A DNA stretch of 64,000 nucleotides, from contig JAAYJU010000121.1 of assembly GCA_012522735.1 (NCBI GenBank), forward strand, positions 48,410-112,409. Direction: 5' to 3'. The notes beneath the pieces were generated by a model. The model saw nothing but the letters and a program-made list of their open reading frames with translations, was not told where the DNA came from and ran no database searches. This DNA comes from Clostridiales bacterium. GTDB taxonomy: Bacteria; Bacillota; Clostridia; Lachnospirales; Lachnospiraceae. Below, one piece after another: positions 1 through 64,000 of the stretch. The translations under genes and the position numbers were made by a program. How positions within the stretch are numbered: the first letter of the stretch is position 1; each line of letters opens with the position of its first letter.

Positions 1-94
1 ACTTGTGTTCTGTAATATTTCATGGTATAATATGCTTATGCATTCGTGTATAGGGTGGTTGGCCTCCATTTTACATAGAAGTCTCGATAATTTA

Positions 95-952
95 TTATTT
101 CAACTTTCTTCTCTCCTCTAAGAATTCCCTAACTCTTCTTGCTTCCACTCTGTCATATGGGAACTCAAAATGCTTAGCCACCACAGCCTCAAGCTCATGG
201 AAATAATCATACATTAGAAACAATTTATCCCACATATCCTCATAGTCACCGTTTGGGAATATTCCTTGTACTCGCTTCATTTCATCAGCTGTAATAAACC
301 TTTTAAGATATTCATTAAGGTATCCTGTTGTAATATCGAATCCATGCTCTATACCTATACTCCAATTAAGCATTTTCATGAACATCTCCATTATGAGAAC
401 ATCATAAGCATATCTTGCATAATAGAATTCTTCTCTACATAACCCCTTTGCTATATACAAGGATAACCACCTAAATTCGTTACAGGTATTATAGAACTCC
501 ATACTTGTTGGCTGCTTAAGATAAAATGCCTTTTCATCATCAATCGGCTTTAGCTCCTCAAAACCATCCTTATTAAGTAGTATGACTCTTGGCTCGCAAT
601 TACTCTTCTCGCCTTCAATGTTTCGTACATCAATAATCGTAAGATCTATTCGATTGCCGTCAGCAAATTGAATCAAATAGGCGAATGTATCATGACTATT
701 ATAGTCATAGGGGTGCTTGTACCAATCCTCCGGGTACTGAACTATAAGTATATCTCCGAAATAATTAATCCAGCTTTTATCCTTAGTAAATTCTCTTACA
801 TCTCTAACATAATATACTATATCGAAATCACTGTACTGATCGTGAACAGCATTCCTATTAGCTCTGGAGCCATCCATGGCTACAGCTCGAATTCTATCAT
901 CCTCTATAGCCTTATTCATGATTAATTCCAGCATTTCTTTTTCTGTACGCAT
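95..952 (-). CDS. Aminoglycoside 6-adenylyltransferase-like protein (ANT(6)/AadE family)
   Basis: Predicted cytosolic nucleotidyltransferase that would transfer AMP to streptomycin-type aminoglycosides. The 285 aa length is typical of the family. Near the N-terminus there is a GSRAN motif (about residue 28) followed by SDFDIVYYV, the metal-binding D-x-D of the nucleotidyltransferase fold. The rest matches the ANT(6) helical C-terminal half in length and character. The ATG is preceded by GGGGG seven bases upstream. It lies 27 nt downstream of a truncated HD-domain gene on the same strand. Many environmental clostridia carry such genes without proven resistance, so substrate and resistance are inference. 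Confidence 0.88.
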   Translation of the reverse strand: MRTEKEMLELIMNKAIEDDRIRAVAMDGSRANRNAVHDQYSDFDIVYYVRDVREFTKDKSWINYFGDILIVQYPEDWYKHPYDYNSHDTFAYLIQFADGNRIDLTIIDVRNIEGEKSNCEPRVILLNKDGFEELKPIDDEKAFYLKQPTSMEFYNTCNEFRWLSLYIAKGLCREEFYYARYAYDVLIMEMFMKMLNWSIGIEHGFDITTGYLNEYLKRFITADEMKRVQGIFPNGDYEDMWDKLFLMYDYFHELEAVVAKHFEFPYDRVEARRVREFLEERRKLK

Positions 953-979
953 ATATAATCCCCCATCTGAGTAATTAAA

Positions 980-1417
980 TTAGACTACCTGCTCTAATTT
1001 CTTACCCATTTTACTCTCAAAATATTGCTTTAATTCAATATGTTTATCCCATTTACTCTGTGGGTAATTACCATATCGCTCCTTAACATCACTCATGCGC
1101 TTCTCTATATCAACAGGTCCTTCTGGCAGAGCAATACTATCACATACCTGTATCAATCTGTCATAATCATCATACTGATAAGAGTTAAATAAATCAATAA
1201 TTCTCTGCATATCATCTTCGGTTACATCGTGCTTTACAATAGCTGTCTTAATATCCTTGATAGCAAAAGAATGGGTAATGCATATCCTGGCAGCCTCCTC
1301 ATAGCCAAAGCTTATTAAATAATCATACCCGTCTATGATATGAGCTAGGCCTGTTACACCAAATCTTCTCCCTATATCATGAAGTAGTCCTACTATATAA
1401 GCATTACTGACATTTAT
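980..1417 (-). pseudogene. 5'-truncated HD-domain phosphohydrolase remnant
   Basis: The ORF track shows only the last 76 residues, but the same frame stays open upstream to about position 1417, where an in-frame TAA closes it. That extension reads GLLHDIGRRFGVTG and continues through ITHSF, which is the core of a bacterial HD metal-dependent phosphohydrolase. The first roughly 45 residues, with the first metal-binding His and the start codon, are missing. The break coincides with an imperfect hairpin at 1402-1438. An internal ATG at 1210 could be translated but would lack the HD site. I call it a broken gene. The alternative is a non-functional C-terminal product. Confidence 0.7.
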
Positions 1418-1438
1418 TTATCTTATATGCCAGTAATG
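1402..1438. repeat. Imperfect hairpin at the HD-gene breakpoint
   Basis: Arms CATTACTGACAT and ATGCCAGTAATG pair over 12 bp with one mismatch around a 13-nt AT-rich loop. It sits exactly where the HD reading frame is truncated and abuts the terminator at 1440. It may be part of a compound terminator or the scar of the event that removed the gene's 5' end. Confidence 0.5.
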
Positions 1439-1439
1439 T

Positions 1440-1483
1440 AAAAAACCTTCCCTGTACTTTGCGCTAGTCTGGGAAGGTTTTTT
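1440..1483 (-). terminator. Rho-independent terminator after the galactan operon
   Basis: A perfect 13-bp stem (AAAAAACCTTCCC with its complement) around an 18-nt loop, with A and T runs on both flanks, so it can work in both directions. It is placed about 130 nt past the stop of the GH53 gene and would end the long galactan transcript. Confidence 0.85.
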
Positions 1484-1609
1484 AATCCTGGTTGGCCAAC
1501 CACCTTGTGGCGATTGCCTTTAATCTAACTATATTATAACAAATTATTCTAACAATGCAAGTATTTTAATTTTCTAATACTGCATCTATTTCAGTCTTTT
1601 ACTCGGCTG

Positions 1610-3610
<2,001 letters not shown>

Positions 3611-3642
3611 CTACATAGACTATATTTTTGCATTACATAGAA

Positions 3643-3762
3643 CGGAGGATTTTCCTCCTCCGATACACTATAATTCTAAATCACCTTTAACGGAGGATTT
3701 ATCCTCCTCCTCCCATTTACAAGGAAAACGGACCTATCTAGCTTAAGCCAGTTGTCCGTTCC
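3643..3762. repeat. Cluster of three hairpins between the GH35 and GH53 genes
   Basis: The 216-nt gap holds two copies of AACGGAGGATTT, 49 nt apart, each followed by its own complement (TCCTCC), so each can fold. A third stem pairs AACGGAC (about 3727-3733) with GTCCGTT (3754-3760). No clean U-tract is seen. The likely role is an mRNA processing or attenuation site that separates the surface galactanase from the upstream operon. Confidence 0.55.
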
Positions 3763-3817
3763 TAGTTGAATAACTTTTTATATATTTTATTGAAAATATT
3801 TCTTTTATTATATCTAT

Positions 3818-5887
3818 TTAAAATTCAATCAAAGCACTATACTCTTCCACTGCCACAATTTCATTTACCCTACAAGCTACTCCATCATTCATCGTGGGCA
3901 AATGCTCTAGGAAGACCTCTGCATTCTCTTTAAGAGGATATATCTCCAGCTTAAGCTTTCCTGGATAATTAAATCGTCTTAAACTCACTTCCCATGGTTT
4001 ACCTGTATAGAAGTTATCAGCTATTATCTCATCATTCAGATATATTCTTCCCTTATCACCTTCATAATTAATTTGCAAGAAGCAGTCCCTAATGTCTGCT
4101 GATGAAAGGTTGATTGTAATATCATATACTTTCTTTTCCTCAGTTTCGTTCTTAAGGTCTATTGTTACCAAACATGAGGCTACATCTGAATTCATTTCAT
4201 ATATAGCAAAATCCCCTTCATTACCAACCTTTTCCCAGCCCTTTGGAGTCTTGTCAAACTCAGGATATACTTTGATACTGGGGATTTCTCTTCCAATAAC
4301 CTGTAGTCCTTTATCAGTCTCCAAAACTACTGATGTGCTTATAATCAAATGCTCCTTTTGAAGCTTTACTTTATAGGCATTCTTACCGTCTTCTCTTGAA
4401 AGAGTAATAATCTTATTTTCACCTATATCGCCCTGAATATCATACTTAGGATCCTTATCTGTATAGAACACATAGGTATTAGTATCATTTTCAAGAATAT
4501 ATAAGGGAGATGCTAAAGCTGTTTTAAGTATGCCATCACCTATCTTCATATTAAATGGAAAGAAGTAATAATCTCTATCCTTAATATCAAACTCTGGGAA
4601 ATGAATAATTTCATTAGGTAATCCTACTTTAAGATTAACACTATTATGATTAGCCATATTATGTCTTCTCACATAATTATTAAAGAATATATAACCCTTA
4701 TTACCATCATGCCTAACCGAATATCTCATATCAGTTAAATCACTCGGATCCAACGGATTTTCTTTAGGTATATATGCCGGCATATTACATAGCTCTGTTC
4801 CAAAGTCCTGAAGAAACATGGATAATAGCTTTATCTCTTTAAATGTTTCGGAAATTTGACCATACTCCCTTATAGGTGCTCTAAAATCATAGCTCACCTC
4901 AGGAACATCGTTAGGATATCCTGTGGCCTTTGATTCTTGAAGAGTAGTTAACTTACCCTTTGGATTAGTTCCACCATGATACATATAATATCCAATAAGG
5001 TTAACACCGCTTCCCAGCTTTACTAAGGACATGGCCCCAATATCTGCTGCCTTGGCAACAGGTCTTCGGTGAGCTGTTACTTGGAGTCCTCCCCCAAGCT
5101 CGGCTGTCAGATAAGGAAACTTATTAAAGTCAAAGGTTACCCCTTCACCTATGCCATAATCACTTCCAATATTATGGTCGTTACGCTCATGAGTAAAGAC
5201 ATAATTACCGCTAGGTTCTAGTTCCGTAAGCCTTGGATCCCATGGGGCATCAGGATAACCACCCATTACCGGAAGCAATCCACCTGTAGCTGCACCACCC
5301 CATCCTGTAGCAGTGTAGTATGGAACATCAAATCCTATTTCTCTTGCAATTTTATACAAGGTTTTCATATGCTGCTCTCCGGCCTCACCGTATGCACCAC
5401 CACAATGGCCCAGCTCATTTTCTATCTGAACACCGATAATCGGTCCCCCATCCTTATGGAACAATCCTTTTACTTCATCATATATTCTAGAATAATATTT
5501 TTTCACCTCTTGGAGGTATCCGGGATCATCATATCTAAGCTTATATCCCTTATTAAGTAACCAATCGGGAAAGCCTCCATTTCTTACTTCACCGTGAATC
5601 CAAGGCCCAATTCTTATAAAGAAATATAAGCCACATTCACGACAGGCTTCCACAAAGCTTCTTAAATCCTTATTTCCAGAAAAATCATACTCTCCTTCGA
5701 TTTCTTCATGGTGAATCCAAATCACATAGGAAGAAGCAATAACCACTCCTCCGGCTTTCATTTTATATAAGGATTCCTTCCAGTCCTCTTTGGGGACTCT
5801 AGAATAATGTATCTCACCCATAACAGGAAACCAAGGTTGCCCGTCTTTTGTCAAATAATTAGCATTATAGCCAAACTCTGTCCTCAT
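3818..5887 (-). CDS. Beta-galactosidase, glycoside hydrolase family 35
   Basis: Predicted cytosolic enzyme that removes terminal beta-galactose from imported galacto-oligosaccharides. The 689 aa protein has no signal peptide. The N-terminal TIM barrel carries GH35 hallmarks: IRIGPWIHGEVRNGGFP (about residue 92), the acid/base region GGPIIGVQIENELG (about 147-160) and a likely nucleophile in YLTAELGGG (about 265). The C-terminal half is beta-rich, as in jelly-roll GH35 enzymes. Start supported by AAGAGG six bases upstream. It lies 23 nt from the permease genes, so it is probably co-transcribed. B. subtilis galactan loci use a GH42 enzyme here, so this is a different family in the same role. 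Confidence 0.92.
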   Translation of the reverse strand: MRTEFGYNANYLTKDGQPWFPVMGEIHYSRVPKEDWKESLYKMKAGGVVIASSYVIWIHHEEIEGEYDFSGNKDLRSFVEACRECGLYFFIRIGPWIHGEVRNGGFPDWLLNKGYKLRYDDPGYLQEVKKYYSRIYDEVKGLFHKDGGPIIGVQIENELGHCGGAYGEAGEQHMKTLYKIAREIGFDVPYYTATGWGGAATGGLLPVMGGYPDAPWDPRLTELEPSGNYVFTHERNDHNIGSDYGIGEGVTFDFNKFPYLTAELGGGLQVTAHRRPVAKAADIGAMSLVKLGSGVNLIGYYMYHGGTNPKGKLTTLQESKATGYPNDVPEVSYDFRAPIREYGQISETFKEIKLLSMFLQDFGTELCNMPAYIPKENPLDPSDLTDMRYSVRHDGNKGYIFFNNYVRRHNMANHNSVNLKVGLPNEIIHFPEFDIKDRDYYFFPFNMKIGDGILKTALASPLYILENDTNTYVFYTDKDPKYDIQGDIGENKIITLSREDGKNAYKVKLQKEHLIISTSVVLETDKGLQVIGREIPSIKVYPEFDKTPKGWEKVGNEGDFAIYEMNSDVASCLVTIDLKNETEEKKVYDITINLSSADIRDCFLQINYEGDKGRIYLNDEIIADNFYTGKPWEVSLRRFNYPGKLKLEIYPLKENAEVFLEHLPTMNDGVACRVNEIVAVEEYSALIEF

Positions 5888-5910
5888 CTTATGCCTCTTT
5901 CTAATATAAT

Positions 5911-6750
5911 CTATTCTTTTACAGCAGCACTGCCGAATGATGTTACCATAGTTTTTTGAGTTATTATAAAAAATATTATAAATGGAATTGCTATCAATAA
6001 TGAGCCGGCTGCAAATACCGTAAATTCATTTTTCTTATCGGTTACAAAGCTAAATAAACCCAGAGCTAGGGTTTGCTTATCAGCTGACCGTAGAATCATC
6101 TTTGGAAAAATGTAATCCATCCATGGAGCAGTAAAGCTTGTTATTCCAAGAAAAACTATAATAGGTCTCGCTATCGGCATGATTATCTTTCTATAAATCA
6201 GCAGATTATTAGCACCATCTATTCTGGCAGATTCATCAATACTCTTTGGAATGGTATCAATATAACTTTTTACCAGCCATGTGTTATATGGGATATTCCC
6301 GGCAAGATATACTAAAACCAGTCCCCATAGTGTATCTAGTCCATTAATTCTAAGAAGAATTACATATATAGCAACCATTCCAACAAAGGAAGGGAATATC
6401 TGTAGAATGAGCATAAGTAACATCATGCTTTTTTTCATTGTAAACTGGAATCTAGAAAACACATAAGCTCCCAAAGAAGCAACAACAATAGTTAAAAATG
6501 ATGTCCCAAGTGCAATTGTTAAAGTATTCTTAAACCAAATCAAATATTTAGTATTATTAAATAAATGCTTAAAATGATCTAATGTAAATCCATCTCCAAA
6601 AGGAATAATATTAAGAGATGCGATAGAATTCCCGGGAGAAAAAGCCGCACTTATCACATATACCAAGGGGTAGAGGACACCAAGAGAAATTATCGTCAGT
6701 ATTACAAGAACTGTCGTTAAATTAATTCGCTTTATAATCTTATTTCCCAT
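5911..6750 (-). CDS. Sugar ABC transporter permease (MalG/GanQ-like)
   Basis: Inner-membrane half of a type-I sugar importer, 279 aa with six predicted transmembrane segments. The cytoplasmic EAA loop is seen as IDESARIDGANNLLIYRKI (about residues 168-186), the contact site for the ATPase. Its ATG overlaps the stop of the partner permease by one base (TAATG), a sign of translational coupling. The neighbours make galacto-oligosaccharides the likely substrate. No ATPase gene is present, so a shared MsmX-type ATPase encoded elsewhere is inferred. Confidence 0.92.
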   Translation of the reverse strand: MGNKIIKRINLTTVLVILTIISLGVLYPLVYVISAAFSPGNSIASLNIIPFGDGFTLDHFKHLFNNTKYLIWFKNTLTIALGTSFLTIVVASLGAYVFSRFQFTMKKSMMLLMLILQIFPSFVGMVAIYVILLRINGLDTLWGLVLVYLAGNIPYNTWLVKSYIDTIPKSIDESARIDGANNLLIYRKIIMPIARPIIVFLGITSFTAPWMDYIFPKMILRSADKQTLALGLFSFVTDKKNEFTVFAAGSLLIAIPFIIFFIITQKTMVTSFGSAAVKE

Positions 6751-8072
6751 TAGAATTCTCCTTCCTTATAAGATTTGGTTCGCATAAATTGGAATATAGC
6801 AAATGGAGCAAGAATTATAAATATCATTATAGCAAGTACAGATGCGTAATTATATTTCATCAAATTTACTGTCAGTTTATAAATCCAAGTAACGAGTATA
6901 TCCGTTCCTCCTGCACTTGTTATTGTAGAATCTGATACAACAGGATTTCCACCTGTGAGGAAGAATATGGCTCCAAAGTTATTAATATTATGAGTGAATG
7001 ACATAATTATAAGTGGCATTGTCTGATAAAGCACCATTGGCAAAGTAATATTCTTAAAAACCTGAAATCTACTAGCTCCATCAATTTTCGCCGCTTCAAA
7101 TAAATCAGATGAAATAGCTGTCATAGTGCCTGTAATAAGAAGCATAAAATAAGGAAATCCTGCCCATAGATTAATTAATATAGTAGTGAATTTAGCTACC
7201 CATTCGTTACTTAACCAAGGAATAGCCTTATCTATCCATCCCAGCTGTATAAGAGTACGATTTACCGTGCCAAAGGAACCATTAAGTAAGTTTTGCCATA
7301 CTAGCATGCTTACAACAGACGGTACTGCATAAGGAAGTATAAAAATCCCTCTAAATATCGGAGCAATTTTCAACTTATTATCCATTAGTATTACTGCCAT
7401 AATCATTCCACCAAAATAACAGGTTGCAGTGGCTAGTATAGCCCATACTAAAGTCCATAGAGCTACTCTTCCTAAGGCAGAAGTCCATACGGCTTCTCCG
7501 CCGAACATAGCAGCAAAGTTATCCATACCAACCCAATCTACAGTATTATTTGGTGGGATATGTTTAGGAGCTGAATAATTGGTAAATGCAACACAAGCCG
7601 AGAATATTAGAGGTACAACCACAAAAAATACAATAAGTCCAACTGAAGGTGCAAGGCCAAATATCGGGAATGCTTTTCCTAAAGCTCTTGATATTGATTC
7701 TTTGTTAGTTTTTATCCTCTTATCTATACAATACTCTTTATATTCCGCTAAAGCGCTACGTACTGAAATTATATATACGATAATAAATATAAAAAGAATA
7801 GCCAGAACAATAACACCATCAATTAACATAAATATGGAATGATCCCGCTCTTTCACAGGAAGATCTGGCTTTAATACTCCCAAGGTGACCATATCGTTTA
7901 GTTTACTGACTATGGTTGGAATCATAAATAAAATTATAATCTCAAACAATGCATAAAAGAGACCCTTTATATATTGTTTGAAATATACTATATGTCCCAA
8001 GCCCATAAATAGCATAGATGTAAACAGTATCTTTTTTCTTGAGGAACCATCCTCCTTAAGCCTTTTATTCAT
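6750..8072 (-). CDS. Sugar ABC transporter permease (MalF/GanP-like, long N-terminal extension)
   Basis: Membrane permease of the same importer, 440 aa. About 140 residues with extra transmembrane helices precede the usual six-helix core, as in GanP/MalF-type proteins. The EAA loop reads FEAAKIDGASRFQVFKNI (about residues 325-342). It follows the solute-binding protein gene across a strong nested hairpin and is coupled to the second permease by a one-base overlap. The galactan role comes from context. Maltose-type permeases look alike and cannot be excluded from sequence alone. Confidence 0.9.
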   Translation of the reverse strand: MNKRLKEDGSSRKKILFTSMLFMGLGHIVYFKQYIKGLFYALFEIIILFMIPTIVSKLNDMVTLGVLKPDLPVKERDHSIFMLIDGVIVLAILFIFIIVYIISVRSALAEYKEYCIDKRIKTNKESISRALGKAFPIFGLAPSVGLIVFFVVVPLIFSACVAFTNYSAPKHIPPNNTVDWVGMDNFAAMFGGEAVWTSALGRVALWTLVWAILATATCYFGGMIMAVILMDNKLKIAPIFRGIFILPYAVPSVVSMLVWQNLLNGSFGTVNRTLIQLGWIDKAIPWLSNEWVAKFTTILINLWAGFPYFMLLITGTMTAISSDLFEAAKIDGASRFQVFKNITLPMVLYQTMPLIIMSFTHNINNFGAIFFLTGGNPVVSDSTITSAGGTDILVTWIYKLTVNLMKYNYASVLAIMIFIILAPFAIFQFMRTKSYKEGEF

Positions 8073-8104
8073 TATACACCCATCCTTCTAGCGTCTACTA
8101 AAAA

Positions 8105-8194
8105 AGGACTATTTCAAAATTTATTATAAGAGTTACTGGTATTCCTACTAAAGTAGGAATACCAGTATACCTTAGTTTGATTTGAAAGAGTCCT
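8105..8194 (-). repeat. Nested hairpin between the solute-binding protein and permease genes
   Basis: The outer arms AGGACTATTTCAAA and TTTGAAAGAGTCCT pair over 14 bp with one mismatch. Inside is a perfect 16-bp stem starting TACTGGTATTCC with only a two-base tip. It sits just after the stop of the solute-binding protein gene. Such structures commonly protect or attenuate the mRNA so that binding protein exceeds permease. It also resembles the two-arm repeats at 28.05 and 52.61 kb in layout. Confidence 0.75.
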
Positions 8195-8198
8195 ACGA

Positions 8199-9488
8199 TT
8201 ATTGACCTAAGATTGCACTATTACATGCATCAAGCTCTGCTTGAATGTCTGCACCGTTCCAGATATTTGCGCTGGCTGCATTCATAGCATCCCAATAAGC
8301 ACCCATCTCTGGAATTGAAGGCATCGGGAAAGCATAATCAAGCTGAGCTAAGAAGCCTTTGATATAAGGACTATCAACTGCAATATTAATTGAAGGTAAT
8401 GCACCTGTAATATCAAATCTTAATTTTTGCATCTCTTCACTCATTAAGAACTGACCAAATAAAGCAGCTTCCTCCGGATAATCAGTATATGCTGATGCAA
8501 ACATAGCTCTTGTTCCTGAGAAGGAAGCAACAGGTGTATCATTACCGGGAAGACTTGGCAGTGAAGCCACACCAAAGTCTACTCCTGCATCTTCAAAATT
8601 AGCTACATTCCACAATCCTGTGATATAAAGAGCAGCATTGCCGCTGGAGAATGCAGCATCAGTAATCGATGTAGTCAAGTCAGCTGCAGGAACATCAAGA
8701 ATAGATCTTAATCCCTGGAAGAACTTCATTCCCTCAACGCTGGCTGGGGAATTGATATTAGTATTAGTTGTATCAGTTCCGGAAGGTCCGAATAAACGAT
8801 TATTATCGCTGGTAGTAAAGATAATAGAATAGTAACCATTACCGACATCCATCATAAATCCATACTTGCCACTATTCTCTGCATTAAATTTCTCACTGAA
8901 GGTCACTACATCTTCCCATGTCTTTGGAATCTGATCTTCAGATATTAAAGCCTTATTGTAGAATAATGCATATGTCTCGGCAGATACTGGGTAACCATAC
9001 ATTGTTCCGTCATATGTTAACGCATCAATGGTTGCACCAAGAGCATTTTCTTTTACAGCATCCACATTAGCCGTAGGTAGTACATGACCACCAGTCATAA
9101 GCTCACCTAGCTTATCATGAGGTGCAGCAAATAAATCAGGACCAACTCCTGCAGGTCCATCAAGTGCTATCTGAGTTGATGAATCACCAAGCTCAACATT
9201 AACATACTCTATGGTGATATTAGGATACTTAGCTGTAAATGCTTCACCTGCCTGCTTGATAAATTCATCCGGTCCACCAGTAGATTCCCAAACAGTTAAG
9301 GTAACTGGGTCTGATGTTACATTCCCATTAGATGTATCATCTGGTTTGTCATTATCTATTTTGTCCTTATCTGTTTGATCTGTAGTTGTGCTTTTTTTGT
9401 CATCCTTTGGTTCCTCTTTACCACATGCGGTAAACAAAGTAGCAATCAGAAGCATTGTCATCAGTAATGAGATTAGCTTTCTCTTCAT
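8199..9488 (-). CDS. Extracellular sugar-binding lipoprotein of the galacto-oligosaccharide importer
   Basis: Substrate-binding component of the ABC importer, 429 aa. A signal peptide ends in a lipobox (LFTACGKE, Cys about residue 22), so it is lipid-anchored on the outer face of the membrane. A Thr/Asp/Lys-rich linker follows (about 25-60), then a family-1 (MalE-like) binding fold. Start supported by AAGGAGG. It lies directly after the LacI regulator and before the permeases, separated from them by the hairpin at 8105. Galactan fragments are the inferred ligand because of the GH53 and GH35 genes downstream. Confidence 0.92.
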   Translation of the reverse strand: MKRKLISLLMTMLLIATLFTACGKEEPKDDKKSTTTDQTDKDKIDNDKPDDTSNGNVTSDPVTLTVWESTGGPDEFIKQAGEAFTAKYPNITIEYVNVELGDSSTQIALDGPAGVGPDLFAAPHDKLGELMTGGHVLPTANVDAVKENALGATIDALTYDGTMYGYPVSAETYALFYNKALISEDQIPKTWEDVVTFSEKFNAENSGKYGFMMDVGNGYYSIIFTTSDNNRLFGPSGTDTTNTNINSPASVEGMKFFQGLRSILDVPAADLTTSITDAAFSSGNAALYITGLWNVANFEDAGVDFGVASLPSLPGNDTPVASFSGTRAMFASAYTDYPEEAALFGQFLMSEEMQKLRFDITGALPSINIAVDSPYIKGFLAQLDYAFPMPSIPEMGAYWDAMNAASANIWNGADIQAELDACNSAILGQ

Positions 9489-9519
9489 AATTTCTCCTCC
9501 TTAATCTTTTCTATACCAA

Positions 9520-9536
9520 TCCCTGACTATCAGGGA
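9520..9536 (-). repeat. Short hairpin between the LacI gene and the binding-protein gene
   Basis: A perfect 7-bp stem, TCCCTGA/TCAGGGA, with a 3-nt loop right after the repressor stop codon. No U-tract follows on the minus strand, so it is more likely an mRNA stabiliser or processing site than a full terminator. Confidence 0.5.
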
Positions 9537-9537
9537 A

Positions 9538-10557
9538 TTAGCTAGTTGATTTTTTTAATACAATCTCATAATTTACCAGGGACTTATGAGACGCTGGTTC
9601 ACCAGTAATAATTTTAATTAAATGTTTCCCCGCTGTTATTCCCAGTTCCTTAATACTTATATTAAGAGCTGTTATCGGCGGATTATGATTTTCAAGATGA
9701 TTACTGTTATAATAAGAAGCCACCTTAACCTTGTCTGGAATTGCAATCTTCTTATCTTCCAAATGGGTAATTACTTTGGAACAAATAAAATCATCTGAGC
9801 AAAGAATACAATCCACTCCTCTTTCAAGTACATAATTAACCGCTTTCTGGATAAGTATGTTATTATTGAGGTTTAAGAAAACCAGGTCATTATTAATCTC
9901 TTTATCAGTCTCTAAAAAAGCTTTCTTGTAGCCTTGGTATCTACTTCGATTAACCATGTGATTTTGATTTCCTGCTAATAAAGCAACTCTCTCACACCCG
10001 GTTTTAAGAACGAAAGTTGTTAGCTCACAGCATCCGGCTTCATGGTCGCTATCGATTTGAACGATGTCCTCATCCTCACTGGTACCGATTAGTACAAAAG
10101 GAATACCTATTTCTTTCAAATATTCTGCCGGTAAATCGTGAACCAAAGATCTGGTTAATACAACACCATCAACCTTTTGGTTATCAATTAGTCGCTTTAA
10201 TAGTGAAATGTCATCATCAGTTACAGTAGTGATCAATACATCATAGTCCATACTGGCGGCTGCTTCACATATACCCATTAAACAACTTTGGAAAAATGGG
10301 ATTTCAGTAAGATTTGCATCAGCAGGAAGAACAACACCAATATTATAGGTTTTTGATTGCGCCAAGCCTTTTGCAACTAAATTAGGTCTGTAATTATGTT
10401 CTAAAATATATTCTTGAACTCTTTGCTTGGTTTCTGCTCCGATTCTTCCTTTTCCGGATATTGCTCTAGATATTGTTGTCTTAGACAATCCCAAATCCTT
10501 GGCAATATCACCAATTGTGATGTTTCTTGGCGAACTTTGTTTGTTATAATGTTTCAT
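9538..10557 (-). CDS. LacI-family repressor of the galactan operon
   Basis: DNA-binding regulator of about 339 aa. An N-terminal LacI helix-turn-helix (ITIGDIAKDLGLSKTTISRA) is followed by the hinge and a periplasmic-binding-protein-like sensor domain for a sugar ligand. The ORF-track start at 10569 is probably too early. A GGAG site sits just before the next ATG (10557), giving MKHYNKQSS. It is the first gene of the operon, and its promoter carries two palindromic LacI-type sites (10576-10593 and 10715-10732). Autoregulation and control of all downstream galactan genes are therefore likely. The inducer is unknown, probably galactose or a galacto-oligosaccharide. Confidence 0.9.
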   Translation of the reverse strand: MKHYNKQSSPRNITIGDIAKDLGLSKTTISRAISGKGRIGAETKQRVQEYILEHNYRPNLVAKGLAQSKTYNIGVVLPADANLTEIPFFQSCLMGICEAAASMDYDVLITTVTDDDISLLKRLIDNQKVDGVVLTRSLVHDLPAEYLKEIGIPFVLIGTSEDEDIVQIDSDHEAGCCELTTFVLKTGCERVALLAGNQNHMVNRSRYQGYKKAFLETDKEINNDLVFLNLNNNILIQKAVNYVLERGVDCILCSDDFICSKVITHLEDKKIAIPDKVKVASYYNSNHLENHNPPITALNISIKELGITAGKHLIKIITGEPASHKSLVNYEIVLKKSTS

Positions 10558-10575
10558 ATAAATCTCCATTTTCTA

Positions 10576-10593
10576 TGCGCAATCGGTTGTTCA
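10576..10593. promoter_or_regulatory. LacI-type operator, proximal
   Basis: TGCGCAATCGGTTGTTCA has one perfect half-site (TGCGCAATC) shared with the distal operator and a weaker second half. It lies just past the predicted -10 box, over the transcription start, where a repressor would block initiation. Confidence 0.65.
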
Positions 10594-10600
10594 TATATCT

Positions 10601-10629
10601 AGCATAGCATGGTATATCTTTGTTGTCAA
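10601..10629 (-). promoter_or_regulatory. Sigma-A promoter of the galactan operon
   Basis: On the minus strand, TTGACA (10624-10629), 17-nt spacer, TATGCT (10601-10606) with an extended TGC just upstream of the -10. The only gene start downstream is the LacI repressor, with the transporter and hydrolases behind it. Confidence 0.75.
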
Positions 10630-10714
10630 TGTATATTTTTACAGGCTTTTTGCAATATATCTTATGCGTTTTGTACAGCTAGATGTCATTCATATACATT
10701 TTTATGTCTTTTGT

Positions 10715-10732
10715 TGCGCAAACGATTGCGCA
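10715..10732. promoter_or_regulatory. LacI-type operator, distal
   Basis: TGCGCAAACGATTGCGCA is an 18-bp palindrome with a single mismatch, centred on CG as usual for LacI-family operators. It is 139 bp (about 13 helical turns) from the proximal site, a distance compatible with repression by DNA looping. Confidence 0.75.
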
Positions 10733-10758
10733 TTAAATAAGCTAGAATTTCTTACATA

Positions 10759-13095
10759 TTAATTCCAGATCTGTATTGCATAATCCCTTATAGTTCTGTC
10801 GCTGGAAAATTTCCCAGCATTAGCGGTGTTAATAAAGCATTTCCTTCTAAATGCCGCAGAGTCAGTATAATCTCTGTTAACATCTAGTTTTGCCTCACAG
10901 TATGAGATAAAATCAAGAAGGATGTAATAATGATCCGGCTTATGCCAGCTGGCCCCCATAAGCAGTGAGTCATATAACTCCTTAAACATACCTGTTCCAC
11001 CGTCATCAAATGTTCCGTCTATTAAGGTATCAAGCAGTCTTTTAATTCTTGGATTGCTTTTATATATCTCTACAGGATCATAAGTATCCTTGATTTTCTC
11101 TATATCCTCTACTCTTGCTCCAAAGATATAGTTATTCTCACATCCTGCCTGCTCTACGATTTCCACATTGGCTCCATCATAGGTTCCCAGTGTAACCGCT
11201 CCGTTAAGCATGAACTTCATATTGCCTGTTCCCGAGGCTTCGGTTCCCGCCGTTGAAATCTGCTCAGACACATCTGCTGCCGGGGTAAGCTTTTCTGCAT
11301 AGGATACATTATAATTTGTGACAAATACCACCTGTAGCTTATCATTCACATCAGGATCTGCGGCAATCATCTTTGCGATTTCATTGATATACTTGATAAT
11401 TCCCTTTGCTCTATAATATCCCGGTGCCGCTTTAGCTCCAAATATGAATACTGTCGGATTAAATTCCTTTATCCTTCCATCCTTCAACCCATAATAAATA
11501 TCCAGTATAGAAAATGCATTCAGTAGCTGCCTTTTATATTCATGGAGCCTTTTAACCTGAATATCAAATATGAAATCAGGATTTACATTAATTCCTTCGT
11601 GCTTCAGGATGTATTCTGCCAGCTGTCTTTTCTTAATCCGTTTAATATGGTCATATTGCTTTATTACCGCCTGATCATCAGCCAAGTTCTCCAGCTTCTT
11701 TAAGGCACTCAGATCAGTTATCCAGGAACTACCGATTTTATCTGTAATAAATCCAGCAAGCTCCATATTAGCAATGGCAAGCCATCTTCTCTGTGTAATT
11801 CCGTTAGTTTTATTGTTAAAACGTTCAGGATATATCTTATACCATTCATTAAGGGCATCCTTTTTAAGAATTTCAGTATGAAGCATTGCCACACCGTTGG
11901 TTGAAAAGCATACGAATATAGCCATCCTTGCCATATGAATTGTCTTACCATCGATAATCAGATACTTCTTCATATCCTCTGGTGTCACTATATTAAAGGA
12001 CTTAAGCTCACTAATTAGTACCTTATTAAGCCTTACTATATATTTATAAATATGAGGTATAACCGATTTTATAAGAGATACATCCCATTTTTCCAAGGCC
12101 TCAGCCATAATGGTGTGATTGGTATAGGCAAATGTCTCCTTGGCTATACGAAGCGCCTTGGCAAAGGATATATCTTCATTTTCCATCAGTAGTCTTATAA
12201 GCTCTGGTATGGCAAGAACAGGGTGTGTATCATTTAACTGAAATACATACTCACTAGAAAAAGAACTAAAATCATTACCGTGCTTTTCCTTGTATTTTTT
12301 TATTATGTCCTGTAAGGAGGCGCTGGAGAAGAAGTACTCCTGCTTTATTCTTAGCTTTTTGCCTTCCTTTGTACTGTCATTAGGATATAGAAGACTTGAT
12401 ATAGCTTCCGCTTCACTTCTGTCCTTAACGGCTTTATCATATTGCTGATTATTAAACAGTTCAAAATCGAATACTACAGTAGGCTCCGCCTGCCATAGGC
12501 GAAGTGTATTTATAGTCTTACCACCATATCCTATTACAGGCATATCGTAGGGAACCGCAAGCACCGTCTGATTCTTAAATTCAATAGACACAGTATCCTC
12601 ATCCCTACGTATTGACCAAGGATCTCCATACCTTTGCCAATCATCTGGAAGCTCTCTTTGGAAACCATCTTCAAATTTCTGCTTAAACAGACCATATTTA
12701 TAGCGAATACCGTAACCGTTAAGTATAATGCCATGGGTTGCTGCGGAATCCAAGAAGCATGCCGCCAATCTTCCCAGCCCTCCATTTCCAAGGGCTGCGT
12801 CCTCTATATCCTCAAATACTCGAATGTCAATGCCATTCTCGCTCATCAGCTCGACAAATTGATTCATCAAGCCCGTATTATAAAGATTACTGTAAATCAT
12901 GCGTCCTACAAGGAACTCCATGGAGAGATAACAAACCTTTTTCTTATCAGAGTATAATCCCCAATCCTGGTCTGTTGTTCTCATGGCTGCTTTACTCACA
13001 GCATTATAAAGCTCAATATTGCTTGCTTCTTTAATAGTTTTCCCATAATCTATATCCAGAATTAAACCTACATTAGTCTTAAAACTGTTATCCAT
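10759..13095 (-). CDS. glgP: Glycogen/maltodextrin phosphorylase
   Basis: Cytosolic GT35 enzyme that releases glucose-1-phosphate from alpha-1,4-glucans using phosphate. About 778 aa, full length. The PLP-binding region is seen as EASGTGNMKFMLNGAVTLGT and the substrate region as FQLNDTHPVLAIPE. The ORF track starts at 13107, but GGAGG precedes the internal ATG at 13095, which overlaps the end of malQ (ATGGATAA). The two are thus translationally coupled. With malQ it forms a maltodextrin-degrading pair, so malP would be an equally fair symbol. Confidence 0.93.
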   Translation of the reverse strand: MDNSFKTNVGLILDIDYGKTIKEASNIELYNAVSKAAMRTTDQDWGLYSDKKKVCYLSMEFLVGRMIYSNLYNTGLMNQFVELMSENGIDIRVFEDIEDAALGNGGLGRLAACFLDSAATHGIILNGYGIRYKYGLFKQKFEDGFQRELPDDWQRYGDPWSIRRDEDTVSIEFKNQTVLAVPYDMPVIGYGGKTINTLRLWQAEPTVVFDFELFNNQQYDKAVKDRSEAEAISSLLYPNDSTKEGKKLRIKQEYFFSSASLQDIIKKYKEKHGNDFSSFSSEYVFQLNDTHPVLAIPELIRLLMENEDISFAKALRIAKETFAYTNHTIMAEALEKWDVSLIKSVIPHIYKYIVRLNKVLISELKSFNIVTPEDMKKYLIIDGKTIHMARMAIFVCFSTNGVAMLHTEILKKDALNEWYKIYPERFNNKTNGITQRRWLAIANMELAGFITDKIGSSWITDLSALKKLENLADDQAVIKQYDHIKRIKKRQLAEYILKHEGINVNPDFIFDIQVKRLHEYKRQLLNAFSILDIYYGLKDGRIKEFNPTVFIFGAKAAPGYYRAKGIIKYINEIAKMIAADPDVNDKLQVVFVTNYNVSYAEKLTPAADVSEQISTAGTEASGTGNMKFMLNGAVTLGTYDGANVEIVEQAGCENNYIFGARVEDIEKIKDTYDPVEIYKSNPRIKRLLDTLIDGTFDDGGTGMFKELYDSLLMGASWHKPDHYYILLDFISYCEAKLDVNRDYTDSAAFRRKCFINTANAGKFSSDRTIRDYAIQIWN

Positions 13096-14623
13096 CGCTG
13101 CCTCCATTTACTATGCGTCCATATAGATATGACCACTCATATAGTGTTTTTTCATCAATTTGCTTATACTGACTTTTTAGAAGTCTCCACCTCCAATTGT
13201 TTCCTATTGTTGATGGGTGATTTATTCTTGCAGAGTTATCCAGCTTTAAAAAGTCCTGCATCTGAATAATTATAACATCAGCATTGCTTGTATAAAGAGC
13301 TCTTATAATAGCATCAGGCAAATTCTTAGATAACTTGGTGTTAAAGTATTTCTTTGTGAACCTTAGTTCCTTCCTATTCTTATTACCTAAGTATCCCATA
13401 AGAGTCTCATTATCATGGGTGCCAATATATGCAACCATATTAGAATCCCTGTAATTATGCAAAAGAGAAGGATTATCTATGTTGCCATCGAGCCCGAACT
13501 CTAGAACCTTCATTCCGGGGAATCCGGTTTCCTCTATAAGCTGAACCACGTTCGGTGTCAGGACTCCTAGATCCTCCGCGATTATCTTCGCATCTCCAAT
13601 GGAAGCCTTTATTAGGTCTGTTAGCTTCTTACCGGGGCCCTTCTTCCATTCGCCCTCTACTGCCGTGGGACAATCGGCCGGAATAGAGTAATAATTAACA
13701 ATACCTATAAAATGATCTATGCGAATGACATCATAAAGCTTGGCAGACGACCTCATCCTTTCTTTCCACCATGTAAATCCATCCTCTTCCATTACATCCC
13801 ACCTATATAAGGGATTACCCCATCTCTGACCAAATTCAGTAAATATATCTGGTGGAACTCCTGCTACATGGATGGGGTTCATTCTTTCGTCTAGCTCAAA
13901 CAACTCATGATGAGCCCAGACATCAGAGCTATCCATTGCCACATATAGAGGAATGTCTCCGATTATACTTATACCCTTGCTATTGGTGTATGCCTTTAGC
14001 CTATTCCATTGCTCGCTGAACTTAAACTGTACAAAATTCCAGAACTCTATTTCTTCCTTAAGAATATCCTTATATTTTTTTATTGCTGCAGGCTTACGAT
14101 ACTTGATATCATCATCCCATAAAAGCCATTCTTTACTGTCAAAATGAGTCTTCACCGACATATATAGGCTGTAATCATCAAGCCAATATGCGTTATTTTC
14201 ACAAAAAATTTGGTAGTCCAGCTTCTCCTTATGTTTACTTCTCTTAAAAGCATATTTAAGAATCTTCACTCTGCTGTTATAAACCAAACCATAATCTATT
14301 TCATCCTCTGAGTTTTGCCAGTCATAGGCATCAACTTCTTCATGCCCTAGCAGACCTTCTTCAATTAACAGGTCCAAATCAATAAAATATGGGTTTCCTG
14401 CAAAAGCAGAAAAGGATTGATAAGGACTATCACCATAGCTGGTAGGTCCTATGGGTAGCACCTGCCAGTACCTACACCCTATTCGTCCTAGAAAATCAAC
14501 AAATTCGAAGCTTTCTTTTCCAAATGTACCTATACCATAATTAGACGGTATAGCACTTATGGGAAGCAATACTCCTGCCCCTCTGGTTAATCTAAAGCTT
14601 TTATTTTTTCTGGTTTTTCTCAT
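13088..14623 (-). CDS. malQ: 4-alpha-glucanotransferase (amylomaltase)
   Basis: Cytosolic GH77 enzyme that rearranges maltodextrins and supplies longer chains to the phosphorylase encoded next to it. At 511 aa it is full length. GH77 signatures are visible: GAGVLLPISAIPSNYGIG near the start, QVLPIGPTSYGDSPYQS (about residues 55-71), DVIRIDHFIG with the catalytic Asp region, IAEDLGVLTPNV, and IGTHDNETLMGY. It is the first gene after a promoter carrying two LacI-type half-sites, and it is divergent from a LacI regulator. This supports control by that regulator in response to maltose or maltodextrin. Confidence 0.95.
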   Translation of the reverse strand: MRKTRKNKSFRLTRGAGVLLPISAIPSNYGIGTFGKESFEFVDFLGRIGCRYWQVLPIGPTSYGDSPYQSFSAFAGNPYFIDLDLLIEEGLLGHEEVDAYDWQNSEDEIDYGLVYNSRVKILKYAFKRSKHKEKLDYQIFCENNAYWLDDYSLYMSVKTHFDSKEWLLWDDDIKYRKPAAIKKYKDILKEEIEFWNFVQFKFSEQWNRLKAYTNSKGISIIGDIPLYVAMDSSDVWAHHELFELDERMNPIHVAGVPPDIFTEFGQRWGNPLYRWDVMEEDGFTWWKERMRSSAKLYDVIRIDHFIGIVNYYSIPADCPTAVEGEWKKGPGKKLTDLIKASIGDAKIIAEDLGVLTPNVVQLIEETGFPGMKVLEFGLDGNIDNPSLLHNYRDSNMVAYIGTHDNETLMGYLGNKNRKELRFTKKYFNTKLSKNLPDAIIRALYTSNADVIIIQMQDFLKLDNSARINHPSTIGNNWRWRLLKSQYKQIDEKTLYEWSYLYGRIVNGGSDG

Positions 14624-14696
14624 AATTCGCGCTCTCTCTTATATACTCAGACTGTATTTACATAGTTGTATAATCTATCTGCTAATCACTTATTTA

Positions 14697-14719
14697 AGTT
14701 TTCGGAAGTTTTCGAAACT
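14697..14719. promoter_or_regulatory. Tandem LacI-type operator half-sites at the malQ promoter
   Basis: AGTTTTCGGA and AGTTTTCGAA follow each other with a 10-bp period, one helical turn. The second lies in a TTTCGAAA palindrome. They sit immediately downstream of the malQ -10 box, a position expected for repression by the divergent LacI protein. Confidence 0.65.
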
Positions 14720-14727
14720 ATATAGAT

Positions 14728-14756
14728 AGAATATCACCTAAACAACAATTTGTCAA
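14728..14756 (-). promoter_or_regulatory. Sigma-A promoter of malQ-glgP
   Basis: Minus strand TTGACA (14751-14756), 17-nt spacer, TATTCT (14728-14733) preceded by TGA, an extended -10. The leader to malQ is about 100 nt. Confidence 0.75.
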
Positions 14757-14881
14757 TGCTTTTAGTAAAATTATATATATTTTGTGGGCTTGTACATCGT
14801 AATATTGGTAAAATTAATATTTTTATGCAATAATAAATGTATAATATCGAGCAATACGATAAATAATACAAGATTTTCGGA

Positions 14882-14910
14882 TTGATTTTTGTCTTGCCTT
14901 GCTATATAAT
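14882..14910 (+). promoter_or_regulatory. Sigma-A promoter of the malR-like LacI gene
   Basis: TTGATT (14882-14887), 17-nt spacer, TATAAT (14905-14910). It points away from malQ and toward the LacI gene at 15036. Confidence 0.7.
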
Positions 14911-14927
14911 ATCAATAAATTCATTTA

Positions 14928-14945
14928 TTTTCGTAATTTTCGTAA
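14928..14945. promoter_or_regulatory. Tandem operator half-sites at the LacI gene's own promoter
   Basis: Two adjacent copies of TTTTCGTAA, 9-bp period, begin about 11 nt after the predicted transcription start. They share the TTTTCG core with the sites at malQ, which points to the same regulator and to autoregulation. Confidence 0.6.
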
Positions 14946-15035
14946 ATAAACATATTGATAGAAAAGAGTTATTGAATATGCATATAAGAAGAGTTATACT
15001 GTGAATATTGATATTACATAAGAGGAGGAAAATCC

Positions 15036-16031
15036 ATGGTAACGATAAAAGATATTGCAAACAGATTAGGTATAGCTGTCAGTACAGTATCTAAGGGCTT
15101 AAATAATGCCAGTGATATTAGTGAGGAGACAAGACAGCTTGTTTTAGATACTGCAATAGAGATGGGTTATACCTCAAAAAAGCTAAAAGCATCAGGCTCT
15201 AGAAAGGTATGTATCTTCATTGAGAATATGGACTACGAGAATATCGAGCAATTTGGCTATGAGATTATCGTCGGCTTTAAGCTTTCTGCTGCCAGAAGGA
15301 AATGGGATGTCTCTGTGATTCCTACCAATCTCAATCTTCAGACAACAGAAAAATACGATTCATACATGCTAAGGAATGGTTACAGCGGGGCTTTTCTCTT
15401 AGGCTTTACCCTGCATGATGACTGGGTTAAGCAGCTTAATAAAACCACCGTTCCTACCGTCTTACTTGATAACTATATAGAGAAGAATGTACATGTGGGC
15501 TATGTTGGGACTGATAGTTCTGAAGGAATAGATTCGGCAGTCAGCCATCTATATGATTTAGGGCATAAAAAAATAGCCTTCCTAAACGGTGCTAAGAACT
15601 CTATGGTGTCAGAGCAGCGTAGGCAGGCCTTTGTAAACAGCATAATAAAGCACGGGCTTATCCCCGAGGAAAATCTTATTCGATATGGATACTATGTACC
15701 AGATTGCGCTAAGGATCACGTTCCTGGCTTTTTAGAAGACGGTGCTACTGCTATTATGTGCGCTAGTGACCTTATAGCCACTGGTGTTATAGCAGAGGTC
15801 CTAAAGCATGGACTACGGGTTCCCGAGGATATCAGCGTAATTGGCTTTGATGATCTACCGATAGCGTCACAGCTATCTCCTTCACTAACAACAATTAGAC
15901 AGGACCGTACCGACCTCGGAAAGAGTGCCTTCCTATTACTAGATGGACTTGTTCATGGCATATCCACCAGTAAGCTATTGCTACGCGCAAAATTCATTAC
16001 AAGAGAATCTACGGGACCAAGGAAAGCATAG
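15036..16031 (+). CDS. LacI-family regulator of maltodextrin genes (MalR-like)
   Basis: Transcription factor of 331 aa. An N-terminal LacI helix-turn-helix (TIKDIANRLGIAVSTVSKGL) is followed by a sugar-sensing type-1 periplasmic-binding fold ending in GFDDLPIASQLSPSLTTIRQD, typical of the family. A clear GAGGAGG precedes the ATG. It is divergent from malQ-glgP, and repeated TTTTCG half-sites lie at both promoters. The inference is that it represses malQ-glgP and itself until a maltose-type sugar is present. Activation rather than repression is possible but less likely given the operator positions. Confidence 0.9.
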   Translation: MVTIKDIANRLGIAVSTVSKGLNNASDISEETRQLVLDTAIEMGYTSKKLKASGSRKVCIFIENMDYENIEQFGYEIIVGFKLSAARRKWDVSVIPTNLNLQTTEKYDSYMLRNGYSGAFLLGFTLHDDWVKQLNKTTVPTVLLDNYIEKNVHVGYVGTDSSEGIDSAVSHLYDLGHKKIAFLNGAKNSMVSEQRRQAFVNSIIKHGLIPEENLIRYGYYVPDCAKDHVPGFLEDGATAIMCASDLIATGVIAEVLKHGLRVPEDISVIGFDDLPIASQLSPSLTTIRQDRTDLGKSAFLLLDGLVHGISTSKLLLRAKFITRESTGPRKA

Positions 16032-16073
16032 AATAATAATCGTAGCAGACTAAATCCTCTTTCTTGATCTGTT

Positions 16074-16415
16074 TCAGCTGTTTAAATTTTTATCAAGTTT
16101 ATCGTAGTACTTATAAAGCTTCTGTACCCCATTTTCTAAAATATAATAATGAAATATGTATGGAATTAATAGAGCCAGTAATAAAGCTGTTATTATCAAT
16201 GTTGTAATTTCAGGCCATGAGGTAAAACCAAATATTGCAATAATAGATAGAATTGCAAAGGTTGTGGTTACGATTAAGTGAATTAATCTTTCATGTTGAA
16301 AAAAACCTATCTGATTAAGCATTTCAGTTTTTAGTATATTCTTGTCATCTTCGGTCATCTTCTCATAGTCAAATCCTTCTAAGTAAGCCAAATACATTTT
16401 TATTCGGTTCTTCAT
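16074..16415 (-). CDS. Small membrane protein of unknown function, two transmembrane helices
   Basis: 113 aa with GGGGGAAG upstream of the ATG. The N-terminal 40 residues are charged and helical. Two hydrophobic segments follow (about 45-66 and 70-95), then a short cytoplasmic tail ending KYYDKLDKNLNS. I do not recognise a family. It is separated by about 100 nt from the DUF3343 gene and converges on the LacI gene, so it is probably its own unit. Confidence 0.7.
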   Translation of the reverse strand: MKNRIKMYLAYLEGFDYEKMTEDDKNILKTEMLNQIGFFQHERLIHLIVTTTFAILSIIAIFGFTSWPEITTLIITALLLALLIPYIFHYYILENGVQKLYKYYDKLDKNLNS

Positions 16416-16523
16416 TCGTACTTCCCCCTACCTTCACATATGTTTTAACTCTAAAATAATATGATGTTTCAATTCATATTCATACTAAAATTATACTTCT
16501 ATAGGTATATATTGTCAAATTAA

Positions 16524-16754
16524 TTATGATATCTCAAAAACCCCATCAAGTGGTAATCCCTTATCCTTAAGCACCTCAAGTACTCTGCTTTTATCCCCTG
16601 TGCTAATACGAAGGCAGACTCCACAGCTGGAGCTGATATGTCGAGGTATGGGTATCATCTTGGAGCTTATCCCCTCCTTACTAAGAATTTGATTTGCCTT
16701 GATAGCATAGCTTGATGAATACACCAATAAAACTGTATATTGCTTATTATTCAT
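16524..16754 (-). CDS. DUF3343 putative Se/S carrier-like protein
   Basis: 76 aa single-domain protein with a ferredoxin-like alpha/beta pattern and a conserved cysteine patch SSSCGVCLRIS at about residues 42-52. This family (putative Se/S carrier-like) is usually found beside YedE transporters and class-V aminotransferases in selenium-using anaerobes. Its ATG overlaps the stop of the aminotransferase (ATGA), so the two are coupled. The inferred role is a small carrier for reduced sulfur or selenium. The exact cargo cannot be told from sequence. Confidence 0.8.
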   Translation of the reverse strand: MNNKQYTVLLVYSSSYAIKANQILSKEGISSKMIPIPRHISSSCGVCLRISTGDKSRVLEVLKDKGLPLDGVFEIS

Positions 16755-17905
16755 ATCGTTTCCCTTGATAATCCGGCAACTGCTTCAATTGCCCTTATTA
16801 TATCATCCTCAGTATTAAAATAACTAATCCCAAATCTGACCGTACCCTCTGGGAATGTTCCTATAGTCATATGAGCCATAGGAGCACAATGTAGTCCTAT
16901 TCGACATAAAATATCATATTCTTCATCCAAACGAAGTCCTACTTCCGACGACTCCATACCTTGTATATTAAAAGAAACCACGGCTGTCTGTTCTCTTGCA
17001 TTCAATGTACCATATACAACACATCTGGGTATATCTAATAATCCATCTATTAATTGCTGGGTTAATCTAATCTCATGATTACGAATTTTATTCAAGCCTT
17101 CATGTAGTATCCAATTGATTCCTGCGGTTAATCCAGCCAGCCCCACACCGTTAATAGTGCCTGATTCCATTGCATCTGGGAGATAATCAGGCTGTTCATC
17201 ATATTCTGAATTGCTGCCTGTACCGCCTCGTAATAAGGGCCTCATATTCTTTACATTCACACACTCCCCTATTATCACTCCACCAGTCCCCGTAGGACCC
17301 AACAAGGATTTATGTCCCGTAAAGGCTAAAAGATCTATCATATCCCTCTCCATATTGATAGGAATAGAGCCCGCAGTTTGAGCAGCGTCTACCAGAAATA
17401 TTATTCCATACTTACGGCAGATACTACCTATCTCTCGAATGGGCATTATTGTCCCAACGATATTCGATGCATGATTTAAGGCTACCATCTTGGTATTTGG
17501 TCTAATATGTGCTTCTAAATCCTCTGCCTTAAGCCTTCCGCATTTATCACAGCTTACAATTGATAGCTCGACACCTTCTTTTTGAAGCTGCCTGAGTGGT
17601 CTCATCATAGAATTATGCTCCATGGAACCAGTAATGACATGATCACCCGGAAGTAGATTACCCTGAAGACACAGATTCAGGGCCTCTGTTATATTGTATC
17701 CGAATACGACGCGAAGAGGGTCGGGGGTAATGAACATCCTCGCAACTGTTTCTCTGGCTCTATAGACTGATTGCCCAGCCCTTATGGCAAGCCTGTGTCC
17801 TCCACGGCCCGGATTAGCTCCAGTATTATTTAGAAAATCCACCATAGCCCTAGCAACGCAGGGTGGTTTAGGCCATGATGTTGCAGCATTATCTAGATAT
17901 ATCAT
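16751..17905 (-). CDS. Class-V aminotransferase / cysteine desulfurase-like protein
   Basis: PLP enzyme of 384 aa resembling cysteine desulfurases and selenocysteine lyases. The N-terminus MIYLDNAATSWPKPP is typical. The PLP lysine lies in FTGHKSLLGPTG (about residue 200), followed by LLRGGTGSNSE, and a candidate catalytic Cys in GLHCAPMAH (about 343). The C-terminal FPEGTVRFGISYFNTEDD matches the EGGxR-type subfamily linked to selenium-dependent hydroxylases. It overlaps both neighbours, YedE by 17 nt and DUF3343 by 4 nt. Likely it mobilises sulfur or selenium from cysteine or selenocysteine for the carrier encoded next to it. Confidence 0.87.
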   Translation of the reverse strand: MIYLDNAATSWPKPPCVARAMVDFLNNTGANPGRGGHRLAIRAGQSVYRARETVARMFITPDPLRVVFGYNITEALNLCLQGNLLPGDHVITGSMEHNSMMRPLRQLQKEGVELSIVSCDKCGRLKAEDLEAHIRPNTKMVALNHASNIVGTIMPIREIGSICRKYGIIFLVDAAQTAGSIPINMERDMIDLLAFTGHKSLLGPTGTGGVIIGECVNVKNMRPLLRGGTGSNSEYDEQPDYLPDAMESGTINGVGLAGLTAGINWILHEGLNKIRNHEIRLTQQLIDGLLDIPRCVVYGTLNAREQTAVVSFNIQGMESSEVGLRLDEEYDILCRIGLHCAPMAHMTIGTFPEGTVRFGISYFNTEDDIIRAIEAVAGLSRETI

Positions 17906-19022
17906 TGAACTCTCCTTTACTGATTCGCATAGTCAACCCAATCACAAGACAGAAAATAAATCCTGATACCACAGTAATATTTCCTAAAATACTTAAGTCA
18001 CCTACTGTACCGCATGCCGGTCTTCCTAATAAACCAAAATTATATGTAATGGCTGCTCCACAAAGCATACCAAGCACAAAGACGGCTGCATCGGTATCTC
18101 CTTCTCCCGAAAGAAAAAGCTGTCTTCCAGCGCATCCTCCTCCCATGGTAAATGCCAGTCCGGCAAGCATCATCCCAAGCAAGCTCCAGATATACTCTAT
18201 AATCCCAGCTGGTTCAGTAGCATTATTAAAGAATACATTATATTGCCCAAGTATTAAATTCATAATAAAGGCCATAATCACCATGGCTAATATACCATAG
18301 AGATAATGTCCATTTCTAATCATGAATGCATCTCTGAAACCACCGATTGTGCAAAACCTAGATCGTTGCGCTAAAAACCCGATTACCAATCCGACTATTA
18401 TAGATATCCAAATAGGAGCATTTAGTGATGAGGGCTCGTTCCAGCTTCTAAAGGGTGCACTATAATCATTTACTCTTATATTAAAAAATAGTAATAAGAA
18501 AAGAAGTAGCATTAGACACGGGAATATTAAACCTGTAACCGTCTTTGTCTTTTTAGGGCGTTCCAAATAAAAGCCGCCCCTGATAAAAAGCACTCCCGTA
18601 AATACACCTGCTATTAAGGCTATTAATGCCAAAGCCGCATTTAGATTACCTTCAGCAAGACGCAGTAGTGTTCCAAAGGGACATCCCGTGAAGGATAGTG
18701 ATCCAATCATTGCAAAAAAGCCAAGAAAGAAACGTATAATCGGAGCAGAGCCTTCTCTTGCCTTAAACTCTCTGAATAGTACGGCTGATAGGGTTGAACC
18801 TAGTACCAGGCCGATAATCTCAGGACGTATATATTGTCCTCCTGGAGCCTGATGTAAGCCCAAGGCTCCTACTATATCTCTCTCCATACAAGCGACGCAC
18901 AGTCCTGTCTCAGGATTTCCTAATCTATGTAAAATCGGAGCAAGAATACCAATTACACAACCAGTAAATATCATGAAGCTCTTTGAACCAAAGTAATTAA
19001 TTAACCTCTTCTTATTCATCAT
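17889..19022 (-). CDS. yedE: YedE-family putative selenium/sulfur transporter
   Basis: Integral membrane protein, 377 aa, with about nine to ten transmembrane helices in two YeeE/YedE-like halves. Conserved Cys-containing motifs line the predicted channel: TGCPFGTLLR, RSRFCTIGGFRDAF, GGGCAGRQLFLSGEG and GRPACG. This family is assigned to import of selenium compounds or, in relatives, thiosulfate. It overlaps the upstream Asp-box propeller gene by 11 nt and the downstream aminotransferase by 17 nt, so all four genes form one tight operon. SelD and YedF are not in the window, so the selenium role is inference. Confidence 0.85.
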   Translation of the reverse strand: MMNKKRLINYFGSKSFMIFTGCVIGILAPILHRLGNPETGLCVACMERDIVGALGLHQAPGGQYIRPEIIGLVLGSTLSAVLFREFKAREGSAPIIRFFLGFFAMIGSLSFTGCPFGTLLRLAEGNLNAALALIALIAGVFTGVLFIRGGFYLERPKKTKTVTGLIFPCLMLLLFLLLFFNIRVNDYSAPFRSWNEPSSLNAPIWISIIVGLVIGFLAQRSRFCTIGGFRDAFMIRNGHYLYGILAMVIMAFIMNLILGQYNVFFNNATEPAGIIEYIWSLLGMMLAGLAFTMGGGCAGRQLFLSGEGDTDAAVFVLGMLCGAAITYNFGLLGRPACGTVGDLSILGNITVVSGFIFCLVIGLTMRISKGEFNDISR

Positions 19023-20115
19023 GATCTTTCATGCCATAGCGATATACCGTAACATTTTTATTATAATAACCTGTTACATAGCATCCGTCAGGAGAAAGAT
19101 ATACACTTCCTTGCCCCTTACCTATAATCTCATCCGACCAGGTCATACCTCCATCTGAAGTTCGAAAGCCGATTATTAGCGGTTCTTCCTTTCCTGTTAA
19201 GGACATCACTGCGAGAGCATTATCCTTATCAAAAAATCTTATAGCTGTCGAGGCCCCCTCAAACTTTCCAATCTTATATCCATCATAGCCTTCCTTTATA
19301 GGAAGTGCCGAATCGGTCCAGCTCTCTCCATGATCCTTGGTGATATATAGGATTCCATCACCTGACAGCACACTTCCAAAAAAATCATCACCAGCTTCAT
19401 ATACTCCTATTCCGGCTATTTTACCCAAACCCTCAGGAAGTTTGATTTCATTGAAGTTCAATCCCCCGTCCCTTGTCTCGCTGATGACGCCATCCTGGCT
19501 AACCCAGCCCCTCATATCATCAAGAAAGCTTAGAGGACATGTACTTGGTCCTGTCTTGAAATCTAAGGTATCACCAAGTGTTTTTCCACCGTCAGTACTC
19601 ATCCTCAATCCTCCGGGAGTCCTAAAGCTCATCCCGGTCATTTTTCCACATATCCAGACGATATTGCTATCTACTATCTCTACACCAAAGATGCAGCCAC
19701 CACTCCCCTCATTTATGGTCCAAGACTCTCCTCCATTCGTAGTATAACAGGTCTTTCCTGCCCCACTAAAGCCTCCGGTTATTCCAAAGCTCTCATTGAG
19801 AAAGGCTGCCATTCTTACAGGCTGTTTTACGTTCAACTCTAGTGTTACATTCCATGCTTCTTTATTCTCGGCTTCGCTTATATCTTGAGCGTCTGAATCA
19901 TCGACGGATGCTATGTCTTCCGATTCCTCTGAATCATCTATATCATCTATATCTTTTGATACTTCTGTCAAATCATCTGTGTTCTTAGCATCCTCTATAA
20001 GAACCTCCTTCTCCTTACCATCCTTGTTAAGTCTCACTAGAATACCTATTAGAACTCCAATAACCACTATACATAATACTGCAATTGTTATTACTTTAGC
20101 CCTTAAGTACTTCAA
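19012..20115 (-). CDS. Membrane-anchored Asp-box (YCF48/BNR-like) beta-propeller protein
   Basis: Predicted extracytoplasmic protein, about 367 aa. The track start at 20160 is too early. AGGAGG sits 8 nt before an in-frame TTG at 20115, giving MKYLRAKVI. One transmembrane anchor (about residues 5-25) is followed by a very acidic linker (about 35-90, rich in Asp, Glu and Ser). Then come at least five Asp-box repeats (TTNGGESW, STDGGKTL, TRDGGLNF, TKDHGESW, TSDGGMTW), which mark a sialidase-like or YCF48-like propeller. It overlaps yedE and leads the selenium/sulfur operon. Such a partner is not part of the usual module, and its function is unknown. Confidence 0.8.
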   Translation of the reverse strand: MKYLRAKVITIAVLCIVVIGVLIGILVRLNKDGKEKEVLIEDAKNTDDLTEVSKDIDDIDDSEESEDIASVDDSDAQDISEAENKEAWNVTLELNVKQPVRMAAFLNESFGITGGFSGAGKTCYTTNGGESWTINEGSGGCIFGVEIVDSNIVWICGKMTGMSFRTPGGLRMSTDGGKTLGDTLDFKTGPSTCPLSFLDDMRGWVSQDGVISETRDGGLNFNEIKLPEGLGKIAGIGVYEAGDDFFGSVLSGDGILYITKDHGESWTDSALPIKEGYDGYKIGKFEGASTAIRFFDKDNALAVMSLTGKEEPLIIGFRTSDGGMTWSDEIIGKGQGSVYLSPDGCYVTGYYNKNVTVYRYGMKDHDE

Positions 20116-20170
20116 TCCTCTTACCTCCTGAACATAATATAATTTATAGCTATATATCATGATTTTAAAT

Positions 20171-20211
20171 AAAAAAATTCCATTGTAATCATACTAAAGT
20201 ATGATTAATGG
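20171..20211 (-). terminator. Rho-independent terminator after the LuxR-family gene
   Basis: On the minus strand a stem CCATTAATCATAC / GTATGATTACAATGG (one bulge) with a TTTA tip is followed by AATTTTTTT. It separates the LuxR gene from the propeller/yedE operon. Confidence 0.85.
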
Positions 20212-20274
20212 ATTCATAGTTTCTGGCTTTATAACATCATGTCTGTTAGATACACCTAACTTATATGTATTCTT

Positions 20275-23031
20275 TTAGTTTATTAGCTCAAGCTCGCGTC
20301 CAATTACTATAGCCTGAGTACGATTATTGACATTAAACTTTTCAAAAATGTGATATACATGAGATTTTACAGTATAAACTGTAATCACCAGCTCCTCAGA
20401 AATTTCTCTATTGGAATATCCAAGAGCTATAAGCCTTAGAATTTCTAGTTCCCTTATACTTAAGGGTTCCTTCAAGATACCCTCTTTTCTATAATTAATC
20501 AGACTCTCATAATGAACTCCCCACAGTTCACTAAGACTCTCCATGACATGCTGAATGAAACGAGGCTTTATTTTTCGCTTTATTGCTACACTAAGCTGTG
20601 GAAGTATCTGTTGTCCTTCGTTAATAAAGACCCCCACACAACCGCTCCTTTCTCCTATCTCTAGTGCTTCATGGAAGAAGATCATTGATTTATCTATGTC
20701 TCCTTGAACATACATAAGCTTTGTTTTAAGTACAAGCACTTCTATTTCCCATGTAATGCAATCACAAGACCTCGCATCTAACTGTTGATGATTCAGATAA
20801 TTCATAAGCGTGTTCCAATCATATACAGGTGGAATGAGCTTTAGCCTGTACATGTCAATGAGAACACGAATTGCTGTATAATGGATTATATCTGGTTTCA
20901 AGGTTTTATTGACCTTAATAAAGTCCAGGCTTTGCTCCTTTAGCCATTGCTCAGCATCCTTCATCAATGTAATATCAGAATCAGCCGCCATAAGACAAAG
21001 TCTTGCCCTATGAGCAGACACCTCATCACCTCCCTGTATCCAATAACATACAGCTTCATTAATCATTTGCATAGCCTTGCTTGTATCGAGATATGCCTGA
21101 TAAATATATGCAAGCAATATATAACCCCATTGCTGATGCTGTCCTGCACTTGTATAGCTTAATAATTCAATACTTTTCCTTATGCTTTCCTCTGCTTTGT
21201 CAAGCTTCCCTGTTTCAAATTGAATTTTACCTAGTTCATAATAAATTGTTCCCGAAAAAGGAACCATATGTCCTCTCGATAATCCTCTTATATAAGCGAT
21301 TCCCTCATTACAAATATCTGCCGCCTTAATAAGACAGCCTCTTCTATACATAATATCTGCCATATGTTCAATTGCTGCCGAGACATTAAGCCAATCACCG
21401 CTCTCCTTCCCAATCTGCCTAACATTCTCAAAAGCATCTATAGCCGCCTTCATATCACCGGATAGAAAATATGCTCTTCCTAACGCATACATCATAGCAC
21501 ATCGAAACATCAACTCATTCTCAGGAAGTTCCTCCAGAGCAAATAATGTCATCCTTATAAGCTCATCAAGATCGGATCTAGAAAATAATGCATAATAAAT
21601 TCTTAGCTTTCTAATGTAATGAGGTAGTAATATATATTCCCTGTTCATTGATCTGTTTAAATCAAATTTATCTATATTCGCCTCGGCATTTTTAAGCCAA
21701 TATTCTATAAGCACCCTAGTCTCATTCTTTTTAATCATCTCTCTATTGGCCAGTAGAAGACAATTCGCATATGCCGCTGAGAGTAGTGGACTCGATTCCA
21801 CATATGTTGCTGGTAATTCCTTAAGCCATCCAAAAACTAGCTGTGTTTCGCTACGATAAAACGTATTCCATAGATTGTGCTCTATCAGTTCTGATGCACG
21901 ATCATATAGCTTAGACTTCATTGCATAGGCTATAGCCTCATGGACTAAGTCATTCTTCTCGCACCAGCTTATTATTTGAAAGTAAAGCTCTTGCACCTCT
22001 TGCTCTGAGGATTCTTGCATAAGCTGTCTTCTTAAAAAATCCGAGAAAAGATTATGGTAGCGAAACCATTCCCTTTTGTTATCAACAGAAAACAAGAAAA
22101 GATTCGATCTCTCCAGTCTCTCAAGTATAGACTGGCTGTCCTTAGCCTTTAACAACTCATTGCATAGGGAAGCGCATAGCCTGTCCATTATAGATGTCTT
22201 TATCAAAAAATCTTTTATCCCCTGTGATTGCTTGCCAAGAACCACCTCTGCCATATAATCAAATACGTATCTGTCATCTCCAACAAACTCAGTAACGAAT
22301 CTGTGCTTATCCAACGAATCTAAGGATTCAAGGCTAAGAGTAGCCATCTGTATACCTGCAATCCAACCCTCTGTCAGCTCTTCCAGTCTCTTCACATCAG
22401 AGATATCCAGACTGATATCTAGGTAATCCTTCAAAAGATTATAGATCTCATTCTGTGAAAACCGAAGCTCTGAATAGGATATATCAGTTATATTAAGGTT
22501 AGCCCTTAGTCTTGATAAGCATAAAGGTGGCTTTTCTCTTGATATAATCACCAGATGTAGATTGTTAGGTATATGATTGAGAAAATAATCTAAAGAGGTA
22601 TGAACCTCGCTATTTATAATTTCATGGTAATCATCCAAAACGAGTATCACCTGCTGCTTGAAATCAGAGATATCTCTGATTAGCATATTTATAATATTAT
22701 CTTGCCAAGGTTCATCAAGGGAATGTAATACAGACCGAAGGCCAAAACCTATGTCGTCACTAACTGATCTAAAAGCATATATAATATATTCCCAAAACCC
22801 TTGAAGATTATTATCACCTGCATCAAGAGAAACCCAAGCAATGGGTAGCTGTGCTTCATTGATCCATTGACTTACCAGGGTTGTCTTACCCGAGCCTGCC
22901 AGGGACGTAACAAGAAATATTCTATTACCTCTAATTAAGCCATTGTTCAGCTTTTCGACTAATGGCTTACGTTCTATGATTCCCTCCCTTAGAAGAGGTG
23001 CACTTATCTTGCTAGGTATTAAATGATTCAT
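20275..23031 (-). CDS. MalT-like LuxR-family ATP-dependent transcriptional regulator (LAL type)
   Basis: Large STAND-type activator, 918 aa. An N-terminal NTPase has Walker A SLAGSGKTT (about residues 43-51) and Walker B VILVLDDYH (about 127-135). A long alpha-helical TPR-like sensor occupies about residues 350-830. A C-terminal LuxR helix-turn-helix (LSIRELEILRLIALGYSNREIS, then VKSHVYHIFEKFNV) lies in the last 65 residues. Start supported by GGGAG. The family oligomerises on ATP and an inducer to activate sugar or secondary-metabolism genes. It is flanked by a terminator and has no obvious target operator here, so its regulon is unknown. Confidence 0.92.
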   Translation of the reverse strand: MNHLIPSKISAPLLREGIIERKPLVEKLNNGLIRGNRIFLVTSLAGSGKTTLVSQWINEAQLPIAWVSLDAGDNNLQGFWEYIIYAFRSVSDDIGFGLRSVLHSLDEPWQDNIINMLIRDISDFKQQVILVLDDYHEIINSEVHTSLDYFLNHIPNNLHLVIISREKPPLCLSRLRANLNITDISYSELRFSQNEIYNLLKDYLDISLDISDVKRLEELTEGWIAGIQMATLSLESLDSLDKHRFVTEFVGDDRYVFDYMAEVVLGKQSQGIKDFLIKTSIMDRLCASLCNELLKAKDSQSILERLERSNLFLFSVDNKREWFRYHNLFSDFLRRQLMQESSEQEVQELYFQIISWCEKNDLVHEAIAYAMKSKLYDRASELIEHNLWNTFYRSETQLVFGWLKELPATYVESSPLLSAAYANCLLLANREMIKKNETRVLIEYWLKNAEANIDKFDLNRSMNREYILLPHYIRKLRIYYALFSRSDLDELIRMTLFALEELPENELMFRCAMMYALGRAYFLSGDMKAAIDAFENVRQIGKESGDWLNVSAAIEHMADIMYRRGCLIKAADICNEGIAYIRGLSRGHMVPFSGTIYYELGKIQFETGKLDKAEESIRKSIELLSYTSAGQHQQWGYILLAYIYQAYLDTSKAMQMINEAVCYWIQGGDEVSAHRARLCLMAADSDITLMKDAEQWLKEQSLDFIKVNKTLKPDIIHYTAIRVLIDMYRLKLIPPVYDWNTLMNYLNHQQLDARSCDCITWEIEVLVLKTKLMYVQGDIDKSMIFFHEALEIGERSGCVGVFINEGQQILPQLSVAIKRKIKPRFIQHVMESLSELWGVHYESLINYRKEGILKEPLSIRELEILRLIALGYSNREISEELVITVYTVKSHVYHIFEKFNVNNRTQAIVIGRELELIN

Positions 23032-23076
23032 TGACTAATCTCCCTATATATTACAATAGATTACTATATGTTATTA

Positions 23077-23445
23077 TTAATTACTATCCATTATTTCTTG
23101 TTGCTTCTTCTTTGAAAAACTATTCAGTACACAGTCATAGGCATGGTCAATCATATTAAGTAGTTCATCATTCGCTATCTTATCAATATAGATGGTATTC
23201 CAAAAAGGCTGTTGTACCGGAGGACAATGGTATCCCCGTACAACAATTCCCGGATATACCTGTCTATAAAAATCAGCTGTCATAGGTTCACATTTGAGTG
23301 TAATCTTATAATCATCTTCGTTTGGATATATCTGAGCAAATAATTTACCGCTTAATTTAAAGCATATCGGTATCTCTCCGAAAGGATAGTCTATGTAAGC
23401 CTTATGTTTACTACAACAATAATCAATTATTTCCTGTAATTTCAT
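23077..23445 (-). CDS. MmcQ/YjbR family protein
   Basis: Small cytosolic alpha/beta protein, about 122 aa, with the CyaY-like fold of the MmcQ/YjbR family, often called DNA-binding but biochemically unclear. The family pattern is visible in YPFGEIPICFKLSGKLFAQIY and in VRGYHCPPVQQPFWNTIYID. The track start uses TTG at 23457. The ATG at 23445 behind GGGGGA is more likely. It forms a small same-strand group with the two genes upstream. Confidence 0.82.
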   Translation of the reverse strand: MKLQEIIDYCCSKHKAYIDYPFGEIPICFKLSGKLFAQIYPNEDDYKITLKCEPMTADFYRQVYPGIVVRGYHCPPVQQPFWNTIYIDKIANDELLNMIDHAYDCVLNSFSKKKQQEIMDSN

Positions 23446-23479
23446 TTCATCCCCCAAAAGCTACTTAATATATTACATT

Positions 23480-24055
23480 TCATAAATCAGCTAACCAGCT
23501 CCTAAAATCATCAGCAGCCTCGCTTGTAAATTCCTCTATAAGTTCCGGCGTAAAGAAAGATGAAGGTCCTATATCATTCTCTTCATGCCATTCATAGTTG
23601 TGAGATATGAATTTAGCTATCTCTTCTTTATTATAGCCTTGACTATTCTCAAACTCATCCAAAGGACAGGCCTTCATCTCTTCCCAAAGCCCTTTACTCC
23701 AATCTGTGTGGTGATATAACCATCCTCCCACCAGTGCCATTTCATGTCTGTATGGATGAAACCAGGTATAATCCTCATACCCCATAATAAAATCCACTCT
23801 TGGATATGTATCCCATTTATAATCTAAGAACAGGTGTAACAGTATTCCTAGCTTAAAATCGTCCTGCAAATTTAATGTACCTGCTAGCTCTTCCAAGGCA
23901 AAAAGTCTATCTTCCCTATCTCTTAGATGAATTCTGTCTTTTTCTTTCCACTCCTTAACTATATCAGGTACGATGTTACCAACTAAAAAAGTCATTGATA
24001 CGTCCTTGTTATACTTATATGCTGTTATCAGATGAACCATTGAAGAAGGCACCAT
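23480..24055 (-). CDS. Hypothetical protein with zinc-dependent phospholipase C-like metal motifs
   Basis: About 191 aa, cytosolic by appearance. An N-terminal SSMVHLITAYKYN, then VGNIVPDI, DRIHLRD and GILLHLFLDYKWD give a spaced His/Asp series similar to zinc-dependent phospholipase C/S1-P1 nuclease-like folds. This resemblance is by eye and weak. The track start is GTG at 24061, overlapping the stop of the DUF3795 gene. The ATG two codons later (24055) is better placed behind GAGGTGA. The coupling to a Cys-rich protein gene gives no functional clue. Confidence 0.5.
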   Translation of the reverse strand: MVPSSMVHLITAYKYNKDVSMTFLVGNIVPDIVKEWKEKDRIHLRDREDRLFALEELAGTLNLQDDFKLGILLHLFLDYKWDTYPRVDFIMGYEDYTWFHPYRHEMALVGGWLYHHTDWSKGLWEEMKACPLDEFENSQGYNKEEIAKFISHNYEWHEENDIGPSSFFTPELIEEFTSEAADDFRSWLADL

Positions 24056-24057
24056 CC

Positions 24058-24315
24058 TCACCTCTTTCCTACTGCGATTAGTGGTATAATCATTTCCTTT
24101 TCTGTTAAGCCCGCATGATGGGAAAAAATTTGCATAGGGGATCTTGTATATTCAAGTCCCTTATCTTTAGTAGCTTTACAACAACGATATACTTTGCACG
24201 ACTCTTTATAATATCCATCGTGAGAGCACCCCGGACATCTGCTTTTACCATTAGTTCTATATCGGGTGCATAAAGCACATGGCATCCCGCAATATCCATA
24301 AGCATAATTTAACAA
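24058..24315 (-). CDS. DUF3795-like cysteine-rich small protein
   Basis: About 85 aa. The N-terminal half is dense in cysteines (YGYCGMPCALCTRY, SRCPGCSHDGYY, ESCKVYRCC), a pattern of DUF3795 putative metal or Fe-S binding proteins. GGAAGGAG lies 8 nt before an in-frame TTG at 24315, giving MLNYAYGYC. This fits the family better than the GTG at 24354 used by the track. The C-terminal part (EYTRSPMQIFSHHAG) lacks the last cysteines I would expect, so it may be divergent or frameshifted near the end. It overlaps the next gene by a few bases. Confidence 0.65.
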   Translation of the reverse strand: MLNYAYGYCGMPCALCTRYRTNGKSRCPGCSHDGYYKESCKVYRCCKATKDKGLEYTRSPMQIFSHHAGLTEKEMIIPLIAVGKR

Positions 24316-24440
24316 AATGCGAACTCCTTCCCATAAAGCAAATTCTATTTTCACATTCCCTTATTTTTCTTTATATTATCATAATCTAACAGGCAAATCA
24401 TGTCAACTTATTAAAGCTTATTACCAATTATAATGTTCAA

Positions 24441-24469
24441 TTGTCAATAAATGAATCTTAAGCTATAAT
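24441..24469 (+). promoter_or_regulatory. Sigma-A promoter of the radical SAM gene
   Basis: TTGTCA (24441-24446), 17-nt spacer, TATAAT (24464-24469), 52 nt before the ATG of the radical SAM gene. Confidence 0.75.
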
Positions 24470-24521
24470 AATCTCAGAATTGTACTATTAATTATACCAT
24501 TCATTTTAGTAGGAGAATCAT

Positions 24522-25394
24522 ATGCATGAAGTAAAAGTAAGGGGAATATTATCTGCTCAGAACGGAATGAATATATACCGAGGCTGTACCCACGGTTGTA
24601 TTTATTGTGATTCCAGAAGCAAATGCTATCAGATAAATCATGATTTTGAGGATATTGAGGTTAAAAGTAACGCTCCTATCCTTCTAGAAAATGCACTTCG
24701 CAGTAAAAGAAAGAAGTGTATGATAGGAACTGGCGGTATGTGTGACCCCTATATACATCTGGAAGAAAGGCTGGGTAATACCAGAAAATGTCTGGAGCTT
24801 ATAGAATCCTATGGTTTCGGTTTGGCTATTCAGACCAAATCCGCCAGAATCCTTAGAGACTTAGATTTACTAAAGAAAATAAATGATAAAACTAAATGTG
24901 TGGTTCAGATAACACTTACTACCTATAATGAAGACCTATGCAAAATACTAGAACCCAATGTAAGCACCACAAAGGAGCGCTTCGAAGTACTAAAGATTAT
25001 GCGAGATAACAACATACCTACAGTGGTTTGGCTAGATCCCATACTTCCCTTTATCAATGATACAGAGGAAAACATCAGGGGAATTCTAAATTACTGTATA
25101 GAAGCAAAGGTACACGGTATTATCTGCTTTGGGATGGGTTTAACCCTTAGAGAAGGAAATAGAGAGTACTATTATAAGAAGCTTGATGAGCATTTCCCTG
25201 GACTGAAATCAAGGTATATAAAGACCTACGGCAACTCCTATGAGGTAGCAAGCCCCAATAACAATAAACTAATGGCTATATTTCGGCAAGAATGTATATC
25301 CCATGGTATAATAAACGAACCAAATAAATGTTTTAGCTATCTTCATGAATTTGAAGAAAAGGATAAATATGATCAACTAACATTATTCTCTTAA
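24522..25394 (+). CDS. SPL-family radical SAM protein
   Basis: 290 aa cytosolic radical SAM enzyme. The 4Fe-4S cysteine motif is CTHGCIYC (about residues 22-29, Cx3Cx2C), followed by the SAM-binding MIGTGGMCDPY. The overall layout matches the spore-photoproduct-lyase-like (SPL/Rv2578c) family, whose substrates are mostly unknown. It lacks the long C-terminal part of true spore photoproduct lyase. Good GGAG before the ATG. The stop codon lies inside a 45-nt perfect palindrome. It is monocistronic by context, with its own promoter. Confidence 0.88.
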   Translation: MHEVKVRGILSAQNGMNIYRGCTHGCIYCDSRSKCYQINHDFEDIEVKSNAPILLENALRSKRKKCMIGTGGMCDPYIHLEERLGNTRKCLELIESYGFGLAIQTKSARILRDLDLLKKINDKTKCVVQITLTTYNEDLCKILEPNVSTTKERFEVLKIMRDNNIPTVVWLDPILPFINDTEENIRGILNYCIEAKVHGIICFGMGLTLREGNREYYYKKLDEHFPGLKSRYIKTYGNSYEVASPNNNKLMAIFRQECISHGIINEPNKCFSYLHEFEEKDKYDQLTLFS

Positions 25395-25435
25395 TACTTT
25401 CTTAATGGTGCCAGGCACCATTAAGAAAGTATTAA
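25391..25435. repeat. Perfect 45-nt palindrome with GGTGCC core (REP-like), also terminator-like
   Basis: Two 22-nt arms are exact complements around a single central A. The tip is TGGTGCCAGGCACCA. It includes the stop codon of the radical SAM gene. The GGTGCC-n-GGCACC tip is seen again 50 nt downstream, which suggests a repeated palindromic element rather than a plain terminator. Confidence 0.85.
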
Positions 25436-25465
25436 CAATCAGCAAATTAATTCATAATTTTGTAA

Positions 25466-25480
25466 TGGTGCCTGGCACCA
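25466..25480. repeat. Second GGTGCC palindrome (TGGTGCC T GGCACCA)
   Basis: A perfect 7-bp stem around a single T. It shares the sequence of the tip of the palindrome at 25391, with the central base swapped from A to T, so it can be read as the same unit in inverted orientation. It lies 22 nt before the AAC(3)-like gene and overlaps its 5' leader. Confidence 0.75.
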
Positions 25481-25502
25481 GAAAAAGAAAGCAGGTAAGT
25501 CC

Positions 25503-26288
25503 ATGTATACAAAACATGACCTTATGGATTCCATAATAAAGATCGGAATATTGCCAACAGACACCTTACTTGTGCATTCCTCTATGAAAGCTATAGGCGA
25601 GGTCGAAGGTGGTGCCGATACTGTATTAGATGCATTTATTGATTATATGCATGAGGATGGACTTTTGATTTTTCCAACTCATACCTGGGAACAGATTAAT
25701 GATGAATATAATGTATATAATCCTCTAACAGAGCCTTCCTGTGTGGGACTTTTGACAAATCTTTTTCTTAAGAGACCAGGTGTGATTCGTTCGCTACATC
25801 CTACGCATTCTGTCGCCGCTCTAGGTAGGGATGCAGCAGAATATACCTCTGGGGAGGAGCAATTTGATACACCCTGTTCAAGATATGGTTGCTGGGGAAA
25901 GCTCTATGATAGAAAAGCTAAAATACTCTTTCTCGGATGTAGCCTAAAAAAGAATACCTTTATACATGGTGTAGAAGAATGGAATCAGATACCTCATCGC
26001 CTAATGGATAAACCAAGACAGCTAAAAATCATAGCCTATGATGGAAGCATTATTGACCGTCCGTTTTATTCTCACTATTTCCCTGATGGAGATGTTTCTT
26101 ATAATTACGATAAGATGCTAATTCCATTATTACACTATGGAGTTGCTACAAAAGGTATGATAGGAGATGCTGAAAGTGTCCTATGTGACGCTATAGGAAT
26201 GGCCGAGATAACTACAGAATTCCTGCAAAGAAACCCGAAATTGTTCGAGGATGGTAATCCCATATCTGAAGATTGGTATATAAATTAA
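25503..26288 (+). CDS. Aminoglycoside 3-N-acetyltransferase-like protein (AAC(3) family)
   Basis: 261 aa cytosolic acetyl-CoA-dependent acetyltransferase of the antibiotic_NAT family, which modifies the 3-amino group of aminoglycosides. Family motifs: LLVHSSMKAIG near residue 22, LLIFPTHTW, IRSLHPTHSVAALG (about 96-109, with the conserved His pair) and ILFLGCSLKKNTFIH. Length is normal. The ribosome site is weak (AGGT). Chromosomal relatives (YokD-like) are often not resistance enzymes. It stands alone between GGTGCC palindromes and a terminator, compatible with cassette-like acquisition, though codon use looks ordinary. Confidence 0.88.
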   Translation: MYTKHDLMDSIIKIGILPTDTLLVHSSMKAIGEVEGGADTVLDAFIDYMHEDGLLIFPTHTWEQINDEYNVYNPLTEPSCVGLLTNLFLKRPGVIRSLHPTHSVAALGRDAAEYTSGEEQFDTPCSRYGCWGKLYDRKAKILFLGCSLKKNTFIHGVEEWNQIPHRLMDKPRQLKIIAYDGSIIDRPFYSHYFPDGDVSYNYDKMLIPLLHYGVATKGMIGDAESVLCDAIGMAEITTEFLQRNPKLFEDGNPISEDWYIN

Positions 26289-26298
26289 TTTCTAAAAG

Positions 26299-26341
26299 AA
26301 CAGACAAAAAATTCACTCTCGAATCCATTAGTCTGTTTTTT
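26299..26341 (+). terminator. Terminator after the AAC(3)-like gene
   Basis: AACAGAC pairs with GTCTGTT, an inner ATTC/GAAT pair shortens the loop, and a run of seven T follows. Confidence 0.65.
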
Positions 26342-26491
26342 ATTATTATAAGAATATTAGAAAATCATTAAAAGTAGGATATTTAATTGCTAAATAAAAG
26401 CTAAATTGATAATATAAAGACAATTCGACATAAAGCCTGTTCTAATAAGATATACATATATAAATATTAAATACTAATGGGAGGTAGAAAC

Positions 26492-28042
26492 ATGGAATTT
26501 TTATTAATGGCATTACCGGTTATAGGAGCTGTTCTATTATTCATATTACTTATTGCTTTAATAGGTTATGTAAAGGCACCACCTGACCAAGCATTTATTA
26601 TTTCCGGACTTAAGAAAGAGGGAAAAATTTTAGTTGGTAGAGCAGGTGTAAGAATACCATTTTTAGAGAGGTTAGACAAATTATATTTAGGTCAGATGAC
26701 GGTGGATATTAAGACCGAGCTAAGCGTTCCTACTAATGACTTCATTAACGTAAATGTCGATGCTGTTGCTAAGGTAAGAATACATACTACCGAGAGTGGA
26801 ATTAAGCTTGCAGCTAAAAACTTTTTAAATAAGTCAGCGAATGAAATTACTTTGGATTTACAAGATTCATTGCAAGGTAATATGAGGGAAATTATCGGTA
26901 CCTTGTCACTAAAAGAGATTAACACAGATAGAGATTCATTTTCAGACCAGGTAATGTTAAAAGCATCTAAGGATATGGAAAAGCTTGGTATTGAGATACT
27001 GTCATGTAATATTCAAAATGTAACAGATGAAAATGGATTAATCAAAGACCTTGGTGCTGATAACACATCATTAATTAAGAGAAATGCTGCGATTGCTAAA
27101 GCACAGGCTGATAGAGATGTGGCAATAGCACAAGCTGAAGCAGATAAGCAAGCTAACGATGCCAGAATTATTTCTGAAACTGAAATAGAGCAAAGAAATA
27201 ATGAACTAGAGATTAGAAAAGCAGAGTTAAAAATCATTACAGATGCTAAAAAGGCTGAGGCTGATGCTGCTTATTCAGTACAGGAGCAAGAGCAAAGAAA
27301 GAAAATAGAGACAGCCAAGGTTAATGCAGATATTGCAAAAGCAGAGCGAGGGGCTGTACTTAAGAAGCAAGAAGTTGAAGTAATGAAGCAAACACTTGAT
27401 GCTGAGGTTCGTGCACAAGCAGATGCTGAACGATATAAACAGGAGCAAGTTGCTCAGGCTGAATTGTTTGCTAGACAAAAGGATGCAGAGGCTAAGCTTT
27501 ACGAAGATAAACAGGCAGCCGAAGCAGAGAAAGCAAGGGCAGAGGCAGAAAGATTTGCTAAGGAGCAGGTAGCTGAAGGTACAAGAGCATTAGGACTTGC
27601 AGAGGCAGATGCAATTAGAGCTAAGGCACTGGCAGAGGCAGAGGGTATTGATAAGAAGGCAGAGGCTATGAAAAAATACGGCGAGGCTGCTATTATTGAA
27701 ATCATAATGGATGCTATGCCTGAAATAGCTAAAAATATTGCTCAACCTCTATCTAAGGTTGATAAGATTACCATGTATGGAGAGGGTAACAACACCAAAT
27801 TAATTAAGGACATTGTAAATGGAACAACTCAGGTAACAGAGGGTGTGGCTTCCAGTTTGGGAATAGATCTTAAAGCCTTAATATCCGGCTTCCTTGGCGG
27901 TAAAGTATCTCAAAGTGGCGAAGCAAGTAAAGGTAGCGAAATAACTAAAGATGATGTTATACAGATTGTAAAGCAAAACACTACTATTGATACAGAGCTT
28001 ATCTCAGAGTCCGACTCAGAAGAAAGTCCCGAAGAGAATTAG
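26492..28042 (+). CDS. Flotillin / SPFH-domain membrane scaffold protein
   Basis: Membrane-microdomain scaffold of about 516 aa. An N-terminal transmembrane segment (about residues 1-24) is followed by an SPFH/band-7 domain (about 25-190). A long Ala/Glu/Lys coiled coil comes next (about 195-390) with many AE and EA repeats, then a C-terminal oligomerisation region. The ATG at 26492 is fixed by GGGAGG. The track start at 26477 would translate through that site. No NfeD partner gene is adjacent, unlike many bacterial flotillin operons. It is followed by a long structured repeat. Confidence 0.92.
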   Translation: MEFLLMALPVIGAVLLFILLIALIGYVKAPPDQAFIISGLKKEGKILVGRAGVRIPFLERLDKLYLGQMTVDIKTELSVPTNDFINVNVDAVAKVRIHTTESGIKLAAKNFLNKSANEITLDLQDSLQGNMREIIGTLSLKEINTDRDSFSDQVMLKASKDMEKLGIEILSCNIQNVTDENGLIKDLGADNTSLIKRNAAIAKAQADRDVAIAQAEADKQANDARIISETEIEQRNNELEIRKAELKIITDAKKAEADAAYSVQEQEQRKKIETAKVNADIAKAERGAVLKKQEVEVMKQTLDAEVRAQADAERYKQEQVAQAELFARQKDAEAKLYEDKQAAEAEKARAEAERFAKEQVAEGTRALGLAEADAIRAKALAEAEGIDKKAEAMKKYGEAAIIEIIMDAMPEIAKNIAQPLSKVDKITMYGEGNNTKLIKDIVNGTTQVTEGVASSLGIDLKALISGFLGGKVSQSGEASKGSEITKDDVIQIVKQNTTIDTELISESDSEESPEEN

Positions 28043-28053
28043 ATAAAATACAA

Positions 28054-28252
28054 AAAGGGGCTGTTGCAAAACTGTACCCGGGATGTATATGTGTAACCTC
28101 ACACACTGATTAGTAGTACAGATACTCATGATATCTAAGTCTTATACGGACTAATCGTCCGTAACGATCATACATATCATGAGTATCAGTTCTCCTAAAT
28201 GTGCATTTTGGTTACACATATACATCCCTTATTTTTTAGCAACAGCCCCTTT
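28054..28252. repeat. Nested palindromic element A (four stacked stems)
   Basis: Outer arms AAAGGGGCTGTTGC/GCAACAGCCCCTTT are exact over 14 bp. A second stem GGGATGTATATGTGTAACC (19 bp, 28080-28098 with 28210-28228) is also exact. Inside are a 17-bp stem (28118-28134 with 28174-28190, one mismatch) and a 6-bp ACGGAC/GTCCGT stem with a 5-nt loop. The outer two stems are homologous to element B at 52608, with paired changes in both arms. It follows the flotillin stop by 11 nt and may also end transcription. Confidence 0.85.
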
Positions 28253-28364
28253 ATTTAAAATATTTTGTGTCTCGATAGTGTAAAATAATTTGCGTCTCTG
28301 GTAATAAGTGCCACTTTCTTGGTGAAAATATGATTATTCACTTAAGGATGGTGGTTTTTATTTA

Positions 28365-28482
28365 TTAAGACTCCCATAGCTCTCCTATGGCATCCCCGTA
28401 GCTTTCATCATCAAAGGGCTGGCCTTGAAATACCATAATCTTGCATATGCTGGACAGCATTTATCTTCTCCCAACGTTCCAC
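28365..28482 (-). pseudogene. Deleted AraC-family/GyrI-like regulator, only both ends left
   Basis: Behind an AGAGGG ribosome site, a GTG at 28482 starts ERWEKINAVQHMQDY, the start of AraC-type regulators. In the next frame the sequence continues as CKIMVFQGQPFDDESYGDA and ends ELWES plus stop, which resembles the last part of their GyrI-like effector domain. The remnant is 118 nt, where an intact gene would be about 850-900 nt. Both pieces share the bases TGCAAGATTAT, read in different frames, so a deletion between short direct repeats is the likely cause. Recognition is by eye. Confidence 0.55.
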
Positions 28483-28544
28483 TTTCTCACCCTCTGAAAA
28501 AAGTATAGCCTTAAGTAAATAATAATTCTTGACTTCAATTGCTA

Positions 28545-29096
28545 TTAATTAGTCCATTTTTTCTTATAAGATGATATCACTTCATCACTCCATATATGAA
28601 CCTCAACATATCTTTCGGGACCAAATTTTCCATCATCATTCCAACCCTGAGGTAATCCATACTTGTTAATTATCTCCAGTATTTCATCATAAACATAAAG
28701 CTTCTTTCTATATTCCTTTCCATCATTTACCCGAGGGCTAAAGGTAGGATGAGAGTCACCATAAGTAAATGATAAGGTTGCTATGTCAAACTCTTCTATA
28801 GGAATTTTTATATATGTACTATTCTCATACCATGTAGAAAGCCAAGGGCTGTGTTCTACAACCATGTAGTGTGGAGATTGTCTTTCTACCCTTCCACCCT
28901 TTTTTATAAATAATTCTCTTATTATGCTTTCATAATAAAGCCTGTCCTCAATGTATGTATCTTGTCTCTTTGCACATTGAACATTAGGCTTTTCATTTTT
29001 TATTTCATTCAGGACTCTCTTAGCCTCATCAATCGGCATATCTGATATGCTTTCAAATGGCCCTATACACTTATCAAAATAGTGATATAAATTCAT
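28545..29096 (-). CDS. Hypothetical protein
   Basis: 183 aa soluble protein. I recognise no family. GAGGAG fixes the start at 29096 (MNLYHYFDK). The track start at 29126 would overlap rpiA. The sequence is rich in aromatic and charged residues, with a central HYMVVEHSPWLSTWYEN and a C-terminal PERYVEVHIWSDE. No signal peptide or membrane segment is present. It begins 29 nt after the rpiA stop, so the two are probably co-transcribed. Confidence 0.75.
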   Translation of the reverse strand: MNLYHYFDKCIGPFESISDMPIDEAKRVLNEIKNEKPNVQCAKRQDTYIEDRLYYESIIRELFIKKGGRVERQSPHYMVVEHSPWLSTWYENSTYIKIPIEEFDIATLSFTYGDSHPTFSPRVNDGKEYRKKLYVYDEILEIINKYGLPQGWNDDGKFGPERYVEVHIWSDEVISSYKKKWTN

Positions 29097-29125
29097 GTTA
29101 GCTCCTCTATAAACGTATATTAGCA

Positions 29126-29806
29126 TTATGATTTATAATCTACTTCAAACTCTTCAACATCTCCGTTCTGATGCCCGATAATAACTCTATTTGCCATATT
29201 AACAAATAGCCCACTATCAACAACACCCGGAATTATACTTATCTTATTACGAAGATTTTTAGGATCTTCGATTTTGCCAAAATGACAATCTATAATGTAA
29301 TTACCATTGTCAGTTATGAATACCTTATCATCCTTAACCCTTAAATGTGATTCACAACCTAGACTCTCAAGCTTTTTTATCGTAATCTCATATCCAAACT
29401 TAACTATCTCTACAGGTAGAGGAAATTCACCTAGATGCTTAACCATTTTGCTCTCATCAACTACTACTATGAACTCTTTACAAGAGGCAGCTACTATCTT
29501 CTCTCGAAGTAGTGCGCCTCCCCCACCCTTAATTAAATTAAAATCCTTATCAACCTCATCAGCACCATCTATAGTTATATCTATTTCACCGATATCAGAG
29601 AAGGAAACCAGCTTAATCCCAGTTTCTCTGGCAAGCTCTTCTGACTTCATAGATGTGGCAATCGCACTAATATTAAGGCCGCTTTGAACCCTCTGCCCAA
29701 GCTTCTTTATAGCCCAATAAGCAGTAGAGCCTGTCCCTAAGCCTACTACCATATTATCATCTATATAATCAACAGCCCTCTCGGCAGCAATTCGTTTAGC
29801 ATTCAT
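29126..29806 (-). CDS. rpiA: Ribose-5-phosphate isomerase A
   Basis: Cytosolic enzyme of the non-oxidative pentose phosphate pathway that interconverts ribose-5-phosphate and ribulose-5-phosphate. 226 aa, normal length. The signature segments are complete: MVVGLGTGSTAYWAIKKL (about residues 20-37), DGADEVDKDFNLIKGGGGALLREKI (about 80-104) with catalytic residues, and the lysine-containing EKIVA and DESK region. The hypothetical gene at 28545 follows on the same strand. Confidence 0.95.
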   Translation of the reverse strand: MNAKRIAAERAVDYIDDNMVVGLGTGSTAYWAIKKLGQRVQSGLNISAIATSMKSEELARETGIKLVSFSDIGEIDITIDGADEVDKDFNLIKGGGGALLREKIVAASCKEFIVVVDESKMVKHLGEFPLPVEIVKFGYEITIKKLESLGCESHLRVKDDKVFITDNGNYIIDCHFGKIEDPKNLRNKISIIPGVVDSGLFVNMANRVIIGHQNGDVEEFEVDYKS

Positions 29807-30163
29807 AAGCCAATCTCCTCACTTAGTTAATTTACTACGTTTACTCTATATGTCTATACATTTTTCTTTTCAGAATTTATTGTATCTCTAATTGCATAAA
29901 ATATGTCAAATACAATTAATGCACCCATTATATTGAGTTATGCTCCTCTTCACTGGCTGCCCCATAATTATTAGTATTACTATTTCAGCAGTTTCCAAGA
30001 TTACATCTCCCTATTTGTATCATTCTATTATGAATTTAAGTTATTATACTATAATGGTTTCTTATTCACAACCATTAACCGGTAATCCATATAACCTCAA
30101 TTCATTGAATAATTGTATCATTCTATTCTTATCTATGAAAAAATCAAAATATATTTATTTATC
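29807..30163. other. Intergenic region between rpiA and the DUF4143 ATPase
   Basis: AT-rich divergent spacer. It must hold the rpiA promoter. A minus-strand TTGACA (about 29905-29910) is present but the best -10 candidate is 19 nt away, so I do not assign it firmly. The 75-aa plus-strand ORF here has no ribosome site and no recognisable sequence. I see nothing else. Confidence 0.4.
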
Positions 30164-30192
30164 TTGATATAATAGTCAATTATGGTTATAAT
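30164..30192 (+). promoter_or_regulatory. Sigma-A promoter of the DUF4143 ATPase
   Basis: TTGATA (30164-30169), 17-nt spacer, TATAAT (30187-30192). The start codon is only 20 nt downstream of the -10, giving a very short leader with GGAGG. Confidence 0.7.
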
Positions 30193-30211
30193 TTACATGG
30201 AGGTGATTATT

Positions 30212-31504
30212 ATGAAACGAAAACTAGAAGATAGACTATTAGAATGGAAAAATAAAGGGTCAAAACGAATGCCACTTATAATAAACGGAGCGAGGCAGGT
30301 TGGGAAGACATATACTTTACTAGAATTCGGATCAAAGAACTATAAAAATGTTGTCTATGTGAATCTAGAAACAAATCTCTTAGTATCCTCCTACTTTAGT
30401 GATAACATTAATCCCAATAGAATAATTCAATATCTAGAAGCTTATTCTAATCAGGAAATAATTCCTGAGGAAACACTGATTATACTAGATGAAATTCAAA
30501 GCTGTGAACGAGCATTAACAGCTCTTAAGTATTTTTATGAAGAGACACCTGAATACCATATAGCTACAGCTGGTAGCTTATTAGGAGTCGCAATTAATAG
30601 AGAAAAATATTCATATCCTGTTGGTAAGGTAGATACCATAACCTTATATCCCTTGGATTTTGAGGAATATCTTTGGGCATTGAATGAGCACAGATTATGT
30701 AGTGAAATACGTTCATCTTATATTGAAATGGCTCCCATGCCTGAGGCTTTACACCAAAGGGCAATTGATCTATACCGTATGTATCTGATAATAGGCGGTA
30801 TGCCTGCAAGTATAAATGAATATCTAGATACAGGTAAACTCTTAACTGTATCTGATATACAGAGCAAAATATTGAATGACTATTTGGCTGACATGTCAAA
30901 ATATGCAAGTCACACAGAAAGCGTGAAAATTCGAGCTTGCTATGAATCTATACCAGCTCAATTAGCGAAGGAAAACAGAAAATTTCAATACAAGATTGTA
31001 CAAAAGGGTGGAACAGCATCTATTTTTGGACCATCTATTGATTGGCTGAACTATGCCGGTATTGTTCTTAAATGTCAACGCATCGAGCATGCATTCGAGC
31101 CTATCGCAGTATATTCTGATTTATCAAGCTTCAAATTGTATATGGGAGATACAGGCTTACTTGTAATGAAATCGGGGCTATCTCATCAAACTATATTATC
31201 AGGAGAAAAGAATCTCTTCATGGGATCTGTTGCAGAAAATTATATAGCTCAAGCTTTAGCTTCAAAAGAATACAATCTTTATTACTGGACTAGTAAAAAT
31301 ACAGCCGAACTTGATTTTGTACTGCAGCTTGGAAATGATATTATCGGTGTTGAGGTCAAGAAAGAAACTCATTCACGCTCCAAAAGTTTAGGTGTATTTA
31401 TAGATAAATATAACCCTAAATATTCAATACGATTTTCAAATAACAACTTTGGATTTGCCAATAACATTAAGTCTATACCTTTGTATGCAGTATTCTGTAT
31501 ATAG
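30212..31504 (+). CDS. AAA-family ATPase with DUF4143 domain
   Basis: About 430 aa. The AAA_14 P-loop domain has Walker A GARQVGKTYTL (about residues 22-32) and Walker B LIILDEIQSCERAL (about 88-101). The C-terminal DUF4143 part ends with a restriction-endonuclease-like ELDFVLQLGNDIIGVEVKK. GGAGG fixes the start at 30212, ten codons after the track start. The family is very common in anaerobes, often in many copies, and its role is not established. It is a single-gene unit with its own promoter. Confidence 0.88.
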   Translation: MKRKLEDRLLEWKNKGSKRMPLIINGARQVGKTYTLLEFGSKNYKNVVYVNLETNLLVSSYFSDNINPNRIIQYLEAYSNQEIIPEETLIILDEIQSCERALTALKYFYEETPEYHIATAGSLLGVAINREKYSYPVGKVDTITLYPLDFEEYLWALNEHRLCSEIRSSYIEMAPMPEALHQRAIDLYRMYLIIGGMPASINEYLDTGKLLTVSDIQSKILNDYLADMSKYASHTESVKIRACYESIPAQLAKENRKFQYKIVQKGGTASIFGPSIDWLNYAGIVLKCQRIEHAFEPIAVYSDLSSFKLYMGDTGLLVMKSGLSHQTILSGEKNLFMGSVAENYIAQALASKEYNLYYWTSKNTAELDFVLQLGNDIIGVEVKKETHSRSKSLGVFIDKYNPKYSIRFSNNNFGFANNIKSIPLYAVFCI

Positions 31505-31532
31505 ATACTAAAAAACATAGTATATAACTCCA

Positions 31533-31564
31533 TGAGATATACCGCTAATGAGCTGTATATCTCA
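31533..31564. terminator. Hairpin after the DUF4143 gene
   Basis: A perfect 10-bp stem, TGAGATATAC/GTATATCTCA, with a 12-nt loop. No U-tract follows, so terminator function is uncertain. Confidence 0.45.
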
Positions 31565-31739
31565 GCCGCTTATTCTCAATCATTAAACTTATACTAAATA
31601 GTATCCCAATAATTATCATAACAAGCGCTAAAATATATACTTCGATAAAGCATTTGATTTATTCTGAAAATCAACCTTTATAATCTTTGAGATCAAAAGT
31701 GCTATAGGCTTCTTAGTTCGTTTAGATTCATAATGTCCC

Positions 31740-32543
31740 CTAAAAATAATATTTTCCTTTATTAATAGCATTAACAGATTTTCTTAGTCCCTCTATCGTT
31801 TTTGTTTCAATGACACATGTACAATTATTAACCTTTGCCATGTCAATTTTACTCTGCAAGTCCATCTCTCCATCACCGAGCGGTAGATGATTACTCTTGC
31901 CAACAGCATCATGTAGATGAAAATGCCTGATATATCTAATATTACTTAATATAAATTCAGAATCGATATTACCGCTGGAATAGTCATGACCAATATCCCA
32001 TGTAAGCTTAAAGCTGTCCCGTCTAAGTAGCTCTGAAATAGCATCCCTAATATAACCCAAATTATATATTCCAGTATTCTCAATAGATACACATATATTT
32101 TCATTGCCTAATATGCCATTAACCAAATCTCCAAAATATCTAATATAGTGCATATAATCATCTTTATATTTCTCAAATAAATAGACCCTTTGGTTTGGTA
32201 AGGTAAAATATACCCCTTCAATCATATGCATATTAACTAGTGGAATATTAATCTCTTTAGCCAGATTGATACTATCAATGGTTGTCTGTATGTAAGCGTT
32301 CCTTACGTTTGGATCGAAGTCTGCCATATTAAGTGATTCGGGTAGATGAAGAGTAAAGAAGATCTTATGCTCCCGCATTAAGCTTTTATAGTAATTGCAA
32401 TCGATTTGGTCTATCTGAAATTGTGGCAGATTCATGCTTATCTCTACGAAGTCAAGTCCCAACTCCTTGCATAAGGCTACGTTCTGTTCAATATCCTGGC
32501 ATTCAATTAACGTTGGCATACCCAAAAGTAATTTACTCTTCAA
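31740..32543 (-). CDS. Sugar phosphate isomerase/epimerase family protein (TIM barrel)
   Basis: About 267 aa cytosolic AP-endonuclease-2-like TIM barrel. Expected metal and substrate positions are seen as FVEISMNLP, FFTLHLPES, NMHMIEGVY, SIENTGIYNL, LTWDIGHDYSSG, HFHLHDAVGKSNHLPLGDG and CVIETK. GGGAGG precedes a TTG at 32543, which I take as the start (MKSKLLLGMP). The track start at 32558 lies upstream of that site. It is the last gene of the long minus-strand accessory train. The substrate is unknown. Confidence 0.85.
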   Translation of the reverse strand: MKSKLLLGMPTLIECQDIEQNVALCKELGLDFVEISMNLPQFQIDQIDCNYYKSLMREHKIFFTLHLPESLNMADFDPNVRNAYIQTTIDSINLAKEINIPLVNMHMIEGVYFTLPNQRVYLFEKYKDDYMHYIRYFGDLVNGILGNENICVSIENTGIYNLGYIRDAISELLRRDSFKLTWDIGHDYSSGNIDSEFILSNIRYIRHFHLHDAVGKSNHLPLGDGEMDLQSKIDMAKVNNCTCVIETKTIEGLRKSVNAINKGKYYF

Positions 32544-32567
32544 CCTACTACCTCCCAAGCTATTCTA

Positions 32568-33089
32568 CTAATAATAAAACCAATGTGTAGGAATAAAAAA
32601 TGTAAACGGTGCTGTAAATATTGCCAGTGATAGAGCAAGCTTTTTCTTCTGATTAACTTCTATGCTTGATTTTCTCAGTACAACCTTATAATTAAATATA
32701 TAGATTAATAATGCAGTAATTACGACACATATTGTTACCCATAATATTGCATATATGCTTTTAAATGGATTATAGCTTACAGCATTTGCGATATTATTAT
32801 ACCACCACTCTCCAACAGGAGTGTTATAATCAAAATCTATTATATTAGATAGAAGCATTAGTAAGGTACCGATGAAATCAGCTATAAATCCAAATATCCA
32901 TACCTTAAGAATTATGGATTTGGCAATCATCTTAATATTTTCAACCTTCAAATATTTTAAAGTCAGTATAATGACTATCAAATCAATAATAAAATTAGCT
33001 GGTAGAACTATTATCCATGTGACAGGAATTAACCACAAAAGCCATATTGGAAATATTATATTATATAACCTAACATTATTCTTTGTCAT
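32568..33089 (-). CDS. Hypothetical multi-pass membrane protein
   Basis: About 173 aa with four to five hydrophobic segments and a short cytoplasmic KSSIEVNQKKK stretch before the last one. I do not recognise the family. GGGGG points to the ATG at 33089 rather than the track start at 33104. It is spaced 22-24 nt from both neighbours, consistent with one transcript. Confidence 0.7.
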   Translation of the reverse strand: MTKNNVRLYNIIFPIWLLWLIPVTWIIVLPANFIIDLIVIILTLKYLKVENIKMIAKSIILKVWIFGFIADFIGTLLMLLSNIIDFDYNTPVGEWWYNNIANAVSYNPFKSIYAILWVTICVVITALLIYIFNYKVVLRKSSIEVNQKKKLALSLAIFTAPFTFFIPTHWFYY

Positions 33090-33111
33090 ATTTAATGCCC
33101 CCATCTATCCC

Positions 33112-33606
33112 CTAGTTTATATGTTGAATTATCATATCAATAATATCATTTTCCGCTATATCCTTATTAATTACATGTTCAGAAATTATGCCGATAAAAT
33201 CTTTTTCTCTCCACCATCTTTTCATATCAGCTTCACCAAATTCATTACAATTTGGCCTTGTATTATGCCTGATTAAGGTCTCGCCAAATGGAATATCAAA
33301 ATAATATGCATATATTTCATTGTCAAATTCATCTTTAATGGTCTCAAATACCCTTCTGTACCAATCCGAATATAATATACCTTCTAATATAATATGAGAG
33401 CAGTTTTCCTTCCCATACATTATAAGCTCTAACAATAAATCAACGGTCTCTGTACCTTCTCCGTCCTTTACATATAACATTTCTCGTCTAACTACATCCT
33501 GAGATATTAGCAGTGTACCATGGCCTAATTCCTTTTGTAGACTCTTTGATATAGTGGTTTTTCCGCTACCTGAATTACCTCTTAATATAATTATCTTTGG
33601 TTTCAT
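33112..33606 (-). CDS. P-loop nucleotide kinase-like protein
   Basis: About 164 aa cytosolic kinase-like protein. The N-terminal Walker A is LRGNSGSGKTTISKSL (about residues 8-23). ISQDVVRREML and the lid-like NTRPNCNEF fit small-molecule or nucleoside kinases, including the zeta-toxin/chloramphenicol phosphotransferase-like group. The substrate is unknown. The ATG behind GGGGG at 33606 is preferred over the TTG at 33618. In this train of modifying enzymes, kinase-type drug or metabolite modification is possible but unproven. Confidence 0.75.
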   Translation of the reverse strand: MKPKIIILRGNSGSGKTTISKSLQKELGHGTLLISQDVVRREMLYVKDGEGTETVDLLLELIMYGKENCSHIILEGILYSDWYRRVFETIKDEFDNEIYAYYFDIPFGETLIRHNTRPNCNEFGEADMKRWWREKDFIGIISEHVINKDIAENDIIDMIIQHIN

Positions 33607-33660
33607 AATAACCCCCAAGTAAAAATCCTATCAAATATATAATGAATTATTATAATGCTA

Positions 33661-34467
33661 TTAATATAATGTTTTCCCCATATTTATTTGCCCACGCCCT
33701 GTCATCCTTACATATCCAATTCTTTCGTATAGCTTAATAGCCTTCTCATTCTGGGCATCACATGCCAGAAAGCTTCTCACAGCTCCCTGACTTTTCCCCC
33801 AATTAATTGCATATGCCATTAGATTAAGACCAATCCTTTGGGAATGATAATTAGGCTTGACAGCAATTTCTCTTAACCATAGGACTATGCCTTTTTCACT
33901 ATCAAATCCATATAAGTTAACACAACACATGCCTACTGTCTCACCATTTATCTCAGCCACAAAGATATTAGAATTTTCAGACTCATTCCATTCTCTCATC
34001 CATTCAGGAGTCTCCCCCATAAATCCTCTGGAATAATTCCTGCATGATATAGTTATATCAGACACAAGCTGATATTCATCCTCTCTTATCCTTCTAATAA
34101 TCAAGGAATCTGATTGTTTCAATTTCACTTCAACTAGACTATCAATCCAATAATCTATCCATTCACTGATAATCGTAAATCCCTGTTTCTCCATATCAGG
34201 TATATAATCCTCAGGAATGAATTCTAGTACTATGTTTCTTATAGAATCACCCTTTGTAATAATATCTATTGTCTTATCTAATCCCCTAAGAAATATATCT
34301 TTCAAATTAACAGCCCAATAGATTTTTGCTTTTCCTTCTTCCTTACAATAAAAAAATATACTCTCATCATTATTAATGCAAATAATTGGGGCTCTTATAT
34401 CATCACTATCTACATATTCTAATGAAGAGTATTTGAAATGATTAGCTTTATCTATTATTGTATTCAT
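33661..34467 (-). CDS. GNAT-family N-acetyltransferase
   Basis: 268 aa. The C-terminal half (about 125-268) is a GNAT domain with the acetyl-CoA loop seen as LREIAVKPNYHSQRIGLNLMAYAINWG and a late CDAQNEKAIKLYERIGY. The N-terminal half resembles a divergent second GNAT-like domain. The ATG overlaps the stop of the PfpI-like gene (ATGA), and AAGGAG inside that gene's end serves as ribosome site. The substrate is unknown. Confidence 0.85.
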   Translation of the reverse strand: MNTIIDKANHFKYSSLEYVDSDDIRAPIICINNDESIFFYCKEEGKAKIYWAVNLKDIFLRGLDKTIDIITKGDSIRNIVLEFIPEDYIPDMEKQGFTIISEWIDYWIDSLVEVKLKQSDSLIIRRIREDEYQLVSDITISCRNYSRGFMGETPEWMREWNESENSNIFVAEINGETVGMCCVNLYGFDSEKGIVLWLREIAVKPNYHSQRIGLNLMAYAINWGKSQGAVRSFLACDAQNEKAIKLYERIGYVRMTGRGQINMGKTLY

Positions 34468-35036
34468 CCCTTATACTCCTTTGCAAAGCTTTCTCTTCCA
34501 CCTTCATCTTGAAAGCCACCAAAATAATCACATACCTCGATGGCAAAATCTATGAAGGCTGCTCCCTTTGCAGTAACAATATTCTTATCTCTTACGACTC
34601 TTGCTTCAACATATCCACCCTCTGGAAATGGATCCTGTATCCCGAAGAACTCACTATGTTCCTCTTGCCATTTGACAATCGAGCTGGTATATTTACGGTC
34701 TTTTAATACACCAGCCTTAGCTAACATCCATGGACCAAAGCATATGGCTGCAAGTAATTTGTCAGACTGATTTAAATGATTAATAATTGTGATTAGTCTA
34801 TCATGTAAATGGCGATTTTCACCACCCGGAATGATAATACCCTCAACACCATCCAGGCTTACGTCATCAAGAGTATAATCAGGTAAATATGTCATTCCTG
34901 ACATACTTACTACCTTACCACCGTAATTAGATACAACTATAATCTCCTTATGACATTTAGATTTTAATAGCTGTACAAGGAGTGAGATTTCAAAATCAGC
35001 CATATTATCATAGATAAATACAATTACTTTTCCCAT
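34464..35036 (-). CDS. DJ-1/PfpI-family protein (class I glutamine amidotransferase-like)
   Basis: 190 aa cytosolic protein with the DJ-1 fold. The nucleophile elbow with Cys is LAAICFGPWMLAKAG (about residue 97), and VEGIIIPGGENRH gives the conserved Gly-rich turn. The family includes deglycase, chaperone and peptidase-like members, and the reaction cannot be chosen here. AAGGAGG suits the second ATG (35036) better than the first. It overlaps the GNAT gene by 4 nt. Confidence 0.87.
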   Translation of the reverse strand: MGKVIVFIYDNMADFEISLLVQLLKSKCHKEIIVVSNYGGKVVSMSGMTYLPDYTLDDVSLDGVEGIIIPGGENRHLHDRLITIINHLNQSDKLLAAICFGPWMLAKAGVLKDRKYTSSIVKWQEEHSEFFGIQDPFPEGGYVEARVVRDKNIVTAKGAAFIDFAIEVCDYFGGFQDEGGRESFAKEYKG

Positions 35037-35085
35037 CATGTCCTCCTTGGATCAAAACCACTATGTTGCATCTATGCCGTATACA

Positions 35086-35655
35086 CTATGATAGTTTCAT
35101 GCTTTTATATTCTTCTTTTCTCAATTTACTGTAGACTATTGAATCCGAATAAGTACCATCATGTCGTTGATAGTAGTCTCGTAACATCCCTTCATATATC
35201 ATATTACATTTTTGCAACACTTTACCCGAAGAAGGATTTTCAACATCGTGCTTTGCCATAATTCTATGTATACCAACCTCATTAAAAAGAAAACTCATCA
35301 CAGTATTTAGGGCTTCTGTAGTTATCCCTTTATTCCAATAGTCATATCCAAGGCAATAGCCCACTTCGCAATTGCAATTTTTATCGTTTATAGCTATTGT
35401 TGATATACTTCCTATGATTTCATCATCCATCTCTATAGCCCAATGATATATATTCAGGTTAGTATACTGACCTATTAAATCCGATAAATAATCTTCAATA
35501 TCTTCAATACATTTATAGGGCTTCCATGATAGAAACTTGGTAACTCTTTCATCTGAAGCGTAGTTTTTATACATAGAAGCTGCATCAGAAAGAATAAACC
35601 TTCTTAAGGTTAATCTTTCTGTATTCAACTCCCTAGTCCCTTTATGTTCTAACAT
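35086..35655 (-). CDS. GNAT-family N-acetyltransferase (RimJ/RimL-like)
   Basis: 189 aa single GNAT domain. Family signs: TERLTLRRFILSDAASMY near the start, GSISTIAINDKNCNCEVGYCLGYDYWNKGITTEAL (acetyl-CoA loop, about 95-130) and ENPSSGKVLQKCNMIYEGMLRD near the end. RimJ/RimL-type enzymes acetylate protein N-termini or small molecules such as antibiotics. It resembles the gene at 39288 in the same train, a likely paralogue. Confidence 0.88.
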   Translation of the reverse strand: MLEHKGTRELNTERLTLRRFILSDAASMYKNYASDERVTKFLSWKPYKCIEDIEDYLSDLIGQYTNLNIYHWAIEMDDEIIGSISTIAINDKNCNCEVGYCLGYDYWNKGITTEALNTVMSFLFNEVGIHRIMAKHDVENPSSGKVLQKCNMIYEGMLRDYYQRHDGTYSDSIVYSKLRKEEYKSMKLS

Positions 35656-35684
35656 GTTTACCTCCGCTATTAAAATTAATCACC

Positions 35685-36041
35685 TCATATTATAATTCGA
35701 TTTATTAAAATACCTTTCATAAGTGAGGAGTCATTATGAATATTGTATATCAGCTTTTTCTCATCCTCGGTGCACCCAATTAATATTTTTATTTCTGAAT
35801 CCCTTTTTGTTAAGTCAACTGTGCATATCAGAGCATCAATCTTTTGATTGATATCTGTTCCCTTCCAAATATCAATTCCTCCTCCATCCATAGAGGATGT
35901 ACCCTTTAAATAACCATAATCTACTTTATAAATGAAGTCAGGATATCTAGGATGAATTGTACCCTTTGGTCTGTCTATTATAATATCTGATTGCTCTACC
36001 AACTTATCTAATGCATTCCAAAATTCATTATTGTATTCCAT
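35685..36041 (-). CDS. Inorganic pyrophosphatase-like small protein
   Basis: 118 aa. IDRPKGTIHPRYPDFIYKVDYGYLKGT followed by DGGGIDIWKG parallels the family-I pyrophosphatase pattern (PKGS, YGYIPGT, DGDPLDV). One acidic position of the active site is replaced by Gly (DGGGID for DGDPLD). It is shorter than true PPases (about 175 aa). Activity is therefore doubtful, and a relative of unknown function is as likely. Confidence 0.65.
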   Translation of the reverse strand: MEYNNEFWNALDKLVEQSDIIIDRPKGTIHPRYPDFIYKVDYGYLKGTSSMDGGGIDIWKGTDINQKIDALICTVDLTKRDSEIKILIGCTEDEKKLIYNIHNDSSLMKGILINRIII

Positions 36042-36059
36042 GAATTATTCTCCAATCCA

Positions 36060-36578
36060 TCATCTTTTCTCTGCATTACCCATCCTACACAAGGACCAAT
36101 TCAATGTAGATGTTTTTATATCATCTGCCAAATCCCATAGATTAGGTATTATCCTAAGCTCAATATTTCTATCAAATATCTCTTTAAAAATATTCGTAAT
36201 AACAATCTTATTGACTGGCTTCTGTTCCTTATCACTAATATAATATCCGGCTATTTCATCCTGCAAGATAAAGTCACTTGTATCAAATTCATATAGATAC
36301 AAGCTAGTATTTATCATCGCCTCAAACCATTTACTTTCTATTGCTATGACATGCTGAATATCAGGACTTGAGAAAAACCTAGATTTATCTTCGTCTGTGC
36401 TTCTGTCTGTATAATAATATGCAACCCTCGGGCAATCTCTTGGTGTCAGAAAGTTAGGTAAACATTGCTCATTAATAGCCCATATTAAACCCTTAGAATT
36501 ATCGATATCTGTTCTCGAGGGCTTTCTAGGCTCAAAGGTCTCAATATTACTTTCTTCACTCACATGAAATAACCTCAT
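36060..36578 (-). CDS. DUF6886-like protein
   Basis: About 172 aa soluble protein beginning MRLFHVSEESNIETFEPR, which fits a family of unknown function I know as DUF6886 (LWAINEQCLPNFLTPRDCPRVAYYYT). GGAGG supports the ATG at 36578. The track start at 36617 would overlap the CPBP gene upstream. These proteins are small stand-alone units that travel with acetyltransferases. No reaction is known to me. Confidence 0.7.
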   Translation of the reverse strand: MRLFHVSEESNIETFEPRKPSRTDIDNSKGLIWAINEQCLPNFLTPRDCPRVAYYYTDRSTDEDKSRFFSSPDIQHVIAIESKWFEAMINTSLYLYEFDTSDFILQDEIAGYYISDKEQKPVNKIVITNIFKEIFDRNIELRIIPNLWDLADDIKTSTLNWSLCRMGNAEKR

Positions 36579-36606
36579 CATATCCTCCATGTAGAATTTC
36601 TCTTCT

Positions 36607-37272
36607 CTATAGCACAAACATTAAAAAAATAATCGGATAGGTAATATACAAATTCTTCTTGCAGATAATATAAATACTTCCGAATAACAATCCACTTATA
36701 AAAGCTATTATTCCGGTATGCAAATCCTTAGTAAATATATGAGCTAAACCCCATGTTAAAGCAACCAGAAAGCCGCCCCAAGGAATATTGCTTTTCTTAA
36801 ACCAAATCTCTCCTGCCTTTTGAGCAAAGACAATTATCAGTAAGAAGAGGCCTGCCTCAATTATGTAATATAAATATTGAAAAATAAATTTCAACCAACC
36901 ATTATATTGGAACTCCTTAACTACCTTAAATCCGTTCCAGATAATAATGCTACTAACTATTGAGATAGCTAGTATTACAAAACACACGAGTAATCGTTGT
37001 ATACTAACAGTATCCTTATAAGAAAACATATCAAAACCAAGCTTTTTCTTTGCAAATCTTACTAATATAAAAGAAGTAATTAACCATATAATACAAGTAA
37101 ACACCCAGTGTAGTACACTCTCTAATGTTGAGAATTCATTAAGTGATTTTCCGTAAATAAGAGGCTCAATAAGAAAAGCTAATAAGGCCTCTAGACCTAG
37201 ACCTACAAATGCTAATAAACTTAAAACAAAATAATCGGATCCCTTTTCTCTTCTACCCTGATTTTCAATCAT
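36607..37272 (-). CDS. CPBP-like intramembrane protein with degenerate protease motif
   Basis: 221 aa with about six to seven transmembrane helices. The layout fits the CPBP/Abi protease family: AHIF stands for the FxxxH motif and ISGLLFGSIY for the last motif. The first active-site motif EExxxR is not recognisable (IEAGLFLLIIVFAQKAGE), so proteolysis is unlikely. Start supported by AGGGGGAG. It may be a non-catalytic relative with a bacteriocin-immunity or membrane role. Confidence 0.65.
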   Translation of the reverse strand: MIENQGRREKGSDYFVLSLLAFVGLGLEALLAFLIEPLIYGKSLNEFSTLESVLHWVFTCIIWLITSFILVRFAKKKLGFDMFSYKDTVSIQRLLVCFVILAISIVSSIIIWNGFKVVKEFQYNGWLKFIFQYLYYIIEAGLFLLIIVFAQKAGEIWFKKSNIPWGGFLVALTWGLAHIFTKDLHTGIIAFISGLLFGSIYIICKKNLYITYPIIFLMFVL

Positions 37273-37334
37273 ACTTTCTACTCCCCCTCAACTAAAAAAT
37301 TTTATACTTACTGTATCTGACATCATATAACCAA

Positions 37335-38099
37335 TCAGCATATTTTCATATACTCGAAATTCTTCTCAATATATCTATTAATTATCTTGTAAAATAATTT
37401 AGTTGTATTCATATGGTCATGTATCAATATGATATCAGTGGTATCAAAGCAGTTTAGTGTTCTCCCTGCATAGGGGACATCCTCATTGATTCTTCCTAGT
37501 ATTGCTTCTTCCTTATCCATTCCATATGGTGCATAATCTTTCCCTAGAAAATATTCCATTTGATCAAAAGTGCATCTAACATCCAGAAAATCAAACATTT
37601 CCTTATCTGAGAAATATTTTAAATTTACACCTTTAAACTGCGGTTGAGTATAACCTAACTCCTTTAAATATGATTGGAATGCTAGCCTTCTATCATTTCT
37701 TGGATATAAGAACCATTCACTTTCTGGCTTACTCCATTTACTCTCATAATCATCTCCGCTATTATCTCCTCCCATATCAAAATGAGGAAATCTAAATACC
37801 TTCACCGGTCTTTTTACACCAGCTATATTATATATCTCATCAATAATTTCATCTGTTAATCTTATAGATTCCTTACCTTCATCAATTGTAAGGTCAGAGA
37901 AATGTTTATGAATATATGAATGATTCCCTATTAGAAATCCTTTCTTTATGGCGTATACCACATCATCTTTATATTTTTGTATGTACTCACCAACGCAAAA
38001 AAATATTGCAGGTATATTTCTTTCATTAAGAAAATTCACTTTATCCTTAAAGTCCTTACTTGGTCCATCATCTATAGTTAAATATACTTGTTTTATCAT
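37335..38099 (-). CDS. Polysaccharide deacetylase (NodB domain) family protein
   Basis: 254 aa without a signal peptide. NodB motifs: VYLTIDDGPSKDF at residues 5-17 (motif 1, catalytic Asp pair), IGNHSYIHKHFSDLT (motif 2, metal His residues) and FRFPHFDMGGDN (motif 3). The end carries DIILIHDH (motif 5). The lack of a signal suggests a cytosolic substrate such as a small N-acetylated or N-acyl compound rather than cell wall. Start supported by TGGAG. Confidence 0.88.
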   Translation of the reverse strand: MIKQVYLTIDDGPSKDFKDKVNFLNERNIPAIFFCVGEYIQKYKDDVVYAIKKGFLIGNHSYIHKHFSDLTIDEGKESIRLTDEIIDEIYNIAGVKRPVKVFRFPHFDMGGDNSGDDYESKWSKPESEWFLYPRNDRRLAFQSYLKELGYTQPQFKGVNLKYFSDKEMFDFLDVRCTFDQMEYFLGKDYAPYGMDKEEAILGRINEDVPYAGRTLNCFDTTDIILIHDHMNTTKLFYKIINRYIEKNFEYMKIC

Positions 38100-38148
38100 A
38101 TGATTTACTCCATTCTATATTCACCTTTGGAATTTTTCTTAATCCTTT

Positions 38149-38703
38149 TTATTTCATAGTTAATTTGCTCTTTAATATATTAAAGAAATGATTGCAGAAA
38201 TCCGTTAGATTATCAATATTCCCATCAAACTTTTTGATTATAGTGTTGGCTGTTAAATACGCCTTATCATATTGGTCCTTTGTAATTTCCTTTTCATCTA
38301 GCGCTTGACTTAATTCATCTTCGTCAAGTAAAAATAATGAACCATCTGAAAGTATAACTACGTCGAGGTACATATCATAAAACCATGATTCTCCATTATC
38401 TAAGATGTTATTACCATCTGTCATATCAAAATAATATTGAACGATTTCACACTCTTGATTATACATTACTGTAAGCCAATAATTTTTATTCTTTGGCGCA
38501 AGCTGCAGCCAGTAATATCCGTTGTCTATTATAGTTACACAAGTCTTATCATATGTTATAGCACGGAAATTTGCAGTACTCTTAAGATAAATAAGACCTA
38601 TTGCACCACTAAATTCGCTATCATTACACAACATATGCACATATTCTCTATCTATAACACGCGGCCAGTTCGATCGTGACATAAACCTTTTTTCTAAACT
38701 CAT
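38149..38703 (-). CDS. DUF402-domain protein
   Basis: 184 aa. The DUF402 core is seen in YDKTCVTIIDNGYYWLQLAP, IVQYYFDMTDGN and WFYDMYLDVVILSDGSLFLLDEDELSQAL (about residues 105-135). Related proteins act as nucleoside phosphohydrolases or in RNA metabolism and carry metal-binding acidic residues in this region. Start supported by GGGAGA. It is a member of the accessory train, 40-49 nt from its neighbours. Confidence 0.82.
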   Translation of the reverse strand: MSLEKRFMSRSNWPRVIDREYVHMLCNDSEFSGAIGLIYLKSTANFRAITYDKTCVTIIDNGYYWLQLAPKNKNYWLTVMYNQECEIVQYYFDMTDGNNILDNGESWFYDMYLDVVILSDGSLFLLDEDELSQALDEKEITKDQYDKAYLTANTIIKKFDGNIDNLTDFCNHFFNILKSKLTMK

Positions 38704-38743
38704 ATTAATTTCTCCCAGATCTATTTTAACATCCTTTTCTTGA

Positions 38744-39283
38744 TTACTTCCTCAATAAAAATCCCGCCCATTCAAGCCCAAACTTATCGGTATTATCTTG
38801 CCAGTATAACAGACGTTTATAATAATAATTTATCTTTTCCTCTACTGGCCCCTGGTAGTTTTCCTTACCGTATTTATATACAATTGCAGTCAATTCATAT
38901 ATAGATAGTCCGATAGCATGAGTTCCAACATGTACAGTAGCTCCAGCATGTCCTATACCATGGCACAAGGCACCATATTCGCTGTCATTAATTTCCCTTG
39001 CTACCGCATGTGAATCTAAAATAGCCCACTTAGCTATTGGCATTTTTATTTTCCCTCTTGCCCAGTCTTCACAAAGCTTCAGACACTTTCTAGGCCTCGT
39101 TTCATCAGGATACTTTGCTTCGAATTGCTCCAATGGAAGCTTTGCACAATCCAAAGCCCACATTACTAGGGTTCGATGGTTTTGAACTTCTATGAGCCTT
39201 CTCATTTCTTGTAGGCATTGACTATCATGAGAAAAGAACAATTTATTTCTATTCTTAATTCTGATATCTACATCTGTAAACAT
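38744..39283 (-). CDS. Imm5-like putative immunity protein
   Basis: About 179 aa, cytosolic and mostly helical. HGIGHAGATVHVGTHAIGLSIYELTAIVYKYG is the most characteristic stretch, matching the Imm-5 family, predicted immunity proteins of polymorphic toxin systems. The track start at 39361 overlaps the GNAT gene. AAGGA fixes the ATG at 39283 (MFTDVDIRIK), 4 nt from that gene's stop. No toxin gene is seen nearby, so it is an orphan immunity gene, or the family name hides another role. Confidence 0.72.
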   Translation of the reverse strand: MFTDVDIRIKNRNKLFFSHDSQCLQEMRRLIEVQNHRTLVMWALDCAKLPLEQFEAKYPDETRPRKCLKLCEDWARGKIKMPIAKWAILDSHAVAREINDSEYGALCHGIGHAGATVHVGTHAIGLSIYELTAIVYKYGKENYQGPVEEKINYYYKRLLYWQDNTDKFGLEWAGFLLRK

Positions 39284-39287
39284 TATA

Positions 39288-39851
39288 TTAATTCCTTCCC
39301 CAGTCTGATTTGACGATACCATAGAAATCGCAATCAACAAAGACCCCTTGGTTATTAACAATATATTGCCTTAAGCATCCTTCATACTTCATTCCTGACT
39401 TTAGCATAACCTTTCCAGAAGCCGAATTTCCTACATGATGGAATGCTTGCACTCTATTAACTCCGACATCCAGAAAGGAAAATCTTATAATGGCTTTTAA
39501 GGCTTCAGTCATTATACCTTTATTATAGTGTTTTCTAGATAGACAATACCCTACTTCAAACCATTCATAATCCTCTGACATTTGAACCACAGCTATAGAT
39601 CCAATAACCTGAGTATTCTCCTTAAGCTCGATTGCCCAATTATATGTAGTAGGCTTTTCATAAGACTTAACCCATGAATCAAGTATATTTCGTGTAATCT
39701 GAATATCTCCATGTGGTAACCACTGCAAGTATCTGGTCACCTGCGCATCATTTACCCAATTATCAAACATATCCTGGGCATCATCCATAGTATATCTTCT
39801 AAGGTGAAGCCTTTCTGTATCGATAAGTAATGTTCCAACATGCTTAATCAT
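39288..39851 (-). CDS. GNAT-family N-acetyltransferase (RimJ/RimL-like)
   Basis: 187 aa. TERLHLRRYTMDDAQDMFDNW near the start, WFEVGYCLSRKHYNKGIMTEALKAII (acetyl-CoA loop, about 96-121) and NSASGKVMLKSGMKYEGCLRQ near the end. It is similar in layout and motifs to the gene at 35086, so the two are probably paralogues within one train. Start supported by AGGAG. The substrate is unknown. Confidence 0.88.
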   Translation of the reverse strand: MIKHVGTLLIDTERLHLRRYTMDDAQDMFDNWVNDAQVTRYLQWLPHGDIQITRNILDSWVKSYEKPTTYNWAIELKENTQVIGSIAVVQMSEDYEWFEVGYCLSRKHYNKGIMTEALKAIIRFSFLDVGVNRVQAFHHVGNSASGKVMLKSGMKYEGCLRQYIVNNQGVFVDCDFYGIVKSDWGRN

Positions 39852-39911
39852 AATTAAAAACTCCTACTTATATATTTGAAATTTAGGATGTTTCTCCACT
39901 TCTCCTTAATT

Positions 39912-40397
39912 TCAGTGCTGCCATTTTTCTTTTACGTTCTCTTCACCTTTATAGTAATCTACCATAGTAATTTTCTCATAGATTTCATGATTGTGAACTA
40001 TATTAACCTTATTCGAATCTGGATATTCGCATACATCCAATCCTGCTTCTGTCTTTAAATCAAGATACTTACAGGGCTCCTCAGTATGGTTATATAACTG
40101 ATGCGCACCTTCAGGTCCAATCTCAAAGAATACGACATCACCTTCATTTAGTTCTACAAATTCTTTAGGTGTTCTAAGCATTACCCTTCCGCTTAGGATA
40201 ACAAAAAGCTCCTCAGCATTTCTATGGAAATGATAAGGGTAGGAATACTTACCGGGGTCTAGTGATCTTACATGAAAAAATAAATGCTTAGATCCTACTA
40301 ATTCGGATAGTCTTTCACTTGAATATAGCGCAAACTCTGGAATTGGTGATTGCTTATGTTTGTATGTAATATTTGATTCATTGAATATATAGGCCAT
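39912..40397 (-). CDS. Cupin-domain protein
   Basis: About 161 aa with a single beta-barrel cupin. Metal-binding motif 1 is seen as YHFHRNAEELFVILSGRVML (about residues 55-74), and motif 2 in GDVVFFEIGPEGAHQLYNHTEEP. GGAGG fixes the start at 40397. The track start at 40442 is too early. It is the promoter-proximal gene of the accessory train (promoter 40490-40518). Small cupins may be isomerases, sugar-binding or dioxygenase-like. No function is assigned. Confidence 0.85.
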   Translation of the reverse strand: MAYIFNESNITYKHKQSPIPEFALYSSERLSELVGSKHLFFHVRSLDPGKYSYPYHFHRNAEELFVILSGRVMLRTPKEFVELNEGDVVFFEIGPEGAHQLYNHTEEPCKYLDLKTEAGLDVCEYPDSNKVNIVHNHEIYEKITMVDYYKGEENVKEKWQH

Positions 40398-40489
40398 GTT
40401 TATATCCTCCATTTTTATCATAATCTTTTCTTTATATGGCATTAATAGTATAGAATATAGAATATGTGCATTTAATTAACACTTAATTA

Positions 40490-40518
40490 ATAATATTATA
40501 TTAGGTATAATCTGTCAA
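40490..40518 (-). promoter_or_regulatory. Strong sigma-A promoter at the head of the accessory gene train
   Basis: Minus strand TTGACA (40513-40518), exact, 17-nt spacer, TATTAT (40490-40495). The next 14 genes downstream are all on this strand with gaps of about 60 nt or less, so this may serve the whole train down to 31740. Confidence 0.75.
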
Positions 40519-40566
40519 TTAATATCAATTAAATGTAGTCGTTCATACATTTTCTAAACTCATATA

Positions 40567-40593
40567 AAGCCCAAAGCATGCCGCTTTGAGCTT
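40567..40593. terminator. Hairpin downstream of the L,D-transpeptidase gene
   Basis: AAGCCCAAAGC pairs with GCTTTGAGCTT over 11 positions with one mismatch and a 5-nt loop. There is only a weak U-tract, so it is a probable but modest terminator. Confidence 0.5.
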
Positions 40594-40605
40594 ATCACTA
40601 TACTT

Positions 40606-41580
40606 CTATGGTTCAATAATAACCGGCGTTCCCATCCTACAATATTCCCATAGAATATCCATTATATCATTATCAACTGCTATACATCCTGCGGTCCAAT
40701 CAGAATGAGAGCCATGTCCATGTATCATAATTTCTCCTCCAAGAGCCGTATTCCAAGGGGGTTGAACTTCTCGGTCAATCGCATTCTCTATCTGATTATA
40801 GGTGCCCTGATTGATTAAGCCTGCCTCCAAGCCTTCATAAGCATCCTCTTTATTTGGATAGGATAAGCCTAATGACAGATAGAATCTACTAACGTTATTT
40901 CTTGTACATACATAATATGTGCCTTCTGGAGTTTTTCCGTCACCCTCTTGTTTCTTATCACCTATAGGTTCCCAACCTAAGCCTATGGGGTAACTCGCCC
41001 TCATTGTGTCACCATCCCAAAGCTGGAGAATTCTATCGGCTTTCTTTACAATAACCTTAGGATTATCTATATCCTCTAAAGAGTTTCCCATAGCATCTGA
41101 TGTATTTTCGGTTGTCACTATGAGTTCTTCAGCAGTATCTTCTACAGGCTCTGTCTCACTCAGTAGATCATTCCTTATATATCCGATCTCATCATCATAC
41201 TTCACCTTAATCCAATCACCTTTTCTATCTATATATTCAACTCTTGTGCCTATGCTTAGTAGATCAAGAGTATTCGATTCCATAGATGCATCCTCTCTTA
41301 ATCGAACCACATCTCCTATTACATAGTAAGGTATAAAAGATTCAGGCCAATTAACAATTTCTTCGTTCTCACCTGCATTATCAAAATCAACACCTAAAGA
41401 CTCTTCTATATTATCAATCTCACTAACTGGATTCATCTCGTCTGAATTATTCGACGGATTAATATCCAACTGGATATCACTATCCTTATTCTTCTTACAT
41501 GCAGTAAAAGCTAAACCAATCAATAATGCTAAAATTAATATATATGACCTCTTCATACCCTGTTGTCTTCTCCGTTTCAT
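40606..41580 (-). CDS. L,D-transpeptidase (YkuD) lipoprotein with SH3 domain
   Basis: Envelope enzyme of 324 aa that would form or remodel peptidoglycan cross-links or attach proteins. A signal peptide ends in the lipobox LAFTACKK (Cys about residue 27). An acidic linker follows, then a bacterial SH3 domain (about 88-143, DVVRLREDASMESNTLDLLS) and a C-terminal YkuD domain with IMIHGHGSHSDWTAGCIAV, where His, Ser and catalytic Cys are all present. An internal Met at residue 9 is an alternative start. It is the last gene of an envelope group read from 42.8 kb. Confidence 0.92.
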   Translation of the reverse strand: MKRRRQQGMKRSYILILALLIGLAFTACKKNKDSDIQLDINPSNNSDEMNPVSEIDNIEESLGVDFDNAGENEEIVNWPESFIPYYVIGDVVRLREDASMESNTLDLLSIGTRVEYIDRKGDWIKVKYDDEIGYIRNDLLSETEPVEDTAEELIVTTENTSDAMGNSLEDIDNPKVIVKKADRILQLWDGDTMRASYPIGLGWEPIGDKKQEGDGKTPEGTYYVCTRNNVSRFYLSLGLSYPNKEDAYEGLEAGLINQGTYNQIENAIDREVQPPWNTALGGEIMIHGHGSHSDWTAGCIAVDNDIMDILWEYCRMGTPVIIEP

Positions 41581-41619
41581 AATACATTTTTCTCATTATA
41601 AACCACTCACATACATAAA

Positions 41620-41651
41620 ATGCAGAGTGCTTATGTTTTCTCACTCTGCAT
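41620..41651. terminator. Terminator-like hairpin between the PH-domain and transpeptidase genes
   Basis: ATGCAGAGTG and CACTCTGCAT form a perfect 10-bp stem with a 12-nt loop. It lies downstream of the PH-domain gene stop on the minus strand. Confidence 0.6.
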
Positions 41652-41687
41652 GTCATTATATCGTATGTTATATTTAATTTAGCATGA

Positions 41688-42059
41688 TTACTCCGGTATA
41701 CTTTCTTCAGGATTCTCTGCTTCCATCTGCCGTGCTCTAAGGGCCCGCCTTTTTCTTCTTGCTTCCTCCGAGGAATACATTATAAAATCCTTAATGGCTC
41801 CAGCTCGCTTAATATGCTCTAATTCAAGCTTTGGATGCGTTGTATCACCGGTATAGCATGTGATGGTTCCAAGCTTAAATATTCTTTCCATTAAGCTTCT
41901 TGTCAAGCGGACATCCTGAATCTTATACATATAGCAATCATCCTCAGTAATACTTAAGAAACCAGATGTAATCCTAAGCTTTTCTTCTGATATTGTATAT
42001 TCTGTGTAGCTGAGCGGAAGACCTAAGAATTTTGTTCGTTTTCTTTCTACATACACCAT
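41688..42059 (-). CDS. Bacterial PH-domain protein (bPH2/YdbS-like)
   Basis: About 123 aa. The pattern KRTKFLGLPLSYTEYTISEEKLRITSGF followed by YKIQDVRLTRSLMERIFKLGTITCY is typical of short bacterial PH (YdbS/YdbT-type) domains. There is no transmembrane segment here, whereas most relatives have one or two. The C-terminus is basic (EEARRKRRALRAR) and could contact membrane lipids or nucleic acid. The ATG at 42059 fits AAGGGG better than the TTG at 42065. It is 21 nt from the lipoprotein gene. Confidence 0.8.
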   Translation of the reverse strand: MVYVERKRTKFLGLPLSYTEYTISEEKLRITSGFLSITEDDCYMYKIQDVRLTRSLMERIFKLGTITCYTGDTTHPKLELEHIKRAGAIKDFIMYSSEEARRKRRALRARQMEAENPEESIPE

Positions 42060-42080
42060 AACCAAACCCCTTTTATAAGA

Positions 42081-42797
42081 CTATTTGATTTCTACTATCT
42101 CTGTTCTGGCATCCCTGGAAACAATCAGATTAATGTCCGACATATCTATATCCTTGGTTACTTCAAATATTAAGACTGCCGGTATCTTATCCCCTGACCT
42201 CACATTTAACTTAATATATTGCAAATTATTTTCCAATAGGGCCAATTGAGGTTTGTATATGGTACCCACATTTATATCTAGCTGATACTGAATAGATGCC
42301 TTACTGAGGTCTATAGTTTTATCACTGTCGGATATGTTCTCTATCGTAAAATCTACAACAAGTAGCTGATAGCCGGCTCTCGGATCAAGGGAAAATACAA
42401 GATTTGACTCATCCTCTGGATATGTACCTGTAAGCTGATAGCCTGTATACTGTATATCGAAGTTTGATTCTCCTATGACCTCTGATAATGTATATTGAAT
42501 GTCAGAAGTAGAATCCGAAGGGTAAACCTCACTCGAATCAGCTTTATTATCTTCAGTTTCCACAGGAATCTCTGTTGGATCAGGCATGGTCTCATCATTA
42601 TGGATGATATCATCGATTTCTGATGCTTCTTGATAACTAATCAATGACGGCGTGAATTTTTTATCATTTTCCAACAGGCGACTTGCCATATACTCAGCTA
42701 CTATATCGGTCTGAGCTTCATTTAATGGATATTCTTTCATACATCCGCTTAATGAAATACCTAAGATACATATAATTAATACTTTAAGCCTCTTCAC
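42081..42797 (-). CDS. Lipoprotein with DUF4352-like beta-sandwich
   Basis: About 238 aa. GGAGG precedes an in-frame GTG at 42797, giving MKRLKVLII and a signal peptide with lipobox ISLSGCMK. A disordered acidic linker (about 60-110) is followed by a domain whose FTIENISDSDKTIDL resembles DUF4352/immunoglobulin-like extracellular modules. It lies between a two-component system and a PH-domain gene. An envelope role, perhaps sensing or maintenance, is inferred. The function is unknown. Confidence 0.75.
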   Translation of the reverse strand: MKRLKVLIICILGISLSGCMKEYPLNEAQTDIVAEYMASRLLENDKKFTPSLISYQEASEIDDIIHNDETMPDPTEIPVETEDNKADSSEVYPSDSTSDIQYTLSEVIGESNFDIQYTGYQLTGTYPEDESNLVFSLDPRAGYQLLVVDFTIENISDSDKTIDLSKASIQYQLDINVGTIYKPQLALLENNLQYIKLNVRSGDKIPAVLIFEVTKDIDMSDINLIVSRDARTEIVEIK

Positions 42798-42885
42798 CCG
42801 TCCAGCCTCCATTCAATAGGAATCATCTATTTAACATCTTAGCATTAATTCCATTTTTCAGCAACAAAAACCAGAAAAATTAGTC

Positions 42886-44394
42886 CTATAATGAGGTTAT
42901 ATCTAGCTCAAACCAGAATTCCACACCGGTAGAGTGGTTTATAACACCACAATCCTTATTGTGTGAGTTCATAATTGCTTTAACGATAGAAAGTCCGATT
43001 CCATTTCCACCATACTCTCTCGTCCTTGCCTTGTCAACCTTGTAAAACTTAATCCAGAGCTTATCAAGCTCCTCCTCCGGAATATTCTCACCTGAATTAA
43101 ATACAGCTATACGTAACACATTGCCTCTACGTATCAGCCTGATTTCTATAATTTTTTTATCGCTCACATGATTGAGAGCATTACTAATATAATTTGATAA
43201 TACCTGCTGTATGAGATACTCGTCAGCCCATACATATATAGGTTCCTTTTCAATAAAATATACCGTAACCTCTCTCTGCTGAAACAGTATTTCATTTGAC
43301 GATAAGACTGACTTTATTATCTGAACAATATCAAATCGATCGAAATTCACTTGGTTGCTGCCAAATTCCAGTTCGTTTAGAGTTAAAAGTTTCTTGACCA
43401 TCTGATTCATCTTATTTGCTTCATCTATTATAACCTCGCAATAATAATTGCGGTTCTCCTCATCATCATGTACATTTTCTATCAGTCCCTCTGCATACCC
43501 TTGTATCAAGGAAATAGGCGTCTTTAGTTCATGGGATACATTGGATAAAAATTCTTTACGCATTTCATCTATTTCAGTCTTTTTTTGTATATCAATCTCA
43601 AGCTCATTATTGGCACTCTTAAGCTCAGATATAGTATCCTGAAGCTTATCTGACAATGTATTTAAGCTGCTGCCAAGCTCTCCTATCTCGTCTTTATTTT
43701 TAACAGGATATTTCGCCTCAAAATCTAGCTCTGACATCCTTTTGGCTATGTTAGCCATCTCATGAATTGGTTTTGTATACCTAGAGCTTACCAATAGCAT
43801 GGCGATAATACCTATTACAACAGCAGCAATACCGATATAACCCAGAAATTGATTTGCCAGCGTCACACTTTCTTGAATACTTTCAAAACTTGACCTTAAA
43901 AATACTATCTTGTTATCTTCTAATACACCAATCAAATCTATATAGTTTGAATCAAGATGATTATCATAGAGTCTATATATAACATAATTATCCTTCTCTT
44001 GTATAGTCGTTATATCTACTTGAGCCCAATCATTGCTCATATAGTTTTTAATAAGAAGCTGTATCTGAGCTTCTTCTCTTTCACCAAAATCAAGCGGATG
44101 TGGATAAGAGGAAAGAGGTGCACCCGCAAACGACATGAGAACATAAATGTTGACATTACTATTAGAGGATAACCTTTCTATTGTTATGGTATCCTCCTCT
44201 GACAGAAAAAGCTCGTCCTTATTCTTCGCATATATATCCTCAACAAGGTAAAATACATCAGCTATTTGGTTCTTCTTGCAATACAGATAATAATCCGCTA
44301 AAAATGTGCGGTTTATGAACCAGGTTATGAAGATAGTAAATGCTATCAATACTGTCAATAATAATGCCAGTCTTAGTCTTATGGAATGCTTCAT
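42886..44394 (-). CDS. Membrane sensor histidine kinase
   Basis: 502 aa class-I kinase. TM1 is at about residues 8-28, followed by an extracytoplasmic sensor (about 30-190), TM2 (about 190-210), HAMP and HisKA with the phospho-His in VSHELKTPISL. The ATPase domain carries QVLSNYISNALNHV (N box) and GGNGIGLSIVKAIM (G box). Its ATG overlaps the stop of the response regulator by one base (TAATG), and GAGG serves as ribosome site. The signal is unknown. The adjacent envelope genes suggest a cell-wall or surface stress. Confidence 0.93.
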   Translation of the reverse strand: MKHSIRLRLALLLTVLIAFTIFITWFINRTFLADYYLYCKKNQIADVFYLVEDIYAKNKDELFLSEEDTITIERLSSNSNVNIYVLMSFAGAPLSSYPHPLDFGEREEAQIQLLIKNYMSNDWAQVDITTIQEKDNYVIYRLYDNHLDSNYIDLIGVLEDNKIVFLRSSFESIQESVTLANQFLGYIGIAAVVIGIIAMLLVSSRYTKPIHEMANIAKRMSELDFEAKYPVKNKDEIGELGSSLNTLSDKLQDTISELKSANNELEIDIQKKTEIDEMRKEFLSNVSHELKTPISLIQGYAEGLIENVHDDEENRNYYCEVIIDEANKMNQMVKKLLTLNELEFGSNQVNFDRFDIVQIIKSVLSSNEILFQQREVTVYFIEKEPIYVWADEYLIQQVLSNYISNALNHVSDKKIIEIRLIRRGNVLRIAVFNSGENIPEEELDKLWIKFYKVDKARTREYGGNGIGLSIVKAIMNSHNKDCGVINHSTGVEFWFELDITSL

Positions 44395-45068
44395 TAATCT
44401 ACCTCAAACTTGTATCCAAGGCCCCAGATGGTTTTGATATATTTGCCCTTATCTCCCATCTTGCTTCTTAGCTTCTTTACATGGGTATCTATTGTTCTTG
44501 CATCTCCAAAATAATCATAATTCCATACATTATTCAGAATCTTTTCTCTGGAGAGGGCAACACCCTTGTTCACTACGAAATATGTTAATAATTCAAACTC
44601 CTTATAACTTAAATCTATAGGTTCACCATCGATTTTCAATTGATGCGCAGCCTTGTCTAGAGTTATACCTCCAATCTCTATGACCTCTTCATCAATACCG
44701 GCAGTTCTTCTAAGTACGGCCTCAACCCTTGCCACCAGTATCTTTGGACTAAATGGCTTCGAAATATATTCATCTACACCAAGCTCAAAGCCCAGTAACT
44801 CGTCCTTTTCGTCTCCCTTTGCCGTCAGCATTATAATGGGCACATCAGAATATTGCCTTATTTCCCTACATACCTGCCATCCGTCTACTTTCGGCATCAT
44901 GATATCCAGGATAATTAATGCTATACCCTTTGTCTGAAAGAAAATGTCTATGGCCTGCTCGCCGTTCTCAGCTTCGATTACTTCATAGTTTCTACGCACC
45001 AAAAAGTCTTTTACAAGCTTTCTCATCCTACTTTCATCATCAACGACTAATATTTTCAGCCTATCCAT
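44394..45068 (-). CDS. OmpR-family response regulator
   Basis: About 224 aa. The receiver domain has the acidic pair VDDE and phospho-Asp in LIILDIMMP (about residue 54), and KPF near 105. The C-terminal winged helix (Trans_reg_C) includes REKILNNVWNYDYFGDARTIDTHVKKLRSKMG. GGGAGG fixes the ATG at 45068. The track start at 45203 adds 45 residues that overlap the Gfo/Idh gene. It is coupled to the histidine kinase and probably controls envelope genes. Confidence 0.94.
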   Translation of the reverse strand: MDRLKILVVDDESRMRKLVKDFLVRRNYEVIEAENGEQAIDIFFQTKGIALIILDIMMPKVDGWQVCREIRQYSDVPIIMLTAKGDEKDELLGFELGVDEYISKPFSPKILVARVEAVLRRTAGIDEEVIEIGGITLDKAAHQLKIDGEPIDLSYKEFELLTYFVVNKGVALSREKILNNVWNYDYFGDARTIDTHVKKLRSKMGDKGKYIKTIWGLGYKFEVD

Positions 45069-45148
45069 TTGGCACCTCCCATATAAGTATAAATTGGCAT
45101 ATCTGTATATTAGCAAAGAACTATGACGAATTTGTGAATTTATCTCAG

Positions 45149-45174
45149 ATGCCTTGGCATAAGAGCCATGGCAT
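45149..45174. terminator. Hairpin just after the Gfo/Idh gene
   Basis: ATGCCTTGGC and GCCATGGCAT pair over 10 positions with one mismatch and a 6-nt loop. There is no good U-tract on the minus strand. It may limit read-through into the two-component system. Confidence 0.45.
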
Positions 45175-45175
45175 T

Positions 45176-46165
45176 TTACTCTCCAGGATAGACTAGCCCC
45201 CATTGCTTGCGTATCTCATCCATCAATCTCATATTACTAAGCGTATCCGTAAGGGGATTAAGTGGACTTATCTTTAAGCCCTCACGCAGACAACGATTCA
45301 CCTCTGCTGCCTCATATTCGTAACCATTTGCTATGAATGGCTCTTTAAATTCATCCAAGCATTTATAGCTATTATCATAAAGCTTAGCAGATTCTGCTCT
45401 CCAGAAATGATTTACCTTAATAATTCCTTTTTCACCTACTATCAAAGCGTCATTTCCAGTCTCGCAGGATATAGATGAACTTAGGTCTGCTAATATACCG
45501 TCCTTATATTGAAATACAAGCACATTCTGTTCATCCACACCACTTGCACCTATAATAGCGCTGCTTATTATCTTATCAGGCGCTTTATCAAGTAGAAAAG
45601 TTATGTATGATATAGGATATACACCTACATCCAGAAGGGCTCCCCCTCCAAGAGAAGGATTATAGAGCCTACTATCAGGATCATAATCAGAATAAAATCC
45701 GAATGTAGCTTTAATATGAAGTATCTTTCCAATTCTTCCTTCCTTTATCCACTGTTTTACCCTTAGGTTGGTAGGAAGAAATTTGGTCCACATGGCCTCC
45801 ATTAAAAATACATTATACTCTTTTGCCATGCTTATTAGCTCTTCGGAATCCTTGCTATTAATAGCGAAAGGCTTTTCACATAGTACTGCCTTTTTATTCT
45901 CGATGCATAGCTTAGCCATATTCTTATGCTCTGTATGAGGGACCCCAATATATACGACATCTATATCCGGATCCTTGGCTAGCTCTTCATAGCTACCATA
46001 TGATTTTTCTATCTTAAACCTCTTGGCAAACTCACCTGCACGCACAACATTTCTCGAAGCCACTCCATATAGTGAAGAGTCCTCCATGGAGTTTAGTGCT
46101 CTAGCAAAGGTTGCTGCAATATTACCTGTCCCAATAATACCCCATCTAATCTTCTTCATATACAC
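45176..46165 (-). CDS. Gfo/Idh/MocA-family oxidoreductase
   Basis: 329 aa NAD(P)-dependent dehydrogenase-like enzyme. The Rossmann motif is WGIIGTGNIAATFARAL (about residues 8-24). The family EKP motif is ALCEKPFAINSKD (about 94-106, catalytic Lys). It ends with the usual open beta-sheet dimer domain. Substrates in this family are sugars, inositols or related cyclic compounds, and the specific one cannot be told. The start is either GTG at 46165 or ATG at 46159. Confidence 0.9.
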   Translation of the reverse strand: MYMKKIRWGIIGTGNIAATFARALNSMEDSSLYGVASRNVVRAGEFAKRFKIEKSYGSYEELAKDPDIDVVYIGVPHTEHKNMAKLCIENKKAVLCEKPFAINSKDSEELISMAKEYNVFLMEAMWTKFLPTNLRVKQWIKEGRIGKILHIKATFGFYSDYDPDSRLYNPSLGGGALLDVGVYPISYITFLLDKAPDKIISSAIIGASGVDEQNVLVFQYKDGILADLSSSISCETGNDALIVGEKGIIKVNHFWRAESAKLYDNSYKCLDEFKEPFIANGYEYEAAEVNRCLREGLKISPLNPLTDTLSNMRLMDEIRKQWGLVYPGE

Positions 46166-46300
46166 AATCCCCTTTCATACAGTCTTATATTATCTATACT
46201 ATATTATATCTACAAATAATTATATTGTATAAAAATCTAATAAGTATATTCTACTATCCTGCATAGCTAAAATCAAGCAGTCTAAATATTAAGCAGTCTA

Positions 46301-46364
46301 AGGGCAGTGCAATAATCATAAGGGCACATACCTATGTGCTCTTGGCAAATTATTGCACTGCCCT
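46301..46364. terminator. Nested hairpin after the GNAT gene, with flanking direct repeats
   Basis: Outer arms AGGGCAGTGCAATAAT and complement are exact over 16 bp. An inner GGCACATA/TATGTGC stem (11 bp with one mismatch) nests within, giving a two-arm layout. Upstream the 11-mer AAGCAGTCTAA occurs twice with a 16-nt period (46275 and 46291). It lies downstream of the GNAT gene on the minus strand. Confidence 0.7.
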
Positions 46365-46396
46365 GGCCTTCCTTTTATGTATACTTCAGCATCCAC

Positions 46397-47257
46397 TTAA
46401 GCCTGAAGTAATTTGTATTCATACATATCATCTATTACATTATAGCCAACCTTCTCGTAGGCACGCTTTGATAATATGTTTTTCTTGTCGACGAATAGTG
46501 TGCAGAATTCATTACCATCATCAAGATATTTTCTGCTGATGTTATATATATTTGTGGCCGCATAACCCATGCCCCTATATTCCTCAGGTGTATATACATA
46601 GCTGATTGCAATTCCACTGGCAAGCTGCCTAGTGGCTGCTGCCATGGATACTACTATCTGCTGCGAATTTTCGAATACATAAAGCTTATTGTTATTTATT
46701 AATTTACTAGTGCCTACCAAGGCGGACTCATAATCCACTTCCTTAGCTAATGCCTCAATCTGATACTGTATCATCCATTCCGTCAAGAGCTTAACTTCAT
46801 TTGGTATTGCAAGTCTAGTCTTACCCTCCGAGGGCTTAATGTCAATTAATTGCCTGATTTCCATTATATCCAGCGCCATTCTTTCCGCAAATGTACATTT
46901 AACACATTTTCCAAACTGCTCGATAAAGGCCTCACATACCTCATACTTTGCATTTAGTCCCACTGGTATAATTTGATTTTCTGCCAAATAATCTGCCAAA
47001 ACCATGGTCGCCTTACGAACATCCCTGCTGTCGTCCTCTATATAGATTGATAAATTACGAGGTGGCATATTAGAAAAATGTAATACTGTTAAATCCTCAT
47101 CCATAACCACTCCGAACAACCCCATTATTTCTTCTTGGTTTTGACGAGATTTGTAAGCATCATACAATACCAGCTGGCTTATAGCCTCCTGTTCTAAAAG
47201 TACTGCTTCATTATCCATTAAATATACATCAGCATTTTCATATACCTTAACAATCAT
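46397..47257 (-). CDS. GNAT-family N-acetyltransferase
   Basis: 286 aa. The N-terminal half is a divergent GNAT-like or regulatory region. The C-terminal domain shows IAISYVYTPEEYRGMGYAATNIYNISRKYLD, the acetyl-CoA loop (about residues 222-252), and LFVDKKNILSKRAYEKVGY. Start supported by AGAAGG. It stands alone between a Gfo/Idh gene and a surface-protein gene. The substrate is unknown. Confidence 0.87.
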   Translation of the reverse strand: MIVKVYENADVYLMDNEAVLLEQEAISQLVLYDAYKSRQNQEEIMGLFGVVMDEDLTVLHFSNMPPRNLSIYIEDDSRDVRKATMVLADYLAENQIIPVGLNAKYEVCEAFIEQFGKCVKCTFAERMALDIMEIRQLIDIKPSEGKTRLAIPNEVKLLTEWMIQYQIEALAKEVDYESALVGTSKLINNNKLYVFENSQQIVVSMAAATRQLASGIAISYVYTPEEYRGMGYAATNIYNISRKYLDDGNEFCTLFVDKKNILSKRAYEKVGYNVIDDMYEYKLLQA

Positions 47258-47410
47258 GCTAGACCTTCTTTCTATGTGGTTGCTCTATAGATTATTATAA
47301 CACAAGAATAGTACATCTACTATTTATTTCTCTTGGACTAGTATACCATTGTATTCCATATTTTGTAAATAGCCTTCTTGCAATAATCTTTTATGTATCT
47401 CGAATCGACT

Positions 47411-47447
47411 AAAGCCAGCGGGACTCCCTACAAATCCCGTTGGCTTT
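47411..47447 (-). terminator. Terminator after the surface-protein gene
   Basis: AAAGCCAGCGGGA and TCCCGTTGGCTTT pair over 13 positions (one G-T wobble) with an 11-nt loop. It lies 26 nt past the stop of the gene at 47473. Confidence 0.7.
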
Positions 47448-47472
47448 ATCGAAATAGATCTTATTTATTGAA

Positions 47473-48315
47473 TTAGTACTTTTTCACTGCTCTCTTCTTA
47501 ACTGAGGTATAAGCTGTTCCACCGATTATAAGTATTCCTGCTGCAACTATAGCTATAATACTTGCAGTCGGCAATCCCTTATTCTCATTCTCTACATCAC
47601 CTGCTGTTGAACTTATGGTTACCTTATCATCCTCGGCAGATACTAGTCTTATATCAGTACTATCTTCTGCATTCTCCTCTGCAGAATCAGCCTCAGGTAA
47701 ATCTTCAACAATTCCGGTCTGCCAGATGACCTCCGGATCCATATCCTCTGACGGCTCATCCCCATCTATAGATGTTATCTGAATCGTTAGCTCTTCCTCT
47801 TCATCAGCCATAAGCTGTTCTCTCTCTTTAATAAGAGCTTCATCATCGGTTCCGCCATCTGATACAGGTGTGTCTCCCATGTCCATAATTGGAGATGCCA
47901 CATTATCGGGAGCTGCAGGCATAACATCCGTAGGCTCATCCAGAGCATCATATAAGAATACTTCCTCAGTATCAACAACCTTTACCAACTCATCGCCAAA
48001 TTTGTCATATAGAAACGCAGCATATTCTTCATTGTAAGGTGTAATACCCACCTCTACATAATTATCAGCCACTCCGGTATAGATAACCTTTAAGCCCATC
48101 GCTTCTAACTCTTTGGCATGATCAACAAATAGATATTGATCCATCTCTCTTTGTTTTTCAAATAGCCTACTATCTTCCGAGCTTAAAGTACCTTCAAATG
48201 CTGGTGATGATCCTCCTGACTGTGCATATGCTGTGCCCACATTCATACTTCCTGCAAATAAAGCCGACATACATAGGCCTAATGCAACTGCCTTTAATAA
48301 ATTTCTCTTGATCAT
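47473..48315 (-). CDS. Secreted, membrane-anchored acidic surface protein of unknown function
   Basis: About 280 aa. GGAGG fixes the ATG at 48315. A Sec signal peptide (about residues 1-31, AYAQ cleavage region) is followed by a short folded-looking part (about 35-110) and a long Asp/Glu/Pro-rich linker (about 125-235). The C-terminus has LPTAS, a hydrophobic stretch of about 20 residues, and KKRAVKKY. This is the layout of a cell-wall sorting signal, but LPTAS lacks the usual Thr-Gly, so sortase use is uncertain. A plain membrane anchor is the simpler reading. Confidence 0.72.
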   Translation of the reverse strand: MIKRNLLKAVALGLCMSALFAGSMNVGTAYAQSGGSSPAFEGTLSSEDSRLFEKQREMDQYLFVDHAKELEAMGLKVIYTGVADNYVEVGITPYNEEYAAFLYDKFGDELVKVVDTEEVFLYDALDEPTDVMPAAPDNVASPIMDMGDTPVSDGGTDDEALIKEREQLMADEEEELTIQITSIDGDEPSEDMDPEVIWQTGIVEDLPEADSAEENAEDSTDIRLVSAEDDKVTISSTAGDVENENKGLPTASIIAIVAAGILIIGGTAYTSVKKRAVKKY

Positions 48316-48487
48316 ATTGTGCCTCCTATCTATTGCTTGTTCCATGATTCGCTACTCGACTGTTATGTACTTCTCCTTGGATCCAGCAAGAGAAATACTT
48401 GTGCCCTTTCTTCTTTTGTACTTTACAAACATTAGACGCCCCTAATCATGATATGGTTCCATAAATAGATTAATTCTATGATTTAGC

Positions 48488-48516
48488 TTGACTTTTCTAA
48501 TGGTAAATATCATAAT
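48488..48516 (+). promoter_or_regulatory. Sigma-A promoter of the yitT-like gene
   Basis: TTGACT (48488-48493), 17-nt spacer, CATAAT (48511-48516), 36 nt before the chosen start codon. Confidence 0.65.
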
Positions 48517-48551
48517 TTGTCTAGAAACGACAGTTAGAATTGGAGGCCTTT

Positions 48552-49421
48552 ATGAAAGAACAAAGCCAATTAAAAAGTAAAATAAAAGAGTATATTATGA
48601 TTACAATCGGTGTCCTTCTGGTTGTAGTGGGGGTTTATTTCTTCAAATTTCCTAACAATTTTTCTATAGGTGGTGTAACTGGTATTGCCATTATTCTAAG
48701 TAATCTACTTGGAAATGTTATCAGCTCCAGTACAATTGTATTAATATTAAACTTGGTATTATTGGGAATTGGTTATTTGTTTTTAGGAAAAAGCTTTGGT
48801 AATAGAACAGCCTATGGCACCATACTTATGTCCTTTTCCTTGCAACTCTTGGAAATTATAGCCCCATTAATGGGACCGTTGACAACAGAGCCCATGCTAG
48901 AGCTAGCCTTTGCAGTAATATTGCCTGCAGTCGGTTCAGCTATTCTCTTTAATATAGGCTCCTCAACCGGAGGAACAGATGTTATTGCCATGCTCCTAAA
49001 AAAATACACCAATATTGATATTGGACATGCACTTTTAATAACTGATTTCTTATTAACCGCAGCCACCTTCTTAGTATTTGATATAACGACTGGCTTTTTA
49101 TCCATGTTAGGTTTGTTGATAAAATCAACATTGATTGATAATGTAATAGAGAACCTAAATCTAAATAAATATTTCACTATAATATGTAAGGATCCTAAAC
49201 CAATCAGCACATTTATTACCCAGAAGCTTCACCGCAGCGCAACTGTCTTCGATGCTAAGGGGGCTTTTACAGATCAGGATAAGAAAATAATATTAACCGT
49301 TATGAGCCGTGCCCAGGCAGTTCAATTAAGAAAATTCATAAAAGAGACAGATCCAGATGCCTTTCTTTTGATAACAAATACGAGTGAGATAATTGGTCGA
49401 GGTTTCCGCGGACTATCATAA
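48552..49421 (+). CDS. YitT-family membrane protein
   Basis: About 289 aa with five to six transmembrane helices in the first 190 residues, including the family segment FPNNFSIGGVTGIAIILSN and SSTGGTDVIAMLL. A cytoplasmic C-terminal DUF2179 domain (about 200-289) includes KIILTVMSRAQAVQLRKFIKETDPDAFL. GGAGG marks the ATG at 48552. The family is widespread in Firmicutes and has no firmly known function. It is a candidate transporter with a regulatory tail. Confidence 0.9.
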   Translation: MKEQSQLKSKIKEYIMITIGVLLVVVGVYFFKFPNNFSIGGVTGIAIILSNLLGNVISSSTIVLILNLVLLGIGYLFLGKSFGNRTAYGTILMSFSLQLLEIIAPLMGPLTTEPMLELAFAVILPAVGSAILFNIGSSTGGTDVIAMLLKKYTNIDIGHALLITDFLLTAATFLVFDITTGFLSMLGLLIKSTLIDNVIENLNLNKYFTIICKDPKPISTFITQKLHRSATVFDAKGAFTDQDKKIILTVMSRAQAVQLRKFIKETDPDAFLLITNTSEIIGRGFRGLS

Positions 49422-49519
49422 CTCTTGACAATATTTTGTCTTCCTTTTGCATATATATGAAGTGTAAAGAAATATGCAAAATATTGAATGCCGCTGAAGT
49501 GGCAGAGGGAGGCTATGGT

Positions 49520-50332
49520 ATGGATGGATTTCGAACATTTGATATAACCTTGATGGAACACCGATTCTGGCTTCAGATTATGGGTGACCATGCAAGGTTT
49601 ATATTTTTTTCATTGGCACCTAATGAGGTGGAATATTTGCAAAGAGCACAGGACTTTATAATTGGATTTGACCAGCTCCTAGATCAAGCAAATAACTCTG
49701 CTAATACCGAAGAGCTTGACCTTATAACCAAACAGGCTTTCCAGCTTACTATGCAGCTAAGGGAATTCAAATTATTACTTCTTTCTCTTACCTTAAACTC
49801 GGATATAAAAATACACCTGACTTCCTCATTCTTTAATGATATGTTAAATGAATTGGAGGAATACATAACAGTACTTCATTCTCTTAATAAGAGCACTCCG
49901 GTGCTCTACCATCCACTGCACCATCATCTTCTATGGTTAGCCGACGCCGTAGGCCATGCGGCATCAGTCTCTGCTAACTTAGATTTGGTTGAAAAGGACA
50001 TGATAGATAAAAGCAATTATTATGAATTGCAGTTTACTGATTTACTAATAAAAGCAACAATGATGAACGGATACCTGCGAACACAGCTTGAAAATTTTCC
50101 TTCCTTAAGCAGGCTGAACAAACAGGTAGAAATAATAATGATCTCCTTTAAAGACTTTCTAGAGGAGTTAAGAGATGAAAGGATAAATGGGCAGATTCTA
50201 GGAACCCTATTCCCCTTAATGGCAGACCATATGTCAAGAGAGGAATGCTATTATCTATGGAAGCTAACCCAGACTGCCGGACTTAGTAAAAAACCAGACT
50301 GTGATCCCACTAGACCAAGGATAGAAGGATAA
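49520..50332 (+). CDS. DUF2935-domain protein, putative metal-binding
   Basis: About 270 aa, all-helical. The family's metal-ligand pattern repeats: LMEHRFWLQIMGDHARF (about residues 10-26), HHHLLWLADAVGHA and LMADHMSREECYYLWKLT. Two four-helix bundles resembling ferritin-like folds are likely. GGGAGG points to ATG 49520. The track start at 49436 adds 28 residues with no ribosome site. It is followed by a rubrerythrin-like gene, which fits a shared metal or oxidative-stress theme. The function is unknown. Confidence 0.85.
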   Translation: MDGFRTFDITLMEHRFWLQIMGDHARFIFFSLAPNEVEYLQRAQDFIIGFDQLLDQANNSANTEELDLITKQAFQLTMQLREFKLLLLSLTLNSDIKIHLTSSFFNDMLNELEEYITVLHSLNKSTPVLYHPLHHHLLWLADAVGHAASVSANLDLVEKDMIDKSNYYELQFTDLLIKATMMNGYLRTQLENFPSLSRLNKQVEIIMISFKDFLEELRDERINGQILGTLFPLMADHMSREECYYLWKLTQTAGLSKKPDCDPTRPRIEG

Positions 50333-50401
50333 TTCTACAAGGTATATTCTAAATATGCATATCATAGTTGATATAGTATTAATAAAGAAGGGAAAGAAGA
50401 T

Positions 50402-50944
50402 ATGGAATTTCAGCAAAGCAGAACATTTACTAATCTACAAAATGCATATAATATGGAGCTTATGCAAAGCACTCTTTATTCAATATATGGTGATATTGTC
50501 AGACAGGAAGGATTCCGTCAAATAGGCAATGTCTATGACATATTCCAGAGAAACAATAAGGAGCATGCAAGGATATGGTTAAGACAATTAAACGAAGGGG
50601 TTCTACCCGATTCTAGAGAAGCCCTTCAAGCATCGGTACAGCAGGAATACTTTAATGGAAATCAGCTTTACCGGGAATATGCCCTTATAGCCAATGAGGA
50701 AGGTTATAATGATATTGAGGCTTTATTTAATGGTGTCGCTAATATTGATTTAAACCATGCTCTTCAGCTGGAAATGTATTATGATGATGTAATAAGAAAC
50801 CAGGTCTTTTGCAAGGAACAGCCTACTCTATGGATATGCATGCAATGTGGAAATATAATGGGTGGCGACTGTGCCCCGGAAATCTGCCCGGTATGTGGCT
50901 TTCCTCAAAGCGTTTATCGTCAATATGGTGTGGAACCTGTTTAA
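50402..50944 (+). CDS. Rubrerythrin-like protein with rubredoxin-type C-terminus
   Basis: 180 aa. The N-terminal ferritin-like domain (about residues 8-130) keeps MELMQ and NNKEHARIW ligand positions. At the second site IDLNHALQ stands where the family usually has an EVEKHH-type motif, so the diiron centre may be altered. The C-terminal rubredoxin-like domain has WICMQCGNIM and ICPVCGFP, a full CxxC pair set. Rubrerythrins reduce peroxide in anaerobes. This one is a divergent member whose redox role is inferred. Confidence 0.82.
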   Translation: MEFQQSRTFTNLQNAYNMELMQSTLYSIYGDIVRQEGFRQIGNVYDIFQRNNKEHARIWLRQLNEGVLPDSREALQASVQQEYFNGNQLYREYALIANEEGYNDIEALFNGVANIDLNHALQLEMYYDDVIRNQVFCKEQPTLWICMQCGNIMGGDCAPEICPVCGFPQSVYRQYGVEPV

Positions 50945-50970
50945 GCATATACTTTCACATTGACCTATGT

Positions 50971-51006
50971 AAGAGGAGGTAGCCTTATCTAGGGCTACCT
51001 CCTCTT
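50971..51006. terminator. Bidirectional terminator between the rubrerythrin-like and CAP genes
   Basis: A perfect 14-bp stem AAGAGGAGGTAGCC with complement and an 8-nt loop lies between convergent genes. Confidence 0.85.
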
Positions 51007-51045
51007 ATTTCTATACTTATCTAGCTAAGTCCATACTCTCTATTC

Positions 51046-52089
51046 TTAGTTAGTAAATAACTGTGACCAATATATAACTCCACCTGATTGGTATACACCG
51101 ATACCGATTTTACCAAAACTACCATTTAAGATATTAGCTCTATGTCCGGGAGAATTCATCCATCCGTTCACAACCTCCTGAGGAGAACGCTGACCATAAG
51201 CTATATTCTCACCTGCTGTCCTATATGAAATTCCATATTCCTGTAACACGGTTGAGAATTTGCTACCATTAGGTCTAGTATGTGAGAAGGATGTCTTTGT
51301 TTCCTGTGCACGCTTATCCGCTGCTGCCTTTAATGTTGCATTTGTGGTTAGAGAGGAAAGCCCTGCCTTTGAACGTTCGATATTAACAAGTCTTAAAACC
51401 TCTTCTGCAAATCCTTGATTGCTTCCAGAATTATTAGTAGGTGGTGTTGTGGGTGCCGGTTTGGTTGGAGTAGTTGTGGGCGCTAGCTCTTTTACAACAT
51501 CCTGTGTTGAGTTACAATCGGATAAATCTACATTCTTATAAACAAATACATTATTACCATTAGATTTAAAATCATTGATATAATCAGAAGCCTTATTATT
51601 AGAATTATTTGCAGCAATGTTATTCTCATTATTATTTGTTACGGGCTTCTCACTGGTCTTATTAGTAGTAACTTGCTTTGTTACTTCTTTATTGACATTT
51701 GTATTTACTACTTTCTTATTTGAGGATTTTTGCTTATCCTTTTTATCATTGTTCTTTACTGTTGATTGCATATCGCTCTTTACTGTAGCTTGTTCATCCT
51801 TCTGTTCTTTCTTGTCTTCCTTTACTTCTCTTTCTTCCTTTGTATTATTAGTATCTTTGATTTCAGTATCTTCTGCCTTAGGGGCTGCTACTTCTACTTC
51901 ATCTTTCGTTTCTATCTTAACCTTATCAGCTACTTCTGTATTCTTCACTGCTTCGGCGTCTTGCTCTATATTAACCTGCTGTGTATTTCTATCTATAATT
52001 GCTTCATCATTAGATGCAAGCTGATTAATGCCGAATGTACCTGCAAGTGACAGTGCTAGTGAACATAAAGTTACGATTAGTTTCTTCAT
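51046..52089 (-). CDS. Secreted CAP-domain (SCP/YkwD-like) protein
   Basis: 347 aa envelope or secreted protein. A signal peptide (about residues 1-24) precedes a very charged Lys/Glu/Asn repeat-rich linker (about 30-190) and a Pro/Thr stretch (about 205-222). The C-terminal CAP domain (about 225-347) has FSHTRPNGSKF, TAGENIAYGQRSPQEVV and GWMNSPGHRANILN, with the conserved His and Glu residues. Members in spore formers act at the cell surface or coat. The function is otherwise unknown. It has a 5' leader of up to about 320 nt. Confidence 0.9.
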   Translation of the reverse strand: MKKLIVTLCSLALSLAGTFGINQLASNDEAIIDRNTQQVNIEQDAEAVKNTEVADKVKIETKDEVEVAAPKAEDTEIKDTNNTKEEREVKEDKKEQKDEQATVKSDMQSTVKNNDKKDKQKSSNKKVVNTNVNKEVTKQVTTNKTSEKPVTNNNENNIAANNSNNKASDYINDFKSNGNNVFVYKNVDLSDCNSTQDVVKELAPTTTPTKPAPTTPPTNNSGSNQGFAEEVLRLVNIERSKAGLSSLTTNATLKAAADKRAQETKTSFSHTRPNGSKFSTVLQEYGISYRTAGENIAYGQRSPQEVVNGWMNSPGHRANILNGSFGKIGIGVYQSGGVIYWSQLFTN

Positions 52090-52410
52090 TCTTTATACCT
52101 CCTATTTGGTGTCTGTCTTGCTGCTCCTTAAGACTACCACAGTAGAATATCATCTTCAACCGTTAACTATTGGAAGTTGCCCTAATCATTGGGATTTATC
52201 TGGATTTTATTGCCCTGTCTTTTACTATAATTTGTTACAAAGTTATTAAATATCGCTTGAATTTTTACATTTTTTATGAGATTAGTGCATGCTACACATG
52301 CGTAAACTTATGTAGAATTAGCTTTTTACTCGCATAATTATCGCCTTTCTACTTACACTAATAGCATAAAAGAAGTCCATCACACAACTTATTATAAAAG
52401 GAGAATACTT
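52090..52410. other. Divergent intergenic region upstream of the CAP gene
   Basis: The minus-strand side should hold the CAP promoter and a leader with two GGGCAA motifs and several short stems. I compared it by eye with c-di-GMP and c-di-AMP riboswitches and found no convincing match. The plus-strand side leads to the small ORF at 52411 (AAGGAG before its ATG). I see nothing further. Confidence 0.35.
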
Positions 52411-52605
52411 ATGGATAGATTTAATGATAACAGAGCAACACCGAAGAGAAGAACAGGAGTAAAGAATGATATCGACTCTCCTAATAAAGAAAATGATAAT
52501 GATAAAGAACCTACTCATATAATAGCACCGGAAATAGCTCAGCCCAATCCTACCAGTGCCACCCCTACCATTCCGAGCGAAATGCCGGCAAGGGACATAA
52601 AATAA
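52411..52605 (+). CDS. Small hydrophilic protein of unknown function
   Basis: 64 aa, very polar, rich in Asn, Asp, Lys and Pro, with no hydrophobic core and probably disordered. AAGGAG lies 7 nt before the ATG, the best evidence that it is real. It is not a shadow of any gene on the other strand. Element B follows directly and could end its transcript. I recognise no family. A small acid-soluble or structural protein is possible but not supported. Confidence 0.5.
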   Translation: MDRFNDNRATPKRRTGVKNDIDSPNKENDNDKEPTHIIAPEIAQPNPTSATPTIPSEMPARDIK

Positions 52606-52607
52606 TG

Positions 52608-52714
52608 AAAGTGGCTGTTTCAAAATTGTACTCGGGATATATAAGTGTAACCAACACACGATGTGTGTTGGTTACACTTATACATCCCTTGTAGTTTTTG
52701 AAACAACCACTCTT
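52608..52714. repeat. Nested palindromic element B (two long stems)
   Basis: An outer stem AGTGGCTGTTTCAAAA with its complement (one mismatch) encloses a 26-bp hairpin (52634-52659 with 52663-52688, one mismatch, GAT loop). Sequence and layout are homologous to element A at 28054, with changes in both arms that keep pairing. It lies between the small ORF and the convergent ABC transporter genes and could serve as a bidirectional terminator. Confidence 0.85.
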
Positions 52715-53464
52715 TTATTCGGATTTTACGTCCCTTAAGATTCTACGAAGGAATTCTCTTGTACGCTCTTGCTTTGGATTATTGAATATTTCCTTCGGAC
52801 TTCCTTCCTCAGCAATAACACCTTGGTCCATGAATACTACCCTGTCTGCTACCTCACTGGCAAATCCCATCTCATGGGTTACTACCAGCATGGTTAATCC
52901 ACTCTTAGCAAGATCTTTCATAACAGCCAGTACCTCTCCTACCATCTCGGGGTCTAGTGCTGAGGTTGGCTCATCGAAAAGCATAACATCAGGCTCCATA
53001 GACAGTGCTCTGGCTATAGCCACTCTTTGCTTCATTCCTCCCGAAAGCTGCCTGGGCTTGGCATTGATATACTGATCCATGCCAACCACCTTTAGGAACT
53101 TCAGTGCAACCTTTTCGGCTTCCTCCTTACTACGATGTAGAACCTTCATCTGACCGATTGTGCAGTTGCTAAGAACATTATGATTGTTAAATAGGTTAAA
53201 CTGCTGGAATACCATTCCAAGCTTTGTTCTATATGCATAAACGTCATGCTTATTATCCAAGACGTTATTTCCATGATATATGATTTCTCCACCGCTGGGC
53301 TTTTCCAATAGATTTATACAGCGTAGAAGTGTCGATTTTCCGGAACCCGAAGCTCCTATTATACATACAACCTCTCCTTTATTTACTGAGAAATTGATAT
53401 CTGATAATATTTCATTTTCACCAAACCATTTACTTAAATGCCGAACTTCTATAATTTTATCCAT
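52715..53464 (-). CDS. Polar amino-acid ABC transporter ATP-binding protein (probable lysine importer)
   Basis: About 249 aa cytosolic ATPase. Walker [14 protein letters not shown] (about residues 34-46), Q-loop [11 protein letters not shown], signature [15 protein letters not shown] and Walker [15 protein letters not shown] are all complete. GGAGG fixes the ATG at 53464. It belongs to the GlnQ group. The operon (binding protein, permease, ATPase) sits behind a lysine riboswitch, so lysine or a related basic amino acid is the likely cargo. Confidence 0.92.
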
Positions 53465-53484
53465 TTTTACCTCCATAAAGCCTA

Positions 53485-54258
53485 TTAACCAGTCTTCCTG
53501 GACTTCTTTGCTAAGTCCTCAGGTCTTGCCACCTGCATCTGATTACCCGGAATTACATTAAAATTCTCCGGTCCATCCATTTTCTTCTCAGCAAATCTAA
53601 GTATTCTGGTTACAGTAAGCGTCATTACAAGATATATAACACTGGCTATCAAAAACGGCTCAAAGAAGCGAAATACATTGCCGGTAACCGAGCTTGTCTG
53701 GTAGAATAATTCTGTAACAGAAATTACGTTTAATACTGAGCTGTCCTTAATATTAATAACAAATTCATTGCCCATTGCAGGTAGGATATTTCTTATTACC
53801 TGAGGTAAAACCACATAGAGCATGGTCTTAATATGATTCATACCTACGGCATGGGCTGCCTCAAATTGTCCCTTATCAACAGAAATAATACCTCCGCGTA
53901 CTATTTCAGCTGTGTATGCACCGGTATTGATAGATACTATAAATATACCAGCAAATATCTTGTCCATATCTATGTTAAAAAGCATAAGTGATCCATAATA
54001 TATAACCATAGCTTGCACAATCATGGGAGTACCACGAAATACCTCAACATAAACCGTAAGAAAGGTATTGATAACTTTTTGTATGGCACTCTTAACTTTA
54101 CTATCGGGCAAGGGAATGGTTCGGATTGTTCCTATGATTAAACCAATGAGAGCTCCAAGGATTGTTCCAATAATGGATATATATAAGGTTACACCTGCTC
54201 CTCTTAGAAACATCGGCCAATATCTTACTAATATTTTACTAATCGAATCCCATGTCAT
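53485..54258 (-). CDS. Polar amino-acid ABC transporter permease (probable lysine importer)
   Basis: About 257 aa HisMQ-type permease with five transmembrane helices. [18 protein letters not shown] and the ATPase-contact loop [29 protein letters not shown] are typical. The track start is a TTG at 54282 without a ribosome site. The ATG at 54258 (MTWDSISK) matches the family, although AAAGG is rather far upstream. It lies 20 nt before the ATPase gene. The cargo is inferred from the riboswitch. Confidence 0.9.
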
Positions 54259-54287
54259 AATTTTAAACCATGCCTTTCTCAAAAATC

Positions 54288-54338
54288 AGAGACTGCCCTA
54301 AAATCCTAAAAGCATCCTAGGACAGCCTCAAAGTCTCT
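54288..54338 (-). repeat. Hairpin between the binding-protein and permease genes
   Basis: AGAGACT/AGTCTCT forms the outer stem, and CTGCCCTA with TAGGACAG extends it with one mismatch. It is placed just after the stop of the binding-protein gene, as at 8105 in the galactan operon, and may adjust the relative amounts of binding protein and permease. Confidence 0.6.
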
Positions 54339-54342
54339 TATA

Positions 54343-55164
54343 CTACTCAGATGACGGTTGATTCTTAATAGCATCATCCATTAATTTTATACGCTCATCC
54401 GCTGATATTCCTGCAAGAATTTTATTGATCTCCTCTGTTAACTTACTGTCTTTCTTTAGGCCTACAGCTATTGCTGTGTCATCAGGAGAGGTCTCAAACC
54501 CATCCTCAAATGATACCATAGCAAAATTGCTATTAGCCGCTGTTGCACTTACACCCTCGGGACGCTCCGACACATATCCGTCTATGGCACCTGATTCTAA
54601 GGCAACACGCATAGCAGTAAAGTCGTTCATAGCCGTCTGCATATTCACACCTTCGATTTGCTCAATAACAGTATAGTGGAAGGTATTAAGCTGTGCGGTA
54701 ATCTTTGCGCCGGCAAAATCTGAAAGCTTTGTAGCATTTTCATAGGCTCCGCCCTTTTGCACTACCATAACAAGATCAGACTCATAATAGTTGTCAGAGA
54801 AGTCTATGGACTCCTTACGTTCTGCTGTCGGAGACATACCTGCAATTATGGCATCAATCTTTCCTGATATTAACGCTGGTAATAATCCATCCCAATCAGT
54901 CTTAACAATAACCAGTTCCTTTCCAAGACCTTCTGCAATTTGCTTAGCTATCTCTACATCATAGCCCCCTGCAAATTCCTTTTCACCATCAATAGGAACT
55001 GCTCCCTTTGTGTTTTCTATCTGTGTCCAGTTAAAAGGAGGATAAGCTGCCTCTAGTCCAACCTTAAAGGTACCCCCTTTTCCTGTCTCTTTCTTGCCAC
55101 AAGCTGCGGCAGTCATCATTACCATAAGAGCAATGATGGCTAATGCTATTACTCTTTTTCTCAT
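54343..55164 (-). CDS. Amino-acid-binding lipoprotein (probable lysine-binding)
   Basis: About 273 aa family-3 solute-binding protein. GAGGAGG fixes the ATG at 55164, giving MRKRVIALAI and a lipobox MMTAAACGKK (Cys about residue 22). The mature part starts FKVGLEAAYPPFNW and carries DWDGLLPALISGKIDAIIAGMSPTAERKESIDFSDNYY, typical of polar amino-acid receptors. It is the first gene after a lysine riboswitch, so it should be made when lysine is low. The ligand is inferred from this. Confidence 0.92.
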   Translation of the reverse strand: MRKRVIALAIIALMVMMTAAACGKKETGKGGTFKVGLEAAYPPFNWTQIENTKGAVPIDGEKEFAGGYDVEIAKQIAEGLGKELVIVKTDWDGLLPALISGKIDAIIAGMSPTAERKESIDFSDNYYESDLVMVVQKGGAYENATKLSDFAGAKITAQLNTFHYTVIEQIEGVNMQTAMNDFTAMRVALESGAIDGYVSERPEGVSATAANSNFAMVSFEDGFETSPDDTAIAVGLKKDSKLTEEINKILAGISADERIKLMDDAIKNQPSSE

Positions 55165-55275
55165 AATTTCCTCCTCTTTCTCCTCCAGAAGTCTTTGCTT
55201 CTGACTCAATTAATTTGTTTCCTCTATCTATCAGGTCCGCGTACAAGTTCGAAATTAGTAAGCTTGCTTTTGCGT

Positions 55276-55305
55276 AAATAAAAAACCTGAGACTCTCTCA
55301 GGTTT
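55276..55305 (-). terminator. Riboswitch expression-platform terminator
   Basis: Minus strand AAACCTGAGA/TCTCAGGTTT, a perfect 10-bp stem with a 3-nt loop followed by TTTATTT. It directly follows the lysine aptamer and lies about 110 nt before the binding-protein gene, so lysine binding would favour termination. Confidence 0.85.
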
Positions 55306-55310
55306 GTTCT

Positions 55311-55530
55311 TACACTTCGAGTCCTCCACATTCCCTGAATGAGATAGCACAACTCATAAAGCCGGGTAGCCTTATGAGACAGTCCTACAGCTCTTAACTG
55401 TAAGCCCAGCAAATAATACCGAGTATATTATAAGCTTCGGCGATATTTCCTTCTCTATAGCTTCTTGGCTTCTCAGGCTCCACTATAGACTAATAAATAC
55501 CGCTCCTCTACCCCACCAAAAAAGTGAGGC
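55311..55530 (-). promoter_or_regulatory. Lysine riboswitch (L box)
   Basis: Read on the minus strand, the conserved L-box landmarks appear in order: GGTAGAGGAGC, TAGTCTATAGTGGAG, a stem ending AAGGAAATATCGCCGAAGC, TGCTGGGC, GGACTGTCTCATAAG with its arm, and finally TGTGGAGGACTCGAAGTG closing helix P1. A terminator follows. The five-helix layout and about 220-nt length fit the family. It controls the amino-acid importer genes downstream and identifies lysine as the likely substrate. Confidence 0.88.
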
Positions 55531-55559
55531 CTTTAAATTATTAGGTTAATACTGCTAAC

Positions 55560-55588
55560 AGTTTACAACATGCGAAACTATATGTCAA
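55560..55588 (-). promoter_or_regulatory. Sigma-A promoter of the lysine riboswitch transcript
   Basis: Minus strand TTGACA (55583-55588), 17-nt spacer, TAAACT (55560-55565). Transcription would begin about 20 nt before the aptamer. Confidence 0.7.
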
Positions 55589-55650
55589 TAAAAAAGCAAA
55601 AAAGAGTATTGATTAATTCTATTTAGCATCCTAGATATTTATGGACATTC

Positions 55651-56085
55651 TCAGATATAATACATTGGGGCAGGATCCATCTTTAAATAATCTTCCATTA
55701 TGTCCTTTAGGGTTATTTCATCAATAAATGAAAATACTCTCTCATCAATCTCATTCCAGATTTTATCACGTATATAGCTCTCTATCCGATTAGTGTTGAC
55801 AGTATCCTCCATGGGTACAACAGACAAATCGCCCTCTAGTGCTCTTAGAATCATACCAACAGTAATCTCATTCGAATCGGATGAAAGTACATAGCCTCCT
55901 TGTGCTCCTTTTATACTCTTAACGAGTCCTGCCTTTCGCAGTGCGGAAAACACCTGCTCTAGATAGCTTTTTGATATATTCTGCCTGTCGGCTATGCTTA
56001 CTAATGGTACCAGATCATTCTTAGAATAAAGTGCTAGATCAATCATAGCACGAAGACCATATCTGCCTTTAGTAGACACCTTCAT
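55651..56085 (-). CDS. Rrf2-family transcriptional regulator (CymR-like, no cluster cysteines)
   Basis: About 144 aa. An N-terminal winged helix-turn-helix (MKVSTKGRYGLRAMIDLAL, then ISKSYLEQVFSALRKAGLVKSIKGAQGGY) is typical of Rrf2. The coding region contains no cysteine, so the IscR/NsrR Fe-S site is absent. This points to a CymR-like cysteine-metabolism or other redox-independent regulator. GGGGG suits the ATG at 56085. It lies 32 nt after the cyclophilin gene on the same strand. Its targets are unknown. Confidence 0.87.
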   Translation of the reverse strand: MKVSTKGRYGLRAMIDLALYSKNDLVPLVSIADRQNISKSYLEQVFSALRKAGLVKSIKGAQGGYVLSSDSNEITVGMILRALEGDLSVVPMEDTVNTNRIESYIRDKIWNEIDERVFSFIDEITLKDIMEDYLKMDPAPMYYI

Positions 56086-56117
56086 CTGTCTTCCCCCTTT
56101 CAAATATATTATTCTGA

Positions 56118-56795
56118 CTAATCAGCTTCAAGTATTCTAATAGACTCTATTATTACTGGCTCTGCAGGAATTCCATTATCTACATCAATAATATCGACAC
56201 CGGCTACAGCATCAAGTACATCATAGCCATCATAAACCTGTCCAAATACTGTATGACTTTCAAACAGCCAGGGCGTACCACCTACTTGACCGTAATTCCT
56301 AATAGCATTAGCATTAAATTTAATATTTTGCATCATTTCAAACTGATTAAGAACATTTTGATCATAGGTGTTTTCGGACTGTACTATAAAGAATTGGCTA
56401 CCATTGGTGTTTGGACCTGAATTAGCCATACATAATGCTCCACGGTATGGGTGTAGGTTTACATCGAACTCATCCTCAAAATCATCACCCCATATACTTT
56501 CACCTCCAGTACCTGTTCCTAAAGGATCACCACCTTGTATCATAAAATCATCTATAATTCTATGGAAGGTAAGCCCATCGTAATAACCATTCTTTGAATG
56601 AGTTATGAAATTCTCGACTGCCTTTGGTGCCTCCTCTTTAAAGAACTTTACATATATGGAACCAAAATCCTTTATATTTATCTCTGCGACGGTTTCACCC
56701 TTTTTTGGCTCCTTAAATTGCTTGTCGGCTTTGTTACAAGCACTCATCATAAGGGCTGAGATAGTTAATATAAAAAACATAATAATTTTTTTCAT
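56118..56795 (-). CDS. Lipoprotein peptidyl-prolyl cis-trans isomerase (cyclophilin type)
   Basis: 225 aa. A lipobox signal peptide (LMMSACNK, Cys about residue 20) places it on the outer membrane face. The cyclophilin domain (about 38-225) has GYYDGLTFHRIIDDFMIQGGDPLGTGTGG and SQFFIVQ, with the active-site Arg, Phe and Met positions. It probably helps fold secreted or surface proteins. Start supported by TAGGAGG. The DUF4153 gene lies 58 nt upstream and the Rrf2 gene follows 32 nt downstream. Confidence 0.92.
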   Translation of the reverse strand: MKKIIMFFILTISALMMSACNKADKQFKEPKKGETVAEINIKDFGSIYVKFFKEEAPKAVENFITHSKNGYYDGLTFHRIIDDFMIQGGDPLGTGTGGESIWGDDFEDEFDVNLHPYRGALCMANSGPNTNGSQFFIVQSENTYDQNVLNQFEMMQNIKFNANAIRNYGQVGGTPWLFESHTVFGQVYDGYDVLDAVAGVDIIDVDNGIPAEPVIIESIRILEAD

Positions 56796-56853
56796 GATAA
56801 TTCCTCCTAATTGACTTCTCCTATTATTTCATTATTATAATCTATCTGAATAT

Positions 56854-58671
56854 CTACTTTACTTTTAACATAATATAAGCAAGAATATTTTGGTAATTAT
56901 TGTCATCCCATACTTCTAGGTTTAAGGACTGTACAACTATATATAGAATCACATTATCATTCTCGCTAACAAACTCAGCCTCATCCTTTGAAATTCTGCC
57001 AGAGCGTGCATCTCTATCCGTAAAACTGTCGAATATATCACTTAAGGAATACCTGATAAGCTCATTTCCCTGCCCATCCTTAACGATAAGGTCACCGATT
57101 CCATTATTATTATCTTGCTCTATGGTGTAGCCCTTATCTCCCATAGGTTCGGTTTTCAGAGAACTTCCAAAGTCTTCTCCTGACAATTCTGCCTCCACAA
57201 AGAAATCATATTCTGATATATCTATGGGTGTTCTCTCTTCCAAATAATAGTTCCATGCATTAGGACTCTTAGTATCCGGACCATATTGGTTAAATCCGAA
57301 GGTCTTTTCAAAATCATAAGAGTTACTATAGGCCTTAAGCCAGCTGATATCCTTAAGATAATCCATTCTGCTTAAGTACCTGACGGAGTTTATGATAATC
57401 TGACGATCCTCCTCTTCAAGATTACCAGCATTTTGGACAATCTTATCATCCTTAAGCATATCATATTTTTCAAGAACATTTGTCAAGCGATTTATCTGGT
57501 TGCTCTTACTTATCGTAAAAGCATCTATAGGAGGAAGAATAGAAATTAAGGAAAGAATTATTAATATTGGTGCAATTACATTGTTCTTATGATTTGGCCT
57601 AATAGAAAATATAATCGCGCATATGGTTGCAAATATCCCAAACATTATAACATAATATCTACCGCTGGTAATTCCTAATTCTCCAATCTTCAGGATTGAG
57701 GATATGGTCTGGAATAATACAACAGGAATCAGTACCTTAGGGAATATTTTTCTAAAATATTCTGCAGCTTTGCTGTGAATTACCTTGGCGAGTAGATATA
57801 CTACAATAACCGTAATTGAATATGCTACTAGTAAAGGCTCCATTAAATTATCCTTCCAAAAGTCACCTGCAATATTCATAATGATATAGAGTAATAGTAT
57901 AACCGTAAATATGGCTGTAATCGGAATAATAATATATGAAACTAAGGCTCCTAAAAACTTCGAAGGTTCTATGGCCTTGTTTAACTTCTGTGTAGGCCCA
58001 TCTTCCGTCTGATTACCACTACTAGCTTCTTCGGCGTCTGAAGCTTCCTTATCAGAATATTTTGAATATATAGGAATTAATGATAGAAAATGTATAGGTG
58101 CATATATATAAGCAATAATATTGCCTACATGTGCATATGCATCGCTATCAATATTAACGATAAGCATATCTATGGCCATGATAATCAATGCCACACCCAA
58201 GTACAAGACTCCTGAGTATAGGGCTACAATGAAGAAGGCTTTAAAAATCACCATAAAGCTTTCACTAAATCCAACCACCTTTGATTTTATAGAGGGTATC
58301 CATATAAAGCTAATAAGTAGAGCAAATAATAAAACCATGGTTTTTATGGCATGCTCTGAAGAGAAATTCTTTACCAAGAACTCTACGGTCAGATAATAAA
58401 GTATTGCTCCAAGTGCTGCAAGCCCTATAAAAATTAATCTAATCTTCTTACCGTGACAAAAGCGTTCAAACACTGTCTGTAGCACCATACATAATACCGC
58501 ACCAAATGCTAAGGATAATAATATCTCACCTATATTATTTAAATCATTCGTGCTTATTTGATATGAAGTAAATATTGCTGAAAACAAAAACAACAATATT
58601 GTCATCGGATATCGATTTATAGTAGAAGTAAAACCCTTAAGGGTCGTCTTAAGCTTATCTATATTCTTCAT
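56854..58671 (-). CDS. DUF4153 multi-pass membrane protein
   Basis: About 605 aa. Some 12-13 hydrophobic segments lie in the first 420 residues (IRLIFIGLAALGAILYYL, VIFKAFFIVALYSGVLYLGVALI among them). A soluble C-terminal part (about 420-605) includes DISWLKAYSNSYDFEKTFGF and EYDFFVEAELSG. This matches the DUF4153 family, whose role is unknown. Some members sit near envelope or sensing genes. GGAGG points to ATG 58671. The track start at 58692 would add residues before it. Confidence 0.82.
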   Translation of the reverse strand: MKNIDKLKTTLKGFTSTINRYPMTILLFLFSAIFTSYQISTNDLNNIGEILLSLAFGAVLCMVLQTVFERFCHGKKIRLIFIGLAALGAILYYLTVEFLVKNFSSEHAIKTMVLLFALLISFIWIPSIKSKVVGFSESFMVIFKAFFIVALYSGVLYLGVALIIMAIDMLIVNIDSDAYAHVGNIIAYIYAPIHFLSLIPIYSKYSDKEASDAEEASSGNQTEDGPTQKLNKAIEPSKFLGALVSYIIIPITAIFTVILLLYIIMNIAGDFWKDNLMEPLLVAYSITVIVVYLLAKVIHSKAAEYFRKIFPKVLIPVVLFQTISSILKIGELGITSGRYYVIMFGIFATICAIIFSIRPNHKNNVIAPILIILSLISILPPIDAFTISKSNQINRLTNVLEKYDMLKDDKIVQNAGNLEEEDRQIIINSVRYLSRMDYLKDISWLKAYSNSYDFEKTFGFNQYGPDTKSPNAWNYYLEERTPIDISEYDFFVEAELSGEDFGSSLKTEPMGDKGYTIEQDNNNGIGDLIVKDGQGNELIRYSLSDIFDSFTDRDARSGRISKDEAEFVSENDNVILYIVVQSLNLEVWDDNNYQNILAYIMLKVK

Positions 58672-58742
58672 AAAAGGACCTCCTTTTCTCATTGACTAAT
58701 ATTACGAAGATAAGTATATCACATCTGTTAAGGAGTGCCAAG

Positions 58743-58808
58743 AAAAAACACCTCATATAACCTAGAAGCTTTCATTCATGTTAGTTTTCGCTTTGATTAT
58801 ATGAGGTG
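58743..58808 (-). terminator. Terminator after the uracil permease gene
   Basis: CACCTCATATAA and TTATATGAGGTG form a perfect 12-bp stem with a 36-nt loop. On the minus strand a run of six U follows. It lies about 35 nt after the permease stop. Confidence 0.65.
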
Positions 58809-58842
58809 GTATAATTTATATTAAATTTTAATGTATATTAAC

Positions 58843-60138
58843 TTAGTTTTCCTCTTTCTCCAACACATTGTCTTTACCTACAGGTAATACAAATGCTAAG
58901 ATGATTCCTGCAATAGCGGCCAGAGCAAGGCCAGATACGCTTACTGTATCTGTAATCGGTATATTATCACAGCCAATTCCTAATACAAAGATAATTGCAG
59001 CAATCATAAGGTTTCTGCTATTACCAAAGTTAAGTCTGGAGTTAACCAGAATACGAACGCCAACAGATGAGATCATACCGTACAATACAATACTAATTCC
59101 TCCTGTTACTGGTGAAGGAATACTTGTTACAAGACCACCAAACTTTCCTATTATACCTAATACCACGGCAATTACAGCCGCTATACGAATTACAAAAGGA
59201 TCATAGTTCTTTGTTACTGCAAGCACACCTGTGTTCTCGCTATAGGTAGTATTTGCAGGTCCACCAAGTAAGCCTGCCCATGCAGTTGCTAAACCATCGC
59301 CCATAAGTGTCCTATGAACACCAGGGTCTTCCATAAAGTTTTTATTACAAACCGCGCTGTTAGTAGTTATATCTCCAACATGTTCAATTAGAGTAACTAA
59401 AGCTATCGGAGCTATAGCAAGTATTGCATCCAGTTCAAAAGAAGGAAGCAGTAGTAACTGTGACGCAATATTCGAATCCATAAAAGAGAAAATCTCCGCG
59501 TTTTTAACAGGGGTCAAGTCTACAAGTCCAAGAGGTATACAGACCAAATAACCAACAATAATTGCAAAGAGAATTGGCATCAAATTATACATGCCTTTTG
59601 CAAATACAGATATACCTATACAGGTTGCAAGTACAATAACAGTTATTAGCACCGCCTTTAAGCTAAAGACGCTTTCGCCGGCTTCATTAGTTAGATAAAA
59701 GGCGCTGTTAATTGCAACACTACTCAACCTTAAGCCTATGACTATTATAATTGGCCCTGTTACGATAGGTGGTAAGAGCTTATTAACCTTTTCGTAACCA
59801 ACTAGCTTTATTATAATTGCAAAAAGTGCGTATATAAGACCTGCAACAATTAATCCACCCTTTACAGCTGCCAGTTTAGGCATAAAATCCGGATCACCAA
59901 TTCTAGAATCGCCTATAACTGCAATTATTCCTACCATAAACGCAAAACTAGAACCCAAAAAAACAGGAACCTTCTTTTTTGTTATTAAATGAAATAACAA
60001 GGTTCCTGTTCCTGCACAAAATAGTGTAATTGATGTATCTAGCCCTGTCAATGCGGGTACTAATACCGTTGCACCAAACATAGCCAATACATGCTGAAGA
60101 CCAAGTACGATTTTTCTGTGTAGTGATTTCTCTCCCAT
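58843..60138 (-). CDS. uraA: Uracil/xanthine permease (NCS2 family, UraA-like)
   Basis: 431 aa, 14 predicted transmembrane helices, a proton-coupled nucleobase importer. VLAMFGATVLVPALTGLDTSITLFCAG at the start and the substrate region ALVTLIEHVGDITTNSAV, with the conserved Glu, followed by GLLGGPANTTYSENTGVLAVT are hallmarks of the UraA branch. Start supported by GGAG. No purine or PRPP riboswitch is seen upstream. Uracil is the likeliest substrate. Xanthine or uric acid relatives are close. Confidence 0.88.
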   Translation of the reverse strand: MGEKSLHRKIVLGLQHVLAMFGATVLVPALTGLDTSITLFCAGTGTLLFHLITKKKVPVFLGSSFAFMVGIIAVIGDSRIGDPDFMPKLAAVKGGLIVAGLIYALFAIIIKLVGYEKVNKLLPPIVTGPIIIVIGLRLSSVAINSAFYLTNEAGESVFSLKAVLITVIVLATCIGISVFAKGMYNLMPILFAIIVGYLVCIPLGLVDLTPVKNAEIFSFMDSNIASQLLLLPSFELDAILAIAPIALVTLIEHVGDITTNSAVCNKNFMEDPGVHRTLMGDGLATAWAGLLGGPANTTYSENTGVLAVTKNYDPFVIRIAAVIAVVLGIIGKFGGLVTSIPSPVTGGISIVLYGMISSVGVRILVNSRLNFGNSRNLMIAAIIFVLGIGCDNIPITDTVSVSGLALAAIAGIILAFVLPVGKDNVLEKEEN

Positions 60139-60268
60139 ATCTTTCTCCTTTGATTAATTTTTGGCTAAATTTATGTAAATTTTTTTAACCTAATCTATAA
60201 TACAGTATTTATACTAATAAATCAATAGAAAAAATCCAATTATTCTTATAATAGTTATTCTTATAATT

Positions 60269-60305
60269 ATACCGGGGTAGAATCAGAAGATCCTATCCCC
60301 GGTAT
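60269..60305 (-). terminator. Hairpin after the second NCS2 permease gene
   Basis: ATACCGGGG and CCCCGGTAT give a 9-bp stem extended by TAG/CTA after a one-base bulge. The U-tract on the minus strand is weak. Confidence 0.55.
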
Positions 60306-60353
60306 TGTATTATATAAGTTTTACAATTATACGCTTCTAGACTCTTATATGAT

Positions 60354-61748
60354 TTACATAAATATATACTTTAGTATAAATAACAATGCTAATATATACA
60401 TAACAATACTAATCTTTTTCTCCTTCGCCTTACCTGCAATAAGGTTAATTACTACGTAAGAAATAACACCAAAGGAAATACCTTCAGAAATACTGTAGGT
60501 AAATGGCATAGCAATAATACAGATAAATGCAGGTATTGCTTCTGACATATCTTCAAAGTTAATCTTAATGATTGAACTTATCATATAGAAGCCGACAACG
60601 ATAAGAGCAGGAGCTGTTGCAAATCCCGGAATTGCCAAGAAGATTGGTGATAAAAGTACTGAGAGACCAAATAACACAGCCACAACAAATGATGTAAGTC
60701 CAGTTCTTCCACCCTCTGATACTCCGGTAGCGCTTTCTACATAGGTTGTTACAGTAGATGTACCAAGTACTGCTCCTACTGTAGTTCCCACTGCATCAGC
60801 CATAAGAGCACCTTTTATTCTAGGTAGCTTTCCATCCTTATCCAACATATTAGATTTGGAAGCAACACCGATTAAGGTTCCAAGCGTATCGAATACATCT
60901 ACAAATAAGAAAGCAAAAACAACTACAATAAAATCAAGAGAAAACATATTTGAAAAATCCATTTTGAAGGCTACATCAGTAAGTGCGGATAGCTGCAAGC
61001 CTCCTGAAAAATCAGGAAGTAAGGAAAAGAACCCAGCAGCTGGATCTACAACATAAAGTCCTGTCAGCTCACATATAATTCCAAGAATCCAAGTTGCTAG
61101 AATACCAAGTAAAATACCACCCTTAACCTTTTTAATTAGCAAAATTGCTGTAATAATAACACCAATAATTGCAAGGATAACACTTACATTTTGTGTTAGT
61201 GTTACACCATCTCCATGAAAAGAATGGAATTGAACCAATGTAGCAGGATTGCTATCAACAATACCTCCATTTTGCAAACCTATAAAGGCAATAAACAAGC
61301 CGATACCACCGGCAACCGCAAGCTTCAAGGTCGCAGGAATCGAGTTAAATATTGCCTCACGAACCTTAGTTAATGATAGCAGAATGAAGACTATACCTTC
61401 GACAAATACTGCTGCTAAAGCAACCTTCCATGAATAACCCATTGTCAATACAACTGTATAGGCAAAGTATGCATTTAATCCCATTCCAGGAGCCAAAGCA
61501 AACGGATAGTTTGCACAAAAGGCCATTAATAAAGTAGCAATACATGAAGCTATCGCAGTAGCTAAGAATACTCCGTTTGGATTCATTCTAGCCGAACCCT
61601 CAAGTCCAAGAATATCATTGAAAGCTGTCATGGTGTTTGGATTTACAGCAAGGATATACGCCATGGTCATAAATGTTGTAAGTCCCGCTAGTACCTCTGT
61701 CTTTACATTCGTGTTGTTTTCTTTTAACTTGAAAAATCTCTCTAACAT
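60354..61748 (-). CDS. Guanine/hypoxanthine-type permease (NCS2/AzgA-like)
   Basis: About 464 aa with about 12-14 transmembrane helices. The AzgA/PbuG branch signature is seen at the N-terminus (MLERFFKLKENNTNVKTEVL, then GLTTFMTMAYILAVNP) and in VDVFDTLGTLIGVASK and GTSTVTTYVESATGVSEGGRTGL. GGGAGG fixes the ATG at 61748. The track start at 61829 is too early. It imports adenine, guanine or hypoxanthine by family. The exact base is unknown, and no purine riboswitch precedes it. Confidence 0.9.
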   Translation of the reverse strand: MLERFFKLKENNTNVKTEVLAGLTTFMTMAYILAVNPNTMTAFNDILGLEGSARMNPNGVFLATAIASCIATLLMAFCANYPFALAPGMGLNAYFAYTVVLTMGYSWKVALAAVFVEGIVFILLSLTKVREAIFNSIPATLKLAVAGGIGLFIAFIGLQNGGIVDSNPATLVQFHSFHGDGVTLTQNVSVILAIIGVIITAILLIKKVKGGILLGILATWILGIICELTGLYVVDPAAGFFSLLPDFSGGLQLSALTDVAFKMDFSNMFSLDFIVVVFAFLFVDVFDTLGTLIGVASKSNMLDKDGKLPRIKGALMADAVGTTVGAVLGTSTVTTYVESATGVSEGGRTGLTSFVVAVLFGLSVLLSPIFLAIPGFATAPALIVVGFYMISSIIKINFEDMSEAIPAFICIIAMPFTYSISEGISFGVISYVVINLIAGKAKEKKISIVMYILALLFILKYIFM

Positions 61749-61796
61749 ATGCATCCTCCCACGAAACTTAATAAATTCATTGTTTACCACGAAATA

Positions 61797-61825
61797 ATTG
61801 TAGCAAATACGACATGAATTTACAA
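61797..61825 (-). promoter_or_regulatory. Sigma-A promoter of the NCS2 permease gene
   Basis: Minus strand TTGTAA (61820-61825), 17-nt spacer, TACAAT (61797-61802), with TGC just before the -10. Confidence 0.7.
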
Positions 61826-61859
61826 GCATGGTACTTATTAGAATATTTAATCTTATTTA

Positions 61860-63944
61860 TTATGATTCGCTTTCTTCCAGCTTAGCATTTTCCTCGATTA
61901 CCTTTTGTTGAACATCTGACGGAGCCTGTTCATATCTAGAGAATTCATAGGAATACTCACCGATACCACCAGTCATTGAGCGAAGGTCAGTAGAATATCC
62001 ATGTAATTCTGATAAAGGAATGTCTGCAACTATTTCTTGCTTACCATGCATAGGATTCATACCTAATACACGACCTCGTCTCTTGTTCAGGTCGCCCATT
62101 ATATCACCGGTAAATTTATCTGGAGCAACAACCTTCAATGACACGATAGGTTCTAAAAGAACAGGAGCACATTCCATAAAGCCCTGCTTAAATGCAATTA
62201 CGGTTGCTAATCTAAATGCCATCTCGGATGAGTCTACCGGATGATAAGATCCGTCCATCAAGGTTGCCTTTAAGCCTACTACGGGATAACCGGCTAGAGG
62301 GCCCTTTAATACGCTGTCTGCAATACCCTTTTCAACAGCAGGGAAATAGTTCCTAGGAACTGCTCCACCAAATACCTTCTCCTCAAATACATAAGCTGTT
62401 TCCAGATCGCCTGAAGGCTCGAAATCAATCGCAACATCACCATACTGACCATGTCCACCGGATTGCTTCTTATGCTTACCACGTACACTTGCCTTCTTAC
62501 GAATAGTCTCACGATAAGGAACCCTAGGCTGCATTGTTTCTACATCAACCTTATACTTTGATAAGAGCTTGCTTACTGATACATCTATCTGCTGCTCTCC
62601 AATACCATAAAGTAGTGTCTGTCTATTCTCTTTATCATTTACAACCTTTAATGTAAGATCCTCATCCATGAGCTTTTGTAAAGCTTGGGATACCTTATCA
62701 TCATCACCCTTATTCTTAGTCCTATAGCGAACGTAGGTATAGGGTTTAGAAATCTCAATGGGATCATATACAATCGGACTTGCCTTAGTCGAAAGTGTAT
62801 CACCAGTAGCTGTTTCAGACAGCTTGCCTAGCGCTCCGATATCTCCTGCATGAATCTCAGGAACCTCCATCTGTTCTTTTCCGCGAAGAATATATATCTT
62901 ATTTGTCTTCTCTTCAATATCTTTATTCGCATTGTAGAGAGGGGTATCGCTCTTCATTACACCGGAGCATACCTTAAATAATGAAAACTTGCCTATAAAA
63001 GGATCGGCAATAGTCTTAAACACTCTTGCTGAAAATGGCTTCTTAGAATCATAATTAGCCTCAAATGCTGCATCAGTATTAGCATTTTTACCGATAATAG
63101 TTCTCTTTGTAGGATCAGGGAAATATTTATCAATCGCTTGCATAAGCATTGTGGTTCCCTGTGCATTTAGTCCTGAACCCATTAGAACAGGTACAACAGA
63201 ACCATCTATAACATTAGTTCGAAGTGCTTGTGAAATTTCTTCTGGTGTAAATTCTTCACCGCTAAAATACTTATCCATTAATTCTTCATTGGTTTCAGCT
63301 ACTGCCTCCAGTAAAATTTCTCTGAACTTCGAAAGATTTTCCATAACATAGTCAGGAATTTCACATTCCTCGTAGTTGCTACCTGTTGTAAATCTTCTTC
63401 CTGCCATCTTTACAACATTCACGAAGCCAACAAATTTCTCATTCTCTCTGATGGGTACATGGAAGGGAGCTACTTTCTTACCGTAAAGCTCGCTTAACTG
63501 CTCCACACATTCTCTAAAGCTAGCGTTATCAAGATCCATGTCAGTTACAAAGAATATTCTAGGCAAATTATGTTTCTCACAAAATTCCCATGCTTTTTGC
63601 GCGCCTACTTCTACACCTGATTTAGCAGACACAACAATAACAGCCGCATCTGCGGCAGCCAATGCTTCCTCGACTTCTCCGACGAAGTCAAAATATCCGG
63701 GGGTGTCCAAAAAGTTAATCTTTACGTCATTAAATTCAATCGGTACTACGGTTGTGCTTATGGAGAATAACCTTTTCTGTTCTTCCTTATCGTAATCACT
63801 GATTGTATTTCCTTCTTCAACCTTACCTTGACGCTTAGTAATTCCAGTTGAGTACGCCATGGCTTCGACCAGAGTGGTCTTGCCACAGCTTCCGTGGCCT
63901 AACAAAACAACATTGCGGATCTTTTCCGAAGTATAAACCTTCAT
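61860..63944 (-). CDS. EF-G-like translational GTPase with altered G3 and G4 motifs
   Basis: About 694 aa, full-length EF-G layout (G domain, then domains II to V, SGGHGQYGDVAIDFEP in domain IV). The P-loop is GHGSCGKTT. G3 reads FLDTPGYFDFVGEV, so the catalytic His of canonical DTPGH is Tyr. The G4 position reads FVTDMDLDNAS instead of NKxD. It is thus a paralogue of EF-G (FusA2-like or ribosome-associated), not the main elongation factor. GGAGG fixes ATG 63944. The upstream neighbour is outside the window. Confidence 0.9.
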   Translation of the reverse strand: MKVYTSEKIRNVVLLGHGSCGKTTLVEAMAYSTGITKRQGKVEEGNTISDYDKEEQKRLFSISTTVVPIEFNDVKINFLDTPGYFDFVGEVEEALAAADAAVIVVSAKSGVEVGAQKAWEFCEKHNLPRIFFVTDMDLDNASFRECVEQLSELYGKKVAPFHVPIRENEKFVGFVNVVKMAGRRFTTGSNYEECEIPDYVMENLSKFREILLEAVAETNEELMDKYFSGEEFTPEEISQALRTNVIDGSVVPVLMGSGLNAQGTTMLMQAIDKYFPDPTKRTIIGKNANTDAAFEANYDSKKPFSARVFKTIADPFIGKFSLFKVCSGVMKSDTPLYNANKDIEEKTNKIYILRGKEQMEVPEIHAGDIGALGKLSETATGDTLSTKASPIVYDPIEISKPYTYVRYRTKNKGDDDKVSQALQKLMDEDLTLKVVNDKENRQTLLYGIGEQQIDVSVSKLLSKYKVDVETMQPRVPYRETIRKKASVRGKHKKQSGGHGQYGDVAIDFEPSGDLETAYVFEEKVFGGAVPRNYFPAVEKGIADSVLKGPLAGYPVVGLKATLMDGSYHPVDSSEMAFRLATVIAFKQGFMECAPVLLEPIVSLKVVAPDKFTGDIMGDLNKRRGRVLGMNPMHGKQEIVADIPLSELHGYSTDLRSMTGGIGEYSYEFSRYEQAPSDVQQKVIEENAKLEESES

Positions 63945-64000
63945 ACCATTTTCCTCCATTACATTATTAGTAAGTAGTAGAGTAATAAACATGTCTCAGT

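Follow-up and report, generated by a model that had tools for sequence, protein, structure and literature searches.

A dedicated selenium transporter has not been established in any organism (PMC11097638), and the connection of YedE-family membrane proteins with selenium has so far stemmed mainly from its co-occurrence with SelD. In a Lachnospiraceae genome (GCA_012522735.1), yedE is located in a set of overlapping genes that opens with a gene for a putative extracytoplasmic beta-propeller, which raises the question of what such a protein does next to YedE and which chalcogen is handled there. Here, we analyze this locus in a stretch of 64,000 nucleotides from contig JAAYJU010000121.1, termed the window in the following, and compare it with related loci in other genomes.

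Gene set and protein families

The genes for the propeller, YedE, a class-V pyridoxal phosphate (PLP) enzyme and a DUF3343 protein overlap head to tail on the minus strand (Table 1), in agreement with a preliminary description derived from the sequence of the window. The overlaps comprise 11 nt between the propeller gene and yedE (19012-19022), 17 nt between yedE and the class-V gene (17889-17905) and 4 nt between the latter and the DUF3343 gene (16751-16754). The propeller gene starts with TTG at position 20115 and is preceded by AGGAGG. The four-gene set described earlier turned out to be incomplete, as an upstream gene for a LuxR/MalT-type regulator is also part of it; the order regulator-propeller-yedE recurs in Mobilitalea (L046/L057) and in the Bacillota metagenome-assembled genome (MAG) AS08 (L058).

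Table 1. Features of the propeller locus, with positions referring to the window.
Feature	Position	Strand	Basis or remark
DUF3343 / Se_S_carrier small protein, CGVC motif	16524..16754	-	PF11823; alignment
Class-V PLP enzyme, cysteine desulfurase / selenocysteine lyase-like	16751..17905	-	TIGR01977; module clade; SufS-type structures nearest
YedE-family membrane protein, module subclade	17889..19022	-	TIGR04112; tree; TsuA alignment
Asp-box beta-propeller, predicted extracytoplasmic, 367 aa	19012..20115	-	BNR/Asp-box match, five boxes, N-terminal helix and acidic linker
Asp box 5, TSDGGMTW	19138..19161	-	
Asp box 4, TKDHGESW	19318..19341	-	
Asp box 3, TRDGGLNF	19453..19476	-	
Asp box 2, STDGGKTL	19576..19599	-	
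Cys141 codon (SGGC)	19693..19695	-	Invariant in module propellers; TGA in two Anaerolineae homologues
Asp box 1, TTNGGESW	19720..19743	-	
Acidic linker, residues 29-86	19858..20031	-	D/E 24/58; pLDDT <50 at residues 31-85
N-terminal membrane helix, residues 2-32	20020..20112	-	Predicted single helix
LuxR/MalT-type STAND regulator, upstream of propeller	20275..23031	-	TPR_MalT and GerE matches

The family assignments proposed previously for the three partner proteins are borne out by profile scores. YedE matches TIGR04112 (seleno_YedE) with 369 bits (cut-off 200), the class-V enzyme matches TIGR01977 with 478 bits (cut-off 377) and the DUF3343 protein, encoded by the only such gene copy found in the genome, matches Se_S_carrier (PF11823) with 73 bits (cut-off 25), its Cys44 being invariant in the alignment. 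The class-V enzyme exhibits the lysine of a GHKSLLGP motif and the cysteine of a RIGLHCAPMAH motif, stays below the cut-off for selenocysteine lyase SclA (NF040779; 386 vs. 525 bits) and finds its nearest solved structures among SufS-type desulfurases.

The propeller contains exactly five Asp-box motifs (residues 125, 173, 214, 259 and 319), while its BNR repeats score 24.5 bits, slightly below the Pfam cut-off of 27. Together with the acidic linker and the predicted N-terminal helix, the motifs agree with the architecture given in the preliminary description. Homologues from a Spirochaetales (L060) and an Anaerolineae (L061) MAG carry lipobox-like ends (LAGC and similar) instead of the helix. 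Ycf48 is the best fold match in the PDB (E 7e-10), and the propeller shares with Ycf48/HCF136 (5oj5, 2xbg) the fold, the Asp boxes and, as predicted, the location outside the membrane. It is nevertheless not a Ycf48 family member, as it reaches just 22 of the 326 bits demanded by NF010237; the likeness is one of fold only, and the propeller has a near-universal Cys/Sec position of its own.

Two known systems resemble the arrangement. The SelD-linked module consists of YedE (TIGR04112), a YedF/SirA-like protein, a selenocysteine lyase and DUF3343 (Lin et al., 2015, PMC5322559), and the YedE, class-V enzyme and DUF3343 families are the same and likewise clustered here. The set described here differs in the additional propeller, in the absence of selD from four of five host genomes and in the lack of a TusA/YedF-type gene, which is found neither in the window, as noted earlier for YedF, nor beside yedE at the other loci of this type. 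In addition, its YedE proteins are separated in the tree from 30 ordinary YedEs of Lachnospiraceae (100/100) and its class-V enzymes form a clade (100/98), such that both fall into tree groups separate from those of the SelD-linked module. The second system, thiosulfate uptake by TsuA/TsuB (YeeE/YeeD; PDB 6leo/8j4c), features paired conserved cysteines in glycine-rich motifs. Cys114 and Cys297 of YedE align in permuted order with Cys293 and Cys91 of TsuA (6leo), which are functional cysteines (PMC11582611). A glycine three residues past Cys114 (GCPxG), present in TsuA, also occurs in the propeller-associated YedEs from Bacillota and Spirochaetota, in contrast to an arginine (GCPxR) in ordinary YedEs. 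On the other hand, the halves of YedE are permuted relative to TsuA (43.6 bits against NF052577, cut-off 400), DUF3343 takes the place of the TusA-like TsuB and an outer propeller is added. Judged by its sequences, the locus represents a form of the chalcogen-trafficking module of YedE, class-V desulfurase and DUF3343 that additionally contains a propeller. That the propeller is new to this setting had been suggested before, rightly in our view, and a literature search on propellers paired with YedE found nothing relevant.

Linkage of the propeller with YedE in other genomes

A scan of named genomes yielded five further propeller loci in four genomes (Mobilitalea, AS08, the Spirochaetales and the Anaerolineae MAG), bringing the genomes with the module to five when the window is included. 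The window propeller is 55% identical to its orthologue in Mobilitalea and 35-46% identical to those from other phyla, and the module propellers form one clade (97/95). In all five scan loci, which cover three phyla, the propeller adjoins yedE or the desulfurase/carrier pair, which agrees with the earlier suggestion that it partners YedE and speaks against a propeller placed beside unrelated genes with no tendency toward yedE. Gene orders differ among the three phyla while the partners remain the same, and the propeller gene is amplified in tandem in the Anaerolineae. The pairing is not a trait of the whole Lachnospiraceae, for which it had been proposed to be checked: the propeller is present at none of the 49 other yedE loci of the same family and order, and the distribution of the module is rare and patchy. 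Exceptions occur in both directions. One Anaerolineae propeller of the module clade (L113) is located behind a LuxR gene without an adjoining yedE, and two Anaerolineae YedEs of the module group (L124, L125) are paired with TusA and lack a propeller. As far as gene neighborhoods indicate, the pairing of propeller and YedE is thus strong, not absolute. Members of a wider propeller family (about 33% identity) adjoin genes for AraC regulators and not yedE. Plasmid or viral spread was rejected, as plasmids and viral contigs yielded no matches to the propeller.

A conserved cysteine and an in-frame TGA

In the wider family, the sequences that span this position have a cysteine in the Cys141 column in all but three cases, two genes with TGA aside. 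These two (L061 and L112) stem from two Anaerolineae genomes and exhibit an in-frame TGA exactly at the Cys141 codon in an otherwise open frame. The first genome (G632) is selD-positive, encodes three tandem propellers, one of them with the TGA, and carries an in-frame TGA in its SelD gene as well; in the second (G669), the orthologue of the TGA propeller has TGA at the same codon. The sequence 3' of the TGA is under strong purifying selection (dN 0.076, dS 0.53, dN/dS about 0.14), and 46 of the 64 codons with a single change are synonymous vs. 18 expected, a value reached in none of 2000 simulations. Selection of this kind and the recurrence of the same TGA in two assemblies rule out sequencing error or decay, and a reassigned code is disfavored by adjacent genes on the same contigs that terminate in TGA. 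A SECIS-like hairpin with a GUG loop can form after the TGA and is no stronger than in shuffled sequence.

On this evidence, it is highly likely that the Anaerolineae TGA propeller is a real selenoprotein, and very probably it is an uncatalogued one. The prokaryotic selenoprotein inventory comprises 119 families, among them a YeeE/YedE family member with a GUxSG motif, and the replacement of a conserved cysteine by TGA is a feature shared with it; a propeller, BNR or Ycf48-like family does not appear there by name (PMC13188914, Table 1). Nothing relevant was found in the literature on BNR-repeat selenoproteins. The replacement of the Cys141 codon by TGA in two relatives points to this cysteine as the working part, and since the TGA propeller is very probably a selenoprotein, Cys/Sec chemistry rather than scaffolding alone appears likely for the propeller. 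Of the earlier proposal that the propeller may deliver or dock a selenium or sulfur compound to YedE, the partnership is retained, and given the TGA at a near-universal cysteine the propeller is probably more than a dock.

The same evidence bears on the best of the alternatives, in which the propeller would carry out no chemistry itself and would act as an assembly or stability factor resembling Ycf48/HCF136, helping YedE to fold or shielding it at the membrane. Ycf48 assists the assembly of the membrane protein D1. Its Asp-box propeller, the closest solved fold, has been crystallized with a D1 peptide, the Ycf48 profile matches weakly and the propeller and yedE genes overlap. We regard this role as rather unlikely, since a protein that serves as a passive scaffold would not be expected to have its near-universal cysteine exchanged for a Sec codon, which is the case in two genomes, and ordinary YedEs manage without a propeller at all 49 loci.

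Sulfur, selenium and possible roles of the propeller

The preliminary description reported SelD to be missing from the window. This extends to the whole assembly (92% complete), in which no gene exceeds the selD cut-off (best match 85 vs. 125 bits), setting the genome apart from the 41 of 41 other YedE-containing Lachnospiraceae that possess selD and from the trait "occurs in genomes with SelD" attached to TIGR04112. Selenium use by this host is therefore unlikely. Four of the five module hosts, the one studied here included, lack selD above the cut-off, such that the module probably handles sulfur in these organisms. Of the selenium or sulfur compound proposed earlier as cargo, the sulfur part is accordingly the likely one in selD-lacking hosts, and the selenium part is improbable in the window host. 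Deletion of yedE in Methanococcus maripaludis led to no clear selenium phenotype (PMC11097638).

From the gene set and the conserved residues, there is an even chance in our estimation that the propeller is an outer-face thiol or selenol partner that exchanges sulfur or selenium with YedE as part of a chalcogen relay. Anchored on the outer face by a membrane helix or a lipid, the propeller would use its single Cys (or Sec) either to accept an atom of selenium or sulfane sulfur or to reduce a chalcogen compound, and would hand the atom to YedE or take it from there. YedE may pass it along a path of conserved cysteines, like the thiosulfate transporter TsuA, and inside the cell the DUF3343 cysteine could replace the usual TusA-type acceptor and exchange the atom with the class-V desulfurase/selenocysteine lyase. 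Sulfur would most likely be the atom involved where the host lacks selD, as that of the window does, and either element may be involved in the Anaerolineae that use Sec. More tentatively, we envisage a trans-envelope relay with an outer Cys/Sec propeller that serves selenium chemistry in Sec-decoding hosts and sulfur chemistry where selD is missing. SoxT1A/SoxT1B offer a parallel, in which a YeeE-like protein and a proposed outer-face thiol protein, SoxS, act in sulfur import or signaling; sulfur transport by SoxT/YeeE proteins runs inward, with SoxS as the presumed partner on the outer face and a carrier as the presumed partner inside (PMC11582611). SoxS differs in being a thiol-disulfide oxidoreductase, not a propeller, and its gene cluster is different.

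If the relay exists, it would include a selenoprotein with a propeller fold and a YedE partner on the outer face, each the first of its kind. A Sec-propeller would introduce a new fold class to the list of selenoproteins and would mark a likely catalytic or binding residue from evolution alone. A YedE lineage that occurs where selD is missing and has a Cys/Sec partner on the outer face would constitute a natural experiment separating sulfur from selenium function, and the propeller an accessible protein for probing the YedE substrate. Tests are feasible in Mobilitalea sibirica DSM 26468, a named strain with the full set.

As to the direction of transport, import is weakly favored over export. 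If the module instead served export or detoxification, excess sulfur or selenium would be set free by the class-V enzyme together with DUF3343, exported by YedE and captured or disposed of outside by the propeller thiol or selenol. Enzymes of the class-V family produce rather than consume sulfane sulfur, which fits this reading, as do selD-less hosts without known selenium use to be fed and an earlier proposal of export by YedE (PMC5322559). The characterized relatives TsuA and SoxT1A are, however, importers (PMC11582611) and no link to toxicity was seen in the sequence, making export improbable. Quite improbable is also a signaling unit in which propeller and YedE would inform the LuxR/MalT-type regulator of an external sulfur species. 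MalT-type regulators usually sense ligands in the cytoplasm, and a regulator gene is neither found beside the Spirochaetales module nor within the examined stretch of the Anaerolineae module; on the other side stand its upstream position in the window, Mobilitalea and AS08 as well as ahead of the yedE-less propeller L113, the AraC neighbors of the wider family and the precedent of SoxT1B, which signals to SoxR (PMC11582611). It is very improbable that horizontal transfer of the module took along, in the propeller, a surface protein with no relation to it, as the rare and patchy occurrence might suggest, given identical partners in differing orders across three phyla, tandem amplification in Anaerolineae and the separate groupings that the module parts form in trees.

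Gene content and occurrence of the propeller module

The propeller module varies a known gene set by adding a new outer partner; the variant is genuine, rare and spread across phyla. As the preliminary description had it, the propeller, yedE, class-V and DUF3343 genes overlap head to tail (by 11, 17 and 4 nt); all lie on the minus strand. The window propeller indeed carries five Asp boxes and an acidic linker, together with an N-terminal helix. In profile searches the first product matched BNR/Asp-box propellers, YedE matched TIGR04112 (369 bits), the class-V enzyme matched TIGR01977 (478 bits) and the DUF3343 protein matched PF11823 Se_S_carrier (73 bits). NCBIfam holds no propeller-specific model. 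The module copy is the only DUF3343 gene found in the genome; just downstream of it, a perfect sigma-70 consensus (TTGACA, 17 nt, TATAAT) points towards a 113-aa ORF.

A search of relatives yielded one further species of the genus with an orthologue of the window propeller (55%), and there the order regulator-propeller-yedE-class V-DUF3343 is wholly kept. A scan of named genomes, an undercount as it used two exact peptide patterns only, gave five loci, from Mobilitalea sibirica (judging by identical sequence, the same species as the former relative), a Bacillota MAG (two contigs), a Spirochaetales MAG and an Anaerolineae MAG. The propeller adjoins yedE or the class-V/DUF3343 pair in all five, so that the proposed linkage held, as opposed to a propeller beside unrelated genes in relatives. 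General conservation of the pair in Lachnospiraceae was not borne out: a propeller occurred at none of 49 other yedE loci, each covering about 1.5 kb either side of yedE. In a third member of the genus yedE, class-V and DUF3343 genes lie at a contig end that cuts off the position where the propeller would lie. The Anaerolineae MAG differs from the other loci in its order (three tandem propellers, class V, DUF3343, yedE), and among 396 genomes of its class only four had propeller matches, two of them weak.

Exceptions to the pairing comprise a further module-clade propeller behind a LuxR/MalT-type regulator without yedE, module-group YedEs paired with a TusA-like gene without propeller, and two distant Anaerolineae propellers, one at the end of its contig, that have no yedE close by. 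Wider propeller relatives (about 33% identical) repeatedly adjoin AraC-type regulators in Lachnospiraceae and Spirochaetes.

In phylogenetic trees, ten module-type propellers formed a clade apart from the wider family (support 97/95) and the module class-V enzymes a single clade (100/98). Module YedEs and the two Anaerolineae TusA-paired YedEs grouped apart from 30 ordinary YedEs (100/100), the comparison set being Lachnospiraceae only.

Coordinates of features in the window and in other genomes (L, loci; C, contigs of the window's own genome; G632 and G669, Anaerolineae genomes)
Feature	Location	Strand	Remark
113-aa ORF	window 16074-16415		
Sigma-70 consensus	window 16490-16518	minus	
yedE	window 17889-19022	minus	
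Aminoglycoside 3-N-acetyltransferase family gene	window 25503-26288	plus	PF02522, 201 bits
TGA-bearing propeller, G632	L061:1377-2348	plus	in-frame TGA at Cys141 codon
TGA-bearing propeller, G669	L112:172-1125	minus	in-frame TGA at Cys141 codon
LuxR/MalT-type regulator and propeller without yedE, G632	L113:634-4862		
YedE with TusA-like gene, G632 and G669	L124:9043-10394, L125:6965-8482		
AraC-adjoining wider propellers	L048-L051, L053, L056, L098, L104; C12, C198		

Selenium or sulfur as cargo

TIGR04112 scored over cut-off in 42 of 250 Lachnospiraceae genomes including that of the window, and selD is present in all 41 others. A profile search for selD, a check suggested earlier, returned nothing over cut-off in the window genome. 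The same was true of Mobilitalea (G262, 99% complete) and of the Bacillota and Spirochaetales MAGs, absence from any single MAG being weaker evidence than absence from Mobilitalea, given the incompleteness of MAGs; the Anaerolineae MAG does have selD. Lin et al. (2015; PMC5322559) reported SelD in almost all YedE-bearing organisms, to which the propeller-module lineage forms an exception. In Bacillota and Spirochaetota, module YedEs contain GCPxG, which is nearer to the thiosulfate transporter TsuA than the GCPxR of ordinary YedEs. Because of this resemblance and the missing selD, sequence evidence makes sulfur a likelier cargo than selenium in the window host.

Cys141 and propeller function

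All seven module propellers in the first alignment have Cys141, and no other cysteine of the module propellers is invariant; wider family members covering the site have Cys in all but three, the two TGA genes set aside. The middle tandem propeller of G632 contains a single in-frame TGA exactly at this codon (TSGG-TGA-IYSLDIV) and is then open to TAG, and the G669 propeller likewise has TGA there. Downstream of TGA the two differ with dN 0.076 and dS 0.53; of the 64 codons with a single change, 46 changed synonymously (expected 18; 0 of 2000 simulations as high). Neighbouring genes use TGA as stop, and SelD of G632 has its own in-frame TGA (CAG-TGA-ASK). A hairpin 3' of the propeller TGA is no stronger than in shuffled sequences. 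A 2026 inventory of 119 selenoprotein families (PMC13188914) names no propeller, and the TGA-bearing Anaerolineae protein is very probably an uncatalogued selenoprotein.

Judged from sequence, the new outer partner probably performs cysteine or selenocysteine chemistry. The closest solved fold is that of Ycf48, an outer-face assembly factor, the likeness being one of fold, and this makes a solely structural role a fair alternative; the exchange of Cys for Sec, however, speaks for chemistry. An internal disulfide is unlikely because Cys141 is the sole invariant cysteine. The propeller acting through Cys141 would fit better as a persulfide/selenosulfide carrier or one-thiol reductant. Cys114 and Cys297 of YedE align with Cys293 and Cys91 of TsuA, respectively, in swapped order, and both TsuA residues are indispensable (PMC11582611). 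SoxT proteins show that YeeE-like proteins are capable of sulfur import or signalling, and thiol partners on the outer and inner sides have been proposed (PMC11582611); transport direction, substrate and propeller-YedE contact we infer. Compared with TsuA/YeeE, the TIGR04112 YedE shows a circular permutation: the C-terminal half of YedE matches the N-terminal half of TsuA, and vice versa.

Follow-up and report, generated by a model that had tools for sequence, protein, structure and literature searches.

The nested palindromes A and B are members of a family of hairpin elements, ~200 bases long, that had not been catalogued before and is restricted to one genus. Both lie in the window, meaning the whole 64-kb stretch of DNA that was analysed. 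The family most likely consists of mobile palindromes, similar to REP, ERIC and MITE elements, that act as two-way terminators. The fuller account, in which genus-restricted and probably mobile nested hairpins sit at gene ends as two-way terminators and are shaped by template switching together with selection, is held with moderate confidence.

Elements A and B in the window

Both palindromes are present as the first-pass annotation gave them (Table 1), and so are the paired differences it had pointed out: GTTGC/GCAAC in A against GTTTC/GAAAC in B, and TATGTGTAA/TTACACATA against TAAGTGTAA/TTACACTTA. The two inverted repeats ranked highest in the whole window lie inside them. The outer arms read AGGGGCTGTTGCAAAA / TTTTAGCAACAGCCCCT in A and AGTGGCTGTTTCAAAA / TTTTGAAACAACCACT in B (52610-52625 / 52696-52711). 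The second stem of A (GGGATGTATATGTGTAACC / GGTTACACATATACATCCC) is complementary at 19/19 positions (100%), and the arms found inward of the outer ones in B (52629-52659 / 52663-52693) enclose a three-base loop. Folding gave -93.4 kcal/mol for A (z = -14.5) and -59.5 kcal/mol for B (z = -13.7); in each case 0/200 shuffles were as low. No ORF of at least 80 aa was listed inside A and no direct repeat abuts it.

Table 1. Positions of the elements, their parts and the neighbouring genes in the window
Feature	Positions	Strand	Sequence or remark	Basis
Element A, full-length nested palindrome	28056-28252	- (canonical strand)		R2 model score, fold, sequence
A outer arm, window-left	28056-28071		AGGGGCTGTTGCAAAA	sequence, fold, inverted-repeat scan
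A outer arm, window-right	28235-28251		TTTAGCAACAGCCCC; T-rich tail after it	sequence, fold, inverted-repeat scan
A second stem, window-left arm	28080-28098		GGGATGTATATGTGTAACC	inverted-repeat scan
A second stem, window-right arm	28210-28228		GGTTACACATATACATCCC	inverted-repeat scan
A conserved core	28099-28209	-	internal-loop motifs, middle stem, apical hairpin CGGAC...GTCCG	
Element B, centre-deleted copy	52610-52711	-	strand from arm asymmetry only	sequence, fold, R2 score
Third copy, strongly centre-deleted (probable)	46301-46364	.	GGGCAGTGCAATAAT ... ATTATTGCACTGCCC; resembles G006 remnants	
Flotillin-like gene, upstream 3' neighbour of A	26477-28042	+		ORF list
Convergent gene, other side of A	28545-29126	-	193 aa	
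Amino-acid ABC transporter ATPase-like gene	52715-53476	-	function named from sequence	

Element A is reversed in the window. The covariance model R2 (built from 50 diverse copies) scored it at 131.7 bits on the minus strand and 68.2 on the plus strand, and the asymmetric core agrees, with the internal-loop motifs AATGCACATTTAGGAGAAC ... GTACTACTAATCAGTGTGTGAGG on the minus strand. Element B, at 29 bits, also appears reversed, as judged from arm asymmetry only. The first-pass annotation had described extra inner stems in A where B has a three-base loop. A contains the whole ~110-nt core with its inner stems; B is a centre-deleted copy and not a second full type. The orthologous counterpart of B in genome G014 (L075) is full length and lies in the opposite orientation, with the orientation of B again taken from arm asymmetry only.

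Element A begins ~14 bp past the stop of the flotillin-like gene, and the 193-aa gene on its other side has no NCBIfam match. The gap between two convergent genes is filled by B, which lies 3 bp from the stop of the ABC transporter ATPase-like gene. The last gene of a minus-strand amino-acid ABC transporter-like operon abuts B, and just upstream of this operon is a lysine riboswitch (55337-55518, minus strand; Rfam RF00168, 96 bits). Another nested palindrome (25391-25480, TGGTGCCAGGCACCA + TGGTGCCTGGCACCA) directly follows an ORF ending at 25394, and is outside the A/B family.

Copies, architecture and distribution

A search of the element's own genome (a 259-contig assembly) with A and B uncovered dozens more copies; model matches put their number at ~40, many of them shortened. 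The covariance-model search that the first-pass annotation had proposed extended the family to relatives. R1, a model built from 14 own-genome copies, detected copies in 24/34 genomes of the same genus, and R2 in 26/34, with none in the other 8. At least ~90 R2 matches were counted in each of G006 and G013, counts which in many genomes include both-strand matches to one copy. In G006, a complete genome of 4.15 Mb, 95 R1 matches are spread round the chromosome. Outside the genus, none of 27 genomes searched with R1 had copies. When R2 was used to score the best 10 first-look candidates per genome in 295 genomes of the order (130 genera), a procedure that single weak copies may escape, only the element's own genome contained the family. 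Overall, ~320 genomes of other genera were checked and no family member was found in them.

Rfam searches at gathering and relaxed thresholds returned only sub-threshold, chance matches to miRNA-like hairpins. The exact core pattern had no matches in viral contigs, and blastn found none in phages and plasmids. No described family like A/B was found in the literature on Lachnospiraceae or Clostridia. Among the genomes that carry copies, the metagenome assembly SHOH01 (G014; L080, L082-L084) is titled 'Anaerolineaceae bacterium' and groups with the element-bearing genus; this label is probably wrong, as gene content and neighbours suggest Clostridia.

The element is one long nested hairpin, in which a variable outer stem of 40-60 bp encloses a conserved ~110-nt core made up of three paired parts, with internal mismatches that are fixed. 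On the canonical strand the order is outer arm (GGGGCTGTT...), second stem (to ...CC), core, GG..., and the returning arms. The core reads ATAATGCACATTTAGGAGAAC, middle stem, TCG.TACGGAC...GTCCGTATAAGA, middle stem, TGTACTACTAATCAGTGTGTGA. The centre is absent from B, L003, L005, L014 and others.

The pairing can be seen in single copies with no model applied. In an alignment of 50 copies, partly picked by models built on the same structure, double-sided (compensated) change was detected in 42/51 stem pairs, 92.9% of cells were paired (70.3 +/- 0.6% in shuffles), and the covariation score was 0.586, as against 0.180 when shuffled and at most 0.128 with slid partners. Some column pairs show nearly every pair type (for example, UA 16, CG 15, AU 8 and GC 3). 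Several unpaired positions of the core are nearly fixed: GTGTGT, GA and GG lie opposite CC, AUA and AU (in RNA letters, GUGUGU, GA and GG opposite CC, AU-A and A). A mismatch at columns 41/129, mostly A.A, is kept in 40/50 copies. Mispairs in the outer arms, read on the canonical strand, comprise 362 G-T and 246 A-C, a mild excess of G-T that fits constraint on both strands and not on one RNA. The dispersed family with covarying arms predicted by the first-pass annotation is real: further copies exist in the own genome and in relatives, and their arms do not change independently.

Copies at unrelated loci have a core identity of 0.79-0.88 within genomes and 0.73-0.82 between genomes, and those of G006 have their own common second-stem sequence (CTTACC/GGTAAG). 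The family therefore spread within lineages or was homogenised in them. Orthologous gene ends often carry different subfamilies (core identity 0.70-0.83), which could mean that the same place was invaded several times or that the copies diverged fast in situ. The dispersal of the copies, together with their presence and absence, suggests that the element is mobile. The end motif of G006 also occurs at centre-deleted remnants. The L004 copy is nested inside another hairpin, and L044, L106, L150, L168 and L181 have further outer palindromes. At L110 (G006:C1 2850829-2851143) two near-identical copies stand in direct tandem.

The end motif had 113 matches in G006; the ~100 listed are whole copies or hairpin remnants, with no IS-sized pair that would indicate an autonomous transposon. 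A RAYT/Y1 partner was rejected: Y1 genes are present in 8/10 genomes with no model match within 1.5 kb, G031 and G015 (metagenome assembly DUQV01, titled 'Clostridiales bacterium') have copies without Y1, and Y1 does not track copy number. Single RAYT-like Y1 genes were noted at G000:C28:5757-6083 and in G001, G002, G005 and G014, and none adjoins copies. Loss of SbcCD as the cause of palindrome tolerance was also rejected. SbcD is a long-palindrome nuclease, and the copy-rich G000, G001, G013, G014 and G031 have it. In two further copy-rich genomes, G006 and G015 (the latter 85% complete), no SbcD was detected above the curated cut-off; nine other members tested have SbcD.

Origin of the paired changes

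Template switching between inverted repeats leaves two marks, arm homogenisation and spacer inversion (PMC8604942), and it can create and maintain hairpins (PMC8794818). Both signatures were found in the A/B family. At one orthologous place, represented by L044 in G000 and L055 in G009, the flanks are 86-94% identical and the cores are identical at 110/110 positions, yet the core is inverted relative to the flanks. In L085, whole arms differ at once and the core is unchanged. In G006, complementarity continues into the flanks beyond the element ends in 5/42 copies, compared to 0.5% when flanks are swapped (permutation p = 2e-4). The same pattern would arise if elements had inserted into hairpins that were already there. 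Template switching is a probable cause of arm change.

The first-pass annotation had taken the paired changes as a sign that the fold is kept by selection. Selection of this kind is likely, but paired changes by themselves do not prove it where template-switching signatures are also seen. Stronger arguments for it are the core and its internal mismatches, both conserved. The mismatches would be lost under template switching alone, and we therefore infer that template switching and selection both act. The family also warns against taking covariation alone to prove that an RNA fold is selected. Monttinen & Loytynoja explained perfect stems and compensatory changes of several bases by template switching in 2022 (PMC8794818); their hairpins are those of RNA genes, whereas here the process would act on a dispersed element with many genomic copies. 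With hundreds of natural copies, some of them orthologous, in which whole stems were replaced and complementarity was kept, the share of paired hairpin changes that is due to selection as opposed to template switching becomes testable.

Gene ends and competing explanations

Copies are concentrated at gene 3' ends, a placement which fits the terminator-type or MITE-like reading of the first-pass annotation. Out of 178 copies flanked by ORFs on both sides, 88 are convergent, 82 tandem and 8 'divergent', and in several of these 8 the ORF overlaps the element and looks spurious. Background junctions at the same loci (n=180) are 16 convergent (9%), 146 tandem and 18 divergent. In tandem contexts the copy closely follows the upstream gene, at a median of 18-28 bp from its 3' end, and both orientations are used (34 and 48). 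T-rich tails, defined by 5 or more T out of 8, extend beyond the two arms in 34% and 44% of cases (control: 10%), and a strong T run is missing from more than half of the arms. A consensus scan for intrinsic terminators missed both A and B, as their stems exceed its loop limit. Promoter-like sites at A or B were no more frequent than chance. In G006 the copies showed a bias towards one replication strand (Fisher p = 0.048), but in one replichore only, and it is not relied on.

After the orthologous flotillin gene, five relatives (G001, G008, G009, G021 and G019) lack the element. The first four possess a short, unrelated terminator-like hairpin at the same spot, and G019 has none. The syntenic G014 site also has no element; its spacer is shorter, and its sequence TAGGGCTGT carries GGCTGT, so an element may have been deleted there or may never have been present.

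In the explanation favoured here, copies would settle at gene 3' ends and serve as two-way intrinsic terminators or 3'-end hairpins. Such a role would require both strands to fold and leave the stem sequence free. Template switching at replication would copy one arm onto the other, flip the core in place and extend the palindrome into the flanks. Selection would act on the terminator and on the core, whose sequence may be kept by a binding factor, most likely the element's mover. Old copies would lose the centre and persist as short hairpins, as B has done.

A more specific explanation, tentatively considered, is a structure-recognised mobile hairpin: an enzyme would read the folded single strand via the fixed mismatches, the stems could be any paired sequence and would be rewritten wholesale by template switching, and the copies would also be used by the host as two-way terminators. 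The heritable identity of the element would then be its shape and the ~110-nt core, not its terminal sequences. Integron attC sites are likewise folded single strands of DNA that are recognised by their structure; their stems vary and their extrahelical bases are fixed. This is an analogy only, as no attC box was seen by eye and there are no cassettes. A classical MITE would also account for the terminal inverted repeats, the many copies, the lineage subfamilies and the intergenic sites. Such an element would have arisen by deletion from a DDE insertion sequence with TIRs GGGGCTGTTGCA..., the IS would move it in trans, and termination of transcription would be incidental. However, the G006 matches listed include no pair of ends of transposon size, no TSD was seen, and the terminal sequence varies widely while pairing stays, which is unexpected if a transposase reads the TIR. 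A classical MITE is therefore rather unlikely.

The deep covariation with conserved internal-loop nucleotides, and the mild excess of G-T over A-C on the canonical strand of the outer arms, are consistent with a structured RNA, acting in trans or in cis and amplified as repeats, whose canonical-strand transcript is protein-bound via the internal loops. This is improbable given that orientation is indifferent to the neighbouring genes (34 vs 48), the L044/L055 core is inverted in place, Rfam has no match and promoter-like sites at A or B do not exceed chance. In addition, A-C is nearly as common as G-T, meaning that both strands, or the DNA, are similarly constrained. The in-place inversion, the extension of arms past the element ends and the clustered multi-base compensations could also come from mutation alone. 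Template switching and slippage would then spread neutral palindromes and keep them perfect, and no function would be selected. Such a process would erase the internal mismatches, yet these were kept across 50 diverse copies; the strong enrichment at gene 3' ends and the complete absence of copies from some genomes of the same genus also speak against it, making it very improbable.

The favoured mobile terminator hairpin is comparable to several known repeats. REPs are reported to lie at the 3' ends of genes, in convergent or tandem gaps and seldom in divergent ones (PMC3733652). Like REPs, BIMEs and REPINs, the A/B family consists of palindromes dispersed over gene 3' ends, with copy numbers in the tens to hundreds. 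However, REPs are 20-40 bp long with a GTAG or CGTC foot, a tetranucleotide not seen in the family copies, whereas the A/B element is ~200 nt long with a conserved core. GTAG REPs also often have a linked RAYT, unlike the copies described here, which no Y1 transposase adjoins. ERIC (enterobacterial repetitive intergenic consensus, with a 127-bp consensus sequence), an intergenic palindrome of 100-200 bp that is counted among MITEs, has tens to hundreds of copies and is transcribed into a hairpin (PMC10969869). The A/B family is also intergenic and palindromic, with similar size and copy number, but occurs in another host group and its stems are not sequence-conserved; ERIC was compared by description only. 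The SPRITE, RUP and BOX repeats of Streptococcus pneumoniae are small, some are terminator-like, and they insert into one another (PMC10969869, PMC3049150), whereas A/B is, on a comparison by description only, one long nested hairpin with fixed mismatches. As in MITEs, complementary terminal arms bound a ~200-nt element too short for a transposase. The family was not placed under REP, MITE or ERIC because a defining feature of REPs and one of MITEs were lacking and ERIC was compared by description only. Its general kind is known (REP, ERIC, SPRITE, MITE), but its architecture and the way it evolves are unusual. It would be a rare dispersed family in Clostridia for which no moving enzyme is known, one that may supply terminators genome-wide.
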